Part shown: piece after piece, positions 1 through 64,000 of the stretch
Layout: each line of letters starts with the position of its first letter
Numbering within the stretch: the first letter of the stretch is position 1
Source of the DNA: Novosphingobium huizhouense
GTDB taxonomy: Bacteria > Pseudomonadota > Alphaproteobacteria > Sphingomonadales > Sphingomonadaceae
DNA: 64,000 nt
Reading direction: 5' to 3'
Assembly (NCBI RefSeq): GCF_020179475.1
Contig: NZ_JAILXZ010000003.1
Coordinates: 62,001-126,000 of the forward strand
Program-made: the position numbers and the translations under genes
Notes under the pieces: generated by a model
What the model was told of the DNA's origin: nothing
What the model saw: the letters and a program-made list of their open reading frames with translations, nothing else
The model's database searches: none

Positions 1-1023
1 GTCGAAACGATCACCCGCGCCGACCTTGAAAAGCTCGTCGCCAAGTTGATCGAGCGCACGCTCGAGCCTTGCCGCAAGGCGCTGGCCGATGCCGGCGTCA
101 CCGCCAAGGACATCGACGACGTCGTGCTCGTCGGCGGCATGACCCGCATGCCGCGCGTTCGCGAAGTGGTGAAGGACTTCTTCGGCAAGGACCCGCACAC
201 CGGCGTGAACCCGGACGAAGTCGTGGCCATGGGCGCGGCGATCCAGGCCGGCGTGCTGCAGGGCGACGTCAAGGACGTGCTGCTGCTCGACGTGACCCCG
301 CTGTCGCTGGGCATCGAGACGCTGGGCGGCATCATGACCAAGATGATCGACCGCAATACCACGATCCCGACCAAGAAGAGCCAGGTCTACTCGACCGCCG
401 AGGACAACCAGCAGGCGGTGACGATCCGCGTGTTCCAGGGCGAGCGCGAGATGGCGCAGGACAACAAGCTGCTCGGCCAGTTCGACCTCGTCGGCATTCC
501 GCCGGCGCGGCGCGGCGTGCCTCAGATCGAGGTGACCTTCGACATCGACGCCAACGGTATCGTCAACGTCAGCGCCAAGGACAAGGGCACCGGCAAGGAG
601 CAGCAGATCCGCATCCAGGCCTCGGGCGGTCTGTCCGACGCGGACATCGACCAGATGGTGCGCGATGCGGAGAAGTTCGCCGAAGAGGACAAGAAGCGCC
701 GCGCCGATGCCGAGGCGAAGAACAACGCCGAAAGCCTCGTCCATGCGACCGAGCGCCAGCTGGAGGAGAACGGTGACAAGATCGAGGCTTCGCTGAAGGC
801 CGAGATCGAGGCCGCGATCGCCGAAGCCAAGACCGCCATCGAAAGCGGAAACGCCGACGAGATGAACGCCAAGACCCAGGCGCTCACCGAGAAGGCGATG
901 AAGATGGGCCAGGCGATCTACGAGAAGGAGCAGGCTGCGGCTTCGGCTCCGGGCGGCGGCGCCCCGAAGGCGGACGACGACGTGGTCGATGCCGAGTTCT
1001 CGGAAGTCGACGACACCAAGTAA
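1..1023 (+). CDS. dnaK: Chaperone DnaK (Hsp70), 3' part
   Basis: Open from the first base of the window in frame 1, so the 5' end is missing; about 340 codons remain. What is left is the end of the ATPase domain ([23 protein letters not shown]), the substrate-binding beta-sandwich ([17 protein letters not shown]) and the helical lid, ending in the acidic tail [13 protein letters not shown] typical of proteobacterial DnaK. The protein is the ATP-driven cytosolic folding chaperone that works with DnaJ and GrpE. dnaJ follows 70 bases downstream in the usual dnaK-dnaJ order, with a GC-rich hairpin between them. Identity is certain. Confidence 0.98.
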
Positions 1024-1040
1024 TGTTGCGATGAAACCGG

Positions 1041-1072
1041 ACCGCCGCTCGCGTGCAATCGTGGGCGGCGGT
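1041..1072 (+). other. Intercistronic hairpin between dnaK and dnaJ
   Basis: ACCGCCGC (1041-1048) pairs perfectly with GCGGCGGT (1065-1072) across a 16-base loop. There is no T-run, so it looks more like a stabilising or partly terminating intercistronic hairpin than a full terminator. A partial stop here would give the usual excess of DnaK over DnaJ; that role is inferred. Confidence 0.45.
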
Positions 1073-1093
1073 TCGTGCATCTAGGGAACCGCG

Positions 1094-2224
1094 ATGTCGG
1101 TCGAGATCGATTTCTACGAGCTCCTCGAAGTGGAGCGCACCGCGGACGACAAGACGCTGAAGTCCGCGTACCGCAAGCTCGCGATGAAGTTCCACCCGGA
1201 CAAGAACCCGGGGTGCAAGGACAGCGAAGCCAAGTTCAAGCAGATCAACGAGGCCTATGCCTGCCTGTCCGATCCGCAGAAGCGGGCGGCTTATGATCGC
1301 TATGGCCACGCCGCGTTCCAGCAGGGCGGCGGCGGGGCTGGCGGAGGCTTCGGCGGTGGCGCGGAATTCGGCGATCTCGGCGACATCTTCGAAAGCATCT
1401 TCGGCGCAGGCTTCGCCGGCGGACGGAGCCAGCCACGGCGCGGCGCGGATTTGCGCTACGACATGGAAATCACGCTCGAGGACGCGTTTCACGGCAAGCA
1501 GGCCGAGATCGAAGTCGAAATCTCGCAGCGGTGCGATCCCTGCGACGGAACCGGCGCGCAACCGGGCACGTCTGCGCGTCGCTGCAACTTGTGCGGTGGC
1601 CACGGCAAGGTCCGCGCGCAGCAGGGCTTCTTCATGGTTGAGCGGCCGTGCCCCAATTGCCACGGCCGCGGCGAGGTGATCGAGAAACCCTGCCGCAGTT
1701 GCCGCGGCGAGGGGCGCGTCGATGCCGAGCAGAAGCTCGAGGTCCAGATTCCGCCGGGGGTGGACAACGGCACTCGCATCCGCCTTGCCGGAAAGGGCGA
1801 GGCCGGTCCGTTCGGCGCACCGGCAGGCGACCTCTACATCTTCCTCCATGTCAAGCGCCACCGCGTGTTCGAGCGCGACGGCACCACGCTGCTGACCCGG
1901 GCGCCGATCAGCTTCACTACCGCTGCGCTGGGTGGGTCGATCGAAATCCCCGGGCTCGACGGCGAGCGCCACGCGATCGACATTCCGGCGGGCATCCAGT
2001 CGGGCAAGCAGCTGCGCAAGCGCGGGGCCGGCATGCCGGTGCTGCAGGGACGCGGTCAGGGTGACCTCGTGGTCGAGATCCAGGTCGAGACGCCGACGCG
2101 CCTTTCGGCCCGGCAGAAGGAACTGCTGCGCGAGTTCCAGGCGACCGAGACGGGCGAGGAATGCCCGCAGTCGAAGGGCTTTTTCGAGCGCATCAAGGAT
2201 GCCTGGACCGACCTTACCGAGTAG
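1094..2224 (+). CDS. dnaJ: Chaperone DnaJ (Hsp40)
   Basis: 376 residues, normal length for DnaJ. The J domain (about 5-70) carries the HPD motif at H34-P35-D36, which stimulates DnaK ATPase. A Gly/Phe-rich stretch follows (about 75-115), then four zinc-binding CxxCxGxG-type repeats ([32 protein letters not shown]) and the C-terminal client-binding beta domains. The ATG at 1094 is preceded by AGGGAACC. It lies directly after dnaK and is probably co-transcribed with it. It ends 18 bases before the stop of the convergent patatin gene. Confidence 0.98.
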
Positions 2225-2242
2225 CGCGGCGGCAACGTCGCT

Positions 2243-4570
2243 TCAGTCCTGCGCGAAGGCCGCGCGGACTTCCTGCTCGATACCAACGACAAGGCCCGGC
2301 TCGGTGACGAGGCGGGCCTTTTCCTCGTCGAGGATGGCGAGGAACGCATCGCGCTTGAAGCGGCGCACGACCACCGCATCGAGCGACGGTTCGATGGTCG
2401 AGGCGATCAGGTCGATGGTCCGCTCGGCGCCGTGGAGCCGGCCCCACAGGTAGTCGTTCTCGCGATAGGCGCGGCTGAAGAAGGCGCCGAAATTGAAGAA
2501 TTCGACGCCGCGCAGGCAGTCGAACGTGCCGCCGGGACGGATCGCAGTGGCGTCGTCGGGCGATATCCTGTCGACCTTGACCGGATCGAATTCGCCCATG
2601 CCTTCGCCCTGCAGCAGCGGCAATGTCGCCACGTCGTAGAACGGGAAGCCGAGGTAGGCGTGAAGGAAGCGCCGTCGCAGCGGCTTGTCCATTGCCGCGA
2701 GCGCAGCCACGATCATCGCGTCGACCTGCAGATCTATGCTGGCGAGATCGCGCCGGGCCGCGATGGTTGCGAGCGCGGCGGCGGGATCGCGGGTTGCAAT
2801 CGCGGCGGTCTCGGCAAAGCCGGGGCCCAGTCCTGCCGCGGTCGCGCGCCCCTGGTACAGCGCCTGCGCGCGATAGACCATGTCGCGCGCCGCCTCGCGC
2901 GCGGTTGGGGCAATGCCTTCGGCTTCATCCCAGTCGTGCGTCAAACGGCGGGCGAGCAGCTTGAGACGGCGGACGCGGAAGGCAAGGTCGTGGCTGCGGA
3001 AGAAGCCGATCGCTTCGGGGCGGGCGCCGCCCCGCAATTCGGCGAGGCGATCGAGTCCCTGTGCGGAAAGGTGGCTCCACAGCGCCGTTTCCACCGCACC
3101 GCGCGGCGCGGCATCGGGCGCGGCTTCGAAGATTACGGCGGCGAGATCGGCGACGATCCCCGCGAGCTTGACCTGGGCATAGCCGTGGAAGGCGAAGCCC
3201 GCCTGTTCGGCGGCGGCCTGCTGCGCCTTGTTGCGCCATCCGGTCAGCCGCTTGACCGTGGGGGAATCGAAGAACAGCGTGAAGCCGAACAGCCTTTCGA
3301 CCGCCTCTTCGATCTCCGGCTGGAGCGCATCGACGATGGCGCGCATCCGTGCCCTCTCGCGCGACTGCTGCTCGAGCGCTTCGAGATTGTCGCGGATCGG
3401 CTGTTCGCGCGGGATCGACGAAAGCGAGCCGAAGATCGAAGAGAAGAAGCCGACCGTCGCGCCGCCGCGGGGGGCGATGCGCATGTGGTCGGGGCTCGGA
3501 TCGATATAGACGAAGCGGCGGTCGACCTCGCGTTGCGCGGGTCGATCGCGCAGAACTCCGATGGCTTGCGCGAACGGTCGGTTGACCAGCACCGCACCGT
3601 CCACCAGCGCGGCGCCCTCGATCTCGCCGCGCTTCCAGCGAACCGGCATGATCCGTTGCAGGAAAGCGGAGCGTGTCGGCCAGGCGAGCGCGCGTTCGGC
3701 CACCAGCCGGTCCGCTTCGCCGATCGTCAGCGGCGGAAATGCGCCCGGAAAGCTCGCCGTCGCACGCGCCGCGAAGACCAGTTCGGGGACCGGCGCCAGT
3801 TCCTCGCCGGCGCCCGCGCCCATTGCCTTGCGAAACCCGATCGACAAACGATGCTCGCTCTCGGTGACTTGCGCGGGGCTGTTGAGCCGGAGTTCCTCCG
3901 GGTGTCCGTTGAAATCGGTGACGGTTACCTGGAGGTCGAGCGGATGGCCCTGCGGCAGCAGCGGCTGCCCGTCGGCATCCCCATCGCCGACGCTTTGCGC
4001 CATCGCGTCGAGCGCCTCGGCGATCAGGCGCGAAAAGCCGATGCCGCTGAACGGCGGAGCGAACCAGCGTGCGCGGATCAGGCGCGAGACCTTGCGCCGG
4101 ACTTCGGCGCGGGTCTGAGGGGCGACCGTGCGCGAGACCACGTTGCCCGGCCACTTGAGAACGAACCACACGATCGGCTGCGCCCAGATCTTGGCGAAGC
4201 GGCTCCACGGCTTGGCGTCGGGATCGAGCAGCACGTCGACGTCGGCGCGGTCGAGCCAGAGGTGGGTCAGGGGCTCGAGGCTCTGGCCGGTGGCGAGCGC
4301 CTGGGCGAGGAACACGCCGTTGATTCCGCCCGCGCTTGCGCCCGAAACGATATCGGGGAGCAGCCGCAGCCGCAGGTCGCGGGTCAGCTGCGCGGTCTCG
4401 AACATCGCACGATAGACGCCCTCGACTCCAAGTGAGCGGTCGTCGCCGCGATGGAAGGCGCGGCTGGCCCGGGTGGCGTGCCAGATCTCCTTGGTCACTC
4501 CGTGCATGTAGACCGCAAGGCTGATGCCACCGTAGCAGACAAGCGCGATGCGGAGTTCCTTCTGGCACAT
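2243..4570 (-). CDS. Patatin-like lipase (patatin-related protein, DUF3376 type)
   Basis: 775 residues from ATG 4570; a GTG at 4609 would add 13 residues, but the conserved protein appears to begin MCQKELRIALVCYGG. The N-terminal half is a patatin phospholipase domain: oxyanion loop CYGGIS, nucleophile motif GASAGG (serine about residue 79) and a later VDGAVL segment supplying the Asp of the Ser-Asp dyad. The long C-terminal half has no motif I recognise, consistent with the bacterial TIGR03607/DUF3376 family. The likely reaction is hydrolysis of acyl esters or phospholipids; the substrate is unknown. No signal peptide. It stands alone and converges on dnaJ. Confidence 0.85.
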   Translation of the reverse strand: MCQKELRIALVCYGGISLAVYMHGVTKEIWHATRASRAFHRGDDRSLGVEGVYRAMFETAQLTRDLRLRLLPDIVSGASAGGINGVFLAQALATGQSLEPLTHLWLDRADVDVLLDPDAKPWSRFAKIWAQPIVWFVLKWPGNVVSRTVAPQTRAEVRRKVSRLIRARWFAPPFSGIGFSRLIAEALDAMAQSVGDGDADGQPLLPQGHPLDLQVTVTDFNGHPEELRLNSPAQVTESEHRLSIGFRKAMGAGAGEELAPVPELVFAARATASFPGAFPPLTIGEADRLVAERALAWPTRSAFLQRIMPVRWKRGEIEGAALVDGAVLVNRPFAQAIGVLRDRPAQREVDRRFVYIDPSPDHMRIAPRGGATVGFFSSIFGSLSSIPREQPIRDNLEALEQQSRERARMRAIVDALQPEIEEAVERLFGFTLFFDSPTVKRLTGWRNKAQQAAAEQAGFAFHGYAQVKLAGIVADLAAVIFEAAPDAAPRGAVETALWSHLSAQGLDRLAELRGGARPEAIGFFRSHDLAFRVRRLKLLARRLTHDWDEAEGIAPTAREAARDMVYRAQALYQGRATAAGLGPGFAETAAIATRDPAAALATIAARRDLASIDLQVDAMIVAALAAMDKPLRRRFLHAYLGFPFYDVATLPLLQGEGMGEFDPVKVDRISPDDATAIRPGGTFDCLRGVEFFNFGAFFSRAYRENDYLWGRLHGAERTIDLIASTIEPSLDAVVVRRFKRDAFLAILDEEKARLVTEPGLVVGIEQEVRAAFAQD

Positions 4571-4688
4571 GGCCGCAGCATGGCAGCCTGCGCTCGCTTG
4601 CGCCAGCACCGAGCCGCAGCGCCTGCGGAACCCGCACCGAATCCGCGCATTTCAGGGCCGAGTGAACACTTTATGAAAGGCACGGATC

Positions 4689-4973
4689 ATGGTTGAAGAA
4701 CGCGTGGTCGAAATCGAGCGTCCTGCCGGTTCGACGCACACCCACACTACCGTCTACGACGACCGCCCCCGTTCGGGTGGCGGCGCGGGCTGGTTTATGG
4801 CGATCGTCGTCGTACTTGCCCTTGCCGCGGCGCTCTATTTCTTCGCCAACATGTCGGACAGCCGCGCCTCGCGCGACAATGCGATCGCCGGTGCGGCGGA
4901 ACATGTCGGCGCGGCGGCGGAGAAGGTCGGCGACGCGGCCCAGACGGCAGCCGAAAAGGCCACCGACAAGTAA
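4689..4973 (+). CDS. Small single-pass membrane protein of unknown function
   Basis: 94 residues starting at ATG 4689 with AAAGGCACGG upstream. An N-terminal hydrophilic segment with a His/Thr stretch (HTHTT) and a basic, Gly-rich linker precede one transmembrane helix (about 34-54, WFMAIVVVLALAAALYFF). The short C-terminal tail is Ala-rich and amphipathic (AAEHVGAAAEKVGDAAQTAAEKA), resembling LEA/apolipoprotein-like repeats. I do not recognise a characterised family. A strong terminator follows, so it is probably a single-gene transcript and its place before the polysaccharide cluster may mean nothing. Confidence 0.75.
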   Translation: MVEERVVEIERPAGSTHTHTTVYDDRPRSGGGAGWFMAIVVVLALAAALYFFANMSDSRASRDNAIAGAAEHVGAAAEKVGDAAQTAAEKATDK

Positions 4974-4999
4974 ACGACGGCATTGTAAACTGCATCGAC

Positions 5000-5036
5000 A
5001 AAAGAGTGCACGCGGCCCGCCCGCGCGCGCTCTTTT
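5000..5036 (+). terminator. Rho-independent terminator after the small membrane protein
   Basis: AAAAGAGTGCACGCG pairs with CGCGCGCGCTCTTTT (one internal mismatch, one G-T pair) around a short GC loop, ending in a T-run. The A-run on the left arm could let it work on the other strand too. It separates the 94-residue protein gene from the sugar transferase cluster. Confidence 0.8.
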
Positions 5037-5161
5037 GCGTCTCTTTTCTGTCTTGCGCATCTCGAAAGACCTGTCAGATTTACCGACGCTTTACGTCCGG
5101 GGGGTAGGACGGTCGCAAGCGACGGGCCCGGACCTGACGCGATCGGGGTGACGACAGGCAG

Positions 5162-6547
5162 ATGTTCCGGCTTTTCAAGCACTACATTCCCAATGCCGTG
5201 CTGGTGCTGGCGTTGGTGGACTTCGTCCTGCTGCTCGTCTCGGGCGAGTTGGGCTGGCTGCTGCGCGCGCGCCAGATCGGCATGGACCCCGGCAACGTCA
5301 CGCAGCGCTGGCTGCCGCTGCTGAGCTATGCTGTGCTGACCCAGCTCGCGATGATCGCGGTGGGGGTCTACGGTTCCGACGCGCTGCGCTCGATGCGCTA
5401 TGCAACCGCCCGGCTTCTCGTTGCCATCAGCCTCGGCATCATCGCGCTCTCGGTGTTCTACTTCCTCCTGCCGGGACGCACGCTGTGGCGTTCCAACCTG
5501 TTCTACGCGATGGCGATCACCATCGCGCTGCTGGTCTTCGTCCGCCTGGTGCTGGGCAACGTGCTCGGCACCGCGCCGTTCCGCCGTCGCGTGCTCGTGC
5601 TCGGCGCGGGCGAGCGGGCCGATCGGCTGCGCCAGCTCGCCGAGCGACCCGAGGCCGGGTTCCTGATCGTCTGCTTCGTGACGATGAGCGACCAGATACC
5701 GGTCATCGAGGAAGCGATCAACCGCACCGCGATCCACAACCTTACCCGCTTCGTCGACAATCTCGGGGTTGGCGAGGTGGTCCTCGCGCTCGAGGAACGC
5801 CGCAACGCGCTGCCCCTGCAGGACCTCCTGCGGATCAAGACCACGGGCGTCCACGTCAGCGACTTCTCGACTTTCATCGAGCGCGAGACGGGGCGCATCG
5901 ACCTCGACACGGTCAACCCGAGCTGGCTGATCTTTTCCGACGGCTTCTCCTCGGGCCGCATGTTCTCGAGCGTGCTGAAGCGCCTGTTCGACGTCTTCGT
6001 CAGTCTCGTGCTGATGGTGCTGACCCTGCCGCTGGTGGCTCTCTTCGCCGTGCTGGTGAAGCTCGACAGCCGGGGCCCCGCCTTCTTCCGCCAGACCCGG
6101 GTCGGGCTCTACGGCGAGACCTTCAACCTCATCAAGCTGCGCTCGATGCGCGTCGACGCCGAAGCCGCCGGCGCGCAGTTCGCGCAGGAAAACGATCCCA
6201 GGGTGACCCGGATCGGTCGCTTCATCCGCAAAGTCCGCATCGACGAGCTGCCGCAAGTGTGGACCGTGCTCAAGGGGCAGATGAGCTTCGTCGGCCCGCG
6301 CCCGGAACGGCCGGAATTCGTGACCGATCTCGAGGACAAGCTGCCGTTCTACGCCGAGCGGCACATGGTCAAGCCGGGGATCACCGGCTGGGCGCAGATC
6401 AACTACCCCTACGGCGCCTCGATCGAGGATTCGCGCCACAAGCTCGAATACGACCTCTACTACGCCAAGAACTACTCGCCCTTCCTCGACCTGATCATCC
6501 TGTTGCAGACCTTGCGCGTGGTGATCTGGCGCGAGGGCGCGCGCTGA
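5162..6547 (+). CDS. XrtA/PEP-CTERM-associated sugar transferase (TIGR03013 type)
   Basis: 461 residues. Four or five N-terminal transmembrane helices (about 10-135) precede a Rossmann-like CoA-binding domain ([18 protein letters not shown]). The C-terminal bacterial sugar transferase domain (about 272-458; [58 protein letters not shown]) initiates exopolysaccharide repeat units by moving sugar-1-phosphate from a UDP-sugar to undecaprenyl phosphate at the inner membrane. The start [16 protein letters not shown] fits the subfamily that travels with exosortase/PEP-CTERM polysaccharide loci. prsK begins 13 bases downstream, so these are likely one operon. The exact sugar is unknown. Confidence 0.92.
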
Positions 6548-6560
6548 AGGAGCCGCGCTG

Positions 6561-8723
6561 ATGCTGAACCCCCTCGGCTGGGCCGGCCTTGCGCAATGGT
6601 CGTTCCTTCTCGCCGCGTTCGGCGCGATGTTGCTGGCGGTCTGGCAGGTCGACCGCCGCAGGCGCGGCAGGCCGTCTACCCGCAGCGAGATCGCGGCCCT
6701 CGGTGCGACAGCGCTGTGGGCGCTGCTGGCGGCGGGGGTCGGCCAGCTCTACTTCGTCACGCAGGCGGCCGAGGTTCTGCGCAACCTCGGCTGGCTGGCG
6801 GTGGTCTACGCGCTCTTAGCCCGCGACGGGCGACACGCGAGCGTCGGGCCGGTGCGCCCGGTGCTGGTCGTGCTGGCGATGCTCGAGGTGTTCCAGCTGG
6901 GGCTGCTGGTCCTGAACCTGCGCTACACCGGGCAAGCGGTGGCGCAGGGCATGATCTTCCAGATGTCGGTCATGTTCCGCCTGCTGCTGGCGACCGGCGC
7001 GCTGGTCCTCGTCCACAATCTCTACGCCGGGTCGATCGCCGCGCAGCGTGGCGCCGTGCGCTGGATCTGCGGCGCGCTGGGGGTGATCTGGGGCTACGAT
7101 CTCAACTATTACACGATCGCCTACCTCGGCAGCCAGATCCCGAACGAAATGGCCGCGATCCGCAGCCTGGCGAGCCTGCTTTCGGTGGTGCTGCTGTTTG
7201 TCGGCGCGCTGCGCGGGCAATCCACCCTGCGCTTTTCGCCTTCGCGCACGATCGCGTTCCAGTCGCTCTCGCTGCTGGTGATCGGCGGCTACATGATCGC
7301 GATGGTCGCCGCCGCGCAGTCGCTCGCCTGGCTCGGGGGCAACGTCGGGCAACTGGCGCAACTCGGCTTCGCCTTCGCCACCACGATCATCGTCGTCGCG
7401 CTGGTGCCCTCGCGCCGCCTGCGCGGCTATCTCAACGTCTGGCTCGCCAAGCACTTCTTCCAGCACCGCTACGACTATCGCGCCGAGTGGTTGCGCTTCA
7501 CCCGCACCGTGGGGCGCGGCGGGACCGGCGCAACGCCGCTGCACGATCGCGTGGTCCAGGCCGTGGCCGACATCACCGACAGCAGCCGCGGCCTGCTGCT
7601 CGTTCCCGGTGAACATGGCGAATTGGTGCTCGCCGCCCGCTGGCAGTGGCCGACGCTCGAAGTCCCTGCCGAAGCCATGGCGGCCGCCAGCGCCGCCTTC
7701 TTCGAGCGGCGCGGCTTCATCGTCGATTGCGACGAGATCCGCGCCGGCATCGACCATGCGGGCGAAGGTGCGCTGATGCCGCGCTGGCTTATCGAGGAGG
7801 CGAGCGTCTGGGCGCTGGTCCCACTGCTGCACTTCGATCGCCTCGTCGGGCTGGTCGTGCTGGGCCACCCGCCGCTGCCGCGCAAGCTCGACTGGGAGGA
7901 CTTCGACATGCTGCGCGTGGTCGGCCAGCAGCTCGCCAGCTACCTGGCCGAGCATACCGGCCAGGTCGCACTGCTCGAGGCAAGCCGGTTCGACGAGTTC
8001 AACCGCCGCATCGCCTTCGTGATGCACGACATCAAGAACCTTGCGAGCCAGCTCGCGCTGCTGTCGCGCAATGCCGAGCGCCATGCCGACAACCCCGAGT
8101 TCCGCAAGGACATGCTCGTCACGCTGCGCAACGCGGCCGACAAGCTCAACGCGCTGCTCGCCCGTCTGTCGCGCTATGGCGCCGGGAACGTCGAGCGGCT
8201 CGAGGACGTCGACGCGACCGAGGTGGTCCGCGCAATCGCCCGGCGCTACGATCCGCTGCCCGATGCACCGGCGGGCGAGGGGCCCCGCGTGATCGTCACC
8301 GACGCGCAGCCGTGCACGCTGCTCGCCAATCGCGAAACGCTCGAGCAGGTGCTCCTCCACCTCGTGCAGAATGCGGTCGACGCGAGCCCGCCCGGCATGG
8401 CGGTGTTCCTCCAGACGCGCGGCGAGGGCGTCTGGGGTTATGTCGAGGTGATCGACACCGGCTGCGGGATGAGCGCCGACTTTGTCCGCAACCGCTTGTT
8501 CAAGCCGTTCGTTTCGACCAAGAACGGCGGCTTCGGCATCGGCGCGTTCGAGGCGCGCGAACTGGTCACGGCGATGCGCGGGCGGCTTGATGTGGAAAGC
8601 CGCGAGGGCCTCGGCAGCCGCTTTACCGTCCGCCTGCCGCTCGCCGCGACGGCCGGACTAATGGACTCCCTGTCGATCCCTGCGGGCATCGGCGGCAAAG
8701 ACAACGCGAAGAAGGTGGCATGA
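6561..8723 (+). CDS. prsK: XrtA-system sensor histidine kinase PrsK
   Basis: 720 residues. The N-terminal 280-300 residues hold about eight to ten hydrophobic helices; a GAF-like domain (about 320-465) follows, then the kinase core. The phosphoacceptor is H489 in VMHDIKNLASQL, the H-box form of the PrsK family. The catalytic ATPase shows N-box HLVQNAVDASP, D-x-G (VIDTGCGM) and GGFGIGAF. It overlaps prsR by four bases (ATGA), so kinase and regulator are translationally coupled. By family it senses an unknown envelope signal and phosphorylates PrsR to control polysaccharide and PEP-CTERM genes. Confidence 0.93.
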   Translation: MLNPLGWAGLAQWSFLLAAFGAMLLAVWQVDRRRRGRPSTRSEIAALGATALWALLAAGVGQLYFVTQAAEVLRNLGWLAVVYALLARDGRHASVGPVRPVLVVLAMLEVFQLGLLVLNLRYTGQAVAQGMIFQMSVMFRLLLATGALVLVHNLYAGSIAAQRGAVRWICGALGVIWGYDLNYYTIAYLGSQIPNEMAAIRSLASLLSVVLLFVGALRGQSTLRFSPSRTIAFQSLSLLVIGGYMIAMVAAAQSLAWLGGNVGQLAQLGFAFATTIIVVALVPSRRLRGYLNVWLAKHFFQHRYDYRAEWLRFTRTVGRGGTGATPLHDRVVQAVADITDSSRGLLLVPGEHGELVLAARWQWPTLEVPAEAMAAASAAFFERRGFIVDCDEIRAGIDHAGEGALMPRWLIEEASVWALVPLLHFDRLVGLVVLGHPPLPRKLDWEDFDMLRVVGQQLASYLAEHTGQVALLEASRFDEFNRRIAFVMHDIKNLASQLALLSRNAERHADNPEFRKDMLVTLRNAADKLNALLARLSRYGAGNVERLEDVDATEVVRAIARRYDPLPDAPAGEGPRVIVTDAQPCTLLANRETLEQVLLHLVQNAVDASPPGMAVFLQTRGEGVWGYVEVIDTGCGMSADFVRNRLFKPFVSTKNGGFGIGAFEARELVTAMRGRLDVESREGLGSRFTVRLPLAATAGLMDSLSIPAGIGGKDNAKKVA

Positions 8724-10087
8724 TGGCGGACGATCGTCCGAAACTGCTGATCGTCGAGGACGATCCGGGGCTGCAGGCCCAGCTCAAGTGGGCCTACGAG
8801 GATTTCGAGGTGTTCATCGCCGGCGATCGGGCCAGCGCGCTGGCCTTGCTGCGCGCCGAGGAGCCGCCGGTGGTTACGCTCGACCTAGGCCTGCCGCCCG
8901 ATCCCGACGGCACCAGCGAAGGCTTCGCCGTGCTCGACGAGATCATGGCGCTCAAGCCCGATACCAAGGTGGTCGTCGCCTCGGGCCACGGCGCGCGCGA
9001 AAGCGCGCTCCATGCGATCGCCCACGGCGCCTACGATTTCTACCAGAAGCCGGTCGACATCGACGCGCTCGGCCTTATCGTCCGCCGTGCGCTTCACCTC
9101 CACCGGCTCGAGCGCGAGAACCGCGTGCTCGCGGAAAAGGCCCCGGCCGACAATCGCGTGCTGGGCCGTCTCGTCACCGGTGCACCCGAGATGGTCAAGG
9201 TCGCCCGCACGATCGAGCGCGTCGCCAACACCAACGTCTCGGTCATGCTGCTGGGCGCGAGCGGCACCGGCAAGGAACTCCTCGCACGCGGGCTGCACGA
9301 AGCCTCGACCCGCGCCAAGGGAGCGTTCATCGCGATCAACTGCGCCGCCATCCCCGAGAACCTGCTCGAAAGTGAACTGTTCGGGCACGAGAAGGGCGCC
9401 TTCACCGGAGCCGTCAAGACCACCGAAGGCAAGATCGAGCTGGCCAATGGCGGCACGCTGTTCCTCGACGAAGTCGGCGACATCCCGCTCCAGCTCCAGG
9501 TCAAGCTGCTGCGCTTCCTGCAGGAGCGGACGATCGAGCGGATCGGCGGACGCAAGTCGATCGAGGTCGATACCCGCATCGTCTGCGCAACGCACCAGAA
9601 CCTCGAGGCGATGATCGCCGACGGGCGTTTCCGCGAGGACCTCTACTACCGCCTCGCCGAGATCGTCGTGCGCATCCCGAGCCTTGCCGAGCGCCCCGGC
9701 GACGCCGCGTTGCTGGCAAAAGTGTTCCTCACCCGCTTTGCCCGCGAGATGAACCCGCAGGTCAAGGGGTTCGCCCCCGATGCCCTTGCGGCGATCGACG
9801 CGTGGGGCTGGCCTGGCAACGTGCGCGAGCTGGAGAACCGGGTGAAGCGTGCGGTGATCATGGCCGATGCGAAGCTGGTGACGGCGATGGACCTCGATCT
9901 CGAAGGCGGGGAGGGCGAAGGCGAGACCCCGCTCAACCTCAAGTCCGCGCGCGAGGCGACCGATCGCAAGATCATCCGCCATGCCCTCGCACGCAGCGAA
10001 GGCAATATCTCGAGCACGGCGCGGCTGCTCGGCATCAGTCGCCCGACGCTCTACGACCTGCTCAAGCAGTACGACATGCAGGCCTGA
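8720..10087 (+). CDS. prsR: PEP-CTERM-box response regulator PrsR (sigma-54 activator)
   Basis: 455 residues in the NtrC-like order: receiver domain (1-125, phosphoacceptor D55 in TLDLGLPP), AAA+ domain (about 150-390; Walker A GASGTGKE, sigma-54 contact loop GAFTGA, Walker B GGTLFLDEVG) and a C-terminal Fis-type helix-turn-helix (SSTARLLGISRPTLYDLL). The intact GAFTGA implies activation of RpoN-dependent promoters. It overlaps prsK at the start and the TPR gene at its stop (base 10087 shared). Its targets probably lie elsewhere: I saw no convincing -24/-12 promoter in this window. Confidence 0.95.
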   Translation: MMADDRPKLLIVEDDPGLQAQLKWAYEDFEVFIAGDRASALALLRAEEPPVVTLDLGLPPDPDGTSEGFAVLDEIMALKPDTKVVVASGHGARESALHAIAHGAYDFYQKPVDIDALGLIVRRALHLHRLERENRVLAEKAPADNRVLGRLVTGAPEMVKVARTIERVANTNVSVMLLGASGTGKELLARGLHEASTRAKGAFIAINCAAIPENLLESELFGHEKGAFTGAVKTTEGKIELANGGTLFLDEVGDIPLQLQVKLLRFLQERTIERIGGRKSIEVDTRIVCATHQNLEAMIADGRFREDLYYRLAEIVVRIPSLAERPGDAALLAKVFLTRFAREMNPQVKGFAPDALAAIDAWGWPGNVRELENRVKRAVIMADAKLVTAMDLDLEGGEGEGETPLNLKSAREATDRKIIRHALARSEGNISSTARLLGISRPTLYDLLKQYDMQA

Positions 10088-11673
10088 TGCGCCGGGCCCT
10101 GCGGATCCTCCCGGCGCTGGCTCTGGCGCTTGCGCTGACATCGCCGGTGGCGGGCGGCGGCATTCCGGTCGAGCAGGCCCGCGCCTCGGCGCGTGCGGCG
10201 CTCGACCGTCGCGATCCGATTGCCGCCGAGGTCATCCTGCGCAAGGCGATCGCCGGCGGTGTTCCGGCCGATGCCTTGCGCGCCCAGCTCGCCGAGGCCT
10301 TGCTGAGGCAGGGCGAGGGCGACGAAGTGCGGCGCGTGCTCGCCGCGGGCGGATTTACGCCGGAGACCAGCGGACTCGGGTGGCGCGTGCGCGGACAGCT
10401 CGAGCTTGCCTCGGGCAATCTCGGCGGCGCGGCCCAGGCCTTCGACAAGGCGCTCGCGGTCGCGCCGCGCGATGCGGACTTGTGGACCGCGATCGCATCG
10501 CTGCGGTTTTCGGGCGGCGAGCAGGCCCAGGCCGTGGCGGCGGCGGACTTTGCGGTGCGGCTCGATCCGCGCAACCCCGGCGCGCTGGCGCTGCGCGGGA
10601 TGCTGATCCGCGAACAGTACGGCCTTCTCGCCTCGCTTCCCTGGTTCGAGGCGGCGCTGCGCCTGCAGCCGGACGATCCCGGGCTCCTCGGCGAATATGC
10701 CGCCACGCTCGGCGACATCGGTGAATATCGGGCCATGCTGATCGTCTGCCGGAAGATCGCGCAGATCGACCCCCGCAACCCGCGGCCGTTGTTCCTTCAG
10801 GCGGTGCTGGCGGCGCGCGCCGGGGAAACCGATCTGGCCCGAGCCATCCTGTTGCGCACGGGCACGGCGCTGCGCGACGTGCCTGCCGCCATCCTGCTCA
10901 ACGGCGTGCTCGAGTTCCGCGCCGGCAACAGCAACCTGGCCGTCGCGCAATTCGACCGGCTCCTGCGCGTCCAGCCCGACAATCTCCAGGCGCGCGACCT
11001 GCTCGCGCGCGCGCTCGACCGCATGGGCGATGCCCGCCAGGTCGTCACCCGTTTCGATGCGGATGCCCAGCAGGCCTACGCTTCGCCCTATTTGCTCGAG
11101 ATCGTCGCGCGCGCCTGGGCGAAGCTCGGCAATCGCGCCCGCGCGGACCAGTTGCTCGCCCGTGCGGCGCAACGCGGCACTCGCGCCGCGGTCCCCTTGC
11201 GCACCGATCTGCCGCTGCCGGTGCTTGCCGCCCGTTACGCCGATGGACCCCGCTTTGCCGTCAACGCCGTGCCATACGTCCGGGCGTTGCTCGCGGCCGG
11301 ACGCAAGGACGAGGCGCAGGATGTCGCCGACCGGTTGAGCGATGCCAATCCCGGCGCAGCGGACGCCTGGCTGCTGTCGGGCGATGTCGAGATGGCCCGA
11401 GGCCGGACCGGCGAGGCGCTTGCCGATTTCGGCAATGCCGCGGCGATCCGCTTCAACGAGCCGGTGCTGCGCCGCATGGACGCGGCCCTGCGCGCGCTCG
11501 GGGCTCGCGACAAGGCCGACGGCATGACCTCGCGCTACCTTGCCCAGAACCCGTCGAGCCTCGTTGCGATGAAGCTGCTCGACGCTTCGTGGGCGGCGGG
11601 GGGAGCGACTCCCGCTCGCCGGCAACTCGGGAAAGCGCTCGCCGCGCGGGGACAGCTGCCCGGCCTCGACTGA
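10087..11673 (+). CDS. Periplasmic TPR-repeat protein of the XrtA/EPS cluster
   Basis: 528 residues from ATG 10087, overlapping the prsR stop by one base. An N-terminal signal peptide (MRRALRILPALALALALTS) is followed by at least eight tetratricopeptide-like helical pairs (for example GNLGGAAQAFDKALAVAPRD). TPR proteins of this position (PrsT-like) accompany prsK/prsR in PEP-CTERM loci, but this one is much shorter than typical PrsT and I see no lipobox cysteine, so it may be a reduced or different member. It probably scaffolds export or assembly of the polysaccharide; that role is inferred from context. Confidence 0.82.
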   Translation: MRRALRILPALALALALTSPVAGGGIPVEQARASARAALDRRDPIAAEVILRKAIAGGVPADALRAQLAEALLRQGEGDEVRRVLAAGGFTPETSGLGWRVRGQLELASGNLGGAAQAFDKALAVAPRDADLWTAIASLRFSGGEQAQAVAAADFAVRLDPRNPGALALRGMLIREQYGLLASLPWFEAALRLQPDDPGLLGEYAATLGDIGEYRAMLIVCRKIAQIDPRNPRPLFLQAVLAARAGETDLARAILLRTGTALRDVPAAILLNGVLEFRAGNSNLAVAQFDRLLRVQPDNLQARDLLARALDRMGDARQVVTRFDADAQQAYASPYLLEIVARAWAKLGNRARADQLLARAAQRGTRAAVPLRTDLPLPVLAARYADGPRFAVNAVPYVRALLAAGRKDEAQDVADRLSDANPGAADAWLLSGDVEMARGRTGEALADFGNAAAIRFNEPVLRRMDAALRALGARDKADGMTSRYLAQNPSSLVAMKLLDASWAAGGATPARRQLGKALAARGQLPGLD

Positions 11674-11749
11674 TTTTGCACTCGACAGCCGCGCGCGCCA
11701 GCGGCTATCGCCTGTTCAATCGATCAATTAAATTTGCATGGAGAGGGCA

Positions 11750-12817
11750 ATGGCCGGCGCGCTTGAGGGTCTTACCGTTCTGGAATTCGCAGGAATCGGG
11801 CCCGGCCCCTTTGCCTGCATGATGCTGGCGGACCACGGCGCCAAGGTCATCCGCATCGAACGCCCGGGCAAGCCCGGTCGCCACGGCGATGCCGGCCAGC
11901 GCGATATCCTCAACCGCAACCGCGTGCGGATCGAGCTTGATCTCAAGGACCCGGCTGCGATCGCCCGCATCCGCGAACTGGCCAAGGAGGCCGATGCGAT
12001 CGTCGAAGGCTATCGCCCGGGCGTGATGGAGCGGCTCGGCCTCGGGCCCGAAGTGCTGCTCGCCGACAATCCGAAGCTCGTCTACGGTCGCATGACCGGC
12101 TGGGGCCAGGACGGTCCGATGGCGCCGCTCGCCGGGCACGACATCAACTACATCGCCCTCTCGGGCGCGCTGCATACTTACGGGCAGGCCGGCGGCAAGC
12201 CGCAGTTCCCGGTCAATGCGGTGGGTGATTTCGGCGGCGGCGGCATGGTCATGGCCTTCGGCATCATGGCCGGCGTGTTCTCGGCGCAGCGCACCGGCAA
12301 GGGCCAGGTGATCGACGCGGCGATGGTCGATGGCGCGGCGATCCTGTCGGGCATGACCTGGACGTTCTATGGCAACGGCACGTGGAAGGACGAGCGCGGC
12401 ACCAACCTGCTCGACGGCGGCGCCCACTTCTATGACACCTACGAAACCGCGGACGGCAAGTGGATCTCGCTTGGATCGATCGAGCCGCAGTTCTACGCGT
12501 TGCTGATGGAAAAGACCGGTCTTGCCGAAGACCCGCAGTTCCAGCGCCAGATGGACCCGACGCAGTGGCCCGACCTGAAGCAGCGAATCGCCGCGCTAAT
12601 CGCGACGAAGACCCGCGACGAATGGTGCGCCATCATGGACGGCACCGATATCTGCTTCGCCCCGGTCCTCAGCCTCGCCGAAGCGCCGTCGCACCCGCAC
12701 AACGTGGCGCGCGGCACGTTCACCACCGTCGACGGCATGGTCCAGCCGCGCCCGGCGCCGCGCTTCCTCGGCACGCCTGCGCCCGAGCCGCGGATGACGA
12801 GCGTGCCGCTCGACTGA
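11750..12817 (+). CDS. CoA-transferase family III / alpha-methylacyl-CoA racemase-like enzyme
   Basis: 355 residues. I choose ATG 11750 because GGAGAGGG (11740-11747) is well placed for it; an upstream ATG at 11738 would add four residues. The family III fold is evident (GLTVLEFAGIGPGPF, ADHGAKVIRIERPG, GYRPGVMERLGLGPE). H130 (AGHDINYIALSG) and D160 (AVGDFGGGG) have the 30-residue spacing of the catalytic His/Asp pair of alpha-methylacyl-CoA racemases, so racemisation of 2-methyl-branched acyl-CoA is more likely than CoA transfer. It is a single gene. Confidence 0.88.
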   Translation: MAGALEGLTVLEFAGIGPGPFACMMLADHGAKVIRIERPGKPGRHGDAGQRDILNRNRVRIELDLKDPAAIARIRELAKEADAIVEGYRPGVMERLGLGPEVLLADNPKLVYGRMTGWGQDGPMAPLAGHDINYIALSGALHTYGQAGGKPQFPVNAVGDFGGGGMVMAFGIMAGVFSAQRTGKGQVIDAAMVDGAAILSGMTWTFYGNGTWKDERGTNLLDGGAHFYDTYETADGKWISLGSIEPQFYALLMEKTGLAEDPQFQRQMDPTQWPDLKQRIAALIATKTRDEWCAIMDGTDICFAPVLSLAEAPSHPHNVARGTFTTVDGMVQPRPAPRFLGTPAPEPRMTSVPLD

Positions 12818-12821
12818 TCGG

Positions 12822-13889
12822 TCAGTCGGCCCGGACGGCGGCTTCGATCTCGCCGTCCGGGAGCTTGCGCTTGTGGCGCACCGACCAGTAGAGCGAAGCG
12901 CCGATCAGCACCGCGCCGATCAGCCCGGTCACCGTCTCGGGTATCTCGAAGCGTGCAGAGGCGAGCATGATGCCGCCCAGCGCGATGATCGCCCAGAACG
13001 CGCCGTGTTCGAGGTAGCGATATTCCGACAGCGTGCCGCGCTCGACCAGGACGATCGTCATCGAGCGCACGAACATCGCGCCGATCGACAGGCCCAGCGC
13101 GATCACGATCATGTTGTTGGACAGGGCAAAGGCGCCGATCACCCCGTCGAAGCTGAACGAGGCGTCGAGCACGTTGAGGTAGAGGAACCCGCCGAGACCC
13201 GAGCGCACCATGGCGCCCGCCGCCTTCTGTGCCTCCTCGCGCATTTCGAGGATCGTGCCGATGGCCTCGACCGCGATGAACGCGACGATCCCGAGCGCGC
13301 CGGAAACCATGAAGGTCAGTGCGCCGTCGACCGGCAGCAGCAGCGAAACACCCCACAGGGCCAGCAGCAGCAGCGCGATCTCCGCTGCCTTGACGTTGGA
13401 GAACAGCGCGAGCTTCTCCTCGATCCAGTCGATCCAGTGGACGTCCTTCTCGTCGTCGAAGAAGAACGACAGCCCCACCATCGCCAGGAACGCGCCGCCG
13501 AACCCGGCGATTCCGATGTGCGCGCCGCTGACGATCTCCTCGTAGCGGCGGGGGTCCCGCAGCGAGAGATGGAGCGCCTCGACCGGGCCGATCCCGGCGG
13601 CAATCGCCACGATCGCCAGCGGAAAGACGATCCGCATGCCGAACACCGCGATCACCATGCCCCAGGTCAGGAAGCGCCGCCGCCAGACGTCGTCCATCTC
13701 CTGCAGGACGGTCGCATTCACCACCGCATTGTCGAACGAGAGCGAGATTTCGAGCACCGACAGGACCACGACGATCCACACCAGCGACAGCGTTGCCGAT
13801 GCGGAATGGGTTTGCCACCAGCCATAGGCCACCGCGAGCGCGAGGCAGGCGAGGGTGAACAGGAAGGATCCCTTGAACTGGTTGAGCAA
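12822..13889 (-). CDS. DUF475 integral membrane protein
   Basis: 355 residues beginning with a TTG at 13889; no better in-frame ATG is visible nearby. About nine transmembrane helices, with the acidic in-membrane motif SFDNAVVNA (about 51-59) shared by the DUF475/TerC superfamily and a second FSFDGVIGAFALSNN segment near residue 250. These Asp/Asn-rich helices suggest metal or cation transport, related to TerC/Alx manganese exporters, but DUF475 itself is not characterised. It converges on the racemase gene with only four bases between the stops. Confidence 0.85.
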   Translation of the reverse strand: MLNQFKGSFLFTLACLALAVAYGWWQTHSASATLSLVWIVVVLSVLEISLSFDNAVVNATVLQEMDDVWRRRFLTWGMVIAVFGMRIVFPLAIVAIAAGIGPVEALHLSLRDPRRYEEIVSGAHIGIAGFGGAFLAMVGLSFFFDDEKDVHWIDWIEEKLALFSNVKAAEIALLLLALWGVSLLLPVDGALTFMVSGALGIVAFIAVEAIGTILEMREEAQKAAGAMVRSGLGGFLYLNVLDASFSFDGVIGAFALSNNMIVIALGLSIGAMFVRSMTIVLVERGTLSEYRYLEHGAFWAIIALGGIMLASARFEIPETVTGLIGAVLIGASLYWSVRHKRKLPDGEIEAAVRAD

Positions 13890-14024
13890 AACGTTTCGCG
13901 CTTTCGTGTGTGGGTGTGGCGGCAGCCACGTCGGTCCAGGGCGCGCCTCTAGCCCGGCGGGCCTGCGTTCGCAAAGCCTTCCGGGCCAGTATGGTTCCAG
14001 TTGCGCGGCGAGAACCGCCGCCGC

Positions 14025-14906
14025 TTACGCCTTGGGCGCGCGCGGCTGGTAGGTCTGCTCGATCCCGGGGAAACTGCGGTCGCGCACCTCGGCGGCGTAT
14101 CGCGCGGCCGCGCCGGAAATCACGTCGGCAATGTTTTCATACACTTTGACGAAGCGCGGGACGCGCTCGAACATGCCCAGCATATCCTCGGTCACCAGCA
14201 CCTGCCCGTCGCACTGCGCCGAAGCGCCGATGCCGATGGTGGGGCAGGGGACGGCCTGGGTGATCGCGATCGCGATCGGCTCGACCACGCCCTCGATGAC
14301 GATGGCGAAGGCGCCGGCATCGGCCAGCGCCTTGGCGTCGCCGACGATCTTCGCCGCTTCGGCTTCGTTGCGGCCGCGCGCATTGTATCCGCCGAGCACG
14401 TTGACCGCCTGCGGGGTCAGGCCGACATGGCCCATCACCGGGATGCCGCGCTGGGTCAGGAACGCGACCGTCGGCGCCATCGCCTCGCCGCCTTCGAGCT
14501 TGATCGCTGCGCAGCCGGTTTCCTTGAGCACCCGGCTGGCGCTGGCGAAGGCCTGCTCGGGGCTCTGCTCGTAAGTCCCGAACGGCATGTCGACGACCAC
14601 GGCGGCGTGGTACGAGCCGCGCACCACCGCCGCGCCGTGCGCGATCATCATGTCGAGCGTCACCGGCACGCTCGAGGGCAGGCCATAGATCACCTGGCCG
14701 AGCGAATCCCCCACCAGCAGCAGATCGCAGTGCGCATCGAGCAGTTGGGCCTGCCGCGCGGTGTAGGCCGTGAGCATGACCACGGGCTCGGCGGTCATGC
14801 CGTCCTTCTTGCGCTGGCGGATTGCCGGCACGGTCAGGCGCTTCATCGGCGCGGGCGTCGGGTTCGCGCGGCTGGTGGCGGTATCGAGCTGGAAGGTGGT
14901 CGACAT
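14025..14906 (-). CDS. panB: 3-methyl-2-oxobutanoate hydroxymethyltransferase
   Basis: 293 residues from ATG 14906; the frame stays open further upstream but without conserved sequence. The PanB barrel motifs are clear: [25 protein letters not shown] (Mg2+ ligand Asp), [15 protein letters not shown]-type strand, [10 protein letters not shown], and [14 protein letters not shown] with the catalytic region. It transfers a hydroxymethyl group from 5,10-methylene-tetrahydrofolate to 2-oxoisovalerate, the first committed step to pantothenate and CoA. panC is not adjacent. The 196 bases upstream are the promoter region shared with the divergent permease. Confidence 0.96.
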
Positions 14907-15102
14907 CGTGAAAATTTCTCTCCCTTCGGGGCGAAAGCTTCTAACCCCTCGCGCAAAAGCCGCAAGCAGCCGCGCAAGGCTGGGGAAAAAGCGCTTTTCG
15001 GCACCTGCGCTTGCCGCTAGCGTCCGTCTGCATAACCTGGTTACCGGTGCAACGACCGCAAGGGGGTGGTGCGTTGCGCCGCCCCGCGTTCGGGAGAAAT
15101 GC

Positions 15103-16680
15103 ATGTTCGGTCGCGTCAAACCACTCGACGCCATTCTAGCAACTGCCGAGAAAAAGGGCCTTCATCGCTCGCTCGGCCCTGTCCAGCTTACTCTGCTCGG
15201 CGTCGGCGCCATCATCGGCACCGGCATCTTTGTGCTCACCGCCGCGGCCGCGCAAAAGGCGGGACCTGGCATGATGTGGAGCTTCGTCATCGCCGGCTTC
15301 GTCTGCGCGGTGGCGGCGCTGTGCTATTCGGAACTCGCCTCGATGGTGCCGGTCTCCGGCTCGGCCTATACCTACAGCTATGCGGTGGTCGGAGAACTCC
15401 TCGCGTGGATGGTCGGCTGGGCGCTGATCCTCGAGTACGCGGTGGCTGCGTCCGCGGTTTCCGTGGGGTGGTCGGGTTACTTCATGGGACTTGTCAAAAG
15501 CCTGACAGGTTTCGAGCTACCCGCCATGTTGCGCGCCGGGCCGACCTGGACGATGAACGGGGTCATTCCGCACCCCGATTTCTCGACCGGCCTGATCAAC
15601 GTGCCGGCGATCTTCGTCGCGCTCGCGGTCACGGCGCTGCTGGTGCGCGGCACCAAGGAAAGCGCCACGTTCAACGCGGTGCTGGTGGCGATCAAGGTCA
15701 CCGCGCTGACCATGTTCATCGTGCTGACGCTGCCGGCGCTCGACCGCAGCCATTTCGCGCCGTTCGCGCCCAACGGCTGGTTCGGCCCGGCGGGCACCTC
15801 GGGCATGGGCATCGTCGGCGCCGCTTCGTCGATCTTCTTCGCCTATGTCGGCTTCGACGCGGTCTCGACCGCGGCCGAGGAAACCAAGGATCCGCAGCGC
15901 AACGTGCCGATCGGCCTGATCGGCAGCCTTGCGCTGTGCACGATCTTCTATCTGCTCGTCGCGTCGGGCGCGATCGGTGCGATCGGCGCGCAGCCGACGG
16001 CGCTGGGCGTGCCCCCGGGCTCGGCCGAGTTCACCCAGCAGTGCGCCGCGCTCCTCGCGCAGGGCCAGGAACCGCTGGTCTGCTCGAACGAGGCGCTGGC
16101 CCATGTGCTGCGCGCGATTAACTATTCGTGGGCGGGCGACCTGATCGGCCTTGCCGCCAATCTTGCGCTGCCTTCGGTCATCCTGATGATGATGTTCGGC
16201 CAGACCCGCATCTTCTTCGTGATGGCGCGCGACGGCCTGCTGCCCGAAAAGCTCGCCAGCGTGCACCCGAAGTGGAAGACGCCGCACGTTGTCACCATTG
16301 TCACCGGTGTGTTCGTGGCGATTGCCGCGGCGCTGCTGCCGGTCGGCCAGCTGGCCGATATCTCCAACTCGGGCACGCTGTTCGCGTTCTTCATGGTGGC
16401 GATCGCGGTGCTGATCCTGCGGCTGCGCGATCCCAATCGCGTCCGCCCGTTCCGCACCCCGCTGGTCTGGGTGATCGGGCCGATCGCGGCGGTGGGCTGC
16501 GTGTTCCTGTTCTTCAACCTGCCGTTCGAGGCGATGATCGTGCTGCCGGTCTGGGGCGCGATCGGGCTGGTGTTCTACTTCGCCTACGGCTTCCGCATGA
16601 GCCATGTCGGGCGCGGTCTCGTCGAAGTTCACGAGGAGGACGGCGACGTTCCGCCGCAGCCGGTGCCGCCGGTCGCCTGA
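15103..16680 (+). CDS. APC-family amino acid permease (cationic amino acid transporter type)
   Basis: 525 residues from ATG 15103 with GGGAGAAA just upstream. It has about 12 or more transmembrane helices and the APC signature [14 protein letters not shown] in helix 1 (substrate-binding unwound segment). Length and the insert between helices 7 and 8 (with [14 protein letters not shown]) match bacterial homologues of eukaryotic CAT transporters. It probably imports amino acids by proton symport; the substrate cannot be told. A strong terminator follows. Confidence 0.9.
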
Positions 16681-16700
16681 CCATCGCCGCAGGGCATGAA

Positions 16701-16734
16701 AAAAGGGCGTCTCCCCGCTGGGAGGCGCCCTTTT
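16701..16734. terminator. Bidirectional rho-independent terminator
   Basis: A 15-base stem (AAAAGGGCGTCTCCC with GGGAGGCGCCCTTTT, one G-T pair) around CGCT, with A-run and T-run on opposite sides. It lies between the convergent permease gene and the stress protein gene and probably serves both. Confidence 0.88.
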
Positions 16735-16753
16735 GGTTTGGGGGATGTGGGGC

Positions 16754-17236
16754 TCAGAGCTGGGTTTCGGCAAACCCGCCCTTGATGTCGTTGGTCACGT
16801 CCATGCCCAGCGCCATCTTGACCGTGTTGAGCGCGCCCAGTTCGCCCGCCCAGATCGAAGCGTCGCCCAGGTCCATGCGCAGCATCAGCAGGTTGGGATC
16901 GTCCTTGCCGCCGGGAAACCAGGCTTCGACGAAGTTGTTCCACTGCGCCTCGAGCCGCTCGCGGCTGGTTTCCTCGACGAGCGTTCCGGCAAAGCGCGCG
17001 AACACGTCGTGACCCTTGGAAGCGAAGGTCGCGGTCGCCGCACCCATCGTGGCGAAACGGTTGTCGCGCGAGGTGAAGAACCAGATGGCGCTGTTCGCGT
17101 CCTTGTCGAGCTGCGCGGTCATCGGCGCCGCCGAATCGGGGTCCTGGTCGAGCTGGAGCATCACGTAAGGCGAGGCGGACATCGCCTTCCAGAACTTGTC
17201 CTTGAGCTCCTGCGGGTCGCCCTGGTCGTATTTCAT
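16754..17236 (-). CDS. General stress protein, pyridoxamine 5'-phosphate oxidase-like fold
   Basis: 160 residues from ATG 17236. The split-barrel flavin-binding fold is recognised from FWKAMSASPYVMLQLD, PMTAQLDKDANSAIWFFTS, DNRFATMG and the late WFPGGKDDPNLLMLRM block of the GsiB/pyridoxamine-oxidase-related 'general stress protein 26' family. Members bind FMN or F420; the reaction here is unknown. It is divergent from imuA across 159 bases that hold a LexA box, which sits nearer to imuA. Confidence 0.85.
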   Translation of the reverse strand: MKYDQGDPQELKDKFWKAMSASPYVMLQLDQDPDSAAPMTAQLDKDANSAIWFFTSRDNRFATMGAATATFASKGHDVFARFAGTLVEETSRERLEAQWNNFVEAWFPGGKDDPNLLMLRMDLGDASIWAGELGALNTVKMALGMDVTNDIKGGFAETQL

Positions 17237-17344
17237 GGCAGTGCATCCTGTTGTTTGGCTTGGGCCTGCAACGGGATTTCGGCGCGGTTGGTTCCGCTGC
17301 AGCGCGCGATGGAGCCCCCATGGGCAAGCCTGTGGACAGCCGGA

Positions 17345-17372
17345 TTGCATCGGTCCGTCCATGGAACATAAT
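17345..17372 (+). promoter_or_regulatory. Candidate imuA promoter overlapping the LexA box
   Basis: TTGCAT (17345-17350) and CATAAT (17367-17372) are separated by 16 bases. The -10 hexamer lies largely in the spacer of the LexA box, so bound LexA would block RNA polymerase directly. Confidence 0.55.
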
Positions 17373-17378
17373 AAGAAC
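17364..17378 (+). promoter_or_regulatory. LexA (SOS) box upstream of imuA
   Basis: GAAC-ATAATAA-GAAC is an exact match to the alphaproteobacterial LexA operator GAAC-N7-GAAC. It ends 17 bases before the imuA start codon. It places imuA-imuB under SOS control, as expected for the mutasome. Confidence 0.9.
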
Positions 17379-17395
17379 ATCGGAGTCGATTCGCC

Positions 17396-18175
17396 ATGCA
17401 CCTGTCCAACTCGTCCGTTCCTTCCGGCCTTCCGCCTGGTCTTGTCCGCGGCCTTGCCGCATCGACGCGCGCGGGCCGGTGGCGTCCGGGGCTCGCCACC
17501 GGCTGCCGCCATGCCGAGATCTTTGCGCCCGCAGGCGAAGGCAGCGGCGCGGGCCTTGCCCTTGCCCTCGCGCGCGAAGCGCTGAAGAACGAAGGCTGGC
17601 GCTGTGCTCCCGGCGATCCTGCCGCCGATACGCCCGACGAGCGCGCCTGGCTCTGGGTGCAGGACAAGGCCGCGCGTCGCTTGTCGGGCCGGCCCTATCG
17701 CCCGGGCCTGCCGCCCGACTTGCGCCACCGCCTGATCCACGTCGCCGCCGACAAGCCCGAGGACGCGCTGTTCGCGCTGGAGGAGGCCTTGCGCTGCCGG
17801 GATCTCGCCTTCGTCATCGGCGAGATTGCGGGCAACCCCAAGGCGCTCGATTTCACCGCCTCGCGCCGATTGAGCCTCGCGGCCGAAAGGCACGGCGTGC
17901 CGCTCTGGCTGGTGCGGCTCGATGCCGCCTGCGATCTCGGCTCGGCGCGGATGCGCTGGAAAGTGGTCGCCGCGCCATCGCCGGCGCCGCGCTGGAATGC
18001 CCATGCCCCGGGCGATCCCACCTGGCGCGCCGAGCTGTTCCGCGCCCACACCTTCCAACCCGGACAATGGACCTTGCGCGATGACGCCTCCGCCCTCGCT
18101 GTCTCCCCCGCTTTCGAGGCGGGTGCTGGCGATCTGGTGCGCGCACCTGGCGATCGATCGTTGGCGGCTGGCTGA
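17396..18175 (+). CDS. imuA: SOS mutasome protein ImuA (RecA-like)
   Basis: 259 residues from ATG 17396. The ImuA family pattern is present: GCRHAEIFAPAGEGSGAGLALALA (split here as GCRHAEIFAP and AGLALALA), then AFVIGEIAG and a RecA-like core in which I see no functional Walker A P-loop. ImuA is the cofactor that, with ImuB, directs DnaE2 to damaged DNA during SOS mutagenesis. It carries a perfect LexA box and a promoter-like sequence upstream and overlaps imuB by 95 bases. dnaE2 is not in this operon; it lies 5 kb downstream behind its own LexA box. Confidence 0.92.
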   Translation: MHLSNSSVPSGLPPGLVRGLAASTRAGRWRPGLATGCRHAEIFAPAGEGSGAGLALALAREALKNEGWRCAPGDPAADTPDERAWLWVQDKAARRLSGRPYRPGLPPDLRHRLIHVAADKPEDALFALEEALRCRDLAFVIGEIAGNPKALDFTASRRLSLAAERHGVPLWLVRLDAACDLGSARMRWKVVAAPSPAPRWNAHAPGDPTWRAELFRAHTFQPGQWTLRDDASALAVSPAFEAGAGDLVRAPGDRSLAAG

Positions 18176-19661
18176 GGGCTGCGACAGGGGGCGCGACGCC
18201 GATGCGGCCCCCGTCGTGCTGGTCGGCGAAAGCGCGCACGGCCCGCGCATCGCCGCGGTCAATGCCGCCGCGCAGGCGCAAGGGGCGGTGGTGGGCACGA
18301 TGCTCGCCGATGCCCGCGCGCTGTGCCCGGGGCTCGTCGTCCATCCCGCCGATCCTGCCGGCGATCTCGCCTTTCTCGAAGGCCTCGCGCTCTGGGCGCA
18401 GCGCTGGGGGCCGTGGAGCGCGCTCGATCCGCCCGATGGAGTGATCGTCGACACCACTGGCGCCGCGCACCTGTTCGGCGGCGAGCAGGCGCTGGTCGCG
18501 GATGCCCTGCGCCTGCTGCAGCGGCGGGGCCTTGCCGCGCGCGTCGCGCTCGCGCCCACCGCCGGCGCGGCCTGGGCGCTTGCCCATCACGGTCCGCAAG
18601 GCGCGATCCTGGCGGGCGGCGAGGACGTCGCCCGCCGCCTCGGCGCGCTGCCGGTGGCGGCGCTGCGGCTCGACGACGATGTCCTGCTGCTGTTGCGTCG
18701 CTTGGGGCTCAAGCGGATCGAGGATCTCGCTTCGGTCGAACGCGAGAACCTCGCCCGGCGTTTCCGCAACCGCCGCTCGCCCGCCGCCAATCCGCTCGTC
18801 CGGCTCGACCAGTTGCTCGGCCGCGTGCCCGAGCCGGCGCTGCCGGTGATCGGGGTGGAGGCGCCGATGGTCCAGCGCCGGCTGATGGAGCCGATCCGCC
18901 ACCGCAGCCTGCTCGACCGCGTCGTCGCCGACCTGGCCGGGGACATGGCGCGCGCGCTCGAAGGGCGCGGGCAGGGGGCGCGGCGGCTCGAACTGGGGCT
19001 GTGGAAGGTCGATGGCGAGGTCTTGGTGCGGCGGCTCGAGATGGCCGCCGCCTCGCGCGATCCGGCGCATCTGGTGCGCCTGTTCGCGGCGCGGCTCGAC
19101 GATGTCGATGCAGGCTTCGGCATCGAACTGGTGCGGATGCGCGCTTCGTGGACCGAGCCGCTGGCGCTGGCGCAGAGCGATCTCGAGGCCGCGGCCGAGA
19201 ACCACGGCACCAGCCTTGCCGCCTGCATCGACCGGCTGACGGTGCGGCTGGGGCCGCAGGCGGTGCGCCGCCCGGCGCCCCAGGCGAGCCACCTGCCCGA
19301 ACGCGCGCAGCGCTGGCAGCCACCTCTCGCACCGGTGAAGACTTCACAGGAAGAATTCGAATTTCACCACAGGCCACTGAAACTGCTGGATAGACCCGAA
19401 TCGATCGCGGTCATCTACGCTGCTCCCGACGGCCTGCCGCGCGTGTTCGGGTGGCGCGGTCGGCGGCACGTGATCGCGCGCGCCGAAGGCCCGGAGCGGA
19501 TCGCGCCCGAGTGGTGGCGCGAACGCTCGAGCGTGCGCCTGCGCGACTACTACCGCATCGAGGACGAGGAAGGCCGGCGTTTCTGGATCTACCGCCACGG
19601 CATCGCAGGCGATGGCCGCGGCGGCATGCCCGAATGGTTCATCCAGGGGCTATCGGCCTAG
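18081..19661 (+). CDS. imuB: SOS mutasome protein ImuB (inactive Y-family polymerase)
   Basis: 526 residues from ATG 18081, which overlaps imuA by 95 bases; a GTG at 18123 (just before AIWCAHLAIDRWR) is a plausible later start that would shorten the overlap to 53. Y-family palm, fingers and little-finger order is recognisable (AAQAQGAVVGTMLADARALC; DTTGAAHLFGGEQAL; helix-hairpin-helix RLGLKRIEDLASV), but the catalytic Asp/Glu residues of active Y polymerases are absent, as in ImuB. The C-terminal segment with GPERIAPEWW is the ImuB-specific extension. It acts as the hub joining beta clamp, ImuA and DnaE2. I did not find an unambiguous clamp-binding pentapeptide in it. Confidence 0.93.
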   Translation: MTPPPSLSPPLSRRVLAIWCAHLAIDRWRLAEGCDRGRDADAAPVVLVGESAHGPRIAAVNAAAQAQGAVVGTMLADARALCPGLVVHPADPAGDLAFLEGLALWAQRWGPWSALDPPDGVIVDTTGAAHLFGGEQALVADALRLLQRRGLAARVALAPTAGAAWALAHHGPQGAILAGGEDVARRLGALPVAALRLDDDVLLLLRRLGLKRIEDLASVERENLARRFRNRRSPAANPLVRLDQLLGRVPEPALPVIGVEAPMVQRRLMEPIRHRSLLDRVVADLAGDMARALEGRGQGARRLELGLWKVDGEVLVRRLEMAAASRDPAHLVRLFAARLDDVDAGFGIELVRMRASWTEPLALAQSDLEAAAENHGTSLAACIDRLTVRLGPQAVRRPAPQASHLPERAQRWQPPLAPVKTSQEEFEFHHRPLKLLDRPESIAVIYAAPDGLPRVFGWRGRRHVIARAEGPERIAPEWWRERSSVRLRDYYRIEDEEGRRFWIYRHGIAGDGRGGMPEWFIQGLSA

Positions 19662-19669
19662 CGCCCTGC

Positions 19670-20563
19670 TCAGACCGGTGGCGCCACCATGGCGCTCGCG
19701 GTCATTGCATCGAGCACTTCCTGCCGGTCGTCGGGATCGCGCCCCGCAAGGAAATCGAGCAGATTGGCCTTCAATCGTTCGACCTGCGTCGCGAACACGC
19801 CGTGCGGCTCGCCATCGTATTCGATCAGCGTCGATTGCGGCACCGCCCGCGCAACCGCGCGCCCCGTCGCCTCGATCGGCACGGTCTTGTCCGAGGTGCC
19901 GTGGATCACCAGCGTCGGCACGGTGAAGGCGGGCAGGTCGGGGCGGAAGTCGGTCGTGGCGAAGGCCTTGGCGGCGGCGAGCGTCGGGCGCAGCCCCGCC
20001 ATCATCGCCGTCGCCCACGACAACTGCAGCACTTCGTCGCTGACCGGCTGGCTGATCCAGCCGACGCCGTAGAACTCCTTGAAGAACGTGGCCATGAACT
20101 TGGCGCGATCCTCCAGCATGCCGTCGGTCATCTGGTCGAAGGTCGCCTGCGGCACGCCATCGGGGTTGTCGTCGGTCTGGAGCATGTAGGGCACGACCGA
20201 CGAGACCAGCGCCACGCGCGCCACGCCGCGCCCGCCATGGCGCGACATGTAGCGCGCGATCTCGCCGCCGCCCATCGAGAAGCCGACCAGCGAAACGTTC
20301 TCGGTCGCGCCGGTCGCGGCCATCACATCGGCAAGGTCGTCGGCGAAGGTGTCGTAGTCGTAACCGCCCGAGGGCTGGTCCGACCGGCCGAAGCCGCGCC
20401 GGTCGTAGGCGATCGCGCGGTAGCCCGCTTCGGCCAGCGCATGGCTGATCGGGTCCCACGAATCGCCCGACAGCGGCCAGCCGTGGATCAGGATCACGGG
20501 CGCGCCGTCGCCCCAGGACTTGACGTAGAGACTGGTCCCGTCGCGGGTCTCGATCATCGGCAT
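19670..20563 (-). CDS. Alpha/beta hydrolase (cofactor-free haloperoxidase / arylesterase type)
   Basis: 297 residues from ATG 20563, with GGAG about 11 bases upstream; an internal ATG two codons on is also possible. Motifs: oxyanion region HGWPLSGDSWD, nucleophile elbow GFSMGG, acid D in GTSDKTVP and the final His in GEPHGVF, in the order of the non-haem chloroperoxidase subfamily. It probably hydrolyses small esters. It lies between the two SOS operons, convergent with imuB (stops 8 bases apart) and divergent from the radical-SAM gene, so the second LexA box is in its upstream region too. Confidence 0.92.
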   Translation of the reverse strand: MPMIETRDGTSLYVKSWGDGAPVILIHGWPLSGDSWDPISHALAEAGYRAIAYDRRGFGRSDQPSGGYDYDTFADDLADVMAATGATENVSLVGFSMGGGEIARYMSRHGGRGVARVALVSSVVPYMLQTDDNPDGVPQATFDQMTDGMLEDRAKFMATFFKEFYGVGWISQPVSDEVLQLSWATAMMAGLRPTLAAAKAFATTDFRPDLPAFTVPTLVIHGTSDKTVPIEATGRAVARAVPQSTLIEYDGEPHGVFATQVERLKANLLDFLAGRDPDDRQEVLDAMTASAMVAPPV

Positions 20564-20691
20564 GGCATTGAATCTCCGTGGGGTCCCGTCCGTCCGCCGA
20601 TCAACCGCGCGAGCCATGCAGCGGTTCCTCGCGCGCTGCCCCTCGGCCTGCCTCAAGAGGCAGGGAACGGGTCTGGCCATTTCCAACGCGA

Positions 20692-20706
20692 GAACATATA
20701 AGGAAC
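20692..20706 (+). promoter_or_regulatory. LexA (SOS) box upstream of the radical-SAM / UdgX / dnaE2 operon
   Basis: GAAC-ATATAAG-GAAC matches GAAC-N7-GAAC exactly. It ends two bases before the ATG at 20709 and contains both a -10-like TATAAG (20697-20702) and the AGGA that would serve as ribosome binding site. LexA bound here would cover promoter and start codon. Confidence 0.88.
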
Positions 20707-20708
20707 AA

Positions 20709-21956
20709 ATGACCCGGCAATCCGTGATGGAACGACTCGAAATCCTGGCCGACGCCGCCAAGTACGATGCTTCCTGCGCCTCGTCGGGCACGGCCAGGCG
20801 CAACAGCAAGGGCGGGAAAGGGATCGGCTCGACCGAAGGCATGGGCATCTGCCACGCCTATGCGCCCGATGGCCGCTGCATCTCGCTGCTCAAGATCCTG
20901 CTGACCAACCACTGTGTGTTCGATTGCCACTACTGCATCAACCGCAAGAGTTCGAACACGCGGCGCGCGCGCTTCACCCCGCAAGAGGTGGTGGACCTGA
21001 CGCTGGCGTTCTACCGCCGCAACTACATCGAAGGGCTGTTCCTTTCCTCGGGCATCGTCAAAAGCTCCAGCCACACCATGGAACAGTTGATAGAAGTCGC
21101 ACGCATCCTTCGGGCAGAACACGATTTTCGCGGGTACATCCACCTCAAGACGATCCCCGAGGCCGATCCCGAGCTGGTCGCGCGCGCCGGGCTCTACGCC
21201 GATCGCGTGTCGATCAACGTCGAACTGCCGACGGTTGCTGGCCTCACCCGCCTCGCGCCTGACAAATCGGCGGGGCAGATCGAAGGCGCGATGGGCACGG
21301 TCAAGGCCGCGATCGTCGAAGCCAAGGATGCCCGCACGAAGTTCAAGTCGGCTCCGAAGTTCGCGCCCGCCGGGCAGTCCACCCAGATGATCGTCGGCGC
21401 CGATGCGGCGAGCGATGCCGATATCGTCGGGCGCGCGAGCACGCTCTACGATCGCTTCGCCTTGCGCCGCGTCTATTACTCCGCGTTCAGCCCGATCCCC
21501 GACGCCAGCGCGGTCCTGCCGCTCAAGCGCCCGCCCTTGATCCGCGAGCACCGCCTGTACCAGTCGGACTGGCTGATGCGTTTCTACGGCTATGCCCCCG
21601 GCGAAGTGCAGCAGGTGACCGACGCCGGCGGCATGCTCCCGCTCGACATCGATCCCAAGCTCGCCTGGGCGCTCAAGTTCCGCGAGCGCTTTCCGGTCGA
21701 CGTCAATCGCGCTCCGCGCGAAGCGCTGCTGCGCGTGCCGGGGCTCGGCGTGCGCGCGGTCAACGCGATCCTCGCCGCGCGCCGCCAGCGTCGTTTGCGA
21801 CTCGACGACATCGCCCGGCTGACGGTCTCGCTCGCCAAGGTGCGCCCGTTCCTCGTCGCCGAGGACTGGCGCCCGGTGCTGCTGACCGACAAGGCCGACT
21901 TGCGCACGCTGGTCGCGCCCAGGAAGGCCGAGCAGCTCGAACTGTTCGTGGCATGA
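20709..21956 (+). CDS. Putative DNA modification/repair radical-SAM protein (TIGR03916 type)
   Basis: 415 residues from ATG 20709; ATG 20727 is an alternative start. The radical-SAM cluster motif is C69-xxx-C73-xx-C76 (CVFDCHYC), binding a 4Fe-4S cluster and S-adenosylmethionine. The N-terminal block KLEILADAAKYD-like (RLEILADAAKYDASCASSG) and GICHAYAPDGRCISLLK identify the family linked to UdgX. A helix-hairpin-helix DNA-binding segment lies near the C-terminus (LLRVPGLGVRAVNAIL). The protein ends in QLELF-VA (Q409-F413), close to the beta-clamp-binding consensus QL(S/D)LF. It overlaps the next gene by ATGA and is preceded by a LexA box. Reaction and substrate are unknown. Confidence 0.9.
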   Translation: MTRQSVMERLEILADAAKYDASCASSGTARRNSKGGKGIGSTEGMGICHAYAPDGRCISLLKILLTNHCVFDCHYCINRKSSNTRRARFTPQEVVDLTLAFYRRNYIEGLFLSSGIVKSSSHTMEQLIEVARILRAEHDFRGYIHLKTIPEADPELVARAGLYADRVSINVELPTVAGLTRLAPDKSAGQIEGAMGTVKAAIVEAKDARTKFKSAPKFAPAGQSTQMIVGADAASDADIVGRASTLYDRFALRRVYYSAFSPIPDASAVLPLKRPPLIREHRLYQSDWLMRFYGYAPGEVQQVTDAGGMLPLDIDPKLAWALKFRERFPVDVNRAPREALLRVPGLGVRAVNAILAARRQRRLRLDDIARLTVSLAKVRPFLVAEDWRPVLLTDKADLRTLVAPRKAEQLELFVA

Positions 21957-23395
21957 CCCCGTTTCGCGACATGCGCCTGCCGCACGCCTATCAGGTCACG
22001 CTCGGCGCGCCGGACGATTTCGAAGGCTGGCGGGATCAGGCGCGGCGGCTGGTCCAGTGCGACGTCCCGCCCGACCGCGTGGTATGGGATGCACCCGGCA
22101 GCGCGGCCACGGATCTCTTTGCCCAAGGCGACCGCCGCCTGCCCGTGCCGGCGGCTGGGGCGGCGCAACCGCGCGCGTCGCGTCAGTTCCTGCAACTTGC
22201 CCAAAGCGTCACCCTTCATTCTGATCCGGAAAGATTTTCCTTGCTGTACCGGTTGCTCTGGCGGCTGCAGGCGCAGCCCCGGCTGATGGAGGATGCCGCC
22301 GATGCCGATGTCGGGCAGGCCGACCGGCTGGCGCGGCAGGTGCGGCGCGACATCCACAAGATGCGCGCCTTCCTGCGCTTCCGCGTGGTCGAGGAGGACA
22401 GCGGCGCGGAACGCTACGTCGCCTGGTTCGAGCCCGAGCACCACATCCTGCGCGCCAATGCCGGGTTCTTCGTCCGCCGCTTCACCACCATGCGCTGGTC
22501 GATCCTCACGCCCCAGGGGACGCTCCACTGGGATGGCGAGAGCTTGCAGGAAGGCCCCCCGGCCGAACGCGCCGATGCGCCCAGTGGCGACCCCACCGAG
22601 GACCTGTGGCGCCGCTACTATGCGTCGATCTTCAACCCCGCGCGTTTGAAGATCGGGGCGATGCTCAAGGAGATGCCCCGCAAGTACTGGAAGAACATGC
22701 CCGAAGCGGCGCTCATTCCCGAGCTCGTCGCCACGGCCCAGGCGCGCGAGGCGACGATGGTGGATAGCGGCAGGTCGATGTTCGAGGACGCGGAGCGCCC
22801 GGCGAACCTCGAGCAGATTGCGAACATGATCGAGGCCTGCCGCCGCTGCCCGATCGGCTGCAACGGCACCCATGCCGTGGCGGGCGAAGGGCCTTCACGC
22901 GCGCCGCTGATGATCGTCGGCGAGCAGCCCGGCGATGTCGAGGAACAGCAGGGGCGGCCGTTCGTCGGCCCGGCCGGGCGCCTGCTCCGTTCGCATCTCG
23001 AAGACGCGGGCCTCGATCTCGGCGCTGCCTGGCTCACCAATGCGGTCAAGCACTTCAAGTTCGTGCCGCGGGGCAAGCGACGGCTGCACCAGTCGCCCAC
23101 CGCCAAGGAGATCGACACCTGCCGCTGGTGGGTCGACAGCGAGCGCCTGCTGGTCCGTCCGCGGCTGATCCTCGCGCTCGGCGCCAGCGCGGCGCGCGGG
23201 CTGCTCGGCCGCACCGTCAGCGTGCAGAAGGAGCGCAGCCGGCCCCATGCGCTCGAGGATGGGGCGGAGCTGTGGATCACCACCCACCCCAGCTACCTGC
23301 TGCGGCTCCAGGATGACGCCAGGGCAGGCGAGGAGGCCCGCTTTGCGCAGGACTTGCGCACGGTCGCAGGGCGTCTTGCCGAGCTGACGTCATGA
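21953..23395 (+). CDS. DUF4130 domain fused to UdgX-type uracil-DNA glycosylase
   Basis: 480 residues, ATG overlapping the previous stop. The N-terminal half (about 75-255; SRQFLQLAQSVTLHSD, VRRDIHKMRAFLRFR, FVRRFTTMRWSILTP) is a DUF4130 domain. The C-terminal half is a family 4-like uracil-DNA glycosylase: iron-sulphur cysteines CRRCPIGC, motif A GEQPGD (323-328), GRPFVGPAGRLL, and HPSYLLR (H445). The loop KRRLH (H379) matches the UdgX-specific KRRIH loop whose His forms a covalent bond with the abasic sugar after uracil removal, so it should crosslink to uracil-DNA rather than turn over. Co-translated with the radical-SAM protein; dnaE2 follows 19 bases later. Confidence 0.92.
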   Translation: MTPFRDMRLPHAYQVTLGAPDDFEGWRDQARRLVQCDVPPDRVVWDAPGSAATDLFAQGDRRLPVPAAGAAQPRASRQFLQLAQSVTLHSDPERFSLLYRLLWRLQAQPRLMEDAADADVGQADRLARQVRRDIHKMRAFLRFRVVEEDSGAERYVAWFEPEHHILRANAGFFVRRFTTMRWSILTPQGTLHWDGESLQEGPPAERADAPSGDPTEDLWRRYYASIFNPARLKIGAMLKEMPRKYWKNMPEAALIPELVATAQAREATMVDSGRSMFEDAERPANLEQIANMIEACRRCPIGCNGTHAVAGEGPSRAPLMIVGEQPGDVEEQQGRPFVGPAGRLLRSHLEDAGLDLGAAWLTNAVKHFKFVPRGKRRLHQSPTAKEIDTCRWWVDSERLLVRPRLILALGASAARGLLGRTVSVQKERSRPHALEDGAELWITTHPSYLLRLQDDARAGEEARFAQDLRTVAGRLAELTS

Positions 23396-23414
23396 CCGGC
23401 AGGCGGAGGGCGCC

Positions 23415-26400
23415 GTGCCCGAAGGACCGCTGACTCCCGAGCGGCGGCGGATCGAGCCCGAAGAGGACCTGCTTCCCCCGCTGCGCGCGCCGTTCGTCGA
23501 ACTGGGCCTCGTCACCTGCTTTTCCTTCCTGCGCGGCGCGTCCGACCCGGTCGATCTCGTCCTCCAGGCGCGCGCGCTCGGTTACGATGCGCTGGGCGTG
23601 GCCGACGTCAATTCGATGGCGGGCGTCGTGCGCATCCACACCGAAGCCCATGCACTGCGCCTGCGCCCGGTGATCGGCTGCCGGATCGAGACGGTCGAGG
23701 GGTTCGCCTTCCTCGCCTATCCCTCCGACCGCGCCGCCTACGGTCGCCTGTGCCGCCTGATCTCGGCCGCCCGCATGGCGACGCTCGACGGACAATGGCA
23801 GGCCAAGGGGGTGTGCGAGATCGACCTCGCGCTGCTCGCCGCGCATGGCGATGGCGTGCATCTCGTGCTGGTGCCGCCGCGTGATCTCGACCGCCGCTTT
23901 CCCCTCGGCGCGGGGAGCAACGTGGTCGCGCTGCACGATGACGCCAGCTTGCCCACAGCCGGGTCCACCGCTTTTGCCGAACTTGTCCCCCACCTTGTCC
24001 ACAGCCTGCCCACGCTGCGCCACCTCGCGGCAACGCCGCTCCATGCCGGCGACGACGTCGCCCGGATCGAGCGGCTCGACGCGCTGGCGCGCGCGCACGG
24101 CCTCGGCCTGCTCGCCACCAACGACGTGCTCTACCACGCGCCCGAGCGGCGGCCGCTGCAGGACGTGATGACCGCGATCCGCCACAAGACCACGGTCGAT
24201 CGCGCCGGCTATCTGCTCGAAGCCAATGGCGAACGGCACCTGAAGTCGCCCGAGGAGATGGTCCGGCTCTTCGCGCGCTGGCCGCACGCGATTGCCGCCG
24301 CGCGCGATCTCGCCGATGCCTGCCGCTTCAGCTTGAGCGAGTTGCGCTACGAATATCCCAAGGAAATCTGCCCTGAAGGCCACGATCCTCAGACTTGGCT
24401 TGAAGAACGGACATGGGCCGGCGCGGCGATCCGCTATCCCGCCGGCGTGCCCGAAAGCGTCGCCGACACGCTGCGCCGCGAACTTGAACTGATTGGCAAG
24501 CTCAACCTCGCGACCTATTTCCTCACGATCAAGGACATCGTCGATTTCGCGCGCGGCTGCGAGCCGCCGATCCTGTGCCAGGGGCGCGGCTCGGCGGCCA
24601 ATTCGGCGGTGTGCTACTGCCTGGAAATCACCGCAGTGGACCCTGCGCGCCACGCGCTGCTGTTCGATCGCTTCATCTCCGAGGAGCGCAAGGAGCCGCC
24701 CGACATCGACGTCGATTTCGAGCACGAGCGGCGCGAGGAGGTGATCCAGTACATTTACCGCCGCTACGGCCGCCAGCGCGCCGGGCTCTGCGCCACGGTG
24801 ATCCACTACCGCCCGCGCATGGCGGTGCGCGAGGTGGGCAAGGCGATGGGGCTGACCGAAGACGTCACCGCCGCATTGGCGCGCACCGTCTGGGGCGGCT
24901 GGGGCACCGAGATCGCCGAGAAGCACGTCGCCGAAACCGGGCTCGATCTGACGGATCCACACTTGAGACGGGTTCTGAAGTTGACGCAGCAGATGATCGG
25001 AATGCCGCGGCATCTTTCGCAGCACGTCGGCGGCTTCATCCTCACCCAGGGGCCGCTGACCGAGACCGTGCCGATCGGCAACGGGGCGATGCCCGAGCGC
25101 AGCTTCATCGAATGGGACAAGGACGACATCGATGCCTTGGGCATCCTCAAGGTCGATGTGCTCGCGCTCGGCATGCTCACCTGCATTGCCAAGTGCCTCG
25201 ACCTCCTGCGCGCGCACCACGGGCAGGACCTGACTCTCGCCAGCGTCCCGCGCGAGGACCCGGCGGTCTACGACATGCTGTGCAAGGGGGATTCGCTGGG
25301 CGTGTTCCAGGTCGAGAGCCGTGCGCAGATGAACATGCTGCCTCGCCTGCGCCCGCGCGAATTCTACGACCTTGTCGTGCAGGTGGCGATCGTCCGGCCC
25401 GGGCCGATCCAGGGCGACATGGTCCACCCCTACCTCAAGCGGCGGCGCGGGGACGAGGCGGTGACGATCCCCGCGCCCGACCCGCGCCACGGTCCCCCGG
25501 ATGAACTCAGTGCGATCCTCGGGCGGACATACGGCGTGCCGATCTTCCAGGAACAGGCGATGAAGATCGCGCTCGACGCGGCAAAGTTCTCCAGCCGCGA
25601 AGCCAACCGCCTGCGCAAGGCGATGGCGACCTTCCGCAGCCGCGGCATGGTCGACGAACTGCAGGACATGATGGTCGGGCGGATGATCGAGCGTGGCTAC
25701 GATCCCGACTTCGCCGCGCGCTGCTTCGACCAGATCAAGGGCTTCGGCGAATACGGCTTTCCCGAAAGCCACGCGGCGAGCTTCGCGCACCTCGTCTACG
25801 TCTCGTCGTGGCTCAAGTGCCATTATCCTGCGGCCTTCGCCTGCGCGCTGCTCAACTCGCAGCCGATGGGCTTCTACGCCCCGGCGCAGATCGTCCACGA
25901 CGCCGCCCAGCACGGCGTCGTCGTGCTTCCCGCCGACGTCAACCACTCGGACTGGGACTGCACGTTGGAGGTTCAGGGCGATGAGGATGTTTCGCGCAGA
26001 GGCGCAGAGGCGCAGAGGGAAGAAGGAACGGGTTCGCGCAGAGACCGCAGGGAGCGCAGAGAGGGGGCGCGCGGCGGCGAAGCCGCTTTGCTTTCAGATG
26101 GCGATGCCGGAAGACATCCCGCCTGCGGCGGGCAGGGCCTCTCTGCGCCCTCTGCGGTCTCTGCGCGAAACCACCTGCCGTCTTCCTCGCCTCCGCGCGA
26201 AACCAGAATCGCCCTGCGCCTCGGCCTGCGCCAGATCGATGGCCTGGCCGAACACGCCGCCGCCGCGCTGGTGTCGGCGCGGGGTGAGGGCGGGGCCTTC
26301 GCCGATGCCGCCGCGCTCAAGGATCGGGCGGGGCTGTCGCCGGCGGTGATCGAGCGCCTGGCCGCCGCCGATGCGCTGGGCTCGCTCGGCCTGTCGCGGC

Positions 26401-27107
26401 GCCAGGCGCTATGGGATGCGCGCAGCCTGATCGCCGCGCCAGACCTGCCGCTGTTCGCTGCCGCCGCCGCGCGCGACCAGGGAACCGAGCGCAGCGTCAC
26501 CCGCCTGCCGGCCATGCCGCTGTCAGAGGAAGTCGTTGCCGATTACCAGACCCAGCGCCTGTCGCTGAAGGCGCACCCGATGGCCTTCCTGCGCGCCGGC
26601 CTTGCCGAGCGCGGCTTCGTGCGCGCCTGCGACCTGCGCCAGCGCAAGTTCCGGTCGATGGTCCATGTCGCCGGGGTGGTGCTGATCCGCCAGCAGCCGG
26701 GGTCGGCCAAGGGGGTGTGCTTCATCACGCTCGAGGACGAGACCGGCGTGGTCAACCTCGTCGTCTGGCCCGATCTCAAGGAGAAGCAGCGCAAGGTGGT
26801 GATGGGCGCGCGGCTGATGGAAGTGCGCGGTCGCGTCGAATACGACGACGAGGTGATCCACGTGATTGCCGCGCATCTCACCGACGCCAGCGCCGCGCTC
26901 AATGCCCTGTCCGACGCGACACTGGCGCCTCCGCTGGCGCGCGCCGATCACGTCAACAACCCGCTGCCGAGCCATATGCGCGGCGCCGCGGTGTCGTTCC
27001 CGCCCGAGGAACCTTTCGTTGCCCCGCCCGGCAATCGCGAATGTGGCTACCATCGCAGCCATCCGCGCGACGTGCGGATCATTCCCAAGTCGCGCGACTT
27101 CCATTGA
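23415..27107 (+). CDS. dnaE2: Error-prone DNA polymerase DnaE2
   Basis: 1230 residues from GTG 23415 with GGAGGG 5 bases upstream. Order: a PHP domain with degraded metal ligands (about 27-260), PolIII-alpha palm with GRGSAANSAVCYCLEIT and catalytic aspartates D432/D434 in PDIDVDF, fingers (SQHVGGFILTQGP; FGEYGFPESHAASFAHLVY), helix-hairpin-helix, a DLPLF peptide (about 1010-1014) resembling a clamp-binding motif, and an OB fold near 1070-1140. It performs translesion and mutagenic synthesis in the SOS response with ImuA and ImuB. Residues about 859-930, between CTLE and LRLGLRQIDGL, are encoded by a palindromic repeat and have no counterpart in the family. Confidence 0.96.
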   Translation: MPEGPLTPERRRIEPEEDLLPPLRAPFVELGLVTCFSFLRGASDPVDLVLQARALGYDALGVADVNSMAGVVRIHTEAHALRLRPVIGCRIETVEGFAFLAYPSDRAAYGRLCRLISAARMATLDGQWQAKGVCEIDLALLAAHGDGVHLVLVPPRDLDRRFPLGAGSNVVALHDDASLPTAGSTAFAELVPHLVHSLPTLRHLAATPLHAGDDVARIERLDALARAHGLGLLATNDVLYHAPERRPLQDVMTAIRHKTTVDRAGYLLEANGERHLKSPEEMVRLFARWPHAIAAARDLADACRFSLSELRYEYPKEICPEGHDPQTWLEERTWAGAAIRYPAGVPESVADTLRRELELIGKLNLATYFLTIKDIVDFARGCEPPILCQGRGSAANSAVCYCLEITAVDPARHALLFDRFISEERKEPPDIDVDFEHERREEVIQYIYRRYGRQRAGLCATVIHYRPRMAVREVGKAMGLTEDVTAALARTVWGGWGTEIAEKHVAETGLDLTDPHLRRVLKLTQQMIGMPRHLSQHVGGFILTQGPLTETVPIGNGAMPERSFIEWDKDDIDALGILKVDVLALGMLTCIAKCLDLLRAHHGQDLTLASVPREDPAVYDMLCKGDSLGVFQVESRAQMNMLPRLRPREFYDLVVQVAIVRPGPIQGDMVHPYLKRRRGDEAVTIPAPDPRHGPPDELSAILGRTYGVPIFQEQAMKIALDAAKFSSREANRLRKAMATFRSRGMVDELQDMMVGRMIERGYDPDFAARCFDQIKGFGEYGFPESHAASFAHLVYVSSWLKCHYPAAFACALLNSQPMGFYAPAQIVHDAAQHGVVVLPADVNHSDWDCTLEVQGDEDVSRRGAEAQREEGTGSRRDRRERREGARGGEAALLSDGDAGRHPACGGQGLSAPSAVSARNHLPSSSPPRETRIALRLGLRQIDGLAEHAAAALVSARGEGGAFADAAALKDRAGLSPAVIERLAAADALGSLGLSRRQALWDARSLIAAPDLPLFAAAAARDQGTERSVTRLPAMPLSEEVVADYQTQRLSLKAHPMAFLRAGLAERGFVRACDLRQRKFRSMVHVAGVVLIRQQPGSAKGVCFITLEDETGVVNLVVWPDLKEKQRKVVMGARLMEVRGRVEYDDEVIHVIAAHLTDASAALNALSDATLAPPLARADHVNNPLPSHMRGAAVSFPPEEPFVAPPGNRECGYHRSHPRDVRIIPKSRDFH
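25989..26203. repeat. Nested palindromic repeat inserted in frame in dnaE2
   Basis: The outer arms are GTTTCGCGCAGAGG at 25989 and its imperfect complement ending at 26203. Inside is a second, better palindrome (26031-26172): about 34 bases beginning GGTTCGCGCAGAGACCGCAG on the left match the complement of the right arm ending TCTCTGCGCGAAACC. The right outer arm is more diverged. The element keeps the dnaE2 frame open and adds about 72 low-complexity residues (RRGAEAQREE... RRDRRERREGARG). It carries no transposase and resembles a MITE or REP-type element; insertion in frame recalls rickettsial palindromic elements. Confidence 0.8.
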
Positions 27108-27144
27108 CGATGACGCGCGCCGCCTGTCCGGCTAGGCTCGGGCC

Positions 27145-27633
27145 ATGGACATCATCCGCCTGACCTCCGACGATGCCGAACGCTTCCTCGACCTGCGCCG
27201 CCTGGCGCTCGATGGCGATGCGCACAATTTCCGCGGGGCGAGCGCCGATGACGCGGCCCTGGGGCTGCCGGCCTGGCGCGAACGGCTGGCGCGCGATCAT
27301 GTGCTGGCCCTGGCAGAAGGCGAGGAATGGCGCGCGGTCGGGGGCCTGACCCGCCTTGCGGGCGAGAAGCTCGATCACAAGGGTCTGGTATGGGGCATGT
27401 ACGCCGTGCCTGCCGCCCGTGGCACCGGCGCTGCGGCAATCATTCTCGCGGCGCTGGAAACCGTCGCGCGCGACCTTGGCCTGCGCCAGCTCCAGCTCAC
27501 GCTGATGGCCGACAACCTGCGCGCGCGCCGCCTCTACGAGCGCCACGGCTTCGAACTCTATGCGATCGAGCCGGACTCGGTCCGGCGCGCAGACGGATAT
27601 GCCGACGAGGCGCTGATGTGGAAGCGGCTCTAG
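27145..27633 (+). CDS. GNAT-family N-acetyltransferase
   Basis: 162 residues. The acetyl-CoA-binding motif A is visible as YAVPAARGTGAAAIILAAL, followed by ALETVARDLGLRQLQL and NLRARRLYERHGFELY, the typical motif B with YERHGF. It probably acetylates an amino group of a small molecule or protein; the substrate is not predictable. It starts 37 bases after dnaE2 and could be read with it, but nothing else ties it to DNA repair. It converges on the coiled-coil gene. Confidence 0.9.
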   Translation: MDIIRLTSDDAERFLDLRRLALDGDAHNFRGASADDAALGLPAWRERLARDHVLALAEGEEWRAVGGLTRLAGEKLDHKGLVWGMYAVPAARGTGAAAIILAALETVARDLGLRQLQLTLMADNLRARRLYERHGFELYAIEPDSVRRADGYADEALMWKRL

Positions 27634-27643
27634 CGCGGCTCCC

Positions 27644-30097
27644 TCAGGTGCGCAGCCGCTCGATCCCCTGCGCCAGCGCGACGTAGAGCTTGCCCATGTC
27701 CGAGGACAGCAGCGTCACGCCCAGCGCATTGCCGTCGCGGGTCGACAGAAGCTGGCGCAGCATCGCCTCGAAATCATGGATGAAGCGATTGACGTGCTCG
27801 CGGAACTCGGCGTCCTGGGCATAGTGCTGCTGGACCGCGCGCGCCTCGGCATTGTCGAGCAACGACACCGCGCGCCGGGTGAAGATGCCCCGATCACCGC
27901 GCAGGTAGGAGGCCCAGGCCGATTGCGACACGTCGGCCGAGAACACCTTGGCGATGTCGATCGCGGTCGAATGCAGCGATTCGGTGATCAGCGCGGCGCG
28001 ACGCGCGAAGTCGTTGTTGACCTCTTCCTCGGCGCGCGCGCGGGCCCGCGCGATGCGATCCTCGAGCGCGGTGGCGAGTTCGCCCACCCGCGCCAGCTGG
28101 TCGGTCATCTGCACCGCGGTCTCGCGGCTCGACGAGGCGGCGACGTCGATCGCTTCTTCGAGCCGCGCCACCAGCTCGGCGCCGCGGCCCTGCAGCACGC
28201 GGACGATCGCGGCCTGGCTCGCTTCGTCGAGCCGCCCGGCCAGCGCCTCGACCTCGACGGCGACGCCTTCGCGCAAGGTTTCGCCGGTGCGGGTGGCCGC
28301 CGCATCGAGCTCGGCGATCGCGCCGCTCAGGCGGGCCTCGACTTCGCCCGACAGCGCCTCGCTGTCCGCCCGCGCGCCGGCCAGCGCGCGCCGCAGCGCC
28401 TCGAGCTGCGCTTCCTGTTCGGCCGCGCGCGCCGCGAAGGCCTCCTGCAGGGCCGCCACTTCGCCGGTGATCGCGGCGACATCCCCGCGCGTGCCGACGA
28501 TGCTTTCGGACAGCAGGCGGCCGCTGTCGCCAGCCTCGCGCAAGGAATCGCGCAGCGCCACCACGCGATCCTCGATCTTGTTGAGTCCGGCTTCGGTGCT
28601 GCGCAGCGCCTCGGGAATCTGCGTCCGGGTATGGTCGCCGCCGGCGCGGATCAGCTCGAGCAGGCGCACCGCGGATTCGGTCAGTTCGCCGATCTGCAGG
28701 TCGGTGCCCGACAGAGCCTCGCGCATCTGCACCAGCCGCGCGCCGAGCATTTCCATCGCCTTGTCGACGGTCGCCGCGGTCGCCGCCCCCTGTTCGCCCG
28801 AGGCGCGCAAGGTGGCCGAGAAGCCCGCCACGCGCTCGGCCACGGCATCGCAATGGTTCGCCAGCAGCCGCGCTTCCTCGCGCTGCTTGTCGCGCTGCGC
28901 CTCGACCGCGGCGTCGAGCCGGGCGAGCGTGTCGGCCAGCGCCTCGGCCGCCTGCGCCCCGGCGGCCGCGATCGCGCTGCGGCGCTCGCCGATCTGCCGG
29001 TCGAGCTCCGCCAGGCGCCGCTCGAGCGCGTCGCGCTGCTCGGCGAAATCCGCCTCGATCCGTGCGCGTCGTCCGCCAAGGTCCGCCTCGAACCGTTCGG
29101 TCTCACCGGCCAGCCGCGCCATCTGCTCGCCGAGCGCGGCAAGCGCGGCCTGCTCGCTGGCATCGAGCGCGGCGCGCCGTGCGGCGCTTTCGCGGTCGAG
29201 CGCGTCGAACCGTTCGGCGGCGGTCGCGCCGATCTGCTCGGCAGCGGCGGCGAAGGCTTCGAGCGCGGCATCGACCCGCTCGCGGACCTTGCCGACCTGG
29301 CGCTCGCTCGCCACGCCGAATTCGTTGAGCCGCTGGAAGCCGCTGACCAGGTCCTCGATCTGCACGTGCGCGGCGCGGCCGGCATTGCCGATGTTGTTGG
29401 TCAGGTCCTTGGCCGAATTGGCGATCACCGGCAGCTGCCCGCGCAGCTTTTCCATGTTGGCGAGCGCAAAGCCCGAAACCTCGCCGATGCGGTCGACCTG
29501 GGCGCCGTTGCCGGCGATCAGCTCCTGCAGCCGGTCGGCCGAACCCGACAGCCGGTCGACCGCGATGCGACCGAGCGCCTCGAGGTCGCGGCCCTGCGCC
29601 GCAATGAAGTCGCGCGCCAGCGCGAGTTCGGTGTTGACCGAGACGAGCCGCGCTTCGAGTCGGCCCGACTCTGCCGCCAGCAGCCGGGCCGCGTCGTTGA
29701 AGCGCAGCGTTTCACGGCGCGACGTGCGCAGCACCAGCAGCAGCGCGACCATCGCCACCAGCACCGGCATCGACCAGGTCGCAACCAGCTGTGCGCCTTC
29801 GGCCGGCGTGATCCCGGCGCGCAGCACGGCGAGATTGGCCCAGGCGAAGAACGCGCTCCACCCCGCGACGAACGCCGCCGCGACAAAGGGCGACCAGGCT
29901 CGGGGCAGGCTGGGCGCCTCCTCCTCCACATCTGGCCCGGAATCTGTCTCTGCATCGGGAGCGCCCGCGAACTCCCGGGCAGTCTCGAACGGTGGCGCGA
30001 CGGGATCGCGCGCCTCCGCCTGCGCACGCGCGTCCTCGACGCCGGAGCCATCGGCCCCGCCGCCATCGATCGGTATGATCCGCGATCCCCCAGTCAT
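27644..30097 (-). CDS. Large coiled-coil inner-membrane protein of unknown function
   Basis: 817 residues from ATG 30097; a start at 30148 would add 17. After an acidic, Pro-rich cytoplasmic N-terminus (about 1-75) come two transmembrane helices (PFVAAAFVAGWSAFFAW; MPVLVAMVALLLVL). Residues about 130-690 are almost wholly Ala/Glu/Arg/Leu-rich and predicted coiled coil, with blocks such as RLAGETERFEADLGGRR. The last 100 residues form a separate compact domain (DVSQSAWASYLRGDRGIFTRRAV ... LLSSDMGKLYVALAQG) that looks like the conserved part. No enzymatic motif. The layout suggests a membrane-anchored scaffold, like RmuC or chemoreceptor-type rods, but I recognise no family. Divergent from the 30331 gene. 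Confidence 0.8.
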   Translation of the reverse strand: MTGGSRIIPIDGGGADGSGVEDARAQAEARDPVAPPFETAREFAGAPDAETDSGPDVEEEAPSLPRAWSPFVAAAFVAGWSAFFAWANLAVLRAGITPAEGAQLVATWSMPVLVAMVALLLVLRTSRRETLRFNDAARLLAAESGRLEARLVSVNTELALARDFIAAQGRDLEALGRIAVDRLSGSADRLQELIAGNGAQVDRIGEVSGFALANMEKLRGQLPVIANSAKDLTNNIGNAGRAAHVQIEDLVSGFQRLNEFGVASERQVGKVRERVDAALEAFAAAAEQIGATAAERFDALDRESAARRAALDASEQAALAALGEQMARLAGETERFEADLGGRRARIEADFAEQRDALERRLAELDRQIGERRSAIAAAGAQAAEALADTLARLDAAVEAQRDKQREEARLLANHCDAVAERVAGFSATLRASGEQGAATAATVDKAMEMLGARLVQMREALSGTDLQIGELTESAVRLLELIRAGGDHTRTQIPEALRSTEAGLNKIEDRVVALRDSLREAGDSGRLLSESIVGTRGDVAAITGEVAALQEAFAARAAEQEAQLEALRRALAGARADSEALSGEVEARLSGAIAELDAAATRTGETLREGVAVEVEALAGRLDEASQAAIVRVLQGRGAELVARLEEAIDVAASSSRETAVQMTDQLARVGELATALEDRIARARARAEEEVNNDFARRAALITESLHSTAIDIAKVFSADVSQSAWASYLRGDRGIFTRRAVSLLDNAEARAVQQHYAQDAEFREHVNRFIHDFEAMLRQLLSTRDGNALGVTLLSSDMGKLYVALAQGIERLRT

Positions 30098-30330
30098 GCG
30101 CGCGTCATACCATGGCTTGCCTCGTTCCATAAAGCCCGGGAGAAGCAATACCGCCGATTGCGTTGCATCGGCTGGTCGCGCCGTCTCCCGCCGGCTCCCC
30201 CCACATGCCCGCGCCGGCTCGCCCGCGCCGGGTGCGTCCCCGATCGAGTCGGCGGTGCATCCTTGTTGCCCCCGGCTTGGCAGCGCGGGCGCTGCGCCCT
30301 ACGGTGCGCCGCTTCAGGAGAACCAACCGC

Positions 30331-31590
30331 TTGCGCGTCGCCTTACTTTCGTCGCTGGATACCCTTCCGGGCGAGCCGCAGATCCTGCGCGGCAGCCTGC
30401 TCGTCGGCGGGCGCACGGTGTTGCGCCACCAGCTGGCGCTGGCGCTGGCATTCGGCTGCAAGCGCATCGTCGCGCTGTCGGAGAACCTCACCGGCGAGCT
30501 CGTCGCGCTCCAGCACGTCGCCGAGCAGCAGGGCGCGCGCTTCCACGTTGTCGCCAGCACCCGCGCGATCGTGCCGCTGGTCGCGCCCGAGGACGAGCTG
30601 CTGGTCGTGGCCGATGGCCTGCTTGCCCTGCCGGTCGACGCGCTCGCGCTGCTCGAGAAGGCGCCGGGCGTCCTCACCTTGCCGGTCGAGGCCGGGATCG
30701 CGGCGGGCTTCGAGCGCATCGACATCAACCACGCCTTTGCCGGGATGATGCGGCTGCCCGGCCGGATCGTGGCGGGGCTGGGCGACCTGCCTTCGGAATG
30801 GAACCCGGTGTCCGCGCTGCTCCGGCTGGCGGTCCAGGCGCGCCAGCCGATGCGCGACCTGCCCGGTGCCATGCTCGGCGAGGCGCGCTGGCAACTGGTC
30901 CGCAGCGAAGCCGAGGCGCAGCAGGTCGAGCGGCGCTGGCTGGCGCACAATTCCGCGGCCGATCCCTCGGTCGCGCCGGTCGCGGTGCTGGCGGCGGTGG
31001 CGCTGCGCTATGCCGGGCCGTCGCTGCTCCATGCGGGGACGCGGCCGCCGGTGATCCGGCTGGGCGCGCTGGTGCTGCTGCTGCTGGCGCTGGGCGCGGG
31101 CTGGTTCGGCTGGACGCCGGTCGGTCTCCTCCTTTGCGCGCTGGCCGCGGTGATCGCGTCCGGCGCCGACAAGCTGGCGCAGATCGAGCGCAACGCCCTG
31201 CTCGCGGGGCCGTTGCGCGCGCTGCTGGCGCCGCTCGTGGCGATCGCGCTCGATGTCGCGATCGTCGCGCTTTGCGCCTGGCGCAGCAGCCTCGCGCTCG
31301 CGCCCGGCGCGACCGGCCTGCTGCGCTGGTTCGCGCCGCTGGTGCTGGTGCTGCTGCTGCGGCTGCTGGCGATCGTCGCGCCGCCGTCGCGTACGGCCGA
31401 ATGGCTGGGCGATCGCCTGGCGCTCGCCCTGGCGCTTTCCGCCATGTCCCTGCTTTCCGCCTTCGACGGCGCGCTGGCGGGGTCGATCATCGCACTTCTG
31501 GGGGGATGTGTGGTCTGGCTGAGGAAGGTCCGCAGCGGACCGACCCGCGATGGACAAGCACCTAACCCGGCATTAACCAGCAACGCCTAA
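30331..31590 (+). CDS. Membrane protein with nucleotidyltransferase-like N-terminus
   Basis: 419 residues from TTG 30331, chosen because AGGAG (30316-30320) precedes it and conserved-looking sequence begins RVALLSSLDTLPGE; the frame is open back to 30163. The N-terminal 170 residues resemble an NTP-transferase fold: GSLLVGGRTVLRHQLALALA parallels the sugar-nucleotidyltransferase pattern 'G-x-P-x-L...', followed by GCKRIVALSE and an acidic DELLVVADGLLA strand. The C-terminal part has about five or six transmembrane helices (about 245-400) without the CDP-alcohol phosphotransferase signature. Function unknown. Followed after 9 bases by the DUF2336 gene, so probably one operon. Confidence 0.72.
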   Translation: MRVALLSSLDTLPGEPQILRGSLLVGGRTVLRHQLALALAFGCKRIVALSENLTGELVALQHVAEQQGARFHVVASTRAIVPLVAPEDELLVVADGLLALPVDALALLEKAPGVLTLPVEAGIAAGFERIDINHAFAGMMRLPGRIVAGLGDLPSEWNPVSALLRLAVQARQPMRDLPGAMLGEARWQLVRSEAEAQQVERRWLAHNSAADPSVAPVAVLAAVALRYAGPSLLHAGTRPPVIRLGALVLLLLALGAGWFGWTPVGLLLCALAAVIASGADKLAQIERNALLAGPLRALLAPLVAIALDVAIVALCAWRSSLALAPGATGLLRWFAPLVLVLLLRLLAIVAPPSRTAEWLGDRLALALALSAMSLLSAFDGALAGSIIALLGGCVVWLRKVRSGPTRDGQAPNPALTSNA

Positions 31591-31599
31591 GAGCGTCGC

Positions 31600-32565
31600 A
31601 TGGCCATTCCCGCATCATCCGACGGCGCACCCCGAGCGATCGAGGCTTTGTTGCGGGACGAACTCGTCGCAGCCGACCGGCTGATTGCCAACAACGGGCC
31701 GATCCTCGCCCATCTCCTGCGCAGCGACGACAACTCCATCTTCAGCGACGAGATCGTCGCCCGGGTTCGCGGCATGTTCCACGATCTCGCGCGCCAGCTG
31801 GTCATGGCGCTGGCCGAGGCCGCGGGGCAGGGCGATCCGCAGGAGTGGGCGCAGGCCGGGGCCGACGAGCTCTCGGCGCGGCTGATCGCCGATCGCGCGC
31901 TGCTCGCGCATCTCCACGCGCTCTCGCTCGAATGGCAGCTGACCGAGCGGCTCGAGGGCCGGATCGCGCTCGATCCGGTGCTGCCCCCGCTGCTCCAGGC
32001 GCGGATCGCGGCGGGCGATGCGGTCGCCTCGGCCACCGCGATGAACCTGCTGGCGGCGCAGGCGCGCTTTGGCCAGGCGCAGCGACGCATGCAGCTTTCC
32101 GTCGCCGAACTGCCCGCGCCGCTGCTGGCCGCCGCGGTACGCGCGCTGGGGGCGGTCGCGGGCGAGGGCGAGGAGGCGCAGCGCATCACCGCGCTTGCCG
32201 CGCAGCGCCTGCGCCAGCGCAGCGAACCGGGCCGCAATCGCCTCGTCCTGATCGACCAGGTGCTCGCCTCGATGCCCGGCGTCGAGGCCGCGCAGGCGCT
32301 GTCGATCGAGAACGCGGGCGTCGCGATCTTCCTCTCCGCGCTGGCCGCAGGCGCCGGCCTCACGCGCGAAATGGCGGTTATGGCCACCACCGAGACGCAG
32401 TTCTCGCGGCTCGCGCTCGCGCTCGGCGCCTGTGGCGTCGGGGCCGAGGCGGTCACCGCGCAGTTCATGGCGCTGCATCCCGACATCGGCTTGCCCGAGG
32501 GGCTGGGCGCGCTCCATCCCGATCGCGCCGCGGCAATCCTCGCCGAAGCGGCCAACGACGGATGA
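31600..32565 (+). CDS. DUF2336 domain protein
   Basis: 321 residues, all helical in character, with HEAT-like repeating Ala/Leu helices. The segment RFGQAQRRMQLSVAELPAPLL and later FSRLALALGACGVGAEAVTAQF are typical of alphaproteobacterial DUF2336 proteins. It has no transmembrane segment. The stop overlaps the following kinase-like gene by ATGA, so the two are translationally coupled and probably act together. DUF2336 proteins have no established biochemical role. Confidence 0.78.
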   Translation: MAIPASSDGAPRAIEALLRDELVAADRLIANNGPILAHLLRSDDNSIFSDEIVARVRGMFHDLARQLVMALAEAAGQGDPQEWAQAGADELSARLIADRALLAHLHALSLEWQLTERLEGRIALDPVLPPLLQARIAAGDAVASATAMNLLAAQARFGQAQRRMQLSVAELPAPLLAAAVRALGAVAGEGEEAQRITALAAQRLRQRSEPGRNRLVLIDQVLASMPGVEAAQALSIENAGVAIFLSALAAGAGLTREMAVMATTETQFSRLALALGACGVGAEAVTAQFMALHPDIGLPEGLGALHPDRAAAILAEAANDG

Positions 32566-33938
32566 GCGCGCCGGGCCCGGTGCGGGCGCGATCCGACGCG
32601 GCGAACTGGCTGGTCGAAGCGGACGAGCCGCTCGCCGGGCTGCAACTGCGCTGCGGCGGACGGCTTCCGGGCCCGATCGCGATTCCGGGCCTGCTCGCGC
32701 TGGTGCGCAAGGCGCGCCGCGCGCGCCTGCCGCTGTCGCGAAGCATCGTCGCGGTCGACGAAGGGCGCTCGATCTCGGCCTGGGTCTCGGTGCGCCCGAC
32801 CGCCGAGATGACCTTCATCGAGGCGAGCCAGTGGCGGCCGACCGGCGAAGTCCAGCCCGCGGGCGAGTTGCAGCCCGACGAGGATCTGCTTCGCCAGCTG
32901 GCCGAAGGCGACCTGCTGCTCGATGGCGAGCAGCGCGTGCTCGCGGCCGACTTGCGCGCCGCCGACCTGCAGGGCTGGTCGGCCGCGGTGCACCAGGGGC
33001 TCGGGCGGTTCTGGACCGATTTCGTCCGGCTCGACCGCGCCGGGCAGCGCCAGCCGCTGCACTGGCGCCTGCTCGACGACGCGACCTTCACCGTGCCCGG
33101 ATCGATGCGTCGCTGGCGCGCCCGCATCCTGCCGCAGGGCGGCGGCGGGTTCGAACTGCTCGTCATTCCCGAGGCGATCGACCGCCTGCCGCACGAACTG
33201 GCCGATACGGTGACCACCCAGCCGGCCTGGAACAGCCTGCTCGGCCGCGATCTCGCGCCCGCGCTGCGCCAGCCGATCACCCGCATCATCGCCAATGCCG
33301 AGACCATCCGCACGCGCCTTGCCGGGCCGCTGGTCGACGAATACGTCGCCTACGCCAACGACATCGCCGAGGCCGGGCGGCACCTGATGGGACTGATCGA
33401 GGATCTCGCCGATCTCGAGGCGGTCGAGGCCTCCGATTTCAGCCCGGCGCCCGATCACATCGACCTTGCCGACTGCGCCCGGCGCGCGGCGGGCATCCTG
33501 TCGGTCCGCGCGCAGGAATCGGGCATCGTCGTCGAATGTCCGGGCGTTGCCGAAAGCGCGCCGGCGATCGGCGAGTTCCGCCGGGTCCTCCAGGTCCTGC
33601 TCAACCTGCTGTCGAATGCGCTGCGCTATACCCCGGGCGGCTCGACGGTGCGCATCGCGGTCGGCAGCGAAGGCGCGACGGCCTGGGTCTCGGTCGCCGA
33701 CGAAGGCGAAGGGCTGACCGAGGCCCAGGCCGGCCGCGTGTTCGACAAGTTCGAACGGCTCGGGCGCAGCGGCGATGGCGGCAGCGGGCTCGGCCTCTAC
33801 ATTTCGCGGCGGCTGGCCAAGGCGATGGGGGGCGATCTCAGGGTCGCGCCGACGCCGGGCGAAGGCGCCTGCTTCATCCTCTCGCTGCCCGCCGACCGCG
33901 CCGGCGAAGCGGCCGTGCGCGCCGCCGGCGCGAGCTGA
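32562..33938 (+). CDS. Histidine-kinase-like protein lacking the phosphoacceptor His
   Basis: 458 residues, soluble. The N-terminal 220 residues have a PAS-like character without a recognised signature. The dimerisation helix reads DLAPALRQPITRII where active kinases have (S/A)HELRTPL: the position of the phosphorylated His is P233. The ATPase domain (about 300-450) is intact: N-box NLLSNALRYTPGG, G1 VADEGEGL, F-box FDKFERLGRS, G2 GGSGLGLYISRRL. It may therefore bind ATP and signal by conformation or phosphorylate nothing itself. Co-translated with DUF2336. No response regulator is adjacent. Confidence 0.85.
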   Translation: MSAPGPVRARSDAANWLVEADEPLAGLQLRCGGRLPGPIAIPGLLALVRKARRARLPLSRSIVAVDEGRSISAWVSVRPTAEMTFIEASQWRPTGEVQPAGELQPDEDLLRQLAEGDLLLDGEQRVLAADLRAADLQGWSAAVHQGLGRFWTDFVRLDRAGQRQPLHWRLLDDATFTVPGSMRRWRARILPQGGGGFELLVIPEAIDRLPHELADTVTTQPAWNSLLGRDLAPALRQPITRIIANAETIRTRLAGPLVDEYVAYANDIAEAGRHLMGLIEDLADLEAVEASDFSPAPDHIDLADCARRAAGILSVRAQESGIVVECPGVAESAPAIGEFRRVLQVLLNLLSNALRYTPGGSTVRIAVGSEGATAWVSVADEGEGLTEAQAGRVFDKFERLGRSGDGGSGLGLYISRRLAKAMGGDLRVAPTPGEGACFILSLPADRAGEAAVRAAGAS

Positions 33939-33974
33939 GCGCCGATTACCGAAGGGGCGGACGCGCCGGTCGGT

Positions 33975-34163
33975 TCAGCGCCGGCGCGCGACGCGCAGCA
34001 ACAGCACCAGCCCGAGCGCGGCCAGCAGCAGGCCCCACAGCGCCCACTGTCTTTCGCCGACCATGAACGAGGACGGCCAGGGCACGATCCCCGTGCCCTG
34101 GCCGATCCAGACGATTCCGATGACGAGCGCGGCGATGCCGACGATCCGGAAGAGCATCGTCAT
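33975..34163 (-). CDS. Small two-helix membrane protein
   Basis: 62 residues from ATG 34163 (a second ATG two codons later is possible). Two transmembrane helices (FRIVGIAALVIGIVWIGQG and ALWGLLLAALGLVLLL) joined by a short loop GIVPWPSSFMVGERQW, ending in RVARRR. This pattern, with G-x-P-x-SFM, is common in short alphaproteobacterial proteins of unknown function. It ends 36 bases after the kinase-like gene, convergent, and starts just downstream of the gltA tail fragment. Confidence 0.7.
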   Translation of the reverse strand: MTMLFRIVGIAALVIGIVWIGQGTGIVPWPSSFMVGERQWALWGLLLAALGLVLLLRVARRR

Positions 34164-34185
34164 GGCCGCGGTCGTCGTCCCTCGT

Positions 34186-34245
34186 TCAGCGCTGCGTGAT
34201 CGGCACGTAGTCGCGCTGCGTCGGGCCGGTGTGGAGTTGGCCCGC
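34186..34245 (-). pseudogene. Duplicated 3' end of citrate synthase
   Basis: Read on the minus strand this ends QLHTGPTQRDYVPITQR-stop, against [17 protein letters not shown]-stop of gltA 109 bases away. About five base differences in the last 51 bases. Upstream of this the similarity to gltA is lost within a few codons. It is a non-functional remnant: there is no start and no upstream coding sequence. See findings. Confidence 0.85.
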
Positions 34246-34267
34246 CCGGTTTTCCTTGGAAAACCGG
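34246..34267 (-). terminator. Perfect hairpin downstream of gltA
   Basis: CCGGTTTTCC-TT-GGAAAACCGG is a perfect 10-base inverted repeat, located 28 bases after the gltA stop and between the real tail and the duplicated tail. There is no long T-run on the minus strand, so termination strength is uncertain. Confidence 0.5.
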
Positions 34268-34294
34268 CTCGCATTGACTCCGCGCCTCACGCGT

Positions 34295-35581
34295 TCAGCG
34301 CTGCGAGATCGGCACGTAGTCGCGCGCCGTCGGGCCGGTGTAGAGCTGGCGCGGACGGCCGATCTTCTGGCCGGGGTCGCTGATCATTTCGTTCCACTGC
34401 GCGACCCAGCCGACGGTGCGGGCGAGCGCGAAGAGCACGGTGAACATCGTGGTCGGGAAGCCGATCGCCGAGAGGATGATGCCCGAATAGAAGTCGACGT
34501 TCGGGAACAGCTTCTTCTCGATGAAGTAGGGATCGTTCAGCGCGATCTCTTCAAGGCGCAGCGCGGTTTCGAACAGCGGATCGTTGACCTTGAGCGCGTC
34601 GAACACCTCGCGCACGGTCTTCTGCATCACGGTCGCGCGCGGGTCGTAGTTCTTGTAGACGCGGTGGCCGAAGCCCATCAGGCGGAACGGATCGTTCTTG
34701 TCCTTGGCGCGCTCGATGTAGTGCGGAATCTTGTCGGGCGTGCCGATTTCCTTGAGCATGTTGAGCGCGGCTTCGTTGGCGCCGCCATGCGCCGGGCCCC
34801 ACAGGCAGGCGATGCCCGCCGCCATGCACGCGAACGGGTTGGCGCCCGACGAGCCGGCGAGGCGCACGGTCGAGGTCGAGGCGTTCTGCTCGTGGTCGGC
34901 ATGGAGGATGAAGATGCGGTCCATCGCCTTTTCGACCGCCGGGATCACCTCGTATTCCTCGGCCGGCACGCCGAAGGTCATGCGCAGGAAGTTGCCGGTG
35001 TAGGACAGCTTGTTGTCGGGGTAGAGGAACGGCTGGCCGACCGAATACTTGTAGGCCATCGCCGCGATCGTCGGGATCTTGGCGATCAGGCGGTGCGAGC
35101 TGATCTTGCGGTGCACCGGATCGGAGATGTCGGTGCTGTCGTGGTAGAACGCCGAAAGCGCGCCGACCACGCCGCACATCACCGCCATCGGGTGCGCGTC
35201 GCGGCGGAAGCCGCTGTAGAAGCTCGACAGCTGTTCGTGCACCATGGTGTGGCGCGTGATCGTGCGGGTGAACTCGTCGAGCTCGGCCTGGTTCGGCAGT
35301 TCGCCGTTGAGCAGCAGGTAGCTGACTTCCATGAACGAGCTGTGCTCGGCGAGCTGGCCGATCGGATAGCCGCGGTGGAGCAGGACGCCTTCGTCGCCGT
35401 CGATGTAGGTGAGCGCGGAATCGCAGCTCGCGGTCGAGGTGAAGCCGGGGTCATAGGTGAACATGCCGGTCGCGCCGTAGAGCTTGCGGATGTCGATGAC
35501 GTCCGGGCCGATCGTGCCGCTCTTCACCGGCATCTCGATGGTCTTGCCATCGGCGGTCAAGGTCGCCTGGTTCTCGCTCAC
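34295..35581 (-). CDS. gltA: Citrate synthase
   Basis: 428 residues from GTG 35581 with a strong AAGGAGGG upstream. Hexameric type II citrate synthase: ITYIDGDEG region, the His-containing active-site strands ([37 protein letters not shown]) and the terminal [16 protein letters not shown]. It condenses oxaloacetate and acetyl-CoA at the entry of the TCA cycle and is probably NADH-sensitive by family. gltX lies 54 bases upstream on the same strand. A copy of its last 17 codons lies downstream. Confidence 0.98.
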
Positions 35582-35635
35582 GCTATGCCCTCCTTGTGTT
35601 CTGTATGTGTCTGGTATGCCTGTGCATCCGGTGGA

Positions 35636-37114
35636 TCACGCTGCCTGGTCGCGAATGCGCGCCAGCGACTCGTCCTTGCCCAGAAGCGTCAGTACGTCGA
35701 AAATTCCGGGCGAGGTAGTCGTCCCGGTCAGGCTCGCACGCAAGGGTTGCGCCAGCTTGCCTAGCCCAAGTCCGAGGTCCTCGGCCATTGCCTTGAGCGA
35801 CGCTTCGAGCGCCTCGAGGTTCCAGTCGGTTTCGGCCTCGAGCCGGTCGGCGATCCGCGCCAGCAGGCCGCGCGCCTCGTCGGTGAGGAGGCCGCTCGCC
35901 TTCTCGTCGACCGCCAGCGGGCGCTGCGCGAACAGGAACAGGCTGCCGCGGGCAAGATCGTTGAGGTCGGCCGCGCGTACCTTGAGCACCGGCATCGCCT
36001 TCGTCAGCAGCGCGACATCGCGCGCGGCATCGAACGTGCCGACCAGCGCCGGCAGCCGTTCGGCCACCAGCGCGGCCAGCCGTGCATCGTCCGCCTCGCG
36101 GATATAGTGCCCGTTGAGGTTCAGCAGCTTCTTGAAGTCGAAGCGCGAGGCGCCCTTGTTGACGTTGCCGATGTCGAACCAGGCGATCGCCTGGGCAGTG
36201 CTGATGATTTCCTCGTCGCCGTGGCCCCAGCCCAGCCGCATCAGGTAGTTGAGCACGGCTTCGGGCAGCAGGCCCATCTCGTCGCGATAGGCATCGACGC
36301 CGAGCGCGCCGTGGCGCTTGGACAGCTTGGCCCCGTCGGCGCCGTGGATCAGCGGGATGTGGGCATAGGTGGGATCGGGCCAGTTGCCCTCGATCGCGTG
36401 CATCGCCCGGATCAGCACGAGCTGGCGGAAGGCGTTGTTGATGTGGTCATCGCCGCGGATCACGTGGGTCACCCCCATGTCGTGGTCGTCGACTACCACC
36501 GCCAGCATATAGGTGGGTGTGCCGTCGCTGCGCAGGATCACGTAGTCGTCGATCTCGACGTTCTGGACCGTGATCGACCCCTGGACGAGATCCTCGATCA
36601 CCGTCTCGCCTTCGCGCGGCGCCTTGATCCGCACGACGTAGGGCTTGTCCGCCGGCCATTCGGCGGGCCCTGCCTCGCGCCAGGGGCTCTGGATGCGGAA
36701 CGGGCGCTTTTCGGCCTGCGCCGCCTCGCGCATCGCGGCGAGTTCGTCCTGCGTCAGGTAGCAGCGATAGGCGTGGCCGGCATCGAGCAGCAGCCGCGCG
36801 ACTTCCGCGTGGCGGGCCGACCGGGCGAACTGGAACACCGCCGGTTCGTCGCCGCCAAGGCCCAGCCAATCGAGGCCGTCGAAGATCGCCTCGATCGCGG
36901 CGTCGGTCGAACGCGCGCGGTCGGTATCCTCGATCCGCAGCAGGTAGGTGCCGCCGTGGTGGCGCGCGAACAGCCAGTTGAACAGCGCGGTGCGCGCGCC
37001 GCCGATATGGAGGTAGCCGGTCGGGGAAGGGGCGAAACGGGTAACCACGCCGGTGCGGTCGCCACCGCCGGCAAGAGCCGATCCTGCAGAAACGGTATCA
37101 GTGGCGCTTGCCAT
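35636..37114 (-). CDS. gltX: Glutamyl-tRNA synthetase
   Basis: 492 residues from ATG 37114. Class I synthetase signatures are present: the HIGH-type [18 protein letters not shown], the KMSKS-type KLSKRHG, and the Rossmann insert [12 protein letters not shown]. It charges tRNA-Glu (and possibly tRNA-Gln for transamidation, as usual in alphaproteobacteria). It is divergent from comEC with 29 bases between the chosen starts, so both promoters must overlap the coding starts. Confidence 0.97.
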
Positions 37115-37143
37115 TTTCGGAACGCGATCCTTCCAGTGTTCTT

Positions 37144-39549
37144 ATGGCGACGCGAGCCGAAGACTCGTCCGCGGCAGACGCGCAAGACTGGCTCGCGGCA
37201 TCTTCGCCGCGGCCTTGGGCCAATCTGCGCCGCTTGTCCAGTGTGCACCGCACCATGGACCAATTCCTCGCCGCACGCCCGCTCGAACGCGGCGCCTGGC
37301 TGGTCGTCGGCTTCGGCGCGGGGATCGCGGCGTGGCTGCTGCTGCCGGGTCCGTCGCAATGGTTTGCAACGCTGGCGCTGTGCGGGGCCGTGGCGGCGGG
37401 CGCGCTGCTGCTCGATGCGGAGGGCGATCTTTCGCACTTGCGGGCGGCGATCCTCGGCCTCGTGGTGATGTTTGCTGCGGGGCTCGGTCTCGTCTGGACC
37501 AAGTCGGCGCTGGTCGGCGAACCGCCGCTACCGCGGCCGGTCGTCGCCCGGCTGGAAGGCCGGGTGCTCTCGCGCGAGGACCAGGGCGCGAAGGATGCGA
37601 TCCGGCTTGTGCTCGTCGCCCGCCTGCTGCCGCGCGCCGGTGCGGGGCAGGGTGCGGGGCCGGGCGGGGGGACGGGCGTGGGGGCGGGCGCGGGGACGGG
37701 CCTCTCCAACGCCGATGCCGGAAGTCCTGCGCGCGCCCGGCCGGGCGAGCGGGCGGGCGAGCGGCAGGGCGGGCTGCCACAAGCGCCGCTGCAGGTGCGG
37801 ATCAACCTGCCGGTCGAGCGCGATGCGCCCGGCATCGCGGAGGGCGCTCTCGTCCGGCTCGACGCCCGCTTGATGCCGCCTGCGCCGCCGATGCTGCCGG
37901 GCAGCTACGATTTCGCGCGCGCTGCGTGGTTCCAGGGCCTTGCCGCGACCGGCCGCGCGCTCGGCCCGGTCACGATCGTCCGCCCCGCGCCTGCCGGCGG
38001 CTCGCTCGGCGCGCTGCGCCGGGCGCTTTCGCGCCACGTCCGCGCGCAGCTCGGCGGCTCGCCCGGCACGATCGCCGCAGCCTTCGCCAGCGGCGACCGC
38101 GGCGCGATCGCCCAGGCCGACGAGGACGCGATGCGCGATGCCGGGCTCACGCACCTGCTGTCGATCAGCGGCCTGCACGTGAGCGCGGTGATCGCCGGGG
38201 TCTATGCGCTGGCCATCGGCCTGCTCGCGCTGTTTCCGCCGATCGCGCTGCGCCTGCGCCTGCCGATCGTCGCCGCGACCGCCGGCGCGCTCGCCGGGAT
38301 CGGCTACACCCTGCTGACCGGCGCGCAGGTGCCGACGGTGCGCAGCTGCGTCGGCGCGTTGCTGGTGCTGGCGGCGATGGTGCTCGGCCGCGATCCGGTG
38401 TCGCTGCGGCTGGTCGCGGTGGCGGCTTTCGCGGTGCTGCTGTTCTGGCCCGAGGCGGTGTGGGGGCCGAGCTTCCAGATGAGCTTCGCCTCGGTCGTCG
38501 CGATCATCGCCTTCCACAACGCCGCGCCCGCGCGCCGCTTCCTCGCGCCGCGCGACGAAGGCTGGATCGCACGGCTGGCGCGCCACCTCGCGCTGCTGCT
38601 GGCGACGGGCGTGGTGATCGAGCTGGTGCTGATGCCGATCGCGGTGTTCCACTTCCACCGCGCCGGGCTCTATGGCGCGCTGGTCAATGTGGTGGCGATC
38701 CCGCTGACCACGTTCGGGACGATGCCACTGATCGCGCTGGCGCTGCTGCTCGACCTCGCGGGCTGGGGCGCGCCAGCATGGTACTTGTGCGGCAAGTCGC
38801 TCGACCTGCTGCTGTGGCTCGCCCACGTCAGCGCCGCGCAGCCGGGCGCGGTGCGGATGCTGCCGGGGATGGACCGGGCGACGTTCGGCCTGTTCGTCGG
38901 CGGGCTGCTGTGGCTGGCGCTGTGGACCGGGCGCGTGCGGCTGGGGGGTCTTGCGCCCGTGGCGCTCGGCACGGTGCTGGTGTTCGCCGCGAAAGCGCCC
39001 GACGTGCTCGTCTCGGGCGACGGCCACCAGGTGGGGATCGTCGAGGCGCCCGGCGGCGGCCTGCTGCTGCTGCGCGAGGGGCGCAGCGATTTCGCCCGCG
39101 ACGCGCTGCTCGAGGCCGCGGGCATCAAGGATCGTGCGATGCCGGTCGAGCAGGCGCCGGGCGCGCAATGCAATGCCGACTTCTGCCGCCTGGCGCTCGT
39201 CCGCGACGTCGAGGGCCGACCGCGCCGCTTCGTCGTGCTGATGAGCCGGGGGCGCGACCTGACGCCGTGGCAGCCGCTGATCGAAGCCTGCGCCGCCGCC
39301 GACATCGTCATCGCCGACCGCCGCCTGCCCGCCGCCTGCCGTCCCCGGATGCTCAAGGCCGACCGCGCCCTGCTCGCCCGCACCGGGGGCCTTGCCATCG
39401 CGCTGCCGAGCGGACGCATCCGCACCGTCGCCGAGACCCAGGGCCACCACGGCTGGTATCGCTGGCCCGCTTCCGAAGGGGCGGGACCGCCGCGAACGAG
39501 CCGGCCACGCCCGCCGCCGACGCCGAACCCGCTGCGACCGCCGCCTTAG
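37144..39549 (+). CDS. comEC: ComEC/Rec2 DNA-uptake channel protein without lactamase domain
   Basis: 801 residues from ATG 37144; the frame is open to 37108 through a TTG. N-terminal helices and a DUF4131-like OB domain (about 100-240), then the Competence channel domain (about 260-560) with ASGDRGAI and [19 protein letters not shown] see no HxHxDH metallo-beta-lactamase motif; the C-terminal 200 residues ([19 protein letters not shown] onward) look like a degenerate remnant. A Gly/Ala/Arg-rich low-complexity stretch is inserted at about 165-210. By family it carries transforming DNA across the inner membrane. Its stop TAG overlaps the lexA stop on the other strand. Confidence 0.92.
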
Positions 39550-40271
39550 TGGTAGCGGCGCAGGAGGCCGGCGAGCTTGCCCTGGATCTGCACTTCGTGG
39601 GGGGCGTAGTACTGTGGGTCGTAGGCGGCGTTGGCCGGGTCGAGGCGGACCATGCCCTTTTCGTGGCGCAGCGTCTTGAGCGTCGCCTCCTCGCCGCGGA
39701 CGAGCGCGACGACGATTTCGCCGTCGCGCGCGGTCTCGGTGCGGCGGACCAGCGCGTAGTCGCCATCGAGGATGCCGGCTTCGATCATCGAGTCCCCCGA
39801 AACCTCGAGCGCGTAGTGCTCGCCCGCGCCGAGCAGGGCGGCGGGGACGGGGAGCGTCGAGGTGCCTTCGAGCGCCTCGATCGGGGCGCCCGCGGCGATG
39901 CGGCCGTGGAGCGGCAGCTCGATCACGTCGTTGGCCGGCTCGGGCGCGTGGGCCGGCGCGCGCAACGGCGGCACCACGGCACTCGCGCTCGCGCCGGCGT
40001 TCTGGTTCGCCGCGACCGGCGCGGGCGCGGCCGCGCCCGATGCCTTGAGCATGTTGCCGTCGGCGGCGCGGAGCACTTCGAGCGCGCGGGCGCGGTTGGG
40101 CAGGCGGCGGATGAAGCCGCGTTCCTCGAGCGCGGAGATCAGGCGATGCACCCCCGACTTCGACTTGAGGTCGAGCGCTTCCTTCATCTCCTCGAACGAG
40201 GGGGAAATGCCGGAGTCCTCGAGGCGGTTCTGGATGAAGGTCAGCAGCTCGTGCTGCTTGCGCGTCAACAT
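39546..40271 (-). CDS. lexA: SOS repressor LexA
   Basis: 241 residues from ATG 40271. The winged helix DNA-binding domain (1-70; [24 protein letters not shown]) is followed by a long Ala/Pro linker (75-115) and the S24 autoprotease domain: cleavage site A127-G128 (RIAAGAP), nucleophile S161 (GDSMIEAG) and K199 (EATLKTL). RecA-DNA filaments trigger self-cleavage, releasing SOS genes. A promoter with an overlapping LexA box lies upstream, so it is autoregulated. The same operator type precedes imuA and the radical-SAM operon. It is downstream of moaC-moeA in the usual alphaproteobacterial order. Confidence 0.98.
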
Positions 40272-40323
40272 CACGCTTGCTCCCTATTGCCGTTTCATTC
40301 GCTGCCTGTTCCTGCTTTTCGGC

Positions 40324-40338
40324 GAACGAATGCGGAAC
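40324..40338 (-). promoter_or_regulatory. LexA box of the lexA gene (autoregulation)
   Basis: Plus-strand GAAC-GAATGCG-GAAC, an exact GAAC-N7-GAAC. It lies directly downstream of the -10 hexamer of the lexA promoter, covering the expected transcription start, 52 bases before the lexA ATG. Confidence 0.92.
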
Positions 40339-40366
40339 GAATAAGCAACCTGCCCAAACTCGTCAA
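40338..40366 (-). promoter_or_regulatory. lexA promoter
   Basis: On the minus strand TTGACG (40361-40366), a 17-base spacer, and TATTCG (40338-40343). The -35 overlaps the end of moeA. Good -35, fair -10, and the operator abuts it. Confidence 0.6.
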
Positions 40367-41622
40367 GCAATTCCGCCACTTTCGAGCAGATAGGCCGCCA
40401 CCTGCGTTCCGGCCGGCGCAGCAGGCGCGCGGGCCTGGCGCACGACGAGCGCGTTGGCGCGGGCGAGCGAGGTGATCGCGCCCGAATCCTGCAGCGGATC
40501 GAGCGTGACGACGCCGCCATCGTAGCGGGCGCGCAGGAATTCGGTGCGGCCACCGCCTGCGGCCATGTCCTGCGCCAGACGGGCAGGGATCGTGCGCGGC
40601 AGCGGCTCTGCCGCGCCGAGCGCAGCGCGCAGCAGCGGCAGCAGGAACAGGAAGCCGGTCACGAAGGCCGAGGCGGGGTTGCCGGGCAGGCCGAGCACGA
40701 CCTGCGGCGCGGCGCCTTCGCGGCTGGCGGCGCGGACGCGGCGGCCGACGAGCAGCGGCTTGCCCGGCTTGATCGCAACGCGCCAGAAATCGAGCGTGAC
40801 GCCGAGCGCGGCGAGCGCGGGACGCACGAGATCGTGATCGCCGACCGAGGCGCCGCCGCTGGTCACCACGACGTCGGCGCCTGCCGCCTGGTCGAGCGCG
40901 GCGACGAGATCGTCGAGCCGGTCAGGAACCGGGCCGATCCGCGTGACCTCGACCGGCAGCGCGGCGGCCATCGCGGCGAGCATCGCCCCGTTGCTCGACG
41001 GGATCTGGTGCGGTCCGAGCGGCTTGCCCGGCGCCGCGAGCTCGTCGCCGCAGTCGATGATCGCGAGGCGGACCGGGCGGCGCACGCGCAAGTAGGCGTG
41101 GCCGGCGGCGATCGCGAGCGCGATCTGCGCCGGGCCGATCCGCGTGCCCGGCGCAAGCAGCGGCGCATCGGCGAGGAAGTCCATGCCGGCGGCGCGGACG
41201 TGCGCGGCGGGCGGCGTCGGCGGGGTTCCGGTGAGGACGAGGCGATCGCCTTCGCGGCGGGCGTCCTCCTGCATCAGCACCATGTCGGCGCCTTCGGGCA
41301 CGACCGCGCCGGTGCTGATCCGCACCGCCTCGCCGGAAGCGACGGCGCCGGCGAAGGGGTGCCCGGCAGCGCTTTCGCCGACGACCCGCCACGGCCCCGG
41401 CAGGTCGGCGGCGCGCAGGGCGTAGCCGTCCATCGCGGAAAGCGGCGCTTCGGGCTGGCTGCGGCGCGCGGTGACCGGGTGGGCGAGGTAGAAGCCCGCG
41501 CATTCGGCGCTGGCGCGATGGTCGATCGGCAGCGCCGGGGCCATCCAGACCAGACGCCGCTGCGCCTCCTCGAGCGCGAGCGGCGCGGCAGGCTGCGCGG
41601 GCGCTGACGCGGGCTCGCTCAT
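40363..41622 (-). CDS. moeA: Molybdopterin molybdenumtransferase MoeA
   Basis: 419 residues. MoeA domains in order: N-terminal domains I-II ([43 protein letters not shown]), the MPT-binding domain III ([45 protein letters not shown]) and domain IV. It inserts molybdate into adenylylated molybdopterin to complete the molybdenum cofactor. The start overlaps the moaC stop by four bases. The lexA promoter overlaps its 3' end. Confidence 0.96.
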
Positions 41623-42110
41623 GCGCCTTCGGCTCCGCGCTCGGCCGCCTTCCAGTCGCCCGACTTGCCGCCGCGCTTCTCGAGCAGGCGGACCTGTTCG
41701 ATGACCATGCCCTTGTCGAGCGCCTTGGCCATGTCGTAGATCGTCAGCAGCGCGATCGAGGCGGCGACCAGCGCCTCCATTTCGACCCCGGTGCGGCCCG
41801 TGAGCGACGCGCTGGCGGTGACCGTCACGCCGGTGTCGGTGAGCGTGAAATCGACCCTGACCGCATCGAGCGCGAGGGGGTGGCAGAGCGGGATCAGCGC
41901 GCCGGTGTTCTTCGCCGCCATGATCCCGGCGATGCGCGCGGCGGCGAGCACGTCGCCCTTGGGCGCGGCGCCATCGCGGATCGCGGCGAGCGCTTCGCCG
42001 CTCATGCGGATATGGCCGCCGGCGACAGCGAGCCGCTGCGTTTCCGCCTTGCCGCCCACGTCGACCATGCGGGCGTGGCCGTGCGAGTCGAGATGGGTGA
42101 GGCCGGTCAT
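41619..42110 (-). CDS. moaC: Cyclic pyranopterin monophosphate synthase MoaC
   Basis: 163 residues from ATG 42110 ([21 protein letters not shown]), the normal start for MoaC; the frame stays open upstream through unrelated repeat sequence. Motifs: [40 protein letters not shown] (catalytic Asp) and [20 protein letters not shown] (catalytic Lys). It converts 3',8-cH2GTP to cyclic pyranopterin monophosphate. Coupled to moeA by an ATGA overlap. The 250 bases upstream hold direct repeats and a palindrome rather than a gene. Confidence 0.96.
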
Positions 42111-42143
42111 GCGACGGCTCCTGTCAGAGAGGGGGTTGACGGG

Positions 42144-42208
42144 GTTGACACAGTCCTGGCAACAAAACTCCGCCGGCTCCAAATGGACAAGGTTGACACG
42201 GTCCTGGC
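42144..42208. repeat. Pair of 17-base direct repeats upstream of moaC
   Basis: GTTGACACAGTCCTGGC (42144-42160) and GTTGACACGGTCCTGGC (42192-42208), one mismatch, 48 bases apart, each followed by an A-rich run. A partial third unit (GGGGTTGAC) precedes the first. TTGACA could act as a -35 element, but on the plus strand, away from moaC. Function unknown. Confidence 0.65.
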
Positions 42209-42337
42209 GGAAAATGCAGGCAGGCGGGCAGAGCGCGGCCGGAAGCGTGAAATCGACAGGTTCCTGCGGGTTTGCATGGCGCGGGCTGATGCCAGAAGTG
42301 CACGATGTAGGACAGCGCAAAGTGCCGTAGGCCGCCT

Positions 42338-42363
42338 TAAATAACTGACGCGTCCGTTATTTA
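42338..42363. promoter_or_regulatory. 26-base near-perfect palindrome at the end of the racemase gene
   Basis: TAAATAACTGACG and CGTCCGTTATTTA are reverse complements except for one base pair. The right edge contains the racemase stop codon. The form (A/T-rich flanks, central ACGCGT, no loop) resembles a TetR-family operator more than a terminator. No TetR gene lies in the window. Confidence 0.5.
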
Positions 42364-43074
42364 TCCCGTCCCGAGGGCGAAATCTGCCGCCGCGCGCGCG
42401 TGCAGCGCGGTGGTGTCGAACAGCGGCACGGCGCTGTCGCTGTGGTCGACCAGCAGCATGATCTCGGTGCAGCCGAGGATGATGCTTTGCGCGCCCCGGT
42501 CCACCAGCCGCGCGATGACGGCGCGATAGGCTTCGCGCGAGGCGGGCGCGACGATCCCGGCGACGAGCTCCTCGTAGATCACCCGGTGGACCAGCGCGCG
42601 GTCCTCGGCTTCCGGCACGATCACCTCGAGCCCGTGGCGGGCGCGCAGCCGGCCGGTGTAGAAGTCCTGCTCCATGGTGAAGGCGGTGCCGAGCAGCGCG
42701 ACGCGGGCGTGCCCGGCCGCGACGATCGCGGCGCCGGTGGGATCGGCGATGTGGAGCAGCGGCACCGGCGTTGCCGCCGCGATCGCGTCTGCCAGGCGGT
42801 GCATTGTGTTGGTGCACAGCACGAGCGCCTCGGCCCCGCCACCGGCGAGCAGCCGGGCCGAACCGGCGAGCGTTGCGGCAAGCTCGTCCCAGCGCCCTTC
42901 GCGCTGCGCCTGCGCGATCGGCGCGAAGTCGAGCGAGTGGAGCAGCAGATCGGCCGATGCGGCAGGGCCGCGCGCGGCGCGGACGTGGCCGTTGATCAGG
43001 CGGTAGTAATGCGCGGTGCTTTCCCAGCTCATCCCGCCGATCAGCCCTAGCCGACGCAGGCGCGCGCCCGTCAC
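42361..43074 (-). CDS. Aspartate/glutamate racemase family protein
   Basis: 237 residues from GTG 43074, which overlaps the previous stop by four bases (GTGA); the conserved start is RLRRLGLIGGMSWESTAHYY. Both catalytic cysteines of the cofactor-independent racemases are present: C87 in LVLCTNTMH and C202 in IILGCTEIMLL. It interconverts D- and L-aspartate or related amino acids. Coupled to the secreted hypothetical protein upstream. A palindrome covers its stop. Confidence 0.93.
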   Translation of the reverse strand: MTGARLRRLGLIGGMSWESTAHYYRLINGHVRAARGPAASADLLLHSLDFAPIAQAQREGRWDELAATLAGSARLLAGGGAEALVLCTNTMHRLADAIAAATPVPLLHIADPTGAAIVAAGHARVALLGTAFTMEQDFYTGRLRARHGLEVIVPEAEDRALVHRVIYEELVAGIVAPASREAYRAVIARLVDRGAQSIILGCTEIMLLVDHSDSAVPLFDTTALHARAAADFALGTG

Positions 43075-43715
43075 CGGCGCGCCTGCGCGGTCGGTGCCGG
43101 CGTGGGCTTGAGCGTCACCGCGCCGAACACCCGCGCCAGCGTAGCCCGGGCATCGGCGAGCGCGAGCGGCGGCTTGCCGTCGCGGAACGAGTCCCCGCGC
43201 ACCGCATATTGCACCGAATAGAGGTTCTCGGCGTCGCGATAGAGCGCAATCACGTCGATTTCGCCCGAGCCGGCCTGCGCCTCGGCATAGGCATCGGCCG
43301 GGGTCGCGGCGCAGCCGATCGCGAGATAGGTCACCTCGATCCCGTCGGCGGTGGTTTCGGGCGGCGCTGCCTCGAAGATCGGGCCGGTCGGGCACTTGCG
43401 CGGTTCGTAAATGGCGCGCGCGATCTCCTGCGTGGTGCGCGGCAGGCCGCCGAAGCCGCGGAAGCCGCGCACGGTCAGCAAGGTGGTCCAGTCGGCGAAG
43501 GTTTCGCCTTCGCGGAGATATTCGATCAGGAACAGGCGCTCGGAATATTGCGGGGTCTGCGCCGCGTAGTGCGCCGGGATGCGGTAGGCGAGCGTCCTGC
43601 CGAACAAGGGCAGGGTGACGCGTTGTTCGACCGGCTCGGCCGCCGCAGGGCGCGCTGCGGCGCCGGCCGCGAGCGCGGAGACGAGGACGGCGAGAACGAC
43701 GCGGAGAGGAGCCAT
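43071..43715 (-). CDS. Secreted protein of unknown function
   Basis: 214 residues. A clear signal peptide (MAPLRVVLAVLVSALAAGAAARPAAA) is followed by a soluble domain with no motif I recognise: ERLFLIEYLREGETFADWTTLLTV-type strands and two cysteines (KCPTGPIF; AIGCAATP) that could form a disulphide in the periplasm. Overlaps the racemase start, so the two genes are coupled, though a functional link is not evident. Confidence 0.8.
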   Translation of the reverse strand: MAPLRVVLAVLVSALAAGAAARPAAAEPVEQRVTLPLFGRTLAYRIPAHYAAQTPQYSERLFLIEYLREGETFADWTTLLTVRGFRGFGGLPRTTQEIARAIYEPRKCPTGPIFEAAPPETTADGIEVTYLAIGCAATPADAYAEAQAGSGEIDVIALYRDAENLYSVQYAVRGDSFRDGKPPLALADARATLARVFGAVTLKPTPAPTAQARR

Positions 43716-43817
43716 GGCCCGAGGCTAGCGATCTTTTTGCATTGCAGCAATTGCCGGTTGCCTGCCGGGGGCGGCCACGGCTAGGCCTGCGGGCGGACGG
43801 GAGCGACAGGAGCGGCC

Positions 43818-44390
43818 ATGGCGCACATCATCGGACGCGAACTGGTCTACGACGGCTGGTACAGGTTCTCGCGGGTGCAGATCCGGCTGCCTGACGGCGT
43901 GGTGGTCGAGCGCCACTTGCTCGACAACGGCCAGGCGGTGGCGGTGCTCCCTTACGATCCGGTGCGGCGCTGCTGCCTGCTGATCACCCAGCCGCGCGCG
44001 GCGGTGCTGGCGGCGGGCGAGCCGCCGGTGCTCGAGGCGATCGCCGGCGGGCTCGATGGCGCGGCGCCTGCCGAACGCATCGTCGAGGAAGCGATGGAGG
44101 AAGGCGGGCTGCGGCTGGGCGCGCTCGAGCCGGTCGCCAACATCTGGCCGATCCCGCCGGTCTCGACCGAACGGGTGATGCTCTACCTCGCCGAATACGG
44201 CGAAGCCGACCGCGTGGGCGAAGGCGGCGGGGCGGAGGGCGAATTCGAGGCGATCACCGTCCACGAGATCGGATTGGACGCCCTGCGCGACATGGTGCTG
44301 GCGGGCGCCCTGACCGACGCCAAGACGCTGGTGCTGGCGCAGGCGCTGCTGCTGCGCCGGCCCGAGCTGTGGGACCGACAGGGCATTTGA
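43818..44390 (+). CDS. NUDIX hydrolase (ADP-ribose pyrophosphatase-like)
   Basis: 190 residues from ATG 43818 (CAGGAG upstream). The layout (VVVERHLLDNGQAVAVLPYDP, LITQPRAAV, then the Nudix helix about 79-100) matches ADP-sugar pyrophosphatases. The box reads GGLDG...ERIVEEAMEEGGL: the EE metal ligands are kept, but the usual Arg of REUxEE is Glu. It probably cleaves ADP-ribose or a related nucleotide sugar. It is the only plus-strand gene between the lexA-moe and trp blocks, and a palindromic repeat starts two bases after its stop. Confidence 0.9.
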   Translation: MAHIIGRELVYDGWYRFSRVQIRLPDGVVVERHLLDNGQAVAVLPYDPVRRCCLLITQPRAAVLAAGEPPVLEAIAGGLDGAAPAERIVEEAMEEGGLRLGALEPVANIWPIPPVSTERVMLYLAEYGEADRVGEGGGAEGEFEAITVHEIGLDALRDMVLAGALTDAKTLVLAQALLLRRPELWDRQGI

Positions 44391-44391
44391 G

Positions 44392-44483
44392 TCACGCAAA
44401 GGCGCAAAGGCGCGAAGATGTCGGGTGAGGGGCCGATGTCGCTTTGCGTTTCCGGCCCTTGCTGGCTTTGCGCCGTTGCGTGA
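44392..44483. repeat. 92-base palindromic repeat after the NUDIX gene
   Basis: TCACGCAAAGGCGCAAAGGCG (44392-44412, given here as positions) pairs with TGGCTTTGCGCCGTTGCGTGA-type sequence ending at 44483. Arms of about 21 bases with two or three mismatches. Composition CGCAAAGGCG is close to the CGCAGAGGCG units of the repeats in dnaE2 and after trpD. No coding capacity. Confidence 0.75.
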
Positions 44484-44525
44484 GCAATCCGGCGCTTGCC
44501 CGACGGAGGCGCCGCGAGAGCGATG

Positions 44526-45314
44526 TCAGCCTTCGAGCAGGGCGCGCGTCGCGGCTTCGACGTCTGCCTCGCGCATCAGGCTTTCGCCGACGAGGAAGGT
44601 GCGCGCGCCGCACGTTTCCAGCCGGAGCAGGTCGGCGTGGGTGTTGATGCCGCTTTCGGCGACGAGCAGCGTGCCTTCAGGCGCGAGCGGGGCGAGGCGC
44701 TCGGTGGTCGACAGGTCGGTGACGAAGCGCTTCAAGTCGCGATTGTTGACCCCGATCAGGCGCGAGTGCAGCGCATGGGCGCGCTCCATCTCGGCCTCGT
44801 TGTGGACTTCGACGAGCACGTCCATGCCCTGTTCGCGCGCGGCGGCCTCGATCTCGGCCATCTGGGCGTCCTCGAGCGCGGCAACGATGATCAGGATGGC
44901 GTCGGCGCCGATGGCGCGCGCCTCGGCGCATTGCCAGGGATCGACCATGAAATCCTTGCGGATCACGGGCAGGGCGCAGGCGGCGCGGGCGTCGACGAGG
45001 TAGTCCTCATGGCCCTGGAAGTAGGGCGCGTCGGTGAGCACCGAGAGGCAGGCGGCGCCGCCCGCCTGGTAGGCGAGGGCGTGTTCGGCGGGGCGGAAAT
45101 CGGCGCGGATCAGGCCCTTGGACGGGCTTGCCTTCTTGATCTCGGCGATCAGCGCGAAGCCGGTCGCGGCGCGGCGGCGCAAGGCGGCCTCGAACCCGCG
45201 TGGGCGCGTCTGCTCGCTGGCGCGGGCGGCGAGGTCGGCGAGCGTGGCGAACCCCTTGCGGGCGAGCACTTCCTCGCGCTTGGTGGCGCAGATCTCGGCG
45301 AGCTTGTCGGTCAT
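44526..45314 (-). CDS. trpC: Indole-3-glycerol-phosphate synthase
   Basis: 262 residues. Motifs of the (beta-alpha)8 barrel: [15 protein letters not shown] (catalytic Lys), [48 protein letters not shown] and [12 protein letters not shown]. It closes the indole ring, step four of tryptophan synthesis, as a stand-alone enzyme (trpF is at the other trp locus). It is the last gene of ppiD-trpE-trpG-trpD-trpC; 214 bases with a palindromic repeat separate it from trpD. Confidence 0.97.
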
Positions 45315-45374
45315 CTTGGGCAGCGCCTTGCCGTCTGGGGCGGGGTTTGTCGAGGGGGTGCGGGGGAAGGGATT

Positions 45375-45523
45375 GGTTCGCGCAGAGATCGCAGAGATCG
45401 CAGAGAGATCACTTCGGGCGGCGAGGCCGTCTGCCTGTCTTATTGTCGAATGATGAAACGTTCCGCCTTCGGCGGACGAATGTTGTTTGCTTCTCTGCGA
45501 ACCCTGCGGTCTCTGCGCGAACC
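45375..45523. repeat. 149-base palindromic repeat between trpD and trpC
   Basis: Left arm GGTTCGCGCAGAGATCGCAG... (45375-45406) and right arm ...GGTCTCTGCGCGAACC (ending 45523) are about 32-base imperfect inverted repeats, close in sequence to the inner repeat in dnaE2. The centre has a GAAACGTTCCGCCTTCGGCGGAC hairpin-like segment. It sits inside the trp transcript and could affect trpC expression. Confidence 0.8.
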
Positions 45524-45528
45524 GCTTA

Positions 45529-46524
45529 TTACCTGAGCGCGGCGATCCAGCAGTTGAGCAGGGCGTTGGCGAGGCCCTTGTCGATGGCTTCGGCCGCTTC
45601 CTCGACGCCTTCGTGGAGCGATTGCACTTCGCCCGCGACGATCAGCGCGGCGGCGGCGTTGAACAGCACGGCATCGCGATAGGGGCCGGGCTCGCCATGG
45701 AGCAGGCGGCGCAGGGCAGCGGCGTTGTGGGCGGCATCGCCGCCCTGGATGGCGGAGACCGGGTGGACGGGCAGGTCGGCGTCGGCGGGGTGGACGCGGC
45801 GCATCAGCACGACGCCGTCCTTGAGCTCGGCGACTTCGTTGCCGCCGGCAAGGCTCAGCTCGTCCATGCCTTCGTCGCCCGAGACGACGAGGCTGTGCTG
45901 GCTGCCGAGCGAACGCAGCGCCTCGGCATAGATCGGCACGTAGGCGGGGCGCGCGATGCCGACGAGCTGGCGCGAGACGCCAGCAGGGTTGGCGAGCGGG
46001 CCCATCAGGTTGAAGATCGTGCGGCGGCCGATCGCCTTGCGGATCGGCATGATCCGGCCCATCGCCGGGTGGTGGCGCGCGGCGAAGAGGAAGCCGATGC
46101 CGATGTCGGCGAGCGTTTCCTGCGCCGTTTCACCGGCGCGGGCAAGGTCGAGGCCGAGCGCTTCCAGCGTATCGGCGGCGCCCGCCTTCGAGCTTGCGGC
46201 GCGGTTGCCATGCTTGGCGACGGGGACGTCACAGGCCGCGACGACGAGCGCGACCGCGGTCGAGACGTTGAGCGTGTGCAGGCCATCGCCGCCGGTGCCG
46301 CAGACGTCGATGGCATTGGCAGGCGCCTCGACCGGGATCATCCGCGCGCGCATCGCCTGCGCCGCGCCGGCGATTTCGCTCGCCACCTCGCCGCGGTCGG
46401 ACAGCGCGACGAGGAAGCGGGCGATGTCGTGCTCTTCGGCGCGGCCGTCGAGGACCTGCCCGAACAGGTGCTCGGCCTCGTCCGCCGCGAAGGGCGTGGC
46501 GGTGACGTCGGGAAGGCGGGTCAT
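45529..46524 (-). CDS. trpD: Anthranilate phosphoribosyltransferase
   Basis: 331 residues from ATG 46524, overlapping the trpG stop by four bases. Family motifs: [18 protein letters not shown] (PRPP-binding), [36 protein letters not shown], and [12 protein letters not shown]. It joins anthranilate to PRPP. Full length, with good coupling to trpG. A repeat element begins six bases after its stop. Confidence 0.97.
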
Positions 46525-47108
46525 GCTGCGCGGGCGAGCGGGACCAGTCCGCAGACGCGCAGGAAATTCGCGATCATCGCGTGGCCATGCTCGGTGGCGA
46601 TGCTTTCGGGGTGGAACTGCACCGAATGGATCGGCAGCGAGACGTGGCGGAAGCCCATCACGTGGCCGTCGTCCGAGCGGGCGTTGACGATCAGCGCGTC
46701 GGGCACGTCCTCGACGATCAGCGAGTGATAGCGCGTGGCGGTGAACGGCGAGGGCAGGCCTTCGAACAGGCCGGTGCCGTCGTGGCTGACCTGGCTGGTC
46801 TTGCCGTGCATCAGCCCGCCGCGCACGACCTTGCCGCCGAAGTGCTGGCCGATCGACTGGTGGCCGAGGCACACGCCGAGCAGCGGCCGGCCCGCATCCG
46901 CGCAGGCGGCGACGAGATCGAGGCTGATCCCCGCTTCGTTGGGCGTGCAGGGGCCGGGCGAGAGCAGGAAGCCGTCCGCGCCGGTGGCGATGGCCTCGGC
47001 CGCGCTCATCGCGTCGTTGCGCACGACTTCGACCTTGGCGCCCAGCTCCATCAGGTAGTGGACGAGGTTCCAGGTGAAGCTGTCGTAGTTGTCGATGACG
47101 AGGATCAT
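46521..47108 (-). CDS. trpG: Anthranilate synthase component II (glutamine amidotransferase)
   Basis: 195 residues. Class I amidotransferase with catalytic C80 in [15 protein letters not shown] and the His-Glu pair in [11 protein letters not shown]. It supplies ammonia from glutamine to TrpE. Separated from trpE by 12 bases and overlapping trpD. By family it may also serve PabB for folate, since no pabA is seen nearby. Confidence 0.96.
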
Positions 47109-47120
47109 GGAAACGGGGCC

Positions 47121-48674
47121 TTACTGTCCGAACCGGGGTTCGCTGGCGACGCGGATGGCTTCGCGGGCGGCGGCGAAGAGGGCGCCGGACTTGGCCTCGC
47201 ATTCGCGCTGTTCGTATTCGGGGTTGCTGTCGGCGACGATGCCGGCGCCGGCCTGGACGTGGAGCACGCCGTCCTTGAGCACGCCGGTGCGCAGGATGAT
47301 GCAACTGTCGACCGAGCCGTCGGGGGCGAAGTAGCCGACGCCACCGGCATAGGCGCCGCGGGTCTCGGGCTCCAGTTCGGCGATCACCTCGCAGGCGCGG
47401 ACCTTGGGCGCGCCGCTGACGGTGCCGGCGGGGAAGCCCGCGAAGAGGGCGTCGACGCTATCGGCGCGGGTAGTGTCGAGCTTGCCCACCACGTTCGACA
47501 CGATGTGCATGACGTGGCTGTAGCGTTCGATCGTGTAGCTCTCGGTCACCTTGACCGTGCCGCCTTGCGCGACGCGGCCGACGTCGTTGCGGCCGAGATC
47601 GAGCAGCATCAGGTGTTCGGCGCGCTCCTTGGGATCGGCGAGCAGGCTGACTTCGTTGGCCTGGTCTTCCTCGGGCGTGCCGCCGCGCGGACGGGTCCCC
47701 GCGATCGGGCGGATGGTGACTTCGCCGTTGCGGATGCGGACGAGGATTTCGGGCGACGATCCGACCAGCGCGAAGCCCGGCAGGTCGAGGAAGTAGAGGA
47801 AGGGCGAGGGGTTGATCCGCCGCAACGAGCGGTAGAGCGCCGAGGCGGGAAGCGGGAAGGGCGCGGTGAAGCGCTGGGCGAGGACGACCTGGAACACGTC
47901 GCCCGCTTCGATGTAGTCCTTGGCGCGGCGGACCATGCCCGCATACTGTTCGGGCGCCATGACCGCGTTGCGCTCGATTTCGAGCGGCTGGTCGAGGCGC
48001 GGCTCGGCGGGCGCGGCGCCGGACAGGCGGCGCAGCGCTTCGTCGATGCGGTCGGCGGCGGCTTCGAGCAGGTGCGCAGGCTCGCCCGCGCCCGCCCAGA
48101 CCGGGGCGACGGCGACGAGTTCGTCGGACAGGCGGTCGAACACAAGCACCACGGTGGGCCGCACGAACAGCATGTCGGGCAGGACCAGATCGCTGTCGGG
48201 CGCGCGGGGCAGCTTTTCGACGAGGCCGATGGTCTCGTAGCCGAAGTAGCCGACGAACAGCGCCAGCACCGGGGGCAGGCCCTGCGGCACGTCGATGCGG
48301 CAGGCGTCGACGAGCGCGCGCAGTTCGGCGAGCGCGTCGCCTGCGAGCGGGGCGAAGGCGGCGCGATCGTGCCGCCAGATGCGGTTCACTTCGCAGGCAT
48401 GGCCGGTCGCGCGGAAGACGAGGTCGGGGTCGAGTCCTAGGAGGCTGTAGCGCCCGCGCACTTCGCCGCCCTGAACCGATTCGAGCAGGAAGTCGCCGCG
48501 GCCCGGCTCCATCAGCTTGAGCGCGGCGCCGACCGGGGTTTCGGTATCGGCGATCAGGCGGCGCCAGATCAGCGCCGGCTTGCCCGCGGCGAGCGCGGCG
48601 GCCGCGCCGTCCCAGTTCTCGGGGCGCGCAGCGGCTGCCGGGGCGCGGTCGAGAGTCGCCGGATCGGCCGCCAT
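47121..48674 (-). CDS. trpE: Anthranilate synthase component I
   Basis: 517 residues from ATG 48674, four bases after the ppiD stop; the frame is open further upstream inside ppiD. N-terminal regulatory domain with LLESV (tryptophan-binding LLES motif) and a C-terminal chorismate-binding domain (VFQVVLAQRF, GSSPEILVRI, IRPIAGTRPRGG, LLDLGRNDVGRV, SGAPKVRACEVI, AYAGGVGYF). It converts chorismate and ammonia to anthranilate and is expected to be feedback-inhibited by tryptophan. No leader peptide or attenuator is visible, as ppiD directly precedes it. Confidence 0.97.
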   Translation of the reverse strand: MAADPATLDRAPAAAARPENWDGAAAALAAGKPALIWRRLIADTETPVGAALKLMEPGRGDFLLESVQGGEVRGRYSLLGLDPDLVFRATGHACEVNRIWRHDRAAFAPLAGDALAELRALVDACRIDVPQGLPPVLALFVGYFGYETIGLVEKLPRAPDSDLVLPDMLFVRPTVVLVFDRLSDELVAVAPVWAGAGEPAHLLEAAADRIDEALRRLSGAAPAEPRLDQPLEIERNAVMAPEQYAGMVRRAKDYIEAGDVFQVVLAQRFTAPFPLPASALYRSLRRINPSPFLYFLDLPGFALVGSSPEILVRIRNGEVTIRPIAGTRPRGGTPEEDQANEVSLLADPKERAEHLMLLDLGRNDVGRVAQGGTVKVTESYTIERYSHVMHIVSNVVGKLDTTRADSVDALFAGFPAGTVSGAPKVRACEVIAELEPETRGAYAGGVGYFAPDGSVDSCIILRTGVLKDGVLHVQAGAGIVADSNPEYEQRECEAKSGALFAAAREAIRVASEPRFGQ

Positions 48675-48678
48675 CGCC

Positions 48679-50613
48679 TTACTGGCCGCTGCCGACCAGC
48701 TGCGCGCGGACCGCGCGGATGCCGGCCTCGTTGCGCTTGACGCCGACTTCGGCGCTGATCGCACGGCGCATCGCCTCGCCATATTCGCGCGCGAGGGCCT
48801 GCGACAGCTCCTGCGCGGCGGCGGGAACGATCGGATCGGTCGGCGCGACGGTGCCGGGCACCACCTTGGCCAGCGAGACCACGATCCAGCCCGAACCGTC
48901 GGGCGCGGCGATCGACTTGGCGGTGCCCTGCGCCATCGAGAACATCAGCGCGAGCGCTTCGGGAATGCGCGGCTGCATCGCATTGAGCTGTTCGCGGCTC
49001 ATCTTCACCGGATTGGGCGGCGGCAGCGTGGCGCCGGTGGCCTTGAGCGCCTGGTCGAGCGGAGTGCCCTTGCGCAGCGCGGCGAGCACCGTGTCGCGCG
49101 CCGCCCGGGCCTTGGCGCTGCCGGCATCGACCGCCCAGTCGCGCGCCACGCGATCGCGGATCTGGGCGAGCGGGGCGGGCGCGGCGGCGTCGATGCGGCC
49201 GACGTCGAACAGCACGAGCCGGCCGTCGTTGGCCTGGTTGACCTGCGGCTGGCCTTCGCGCTCCATCGCGAACGCGGCCTGGACCAGCGCGGCGGGTTCG
49301 GGCGCGAGCTTGATCCCGGGACGGCCGAACACGGTGCCGTCGGCCTGGATCGGATCGGTGACGACCGGGGTAAGGCCGAGCGGCTTGATCGCATCGGCAA
49401 GACCGGTGCCGTTCTCGAACTGCTCCTCGATCTTCGCGGCGAGGTCGCCGAGCGCGGCGCGGCGCTTTTCCGCGGTCAGCGCCGCGACGATCTCGCCCCG
49501 CGCCTGGTCGAGCGTCTTGCCGGGATTGTCGTGGATCGCATCGACGCGGATCACGTGCCAACCGATCGGGCTGCGCGCGGGCGCGGCGACCTTGCCCTGC
49601 GCGGCGGCGAAGGCGGCGTCGGCGACCGCCTTCGAGGCCTGCGCGGCGAGCGCGTCGCGCGCAAGGCCGGGAAGCTTCGCCGCCGAGAGGCCCTTGGCCT
49701 TGGCGGCAGCGTCGATCGGCTTGCCCGCGGCGACTTCGGCGGCGAGCGCCTTGGCGGCGGCTTCGTCGGCTACGATCACCTGGCTGAAGTCGCGCGTCTG
49801 GCTGGGCGCGTAGGTCGCGGCGTTGAGCTTGTAGCGCTGCGCGATCTCCGCCTCGCTGGGGGCGGGAACGCTCTTCACCGCCTTTTCATCGAGCAGCGCA
49901 TAGCGCAGCGTGCGGCGCTCGGGCAGGTTGTAGCGCGCAGCGTGGGCCTTGTAGTAGGCGGCGAGCGCGGCGTCGTCCGGGCCCTGCGCGGGCGCGAACG
50001 CCGTCGCCGGCACGAAGGCGAGCACGCCTTCGCGGGTTTCCTTGAGCAAGGCGGCATAGCGCAGCGCGACGCCCTGGGGGAAGCGGGCGCCGAAGCTCGC
50101 CGGGACGAGCAGCTGGCGCGCCATCAGGCCCTGGCCGATGTCGGCGCGGACCATCGCCTCGCTGAGGCTGCGCTGGGCGAGGAGCTGCTTGTAGGCGGTT
50201 TCGCTGAACTTGCCGTCGGGGCCCTGGAACGCCGGGATCTTGACGATTTCGCTGTCGACCAGGCGATCGGAGACGAAGATGCCGTGCTTGTGGCCCCATT
50301 CCATCATCGCGGCGCGGTCGATCAGCCCGGTCAGCACTTCGTCGAGCGCGCCGGCGGCGACGAACTGCTTCATCGTCAGCTGCGGGTTGCGCTGGCGTTC
50401 GCCTTCGAGCGCATTGGTCATCGCCTTGCCGAGGTCGGCAGTGCCGATCCGGTCCGAGCCGACGCTGGCGACGCGATCGCCTCCGGCGATGCCGCCGAAG
50501 CGCGAACCGGTGACGTCGGCGCCGGCAAAGGCGAGCGCGATCAGGCCGAGGAACACCAGCGCGACGAGCGCACCGATACGCGAATGGATGAGGGAACGCA
50601 GGAAGGCGATCAT
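48679..50613 (-). CDS. ppiD: Peptidyl-prolyl isomerase PpiD-like periplasmic chaperone
   Basis: 644 residues. One N-terminal transmembrane anchor (about 13-33, IGALVALVFLGLIALAFAGA) is followed by a SurA-type N-terminal chaperone domain (ASVGSDRIGTADLGKAM) and a parvulin-like domain (about 265-375; FSQVIVADEAAAKALAAEV, SPIGWHVIRVDAI) whose conserved core is only partly matched, so isomerase activity is uncertain. The rest is helical. It assists folding of outer-membrane and secreted proteins at the inner membrane. First gene of the trp transcript, as in many sphingomonads. Divergent from tpiA. Confidence 0.9.
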   Translation of the reverse strand: MIAFLRSLIHSRIGALVALVFLGLIALAFAGADVTGSRFGGIAGGDRVASVGSDRIGTADLGKAMTNALEGERQRNPQLTMKQFVAAGALDEVLTGLIDRAAMMEWGHKHGIFVSDRLVDSEIVKIPAFQGPDGKFSETAYKQLLAQRSLSEAMVRADIGQGLMARQLLVPASFGARFPQGVALRYAALLKETREGVLAFVPATAFAPAQGPDDAALAAYYKAHAARYNLPERRTLRYALLDEKAVKSVPAPSEAEIAQRYKLNAATYAPSQTRDFSQVIVADEAAAKALAAEVAAGKPIDAAAKAKGLSAAKLPGLARDALAAQASKAVADAAFAAAQGKVAAPARSPIGWHVIRVDAIHDNPGKTLDQARGEIVAALTAEKRRAALGDLAAKIEEQFENGTGLADAIKPLGLTPVVTDPIQADGTVFGRPGIKLAPEPAALVQAAFAMEREGQPQVNQANDGRLVLFDVGRIDAAAPAPLAQIRDRVARDWAVDAGSAKARAARDTVLAALRKGTPLDQALKATGATLPPPNPVKMSREQLNAMQPRIPEALALMFSMAQGTAKSIAAPDGSGWIVVSLAKVVPGTVAPTDPIVPAAAQELSQALAREYGEAMRRAISAEVGVKRNEAGIRAVRAQLVGSGQ

Positions 50614-50834
50614 TGCAGCCGGTCGTCCAGACGGGGGTTAACTACCAAGGGCGCTGCCTTAGGAGCCAAACGGCAAATCCGCAACGCCGCATCTGGAACC
50701 CGCCGGGCGGCGGGCGGGCGCAGGGTGGACGCGGGCGCAAAAAGCGCCCAAGCGTTTTGCATTCGTATCCCCGTTTTGATAGCCGCCGCGCAAGGTTCAC
50801 GGGAATCACCATTTCGAGGGGGCAGACCAAGCCA

Positions 50835-51605
50835 ATGCCGCACCGACCCTATATTGTCGGCAACTGGAAGATGAACGGCACGCGCGCGATGCTGGCCGAG
50901 GCCCGCGCCATCGCGCGCGCCGCGGCGCGCTATCCCGAGGTCGACATCGCGCTGGCGCCGCCGTTCACGCTGATCGGCGCGCTGCTCGCCGAAGTGAGCG
51001 GGATCGGCGTCGGCGGGCAGGACTGCCACGTCGCGGTCAAGGGCGCGCACACCGGCGACGTCTCGGCCGCGATGCTGGCCGACATCGGCGCCGACTTCGT
51101 GATCCTGGGCCACAGCGAACGGCGCAAGGACCACGGCGAGAGCGACGCGCTGGTCCGCGCCAAGGCCGAGGCGGCGCTGGCCGCGGGGCTCGGCGTGATC
51201 GTCTGCGTCGGCGAGACGCTCGAGGAGCGCGACGCCGGTCGCGCCGAGGCGGTGGTCGGCGGCCAGGTCGACGGCTCGCTGCCGCAGGGCGAAGGGGTTG
51301 CCGAGGCGGTCGCGGCGGGCAAGCTCGCGCTCGCCTACGAACCGGTCTGGGCGATCGGCACCGGCCGCGTCGCCGCGGTCGAGGACGTCGTCGCGATGCA
51401 CGCGGCGGTGCGCGCGCGGCTCGTCGCCGCCTATGGCGAGGCGGGCGAGAAGGTGCGCATCCTCTATGGCGGCTCGGTGAATGCCGGCAACGCGGCGGAC
51501 CTGCTTGCGGCCGAGGGGGTCGGCGGCGCGCTGGTCGGCGGGGCGAGCCTGACCGCCGATGCCTTCCTGCCGATCGTCGCGGCGGCCGGCAGCGGCGAGG
51601 GCTGA
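50835..51605 (+). CDS. tpiA: Triosephosphate isomerase
   Basis: 256 residues from ATG 50835 (GAGGGGG 13 bases upstream). All catalytic motifs are present: NWKMNG (Lys12), ILGHSERR (catalytic His), AYEPVWAIGTG (catalytic Glu) and the phosphate loop YGGSVNAGNA. It interconverts dihydroxyacetone phosphate and glyceraldehyde 3-phosphate. Followed by secG after 100 bases and pyrG, the common alphaproteobacterial order tpiA-secG-pyrG. The 221-base region upstream holds GC-rich inverted sequence but no other gene. Confidence 0.98.
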   Translation: MPHRPYIVGNWKMNGTRAMLAEARAIARAAARYPEVDIALAPPFTLIGALLAEVSGIGVGGQDCHVAVKGAHTGDVSAAMLADIGADFVILGHSERRKDHGESDALVRAKAEAALAAGLGVIVCVGETLEERDAGRAEAVVGGQVDGSLPQGEGVAEAVAAGKLALAYEPVWAIGTGRVAAVEDVVAMHAAVRARLVAAYGEAGEKVRILYGGSVNAGNAADLLAAEGVGGALVGGASLTADAFLPIVAAAGSGEG

Positions 51606-51705
51606 GCCACCGCTCCGACCCCGGGCCACGAGCAGGGCGCAGCGCGCCTTGCGCTCGCGGCCCCTTGCGCCTAGATGCGCGGCAACAGCTTATCGCGAGA
51701 CTTGA

Positions 51706-52110
51706 ATGTCGCTCTTCATTTTCCTTACCGTCGTGCAGGCGCTGGTCGCGGCCTCGCTCGTCGGCGTGATCCTGATCCAGAAGTCCGAAGGCGGCGGCCT
51801 CGGCGTCGGCGGCAGCCCGGCCGGCTTCATGTCGGCGCGCGGCGCGGCGGACTTCATCACCCGCGCCACGACCGTGCTCGCCACGCTCTTCGTCGTGCTG
51901 TCGATTCTCCTCGCCGCGCTGGCGGTGGGGCAGAGCGGCGGTCGCAAGATCGACACGTCGCTCGACCGCACGGTTCCCGCAGCGCCCGCCGATCCGCTCG
52001 CGCCGCCGCCGCCCGCGCCCGAAGTCGGCGCGACGCAGCAGCAGGCGCCCGCCGCTCCGGCGAGCCAGGCGCCCGCCACCGATCCGCTCGCGCCCGCCGC
52101 GAAGCCGTAA
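51706..52110 (+). CDS. secG: Preprotein translocase subunit SecG
   Basis: 134 residues. Two transmembrane helices (FIFLTVVQALVAASLVGVIL; TTVLATLFVVLSILLAALAV) with the SecG signature LIQKSEGGGLGVGGS between them, and a long Pro/Ala-rich tail (about 85-134) that alphaproteobacterial SecG often carries. It supports SecYE-mediated export. A GC-rich hairpin lies just downstream. Confidence 0.95.
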   Translation: MSLFIFLTVVQALVAASLVGVILIQKSEGGGLGVGGSPAGFMSARGAADFITRATTVLATLFVVLSILLAALAVGQSGGRKIDTSLDRTVPAAPADPLAPPPPAPEVGATQQQAPAAPASQAPATDPLAPAAKP

Positions 52111-52303
52111 CGCACGCCGGGCAGAGCGCGCCGGCGTGGCGCGCCTGCCGGCGTGATGCCCGCAAGGCCCTGTCCGACGTCCCGCCCCACCCGGCGGGAG
52201 GCCGGACCTGTGCCGTTTTCGATCCGCATCTGTGGATTGCCGCGATGATTTCGACGGCAACCGCTTGCGCGTGTGCAACCTCTGACGCTAAGGCCCGACT
52301 CCC

Positions 52304-53935
52304 ATGGCGCGGTACATTTTCATCACCGGCGGCGTGGTTTCCTCGCTCGGCAAGGGACTCATGGCAGCGAGCCTCGCGGCGCTGCTGCAAGCGCGCGGCT
52401 ATCGCGTGCGAATCCGCAAGTTCGACCCCTATCTCAACGTCGATCCGGGCACGATGAGCCCGTATCAGCACGGCGAGGTGTTCGTGACCGACGACGGGGC
52501 GGAGACCGACCTCGACCTCGGCCACTACGAACGCTTCACCGGCGTTTCGGCGCGGCAGGCGGACAACATCACGAGCGGGCGCATCTATCGCGACATCATC
52601 GCCAAGGAGCGCCGTGGCGATTACCTGGGCGCGACCGTGCAGGTGATCCCGCACGTGACCGACGCGATCAAGGACTTCGCGCAGGACGAGACCGACGACC
52701 TCGACTTCGTGCTGTGCGAGATCGGCGGCACCGTGGGCGACATCGAGGGCCTGCCGTTCATCGAGGCGCTGCGCCAGCTGCACAACGAGCTCGACCGCGA
52801 CCAGACCTGCTTCGTCCACGTGACGCTGGTGCCCTATATCGCGGCGGCGGGCGAGCTGAAGACCAAGCCGACGCAGCACAGCGTGCGCGAGCTGACCGGG
52901 CTCGGCATCCAGCCCGACATCCTGCTGTGCCGCTGCGAAAAGCCGCTGCCCGAAGGCGAGCGCGCCAAGATCGCGCAGTTCTGCAACGTGCGCAAATCGG
53001 CGGTGATCCCCGCGCTCGACGCCAAGAGCATCTATGCCGTGCCGCTGCAGTACCATGCCGAAGGGCTCGACAGCGAAGTGCTGCGCCACTTCGGCCTGAC
53101 CGCGCCCGAGCCCGACCTTGCCCGCTGGCACGACATCGTCGACCGCCACCAGAACCCCGAAGGCGAAGTGACCATCGGCGTGGTCGGCAAGTACGTCGGC
53201 CTGCAGGATGCGTACAAGTCGCTCAACGAAGCGCTGGTCCACGGCGGCATGGCCAACCGCGTCAAGGTCAACGTCCGCTGGATCGACGCCGAGCTGTTCG
53301 AGAAGGAAGACGCCGAGATCGCCGCGCAGCTCGAGCCGATGCACGGCATCCTCGTGCCCGGCGGCTTCGGCGAGCGCGGATCGGAAGGCAAGATCGCGAG
53401 CGTGCGCTTCGCGCGCGAGCGCGGCGTGCCGTTCTTCGGCATCTGCCTCGGCATGCAGATGGCATGCATCGAAGGCGCGCGGAACACCGCCGGGATCAAG
53501 GCAGCAAGTTCGACCGAGTTCGGCCCGACCGAGGAGCCGGTGGTGGGCATCATCACCGAATGGATGACGGCCGAAGGCCTCGAGACGCGGCAGGCCGGCG
53601 GCGATCTTGGCGGCACCATGCGGCTTGGCGCCTATCCTGCGGCGCTGGCGGGCAACAGCCACGTGGCGCAGGTCTATGGCGCGAGCGAGATCAGCGAACG
53701 CCACCGCCACCGCTATGAAGTCAATGTCGCCTATCGCGAGGCCTTGGAAAAGGGCGGCCTCGTCTTTTCCGGCATGTCGCCCGATGGCCTGCTGCCCGAA
53801 ATCGTTGAGCGGCCCGACCATCCGTGGTTCATCGGCGTGCAGTTCCACCCCGAGCTGAAGAGCCGCCCGTTCGACGTCCACCCGCTGTTCCGTGGCTTCA
53901 TCGAAGCGGCGGTGAAGCAGGCGCGTCTGGTCTGA
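52304..53935 (+). CDS. pyrG: CTP synthase
   Basis: 543 residues. N-terminal amidoligase domain ([51 protein letters not shown]) and C-terminal glutaminase with C381 in [17 protein letters not shown] and the FHPELKSRP His-Glu pair. It makes CTP from UTP, ATP and glutamine. Full length. Convergent with the Rieske gene, 18 bases between stops. Confidence 0.98.
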
Positions 53936-53943
53936 TGCTAATC

Positions 53944-53966
53944 GGGCGGCGTTTCAGGCGCCGCCC
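53944..53966. terminator. Hairpin between pyrG and the Rieske gene
   Basis: GGGCGGCG (53944-53951) and CGCCGCCC (53959-53966) around a 7-base loop, overlapping the stop of the minus-strand gene. No T-run, so a weak or Rho-assisted terminator for two convergent genes. Confidence 0.4.
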
Positions 53967-55096
53967 ATCATCTCGGCGCAGATCTCGTGAAAGCGGCGGA
54001 TGCCGGTTTCGAGCGTGCCGAGCGTCAACTCCGCGATCGCGCCCGAACTCAGCCCTTGCTGGCCAAGTTCGGCGGCGCGGAAGTCTTCCGAACCGAACAC
54101 GCGGCCGTCCAACAGCTCCCAGCTGCGCTGCCAGTGGTCGCGCGCCTTGTCGGTTGCGGGCGCTTCGGGGATCAGCATGAAGTCTTCGACAAGCGTGCGA
54201 TCGACAGTGCGCGGCATGATCGTCATCAGGTTCACGTAGTCGGGGCTCACGACAACGACCGTCGCCGGGAACAGCTGATAGGCGAACGTGCCGAGCCGGC
54301 GCAGCGTGGGCCAGTCGGCGAGGTCGAGCCCCTCCATCTCCGCCGCGCGGCCGACCAGCGAGCGCTGGTGCGGGCCGATGCGGTCCCCGGCGGTGACGCC
54401 ATCCTTGAAGAAGGGCGCGATCGAGCCGGAGTGGAGCCGCAGCACGTGGTAGCTTTCGAGGAAGGCATCCATGATCAGCTTCCAGTTCGCCGCCACATCG
54501 TGCGTGCGGCGCGCGAAGAGGTGGTGGCCGCCAAGGTCGACCGCGCCGAAGTCCGCGCTGATCGCGGCGGCGTCGGCGAAGTCAGCCTCGACCGGCGCGA
54601 ACCAGATGAGGCCGCCTGCTTCCAGGCTTGGCAGTTCGACCAGCCCGTGCGCGGCCTTGTCGAAGCCGGGGAAGGTTTCGGGGCGGGGCAGGGCGAGCAG
54701 GCGGCCGTCGGTCGAATAGGTCCAGGCGTGGTAGGGGCAGACCAGCCTCGCGCTGCACTGGATCTCGCTGCCTTCGACCAGGCGCGTGCCGCGATGGCGG
54801 CAGACGTTGAGGAACACGTGCGCACGGCCTGCGCCATCGCGCGTGACGAGCAGCGGACGGCCGGTGGCGTCGTGCGGCAGAGCCATGTTGCGTTCTGGCA
54901 GCAGGGCCGAGGGGATCAGCACTTGCGGCAGGCGGTCGAACAGGCCAGCCTTCTCCCGCGCGAAGTGCTGCGGATCGACATAGGCGGCGGCGGGCACGTG
55001 GGTGACGACGCCGGCGGATTCTCCGACGCCGGCAGCGATGCGCCGGGCGAGCGCGATCTGGCCTTCGGTGGGCCGCAGGTCGAGCGTTTCGCTCAT
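53954..55096 (-). CDS. Rieske non-haem iron oxygenase, alpha subunit
   Basis: 380 residues. The Rieske 2Fe-2S ligands are C99-x-H101 (CRHRG) and C120-xx-H123 (CPYHAW). The mononuclear iron site appears as [19 protein letters not shown], with H217 and H222. It belongs to the aromatic ring-hydroxylating dioxygenase/oxygenase alpha family, but no beta subunit, ferredoxin or reductase gene is adjacent, so the substrate is unclear (aromatic acid, or quaternary amine as in some single-component members). Divergent from the transporter. Confidence 0.92.
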
Positions 55097-55166
55097 CGTC
55101 CTCTCCTTCTGCCCGGCTTTTCGCCGTTATCGGCCTAGCCTTACCCCGAAACGCCGCTAATCTCCT

Positions 55167-56894
55167 ATGGCAATTGGACAAGGGACATCGGATCGCATGG
55201 CATCGAGTGCCGCCACCAACGACGGCGCAAAGCCTGTACGCCCCAAGGGGTTGAAGCTGCTGCGGATCGCGCTCGCGCAGCGCAAGTCGGCCACGATGCT
55301 GGGCTTCGGGTTCTCATCGGGCCTGCCCTATGCGCTGCTGATCGGCACGCTCAACGCCTGGCTGGGCGAGAAGAAGATCGACCTGGCGACGATCGGCGTG
55401 CTGAGCTGGATCGGCCTGTCCTATTCGTTCAAGTTCCTGTGGTCGCCGCTGGTGGACCGGCTGCCGCTGCCGGGGCTTGACCGGCTGGGGCGGCGCAAGA
55501 GCTGGATCCTGCTGTGCCAGATGGTGCTGGTGCTCGGCTTCGGCGGGCTCGCCGCGACCAATCCGGCGACCGCCATCGGCACGTTCGCGCTGTTCGCGTT
55601 CTTCGCCGCCTTCGCTTCGGCGACGCAGGACGTGGCGGTGGATGCCTGGCGGATCGAAGTTGCGGACGAGGCGACGCCGGTCGAGCTGCTCTCGTCGATC
55701 TACCAGTTCGGCTATCGCATCGCCTCGATCGTCGGTGGCGCGCTGGCGCTGGTGATGGCGGGACGGATGAGCTGGCCGCTGGTCTACCTGTCGATGGCGG
55801 GGCTGATCGTGGCGATCATGCTGGTGGTGACGCTGCGCGCGCCCGATACGCCGCGCCCCGAACAGGGCGCGCTTCATGCGGCGCTGGCGCAGCCGGGCGA
55901 ACTGGCGCCCTCCGCGCGCTGGGCCGCGCTGGCGGTGGTCGGCGTCAGCTGGGCCTGGGCGATCGGGACGATCGGGCACTTCATGGTCGGCATGCTGGCG
56001 CCGGCCGATCCCGCAAGCCCGCACCCTTCGGTGAGCGATTTCACCCGCAGCTATGGCCCGTGGATCGTGGTGGCGACAGTGGTCGTGCCGCTGGTGGTGG
56101 CCGCGCTGACCAACTGGCTGAAAGCGCATGGCCGCGCAGTCCTGACCGCCCCGGACGCCCGCGTTTCGCCGCTGCGCACGGCGGCCAACCACCTCTACGT
56201 CGCGCTGGTATCGCCGCTGGCAGAGCTTTCGGGGCGCCTTGGCTGGGGCGTGCTGATCGTGATCGGCATGATCCTGACCTACACGCTGTGCTACAACATC
56301 TGGTCGAGCTTCGCCTTCCCGTTCTACCTCGAGCACCTGAAGTACACCAAGGACGAGGTCGCCTTCGCCTCGAAGCTGTTCGGGATCTTCATGACGATCC
56401 TCGGCATCAGCCTGGGCGGCTACCTGTTCACCGCGCTGGGGCGGATGCCGACGATCCTGATCGGCGCGATCCTGCCGATCCTGGGCAACTTCGTCTATGC
56501 CGACCTTGCCGAAGGCGCGCGGCACATCGACGTGGTGGGCAACGCCACCGGCCTCAATGCGCTGTTTGGCGTTTTCGGCTTCGACGCGCGGATGGTGCGG
56601 CTGCTGCTGGCGATCAGCTTCGAGAACGTTTCGACCGGCATCGCCGGCGCGGCCTTCGTCGCCTACATGTCGGGCATCGTCAGCAAGAGCTACACGGCGG
56701 TGCAGTACGCGCTGCTGTCCTCGCTGACCTTCCTGATCGGCTCGCTGGGGCGCGGGATCGCGGGGGAGGCGTTTGATGTTTACGGGTACGCGACGGTGTT
56801 CCGCTGGACGGCGGCGGCGGGGCTGGTCGCGGTGGTGATGGTGCTGCTGGAGTGGGTGCGGGTGGGCCGTGAGAGGCTGGCGGAAAGGGAATAG
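55167..56894 (+). CDS. AmpG-like major facilitator superfamily transporter
   Basis: 575 residues from ATG 55167; ATG 55197 has a better AAGGGA upstream and may be the true start. About 12-14 transmembrane helices with SGLPYALLIGTLNAWL and SYSFKFLWSPLVDRLPLP, the hallmark of the AmpG muropeptide permease branch, and a long loop near the middle. AmpG imports anhydromuropeptides for cell-wall recycling; with no amp genes beside it, the substrate is an inference. Divergent from the Rieske gene. Confidence 0.88.
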   Translation: MAIGQGTSDRMASSAATNDGAKPVRPKGLKLLRIALAQRKSATMLGFGFSSGLPYALLIGTLNAWLGEKKIDLATIGVLSWIGLSYSFKFLWSPLVDRLPLPGLDRLGRRKSWILLCQMVLVLGFGGLAATNPATAIGTFALFAFFAAFASATQDVAVDAWRIEVADEATPVELLSSIYQFGYRIASIVGGALALVMAGRMSWPLVYLSMAGLIVAIMLVVTLRAPDTPRPEQGALHAALAQPGELAPSARWAALAVVGVSWAWAIGTIGHFMVGMLAPADPASPHPSVSDFTRSYGPWIVVATVVVPLVVAALTNWLKAHGRAVLTAPDARVSPLRTAANHLYVALVSPLAELSGRLGWGVLIVIGMILTYTLCYNIWSSFAFPFYLEHLKYTKDEVAFASKLFGIFMTILGISLGGYLFTALGRMPTILIGAILPILGNFVYADLAEGARHIDVVGNATGLNALFGVFGFDARMVRLLLAISFENVSTGIAGAAFVAYMSGIVSKSYTAVQYALLSSLTFLIGSLGRGIAGEAFDVYGYATVFRWTAAAGLVAVVMVLLEWVRVGRERLAERE

Positions 56895-56955
56895 GGATCA
56901 TGAAGCCACTTGCGCTCGGTTGCGGAAGTTCGCTTATCATTGCATATTTCTTTTT

Positions 56956-57468
56956 ATGATTGCGCTGGCTCTCGGTCTCCTCGCCGTCTCATCGACTGCC
57001 TCGAAACAGTCGAGCACTCATATTGTGCGTACGGTGTGTGATGTACCGCCCGTCGAGTACGTTGGGGAATTACATAGCATATTGAGCCAAAGAGCTATCC
57101 AAGCGATCAATTTGGCGGCCGCATCTGATGGAAAGCTCACGGCCGAACTTAAACGCTTAATTGATCCCACAGCTTCTTTCTCATCTGGCAGCGGAGATGT
57201 AGGGCTTCCTCTTGCCAGCGGAGTGGCCGGAGCAATGGCGCTTGCACGCGAGATGAAAGCTGACACTTATAGATTTGCGGTGTGGGATGGCATTCCGACG
57301 CCAGTGGAGGATCGATGCGGGGAAGAGCAGATTGAGGTTGAGTTTATCGACACGCATAGTGACAGCTCCTTTCCTGTCACCTTCACGTTCTTGGGTGGCA
57401 AGATAGTAGCGGCTAAAGGGTGGCGTCGATTGTTTCATTCCGGACCTCTGAGGACTGAGCAACAATAG
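56956..57468 (+). CDS. Orphan secreted protein in lower-GC DNA
   Basis: 170 residues from ATG 56956 (frame open back to 56869). A probable signal peptide (MIALALGLLAVSSTASK) is followed by a soluble domain with two cysteines (TVCDVPP; DRCGEEQ). I recognise no family. Codon use and base composition differ visibly from all neighbours: many A/T-ending codons, and stretches such as TTACATAGCATATTGAGCC, against G/C-ending codons elsewhere. It sits between the transporter and a palindromic repeat, suggesting acquisition by transfer. Whether it is expressed is not known. Confidence 0.65.
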   Translation: MIALALGLLAVSSTASKQSSTHIVRTVCDVPPVEYVGELHSILSQRAIQAINLAAASDGKLTAELKRLIDPTASFSSGSGDVGLPLASGVAGAMALAREMKADTYRFAVWDGIPTPVEDRCGEEQIEVEFIDTHSDSSFPVTFTFLGGKIVAAKGWRRLFHSGPLRTEQQ

Positions 57469-57540
57469 CCCGGTTCCGCCTACGGCAGCTTCCCACCCAT
57501 TTCCCGCCGTTTTCGCGCCCGCTGGGCAACAAAAAACTCC

Positions 57541-57644
57541 CGTCGCCCCGTGCTCGACACGGGGCTTGGCTAACATCCACCCGGGTGAAATGCCAACGGC
57601 AGGTCGGTAGAAAAGCCCAGCCCCGTATCGAGCACGGGGCGACG
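57541..57644. repeat. 104-base REP/MITE-like palindrome
   Basis: Arms of about 27 bases: CGTCGCCCCGTGCTCGACAC at 57541 and its complement ending at 57644 (mismatches at one base and a small bulge). The centre has no coding sequence. It lies between the low-GC orphan and folC. Confidence 0.75.
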
Positions 57645-57685
57645 TGGGTGGTGTTGCTTGTGCAGCCTCGCCCGCGCGATCCCCG

Positions 57686-58993
57686 TCAGTCGGGCACTTC
57701 CTCGTTCAGGCGCAGCACTTCACCGGCGAGGTAGAGCGAGCCGGCGATGAGAACGTCGCCCTCGGGCGGGAGGGCGCGCAGCGCGGAGGCGACGTCGGGG
57801 AAGCTCTGCACCGGCAGCGCGCTGAACGGGGCGAAGTCTTCGGGGCTGTGCGCGTCGTGGCCGGGGGCGGGGACGATCGAGAGCGACAGGGCGTGGCTGC
57901 CCAGGGGGCGCAGCAGCGCGCCGGGGTCTTTCGCCTTGAGCATGCCCATGACGATGTGCACCGGCGGCTGCGCAGCGAGGTGGCGGGCGATGGCTTCGCC
58001 CGCGTCCGGGTTGTGGCCGCCATCGAGCCAGACGGTGCGGCCGGCGACGATGTCGGTCAGCGGGCCGTGGCCCAGACGCTGCAGGCGGGCGGGCCAGCGG
58101 GCGTCGACGATGCCCTTGGCCATGGCGGCATGGCCGACCTCGATCATGCTCTGGTGGCGCAGCATGGCGACGGCGAGCGCGGCGTTGTCGGCCTGGTGCG
58201 CGCCGGCGAGGGCGGGGAGGGGGAGCAGCAGTTCGCCGTTCGCGTCGCGGTAGTGGATCGCGCTGTCGGCGCGCGCGTCCCAGTCGCGGCCGCGCATGAC
58301 CACGCTCGCGCCGAGCTTCGCGGCGGTTTCCAGCACCGAGGCAGCGGCATTGGCGGGATAGGCTTGCGTGACCAGCGGCACGCCCGCCTTGGCGATGCTC
58401 GCCTTTTCGAACGCGATGCGGGCGAGCGGATCGGTAGGGACGCCGTCCTCTGGCGCGAGGAGGAAGGCTTCGTGGTCCATGCCCAGCGTCGCGATGCCGC
58501 AGGCGGCGGCGGTCCTGAGCACATTGGTGGCATCGAGCCGCCCGCCGAGCCCGGTCTCGATCACGCAGACGTCGGCGGGTTCGCGATGGAAGGCGAGGAA
58601 GGTGGCGACGGTGGTGACCTCGAAGAACGAGGGCGCGAGGTCCTCGCCCGCGTCGAGAACTTCCTTGAGGAGTTCGGCGAGCAGTTCGTCCGAGACGAGG
58701 CGTCCGGCGATGCGGATGCGTTCGTTGTAGCGGACGAGGTGCGGCTTGGTCGCGGCGTGGACCTTCAGCCCCTGCGCTTCGAGGATCGCGCGCAAGTAGG
58801 CGCAAGTCGAGCCTTTGCCGTTGGTGCCGGCGACGTGGAACACCGGCGGCAGCGCATCCTGCGGATTGCCGACGCGGGCGAGCAGGGCGCGCGACGTGTC
58901 GAGCCCGAGGCGCCCGGTCGGCAGCGAGAGCGCGCCGAGGCGGTCGAGCTGGGCCTGGACCGCCAGGTCATCGGAAATGGCGAAATCGCGCAA
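57686..58993 (-). CDS. folC: Bifunctional folylpolyglutamate / dihydrofolate synthase
   Basis: 435 residues from TTG 58993; no in-frame ATG is better placed, and GGAGGGG 4 bases upstream makes a strong ribosome site. P-loop FHVAGTNGKGSTCAYLRA, ETGLGGRLDATN, and WLDGGHNPDAGEA with the usual C-terminal domain. It adds glutamate to dihydropteroate and folates. Downstream of accD in the trpFBA-accD-folC order. Its ribosome site comes from a repeat element. Confidence 0.95.
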   Translation of the reverse strand: MRDFAISDDLAVQAQLDRLGALSLPTGRLGLDTSRALLARVGNPQDALPPVFHVAGTNGKGSTCAYLRAILEAQGLKVHAATKPHLVRYNERIRIAGRLVSDELLAELLKEVLDAGEDLAPSFFEVTTVATFLAFHREPADVCVIETGLGGRLDATNVLRTAAACGIATLGMDHEAFLLAPEDGVPTDPLARIAFEKASIAKAGVPLVTQAYPANAAASVLETAAKLGASVVMRGRDWDARADSAIHYRDANGELLLPLPALAGAHQADNAALAVAMLRHQSMIEVGHAAMAKGIVDARWPARLQRLGHGPLTDIVAGRTVWLDGGHNPDAGEAIARHLAAQPPVHIVMGMLKAKDPGALLRPLGSHALSLSIVPAPGHDAHSPEDFAPFSALPVQSFPDVASALRALPPEGDVLIAGSLYLAGEVLRLNEEVPD

Positions 58994-58997
58994 TCTA

Positions 58998-59130
58998 CCC
59001 CTCCGTCAGCGCTTCGCGCTGCCACCTCCCCATTTGTGCCCTGCAAAAATGGGGAGGACCTTTCTGGATCCTCCCTGTTTTGGCGAAGCCCAAACGGGGA
59101 GGGGGACCGTCCGCAGGACGGTGGAGGGGC
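58998..59130. repeat. 133-base palindromic repeat between accD and folC
   Basis: CCCCTCCGTCAGCGC at the left and ...GACGGTGGAGGGG at the right are imperfect inverted ends, each with a smaller hairpin inside (AGCGCTTCGCGCT; ACCGTCCGCAGGACGGT), and two more CTCC...GGAGG pairs in the middle. It starts five bases from the folC start codon and ends at the accD stop. Confidence 0.75.
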
Positions 59131-59979
59131 TCATGCCGCCTTGGCCGCCGTCAGATAGCCGATCGTCCTGGCGAGTGTTTCCTTGAGCGCGTGGCGGTGC
59201 ACGACCATGTCGAGCATGCCGTGATCGTGGAGGTACTCGGCGCGCTGGAAGCCTTCGGGCAGCTTTTCGCGGATGGTGTCCTGGATCACGCGCTGGCCGG
59301 CAAAGCCGATGAGCGCGCCGGGTTCGGCGATCTGGACGTCGCCGAGCATGGCGTAGCTGGCGGTGACGCCGCCGGTGGTGGGATCGGTCAGAATCACGAT
59401 ATAGGGCTGGCCTGCCGCGTGCAGCTTGGCGATGCCGACGGTGGTGCGCGGCATCTGCATCAGGCTGAGGATACCTTCCTGCATGCGCGCGCCGCCGGCA
59501 GCGGTGACCGCGACATAGGGGCACTTTTCCTTCACCGCGCGATCGATGCCGGCGAGGAAGGCGTTGCCCACGGCCATGCCCATCGAGCCGCCCATGAAGG
59601 CGAAGTCCTGCACGCCGACCACGGCCTTGTGCCCTTCGATCGTGCCGAAGGCGTTGGTCATCGCATCAGGATGCGGGTTGGCGGCCTTGGCGGCCTTCAG
59701 GCGGTCGGTGTACTTCTTGCTGTCGCGGAACTTGAGCGGGTCTTCCTTGACCTTGGGCGCGGGCAGCAGCTCGAAGCCGGGATCGAGCAATTGCGCAAGG
59801 CGCGCGTCGGCGCCGATGCGGCCGTGATGCTCGCAGCGCGGGCAGACCGAGAGGTTGTCTTCGTATTCCTTGGTAAACAGCATCTCGCTGCACGAAGGGC
59901 ACTTGATCCACAGGTTGTCGGGGGTGTCGCGCTTGGGCGTGAAGGGAAGCGCGTTGCGGACGCGGGTTAGCCAGCTCAT
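59131..59979 (-). CDS. accD: Acetyl-CoA carboxylase carboxyltransferase, beta subunit
   Basis: 282 residues. N-terminal zinc ribbon C27-xx-C30 ... C46-xx-C49 (CPSC, CPRC) and a crotonase-fold carboxyltransferase domain with GGSMGMAVG and [10 protein letters not shown]. With AccA it transfers CO2 from biotin to acetyl-CoA in fatty-acid synthesis. Its ATG overlaps the trpA stop by four bases. Confidence 0.97.
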
Positions 59980-60779
59980 GCCATTTCCTTTCGCGCCGAA
60001 TGCACGGCCTGGGCAAGCGCGGAAACGAGCTTGCGCACAGGTTCGGCGGCGTTGGCGCCGTGTTCGGCGATCAGATCAACGAGGGCCGAGCCGACGACGA
60101 CGCCATCGGCGACGCGGGCGATCGGGCCGGCCTGTTCCGGCGTGCGCACGCCGAAGCCGACCGCGACGGGAATTTCGGCGTGAGCCTTCAGCCGCTGCAT
60201 CGCCTGCTCGATGGAATCGAGCGCGGCGGACTGCTTGCCGGTGATGCCCGCGACGGAGACGTAGTAGAGAAAGCCCGACGAGCCTTCGAGCACGGCAGGC
60301 AGGCGGGCGTCGTCGGTGGTCGGCGTGGCGAGGCGGATCGGCGCAATGCCCTTGGCGCGCAGCGCGGGGCCGAGCTCGGGATCTTCCTCGGGCGGGATGT
60401 CGACGCAGATCACGCCATCGACGCCGGCCTTGGCGCAGGCGTCTGCGAACCATTCGGGTCCGCGGATGGTCATCGGGTTGGCATAGCCCATCAGCACCAG
60501 CGGCACGTCGGGATGGCGGGCGCGGAAGTCGGTCGCGATCCGCAGGATGTCGGCGGTCGTGGTGCCCGCGCCGAGGCTGCGCAGGTTGGCGAGCTGGATC
60601 GCCGGACCGTCGGCCATCGGATCGGTGAAGGGCATGCCCAGTTCGATCACGTCGGCGCCGCCTTCGACCAGCGCGTCGAGGATCGCGGGCGTAGCGTCTG
60701 GCGTCGGGTCACCAGCAGTGACGAAGCAGACGAGGGCGGGATGGCCCTTGGCGAAGGCGGAGGAGAGGCGGTTGGTCAT
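59976..60779 (-). CDS. trpA: Tryptophan synthase alpha chain
   Basis: 267 residues from ATG 60779 ([19 protein letters not shown]); the longer frame upstream adds non-conserved sequence. Catalytic Glu and Asp lie in [19 protein letters not shown]; later [12 protein letters not shown] and [11 protein letters not shown]. It splits indole-3-glycerol phosphate to indole, channelled to TrpB. Coupled to accD by overlap. A small gene lies between it and trpB. Confidence 0.97.
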
Positions 60780-60888
60780 TCTTGCTGTCTTGTCCGGCGA
60801 GCATGGGCGCAATGGCAGGCCGATACAGCTTTCGCAGCGCGCCGCAAATAGATCGGCTGGAATTCTGCGGCCCTGCTGACGCTTTCGC

Positions 60889-61119
60889 CTACTTGAGCGA
60901 AATGAGGACGCCCATGATCGAGCAGGCCAGCGCGATGATCGCCGACATCATGATGCCGATCTTGATCGTCTGCTTGTCGAGCGCCGCAACGAGTTGTTCC
61001 TGGGTCACGAGTCCGTTCGTCCCGTCGGTGATTTCGCCAGCAATAGCCTCGGCCTGCTTGCGCGGCAATCCTGCCGCTTCGAGGGGCTGGGCCGCAGCAA
61101 GGGGATTGTAGGCGTTCAC
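60889..61119 (-). CDS. Small CCDC90/DUF1640-like membrane protein
   Basis: 76 residues from GTG 61119 (a TTG at 61161 would add 14). Beginning NAYNPLAAAQPLEAAGLPRKQ, with the pattern 'LEAAGL..xQAEAI ... LVTQEQLVAAL' followed by one transmembrane helix (IKIGIMMSAIIALACSIMGVL), it resembles the short CCDC90/DUF1640 proteins, whose eukaryotic relatives include MCUR1. Function in bacteria unknown. No strong ribosome site is visible for either start. It sits between trpB and trpA on the same strand. Confidence 0.7.
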   Translation of the reverse strand: MNAYNPLAAAQPLEAAGLPRKQAEAIAGEITDGTNGLVTQEQLVAALDKQTIKIGIMMSAIIALACSIMGVLISLK

Positions 61120-61180
61120 GGGGGCATTCTTACGGGAAAGCGCCGAGCTAGGCACGCGCAAATCGCGCCGCTTTGGCGCC

Positions 61181-62395
61181 CTAGATCTTCACCCCCAGAT
61201 GCTCGGCCACCGAGAAGATGTCCTTGTCGCCGCGGCCGCAAAGGTTGGCGAGGATGATGGTGTCCTTGGGCAGCGTCGGCGCGACCTTGGCCACGGCGGC
61301 GATGGCGTGGCTGGGTTCGAGCGCGGGGATGATGCCTTCGGTGCGGCAGAGCAGCTGGAAGGCGTCCAAGGCTTCCTTGTCGGTGACCGAGGTGTAATCG
61401 ACGCGGCCCACTTCCTTGAGCCAGGCGTGCTCCGGCCCGATACCGGGGTAGTCGAGCCCGGCCGAGATCGAATGGCCTTCGGTGATCTGGCCGTCCTCGT
61501 CCTGCAGCAGGTAGGTCTTGTTGCCGTGGAGGATGCCGGGACGGCCACCGGCGAGCGACGCGGCGTGTTCCTTGTCGAGACCGTGGCCCGCGGCTTCAAC
61601 GCCGAGCATCTTGACGCTGCTGTCGTCCAAGAAGGGGTGGAACAGGCCGATGGCGTTGCTGCCGCCGCCGATCGCGGCGACCAGCAGGTCGGGCAGGCGG
61701 CCGGTGCGGGAAAGCAGCTGTTCGCGCGCTTCGCGCCCGATCACGCTCTGGAAATCGCGGACCAGCTCGGGATAGGGGTGCGGGCCGGCGGCGGTGCCGA
61801 TGATGTAGAACGTGTTGTGGACGTTCGCGACCCAATCACGCAGCGCCTCGTTCATCGCGTCCTTGAGCGTGCCGGCGCCCGCCGTGACCGGCACGACTTC
61901 GGCGCCCAGCAGCTTCATGCGGAACACGTTGGGCTGCTGGCGGGCGACGTCGGTCGCGCCCATGAAGATGGTGCAGGGCAGGCCGAAGCGCGCACAGACC
62001 GTGGCGGTGGCGACGCCGTGCTGGCCGGCGCCGGTTTCGGCGATGATGCGCGTCTTGCCCATGCGCATGGCGAGCAGGATCTGGCCGACGCAATTGTTGA
62101 TCTTGTGCGCGCCGGTGTGGTTCAGCTCGTCGCGCTTGAACCAGATCTGCGCGCCGCCCAGTTCGGCGGTGAGGCGCGGCGCGAAATAGAGCGGACTCGG
62201 GCGGCCGACATAATGCTCGAGCAGGTCGTCGAACTCGGCGTGGAAGGCGGGATCGGCCTTGGCCGTGCGGTACTCCGCCTCGAGATCGAGGATCAGCGGC
62301 ATCAGCGTTTCCGCGACGTAGCGGCCACCGAACTGGCCGAAGTGGCCGCGCTCGTCGGGCAGGGTGCGGAAGCTGTTGGGCATCGTCTGGGTCAT
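61181..62395 (-). CDS. trpB: Tryptophan synthase beta chain
   Basis: 404 residues from ATG 62395. PLP lysine K98 in [10 protein letters not shown]; also [27 protein letters not shown], and the phosphate loop GGGSNAIG. It condenses indole with serine. Full length. Followed by the small CCDC90-like gene then trpA. trpF lies upstream on the same strand, but a plus-strand membrane-protein gene separates them, so the usual trpFB operon is split. Confidence 0.98.
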
Positions 62396-62756
62396 GGCTC
62401 GGGCGTTGGCAGAGTGGGCTGCGAATGTCCAGTTTGCAGCCCTCGGGGGCACGGCGAGGGGCCGGCGCAAATTTCAAACCATTCAGGTTCGTTCATCTTG
62501 CTGCAATGCGGCGTGGCTAGGGAGGCGGCGTTACGTCGTGGAAGGCGGTTCCGGCAACGGGGCCGTCTTTCTGCGTGTCTGGGCGATTACTGCTAAATAC
62601 TGGCAGTTACTGTCGAAACCTGCTGTTGTATTTATAGCACAACCGCAGTTTTATTGCAGTTTCTTTGCAATGCGAGGGTTGCTCCCTCGTCTCGCCGCTC
62701 CTAGCTCACGCCTCGCCCCCAAGCAAGAAGGGGCTTGTGTTTCAGGAGTTTACATT
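62396..62756 (+). promoter_or_regulatory. 361-base intergenic region: trpB and barrel-protein promoters
   Basis: No gene seen. The segment 62585-62670 is much more A/T-rich than the surroundings. A candidate plus-strand promoter is TTGTAT (62626-62631), 17 bases, TTTTAT (62649-62654). A hairpin CGAGGG-TTGCT-CCCTCG (62673-62689) would lie in the 5' leader, and CAGGAG (62743-62748) is the ribosome site for the barrel gene. The trpB promoter must lie in the left part; I cannot place it. Confidence 0.4.
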
Positions 62757-63215
62757 ATGCGTACGATCCTTCTCGCAGCTGCGGCATCGCTTGCCGCCGC
62801 CACCCCCGCGCTTGCCAACGAAGCCCGCGTCGAAGCGCGCGGCGGCGTCGTGTGGAGCCAGGGTGACAGCGAAGCGATCGCCGGCATCGCCGCCGGTTAC
62901 GACTACGACCTCGGCTCGGCCGCGTTCGTCGGCGCCGAAGTCTCGGCCGACAAGATCCTCACCGATGGCACCCGCGTGACCTTCGGCTTCAACGGCCGCG
63001 GCGGCGCCAAGCTCGGCGACAACGGCAAGCTGTATGTGGTCGGTGGCTACAACACCAAGAACTGCGAGTTCTGCGACGGCACCTGGACGCTCGGCGCCGG
63101 TTACCAGCACGCGTTCGGCAACCTCTACGGCAAGGTCGAATACCGCCACTTCTTCGTCAAGGACGGCCTGCCCGACTTCGACGCGGTGGCCGTGGGCCTC
63201 GGCACCAAGTTCTGA
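62757..63215 (+). CDS. Small outer-membrane beta-barrel protein
   Basis: 152 residues from ATG 62757 with CAGGAG upstream. Signal peptide MRTILLAAAASLAAATPALA is followed by alternating strands (ARVEARGGVVWSQ, AAFVGAEVSADK, RVTFGFNGRGGAKL, KLYVVGGYNTK, YGKVEYRHFF) and a C-terminal aromatic residue (GLGTKF), features of an eight-stranded OmpA/OmpW-type barrel. One CEFC pair may form a disulphide. Role unknown. A strong terminator follows; it splits the trpF-trpB pair. Confidence 0.85.
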   Translation: MRTILLAAAASLAAATPALANEARVEARGGVVWSQGDSEAIAGIAAGYDYDLGSAAFVGAEVSADKILTDGTRVTFGFNGRGGAKLGDNGKLYVVGGYNTKNCEFCDGTWTLGAGYQHAFGNLYGKVEYRHFFVKDGLPDFDAVAVGLGTKF

Positions 63216-63250
63216 TCCGGGCGGCTTCGCGCCGCTCCGTCAGGATCGAT

Positions 63251-63281
63251 GGGCGGTCTCCTGCGGGAGGCCGCCCTTTTT
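63251..63281 (+). terminator. Rho-independent terminator after the barrel gene
   Basis: GGGCGGTCTCC (63251-63261) pairs with GGAGGCCGCCC (63266-63276, one G-T pair) around TGCG, followed by TTTTT. It also lies just after the convergent trpF stop, but lacks an A-run for that strand. Confidence 0.85.
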
Positions 63282-63290
63282 CTTGTGCGG

Positions 63291-63950
63291 TCAGGCGCTG
63301 CGAACCGCTGCGGCGAAGGCGGCGATGCGGCTCTCGTCCTTGACTCCCGGCGCGCTTTCCACGCCCGAGGAGACATCGACCAGCGGCGCGCCGGTCTCGC
63401 GGATCGCGTGCGCGACGTTGTCCGGCGACAGGCCGCCGGCAAGGCCCCAGGCGAAGGGGGCGCGGTAGCCGGCCAGCAGGCTCCAGTCGAAGACGAGGCC
63501 GAGCCCGCCGGGCAGGTCCGCGCCCTTAGGCGCCTTCGCGTCGAACAATACGAGATCGGCGGCCCCGGCATAGCGCGCGGCGCCCTCGATGTCGGCACGG
63601 GCCGCAACCGAAATCGCCTTCCACACCGGCAGGCCGAGCCGCGCGCGCAAGGCGGCGACGCGCTCGGGGCTTTCCGCGCCGTGCAACTGGACGGCATCGA
63701 GGCGCGCGGCGGCGACGGCTTCGGCGATGGTGGCGTCGTCGGCGTCGACGAACAGCCCGACCGCCCTGGCGCGGCCGGCGAGGCGCGCGCCGAGCGCGGC
63801 AGCATCGCGCAGGGCAAGGTTGCGCGGGCTCCTGGCGAAGAACACGAAGCCGAGGTAGTCGGCGCGGTGGCGCACGGCGGCGTCGAGCGCCGCCGGGGTG
63901 TTGACTCCGCAGATCTTCATTTGGGCAGAGGGGCGTGCAGGCGTGCTCAT
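63291..63950 (-). CDS. trpF: Phosphoribosylanthranilate isomerase
   Basis: 219 residues from ATG 63950; ATG 63920 (MKICGV) begins the conserved part and GTG 63980 is also in frame, so the start is uncertain. Motifs: KICGV with the catalytic Cys, GFVFFARSPRNL, VGLFVDADD, VQLHGAESPE and LAGGLSPDNV. It performs the Amadori step of tryptophan synthesis. With trpC, trpD, trpG, trpE, trpA and trpB here, the pathway is complete in this window. Confidence 0.93.
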   Translation of the reverse strand: MSTPARPSAQMKICGVNTPAALDAAVRHRADYLGFVFFARSPRNLALRDAAALGARLAGRARAVGLFVDADDATIAEAVAAARLDAVQLHGAESPERVAALRARLGLPVWKAISVAARADIEGAARYAGAADLVLFDAKAPKGADLPGGLGLVFDWSLLAGYRAPFAWGLAGGLSPDNVAHAIRETGAPLVDVSSGVESAPGVKDESRIAAFAAAVRSA

Positions 63951-64000
63951 GCGCGCAGCCGATAGGACGGCGGCGCGCACGAGGTCAATCGGCCCGGCCG

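Follow-up and report, generated by a model that had tools for sequence, protein, structure and literature searches.

Does the peptide QLELF at the very end of a radical-SAM protein from Novosphingobium huizhouense hold this enzyme on the sliding clamp DnaN, or is its likeness to a clamp-binding motif a coincidence? The question arises at a gene cluster within a stretch of 64,000 nucleotides (the window; Table 1), in which imuA and imuB are followed by the radical-SAM gene, a DUF4130-UdgX fusion gene and dnaE2. We favour, with a probability of roughly 0.86, the reading that QLELF is a true sliding-clamp-binding motif, carried on a flexible tail behind the helix-hairpin-helix (HhH) of an SOS-induced radical-SAM DNA-repair enzyme that would be tethered to DnaN. 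The sequences show the motif itself, its conservation, the variable linker before it, the LexA boxes and the company of genes; from them we infer that the protein binds DnaN, that it acts where DNA carries a clamp, and what kind of chemistry it performs.

Table 1. Features of the radical-SAM locus, with nucleotide positions in the window.
Feature	Position	Strand	Basis or remark
LexA box GAACATAATAAGAAC	17364-17378		directly before imuA start
ImuB (inactive Y-family polymerase), mutasome cassette	17922..19661	+	
Alphaproteobacterial-type LexA box GAACATATAAGGAAC	20692..20706	+	17 bases before radical-SAM ATG
Radical-SAM protein TIGR03916 / rSAM_link_UDG, 415 aa	20709..21956	+	hmmscan 567.6 bits (curated cut-off 343.5), full-length member; CX3CX2C
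Radical-SAM [4Fe-4S] site CVFDCHYC (C69, C73, C76; residues 69-76)	20913..20936	+	sequence
Helix-hairpin-helix DNA-binding region, residues 330-360, hairpin PGLG 344-347	21696..21788	+	Pfam HHH_3
Variable linker between HhH domain and motif, about residues 392-408	21882..21932	+	entropy, variable length, pLDDT
C-terminal clamp-binding motif QLELF (predicted), residues 409-413	21933..21947	+	sequence; kept in relatives
DUF4130 (TIGR03915) fused to UdgX-type uracil-DNA glycosylase (TIGR03914)	21953..23395	+	both domains above cut-off
DnaE2 error-prone polymerase	23415..27107	+	NF004225, 1381 bits
Weak clamp motif DLPLF of DnaE2, residues 1010-1014	26442..26456	+	[DEP]LPLF in neighbours

As the sequence-only reading had stated, translation of the open reading frame (ATG at 20709, stop codon at 21954-21956) places QLELF at residues 409-413 of 415, and only the residues VA separate it from the stop codon. 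The pattern Qxx[LM][FLW] occurs once in the whole protein, as QLELF. Upon shuffling of the protein, QLxLF falls within the last 10 residues at a frequency of 2e-4 and a relaxed motif at 1.7e-3, which is low yet not negligible. A six-frame scan of the whole genome for DNA encoding Q[LF]x[LF]F finds 51 sites; three of them, that of the radical-SAM gene included, lie at most 10 codons from an in-frame stop. Since about three such terminal peptides arise in this single genome, QLELF in one genome taken alone is weak evidence and suggestive only.

Does the peptide conform to what the clamp is known to accept? The bacterial clamp consensus QL[S/D]LF has been recast as two patterns, Qphi-x-[LM]-[FL] with five residues and Qphi-x-[LM]-x-[FL] with six (PMC13254535; PMC3919608; PMC12309361), and position 3 is free in the published form (PMC13254535). 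The Glu in place of Asp, which the sequence-only reading had accepted in a clamp-type motif, is indeed no objection, because RecB QVEMEF, also with Glu at position 3, binds the E. coli clamp with a KD of 2.0 uM (PMC13254535).

What carries the main reading is conservation. A search for loss of the motif in close homologues found it present throughout: all 80 Sphingomonadales homologues (76-87% identical) end in Q[LMF][END][LM]F followed by 0-2 residues, and in an alignment of 69 sequences Q409 and F413 are invariant and E411 and L412 are conserved to at least 90%. The same holds at greater distance. Of 163 full-length relatives spanning Pseudomonadota, Bacteroidota, Bacillota and Gemmatimonadota, all but two, hence 161, bear a clamp-like motif within their last 60 residues (among shuffled tails 14.9 sequences had one on average and never more than 27, among reversed tails 4), and 134 of these 161 match the strict five-residue clamp form. 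The two remaining tails are one with QGSLF and that of a Sulfitobacter record, which is apparently frame-shifted. In other Alpha-, Beta- and Gammaproteobacteria, where identity is mostly 49-67%, the tails carry QLSLF, QLALF, QLSLL, QMALW, QLGFGF, QLSLGF, QASLF and similar peptides; QLILEF, QLLLDF, QLILPF and QLSLF are found in Bacteroidota, QLSLF and QLSIF in Clostridia, and QLSLW in Gemmatimonadota. The tails of the family switch between lineages from a five-residue form (QLSLF, QLELF) to a six-residue form (QLSLGF, QLILEF, QLGFGF), and a few relatives depart from the strict consensus (QMALW, QGSLF, QMLLI) or continue for some residues beyond the motif; judged by the published rules, the variants would be mostly of types that the clamp accepts. 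The NCBIfam model TIGR03916 itself ends on the motif: its final positions (to 415/415) align to the motif in several relatives, and removal of QLSLF from a Spirosoma protein costs 3.7 bits and makes the match retreat to position 405. As nearly all relatives examined, from at least four bacterial phyla, keep a clamp-type peptide, sites of replication or repair are the probable place of action of the enzyme.

Five contigs from human faeces, entered in the database as 'UNVERIFIED Bacteriophage sp.', also carry the radical-SAM gene and the motif; such contigs are related to Clostridia (QLSMF, QLSFF) and may be bacterial DNA rather than phage. Scans of viral contigs gave no radical-SAM matches with two distant relatives as queries, and two loci only with the alignment as query.

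Is it the peptide or the underlying DNA that is preserved? The 73 copies of QLELF are written in 29 distinct DNA spellings, and Sphingomonas loci keep the motif with the UDG gene 0.5-3.3 kb off or absent from the locus. Since synonymous codons drift and the motif is kept where no UDG gene follows, selection, as judged from these sequences, acts on the peptide and not on the DNA, and translational coupling is not the reason for the motif. We therefore rejected the overlap with the downstream start codon as its cause. A more general explanation by chance, phylogenetic inertia or a by-product of that overlap could draw on the three or so terminal peptides of a single genome and on the stop codon of the radical-SAM gene, which here overlaps the start of the DUF4130-UdgX gene (ATGA). 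It is barely credible, given a motif that is kept at about 50% identity across phyla while the linker diverged, is spelled in many synonymous ways and is retained without an adjacent downstream gene. The frequencies obtained by shuffling the single sequence are overruled by this conservation.

The segment ahead of the motif behaves differently from the motif, as it differs in length and sequence among relatives. In 74 tails from outside the Sphingomonadales, most linker columns have an entropy near 3 bits, against 0.9 bits at position 2 of the motif and 0.6 bits at position 4; these tails were anchored on Q, so that Q is fixed by construction and the choice at positions 2 and 4 is limited in part. 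A cross-phylum MAFFT alignment of 13 sequences is free of this anchoring bias; past F381, at the end of the HhH, its only invariant columns are the Q and the L of the motif. In an AF2 model, pLDDT is 87-96 over residues 321-390, which comprise the HhH and are the best-modelled part, and falls to about 55 over 391-400, about 50 over 401-410 and below 50 over 408-415. Within the C-terminal half of the model the tail thus has the lowest confidence, which would suit a flexible peptide; since the model, built on 69 close relatives only, is poor overall (mean pLDDT 64), this is weak evidence of disorder. Could the C-terminus instead pack on the body of the enzyme and be conserved for folding? Conservation of the tail in almost all members would fit such a role, but it is highly improbable in view of the variable linker, of the low confidence of the tail directly behind a well-modelled HhH and of some Clostridial-type members in which the motif lies 15-34 residues upstream of the C-terminus.

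The protein behind this tail has the core of a radical-SAM enzyme, with C69, C73 and C76 invariant in both the 69-sequence close-homologue and the 13-sequence cross-phylum alignments. Nearer the N-terminus, in residues 23-58 (20775-20883), C23, C48, H49 and C57 are invariant in the 69 close homologues, and cysteines matching C23, C48 and C57 are at least 90% conserved across phyla; these residues are possible ligands of an auxiliary cluster. The HhH, which the sequence-only reading had put near residue 375, lies further upstream, at about 330-360, where Pfam HHH_3 aligns with 20.8 bits, under its gathering score of 27, and where the HhH of ComEA gives a weak sequence match. A DNA search found no E. 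coli homologue of the gene; among the control genomes, Caulobacter has a match to the family.

When would such an enzyme be made? A GAACN7GAAC box stands upstream of the radical-SAM gene in 129 of 162 loci (0.028 expected by chance per 230 bases and locus), at a nearly fixed distance from the start in most alphaproteobacterial relatives. Of the Pseudomonadota loci without this box, 14 have the E. coli-type CTGTN8ACAG instead (0.009 expected), and paired GAACN4GTTC sites are found in two loci of Clostridial type. With the operator proper to its lineage at the promoter, the gene would belong to the LexA regulon, consistent with published SOS regulation. We take COG4277 to be the TIGR03916 family, which fits its pairing with a UDG in the SOS literature. 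There, COG4277 is the name of the operon partner of COG1573; a study of Bacteroidetes reports the COG1573-COG4277 operon to be under SOS control and refers to earlier work on Verrucomicrobia and Alphaproteobacteria (PMC8565304); SOS regulation of the radical-SAM gene is thus not new.

The neighbouring genes raise a further alternative, namely that the conserved tail docks another partner, chiefly the adjacent DUF4130 protein, and that its clamp likeness is coincidental. Indeed, a UDG/DUF4130 relative comes after the radical-SAM gene in most loci. Such a tail, however, would have to imitate the five-residue and the six-residue clamp consensus alike in all phyla seen. The motif does not change between loci with a plain DUF4130 partner and those with DUF4130-UdgX, and peptides of the QLSLF type bind DnaN in vitro (PMC4549789; PMC12309361). 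Since the tail conforms to the clamp rules in each phylum seen, however the partner is built, we regard docking to DUF4130 as the less likely reading, and as an improbable one. In Acinetobacter, Bacteroidota and Clostridia records, the gene after the radical-SAM gene is annotated as TIGR03915 or 'DNA metabolism'. The order imuB, radical-SAM gene, UDG gene, dnaE2 is kept in many Novosphingobium and Erythrobacteraceae loci, and Sphingomonas loci have neither dnaE2 nor imuB within 7 kb on either side.

A second motif proposed by the sequence-only reading, DLPLF near residues 1010-1014 of DnaE2, lies at precisely these residues, and [DEP]LPLF is present in the DnaE2 of all neighbours. PLPLF, or xLPLF, is the published weak clamp motif of alphaproteobacterial DnaE2 (PMC3919608). 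It is likely that the radical-SAM protein and DnaE2 both dock on the clamp, and that they do so unevenly, because the DnaE2 motif belongs to this known weak class. The most canonical predicted clamp motif in the cluster is that of the radical-SAM protein, a ranking not foreseen earlier.

DnaE2 of the window has two further features. It ends in SRDFH (27090-27104), which fits SRDF[H/R], a C-terminal motif for interaction described in the literature (PMC3919608). An in-frame stretch of about 80 residues (25975-26220; SRRGAEAQREE...) is absent or different in relatives; as its DNA is palindromic and pieces of it recur elsewhere in the genome, a repetitive element seems to have inserted here without breaking the frame.

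In ImuB of the window, no match to the clamp-motif consensus was found; the usual place (19173-19187) reads QSDLE and is without the final aromatic residue. A clade-specific loss was considered and rejected, as other Alphaproteobacteria are likewise Q-anchored but non-canonical there. A six-residue clamp-like peptide, QEEFEF, lies at 19347-19364, 58 residues beyond QSDLE; at its place QxxLxFH occurs in 17 of 33 ImuB relatives of the clade and is not seen in other Alphaproteobacteria. QEEFEF is possibly a relocated clamp motif.

How could a clamp-tethered radical-SAM enzyme act? Upon cleavage of LexA, the unit of the radical-SAM, DUF4130-UdgX and dnaE2 genes would be expressed. The HhH domain would then bind DNA while the tail enters the hydrophobic pocket of DnaN, and this docking would keep the enzyme on DNA at forks, gaps and other clamp-loaded places, where it may perform radical chemistry on damaged DNA or bases jointly with DUF4130/UdgX. 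The replication fork is just one of several places with loaded clamps. We would give even odds to a broader proposal, in which TIGR03916 is a bacteria-wide class of SOS-induced, clamp-tethered radical-SAM enzymes that carry out radical chemistry on damaged DNA at gaps and stalled forks with DUF4130/UdgX, competing with the mutasome polymerases for the clamp pocket or handing over to them.

The TIGR03916/DUF4130/UdgX system is widespread, and the motif points to its site of action, clamp-loaded DNA under SOS control; its role is therefore testable by simple assays, and substrates can be sought at gaps and forks. If the main reading is true, a radical-SAM enzyme joins the proteins that contend for one clamp pocket in damage tolerance; under the broader proposal it would be, as far as we found in the literature, the first radical-SAM enzyme shown as a replisome client.

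How does the protein compare with known systems? It is a full-length member of NCBIfam TIGR03916, named 'putative DNA modification/repair radical SAM protein' by NCBI, is paired with TIGR03915/TIGR03914 like that family and does not differ from it in kind. The family and its association with UDG/DUF4130 have been described before (PMC3765255); in the literature searched, with most subscription journals outside, we found no report of a clamp motif in it. Thus, family, SOS control and UDG/DUF4130 link were known already, and the predicted clamp motif is a new and well-supported element. With spore photoproduct lyase (SplB-like) the protein has radical SAM, DNA repair and an SOS link in common, but it differs by its HhH domain and clamp motif. 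Among PDB sequences the lyase gave no sequence match, and a fold search with the weak model returned generic radical-SAM enzymes, lipoyl synthase and viperin; membership in that family is thus not supported by sequence, and the fold matches are unspecific.

The ImuA-ImuB-DnaE2 mutasome, whose ImuB binds the clamp via QLPLWG in M. tuberculosis (PMC10421592), shares a common cluster and LexA-box control with the radical-SAM gene in Novosphingobium and Erythrobacteraceae relatives. The radical-SAM pair is, however, not a defining part of it: in Sphingomonas and other lineages the pair is separated from dnaE2. RecB, a repair enzyme, offers a recent parallel for a clamp motif that contains Glu, but its QVEMEF is internal, six residues long, located in the nuclease domain and exposed on conformational switching. 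PolC, E. coli DinB-type polymerases and many transposases have a short Qphi-x-L-F motif at an exposed C-terminus (PMC12309361, PMC4549789, PMC6511836); PolC ends in QLSLF (PMC12309361), and a terminal clamp motif is typical of transposases (PMC4549789). These known clients with a terminal motif are polymerases and transposases, whereas here the predicted client is a radical-SAM enzyme.

Follow-up and report, generated by a model that had tools for sequence, protein, structure and literature searches.

A DUF4130–UdgX fusion gene in a predicted SOS operon with a radical-SAM gene in Novosphingobium huizhouense

Genes and predicted LexA boxes at the locus

In this study, we describe a gene of Novosphingobium huizhouense that encodes a DUF4130 domain and a UdgX domain in one polypeptide, within a 64,000-nucleotide stretch of contig NZ_JAILXZ010000003.1 (positions 62,001 to 126,000), hereafter referred to as the window. 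In the open reading frame list of the window it is a single ATG-to-stop frame of 480 amino acids (Table 1). An earlier note made from the sequence had proposed this fusion and had named a radical-SAM partner, and both statements are borne out: the coordinates given for the fusion are correct, the two families score above their curated cut-offs, and the radical-SAM gene lies upstream, its stop codon overlapping the ATG of the fusion gene in the ATGA at 21953-21956. As for the extent of DUF4130, placed by that note at residues 75-255 or thereabouts, the domain is present (PF13566 at residues 92-251 in Pfam, 133.5 bits, cut-off 27), but the TIGR03915 match starts nearer residue 20 (residues 20-252). 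The fusion stop codon is separated from dnaE2 by 19 bases. Farther upstream, the real start of the imuB-like frame is probably downstream of the listed one, and the alpha/beta hydrolase gene, which the locus comparison finds missing from many related loci, is outside the module.

Table 1. Coordinates of the genes and sequence features at the locus, numbered from the first nucleotide of the window
Feature	Position	Strand	Basis or remark
Second predicted LexA box GAACATAATAAGAAC, before imuA	17364..17378	+	Pattern search
imuA-like ORF	17396..18175	+	NF033429 weak, 28.1 bits (cut-off 150); position before imuB
imuB-like ORF (IMS, DUF6504)	17922..19661	+	Pfam
Alpha/beta hydrolase between imuB and radical-SAM gene	19670..20539	-	Pfam
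Predicted LexA (SOS) box GAACATATAAGGAAC	20692..20706	+	Fits GAACN7GAAC; 2 bases before likely radical-SAM start codon
Radical-SAM protein TIGR03916, C-terminal HhH	20709..21956	+	NCBIfam, 567.6 bits (cut-off 343.5)
QLELF, sliding-clamp-binding-like motif, C-terminus of radical-SAM protein	21933..21947	+	Motif count in relatives
Fusion gene DUF4130 (TIGR03915)::UdgX (TIGR03914)	21953..23395	+	480 aa; ORF, Pfam, NCBIfam
DUF4130 / TIGR03915 part, aa 20-252	22010..22708	+	NCBIfam, 226.6 bits (cut-off 112.25)
UdgX part, aa 254-471	22712..23365	+	NCBIfam TIGR03914, 299.3 bits (cut-off 189.95)
H379 codon, equivalent of cross-linking H109 of M. smegmatis UdgX	23087..23089	+	Alignment
dnaE2, error-prone polymerase	23415..27107	+	NF004225, 1381.5 bits (cut-off 939)

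This arrangement recurs in 80 related loci, some of which end at contig ends: the radical-SAM gene is directly upstream of the fusion in 78, dnaE2 is directly downstream in 70 (median gap 16), and imuB is found upstream within the fetched stretch in 65. The consensus of the alphaproteobacterial LexA box is GAACN7GAAC, and that of the E. coli-type box is CTGTN8ACAG. Within the window alone the pattern count is not significant (4 matches against a mean of 1.37, with 4 reached in 7 of 100 shuffles) and, because of this, our claim of a LexA box rests on its conservation. The box is in place in 77 of the 78 related loci whose upstream sequence is long enough. Moreover, among the radical-SAM loci of Pseudomonadota, GAACN7GAAC or its reverse occurs between -200 and +30 in 36/36 alphaproteobacterial loci (1.9% of random 230-base windows), and CTGTN8ACAG occurs in 12 of the 17 other loci (background 1.4%), the remaining five having no exact box; the box of the other class was seen in no radical-SAM locus among these 36 and 17. 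SOS control of the operon through these boxes is predicted. The best explanation of the locus is a LexA-box operon of radical SAM, DUF4130::UdgX and dnaE2, located beside imuAB, in which the fusion gene comes second.

The UdgX half of the fusion

The UDG domain (residues 311-469, Pfam) contains the UdgX motifs, namely motif A GEQPG at 323-327, the R-loop KRRLH at 375-379 and motif B HPSYLLR at 445-451. Its nearest known likeness is the M. smegmatis UdgX (PDB 6ajo, 6iod, 6ail), with 41-43% identity and the GEQPG, K-x-R-x-H loop and HPSxLLR motifs in common, and the predicted domain superimposes on the solved UdgX-DNA complexes with Z 27.6 and rmsd 2.1 over 196 residues. The solved protein consists of UdgX alone, whereas in the present locus UdgX shares its chain with DUF4130 and is encoded beside a radical-SAM gene in a LexA-box operon.

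The earlier note had singled out H379 in KRRLH as well as an iron-sulphur site, CRRCPIGC. The first is confirmed, as H379 aligns with the histidine of KRRIH in M. smegmatis UdgX; we assign it by alignment and not from the model, because loop 373-379 has a pLDDT below 50 in the full-length model. E324, Q325, N363, H379, H445 and R451 are invariant in 81/81 fusions, and they match the residues named as important in UdgX in the available part of PMC10359453. Among 42 UdgX sequences of the Pseudomonadota loci, H379, N363, R377, H445 and R451 are present in all, and E324 together with Q325 in 41, the exception being one genome (G155) in whose UdgX a motif search of the locus did not find GEQPG. The iron-sulphur site is upheld in part: C296 and C299 are conserved, but C303 is not, its position being occupied by R, K, E, P or A elsewhere. 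Since C296, C299, C390 and H367 are each invariant across the 81 fusions, these four residues are the candidate iron-sulphur ligands. The UdgX part is thus a genuine UdgX with its key residues intact, and its conserved residues predict that the fused protein caps abasic DNA covalently via H379.

DUF4130 and its radical-SAM partner

We searched one spread sample of 299 Pseudomonadota genomes for TIGR03914, TIGR03915 and TIGR03916, and found, above cut-off, DUF4130 in 56, the radical-SAM protein in 53 and UdgX in 52. In all 53 radical-SAM genomes DUF4130 is encoded on the contig and strand of the radical-SAM gene, and in four of them more than 500 bases separate the two. The linkage of DUF4130 with UdgX that the fusion had suggested holds widely, the two being fused or adjacent in 41 of the 56 genomes with DUF4130, and in most genomes their profile matches are 4-7 bases apart. 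UdgX above cut-off is absent genome-wide from 13 of the 53 radical-SAM genomes, a set reduced from 14 loci by excluding G194, in which a contig break leaves UdgX on another contig. Seven of the 13 (G046, G082, G099, G183, G196, G225 and G298) have below-cut-off UdgX matches, which are probably other family-4-like UDGs. A predicted LexA box precedes nine of the 13 UdgX-less loci, two of them alphaproteobacterial and seven other. UdgX above cut-off occurs without DUF4130 above cut-off in 10 of the 299 genomes, one of which (G071) has a DUF4130 relic in front of UdgX.

The state of DUF4130 when a partner is missing was scored on 38 conserved sites, defined on 40 fused proteins only, with the outgroup genome G074 left out. 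Twelve UdgX-less DUF4130s of the proteobacterial clade lack 0 to 3 of the 38, and the thirteenth, that of G074 in the non-fused outgroup clade, lacks 19; most DUF4130 positions were likewise kept under an earlier choice of sites that included the UdgX-less rows and left out G074. DUF4130 without a radical-SAM gene was found in three genomes of a single genus, and two of these three are decayed (6 and 4 of the 38 sites missing, chiefly in the C-terminal motif), the third, in G200, being intact. Beyond this sample, the four examined of 45 named records (Bacteroides finegoldii, Spirosoma oryzicola, Eubacterium eligens and Acinetobacter baumannii plasmids) hold a radical-SAM/DUF4130 two-gene pair with no UdgX nearby, and UdgX-less radical-SAM/DUF4130 operons thus span Bacteroidota, Bacillota and Acinetobacter.

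These distributions bear on the suggestion of the earlier note that DUF4130 is an adaptor for the covalent UdgX-DNA product. In its full form, DUF4130 would recruit or process this adduct, and the radical-SAM protein would help to resolve it. Direct fusion at such close spacing and the ATGA overlap with the radical-SAM gene speak for this role; however, radical SAM and DUF4130 occur together without UdgX above cut-off in 13 of 53 genomes and in operons of other phyla, DUF4130 retains most of its conserved sites there, and the 10 genomes with UdgX and no DUF4130 above cut-off indicate that UdgX does not depend on an adaptor. An adaptor function of DUF4130 for UdgX is accordingly unlikely, and in the full form given above we consider it highly improbable.

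In a tree of 57 radical-SAM proteins (those of the 53 genomes and of the four named records), radical SAM and DUF4130 remain together throughout, and UdgX must be gained or lost 7 times, well-supported branches forcing 6 of these events, compared with about 15 for shuffled labels. A long branch sets the four named records and G074 apart from the rest. Most simply, UdgX would have been joined once in the proteobacterial line and then lost several times; that these were losses and not gains is our interpretation, because the tree is rooted at its midpoint and the outgroup is where long branches join. The constant company of DUF4130 in 53/53 radical-SAM genomes, the 13 of these without UdgX and the seven changes on the tree together define radical SAM and DUF4130 as the core pair and UdgX as an accessory. 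DUF4130 has its main partner in the radical-SAM protein, and a putative binding between the two fits these data. It is possible that UdgX is more than an accessory in proteobacterial lineages, because most operons there have it.

It could also be argued that the modules were fused through shared SOS use and co-regulation, and that UdgX and the radical-SAM/DUF4130 pair treat different lesions without cooperating. The persistence of each half alone, in the UdgX-less operons and in the UdgX genomes without DUF4130 above cut-off, agrees with this account, but an in-frame, near-constant junction in about 40 genomes alongside the radical-SAM gene exceeds what shared regulation needs, and we regard the account as doubtful. 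The core pair of radical SAM and DUF4130, with UdgX as its accessory, is the reading we carry forward.

What DUF4130 does within this pair was approached through its fold. The full-length fusion model has a pTM of 0.48, does not predict domain contacts and gave fold lists filled by UDGs, and DUF4130 was therefore modelled alone (239 amino acids, 56 sequences, mean pLDDT 80.9, pTM 0.75). With this model, the best PDB match by Foldseek had E 0.05, short of the 0.001 threshold, and by sequence no solved relative was found, with one match at E 0.95. The VIA-align list consists mostly of DHH-superfamily chains, headed by RecJ (1ir6, Z 7.6, rmsd 4.4, 178 aligned residues, a Z below 8 being inside the stated noise range) and followed by PAP phosphatase, family II pyrophosphatase, NrnA, DhhP and Cdc45. 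Phage exopolyphosphatase, NrnB and RecJ are among the better matches in BFVD, where several DHH-type phage proteins score E 0.02-0.05. DUF4130 may, then, adopt a reduced form of the DHH/DHHA1 fold and work as an enzyme, phosphoesterase-like or nucleotide-binding, that serves the radical-SAM protein by trimming or binding nucleotides or DNA ends, and the invariance of H135, R142, E160, R176 and R231 in 30/30 DUF4130 sequences would suit an enzyme. Nevertheless, the best Z lies in the noise, Pfam gives no DHH or DHHA1 match in DUF4130, we saw no conserved DHH motif in it, and homology to RecJ finds no support in profile comparison (hhalign probability 0.2%, which shuffled controls equal). We treat the DHH-phosphoesterase-like fold as a weak lead from the model and the corresponding enzyme function as improbable.

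The radical-SAM protein belongs to TIGR03916, which we take to be COG4277. As regards the spore photoproduct lyase (SplB) family, its NCBIfam matches at E 0.01 include no lyase model, and by sequence it has no convincing solved relative, the one match covering the HhH end at E 0.037. It is strongly conserved overall: the CxxxCxxC cysteines C69, C73 and C76 are invariant in 57/57 proteins, and so are C23, C48 and C57, which may form a second metal site. The tail of the protein resembles the bacterial sliding-clamp-binding consensus. The motif was spotted in the sequences before it was counted: the strict form Q[LM]xLF lies within the last 20 residues of 29/57 proteins (shuffled 0.25%, internal windows 0/1083) and of 78/78 sphingomonad loci, and the looser Q[LM]xL[FWLIAD], widened after the tails had been viewed, in 48/57 (shuffled 1.9%, internal windows 5/1083). 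Such counts make the tail a candidate for binding the beta clamp.

A phage or defence role was also considered and rejected. There was no PADLOC match; two scans of viral contigs gave 7 and 58 stretches with a pattern match, none confirmed as a DUF4130 relative; and none of 16 matching phage records covered 80% of the query, every match lying within the UDG half or immediately ahead of it.

A proposed role and its relation to known systems

We propose, at a probability of roughly 0.55, that the locus encodes a LexA-controlled module in which a clamp-recruited core of radical SAM and DUF4130 is joined by an accessory UdgX that caps abasic sites before bypass. Upon DNA damage the operon would be induced under LexA control, and the radical-SAM protein, through its clamp-binding-like tail, would bring the module to the stalled fork, where this protein and DUF4130 would probably act jointly on a damaged base or nucleotide. 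UdgX, as the accessory, would then remove uracil or a uracil-like product and, held on the abasic sugar by H379, protect the site until bypass by DnaE2/ImuB or recombination. Within this proposal, clamp binding, joint action of DUF4130 with the radical-SAM protein and capping by UdgX ahead of bypass are the inferred steps. DnaE2 is proposed as the bypass enzyme of the module in Sphingomonadales; its link is local, because a DnaE-like gene lies within the fetched stretch in only 9 of the 53 loci, five in the family of the window and four in one other family. A more specific version can be imagined, in which the clamp-tethered radical-SAM enzyme, perhaps using a second metal site, converts a blocking base while DUF4130 holds the substrate, UdgX excises the product and caps the site via H379, and DnaE2 bypasses it, all under SOS control. 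We think this very unlikely in such detail; if true, the sequence of conversion, excision, capping and bypass would be a fork-side repair route not yet described.

The physiological role of UdgX is largely unknown according to the available part of PMC10359453. Its position here, beside a radical-SAM protein with a clamp-like tail and an error-prone polymerase in a LexA-box operon, offers a testable role, namely abasic-site capping during SOS. With radical SAM and DUF4130 as the conserved unit, a radical DNA-repair reaction is best sought in the UdgX-less operons, in which radical chemistry would not be masked by the glycosylase.

Parts of this picture have been described before. A UDG operon, COG1573-COG4277, is reported as SOS-controlled in Bacteroidetes and, by citation, in Verrucomicrobia and Alphaproteobacteria (PMC8565304, in the portion available). 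This is probably the same operon, as it also places a UDG and an HhH radical-SAM protein under LexA; however, the available text names the UDG only, whereas two Bacteroidota plasmid loci in our set consist of radical SAM and DUF4130 with no UdgX nearby. In the SRAP/ImuB-C paper, a figure legend links DUF4130, the radical-SAM family and UDG (PMC3765255, in the portion available), but the network as given there draws no line between UdgX and the core pair, nor does it identify the UDG as the cross-linking UdgX. A literature search, with most subscription journals outside its scope, returned no text on DUF4130 biochemistry among the papers listed (30 of 33), one of which contains the term, none joining UdgX with radical SAM or with LexA, and none joining 'clamp-binding motif' with radical SAM.

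The DUF4130-UdgX fusion itself is already known, as a catalogued architecture that is common in Alphaproteobacteria. All three members of the NCBIfam trio TIGR03914/TIGR03915/TIGR03916 are far above cut-off here and the architecture is identical, whereas the linkage to dnaE2 is a feature of this lineage. The TIGRFAMs notes reportedly mention that fusions occur, and plasmid records label such fusions 'UdgX family uracil-DNA binding protein'.

Loss of the UdgX cysteines

Some fusions of DUF4130 with UdgX may lack an iron-sulphur cluster. The conserved positions C296, C299 and C390 are lost in the UdgX domains of the fusions at L187-L191 and L195 (genomes G028, G091, G271, G143, G151, and G167) as well as at L193 (G277), while H379, equivalent to the cross-linking histidine, and the other catalytic residues are retained, which suggests that these UdgX proteins would lack the cluster. 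Six of these fusions form a single clade in the radical-SAM tree.

Other combinations of the three modules

In genome G071, a UdgX gene is preceded by a DUF4130 relic of 35-50 residues with one stop within the match, showing a fusion that has come apart. Three sampled genomes of one genus (G287, G217, and G200; L124, L125, and L175) have kept DUF4130 and lost the radical-SAM gene; in two of them DUF4130 lies near an imuB-dnaE2 pair on the opposite strand, and decay is found in two of the three DUF4130s. At two loci on Bacteroidota plasmids (L133 and L136), radical SAM and DUF4130 are present and UdgX is absent nearby. The Bacteroidetes SOS operon is termed a UDG system in the literature (PMC8565304), and some UDG calls in these operons may derive from DUF4130.

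Radical-SAM protein and DnaE2 insert

The radical-SAM protein has six invariant cysteines and a clamp-binding-like tail, both across several phyla; a sequence search for a solved relative found none. The DnaE2 insert looks like a palindromic repeat element, with a second copy in the window and partial copies at other sites of the genome (20 matches). The nearest relative, L002, has a DnaE2 without this insert. The insert region matches its own reverse strand.

Positions of the features discussed
Feature	Sequence	Nucleotides	Residues
Radical-SAM gene	window	20709-21956	
In-frame DnaE2 insert, ~80 residues, inside dnaE2 (23415-27107)	window	25970-26207	about 853-931
Second copy of the insert element	window	45366-45521	
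UdgX gene with DUF4130 relic in front	L126 (G071)	7813-8652
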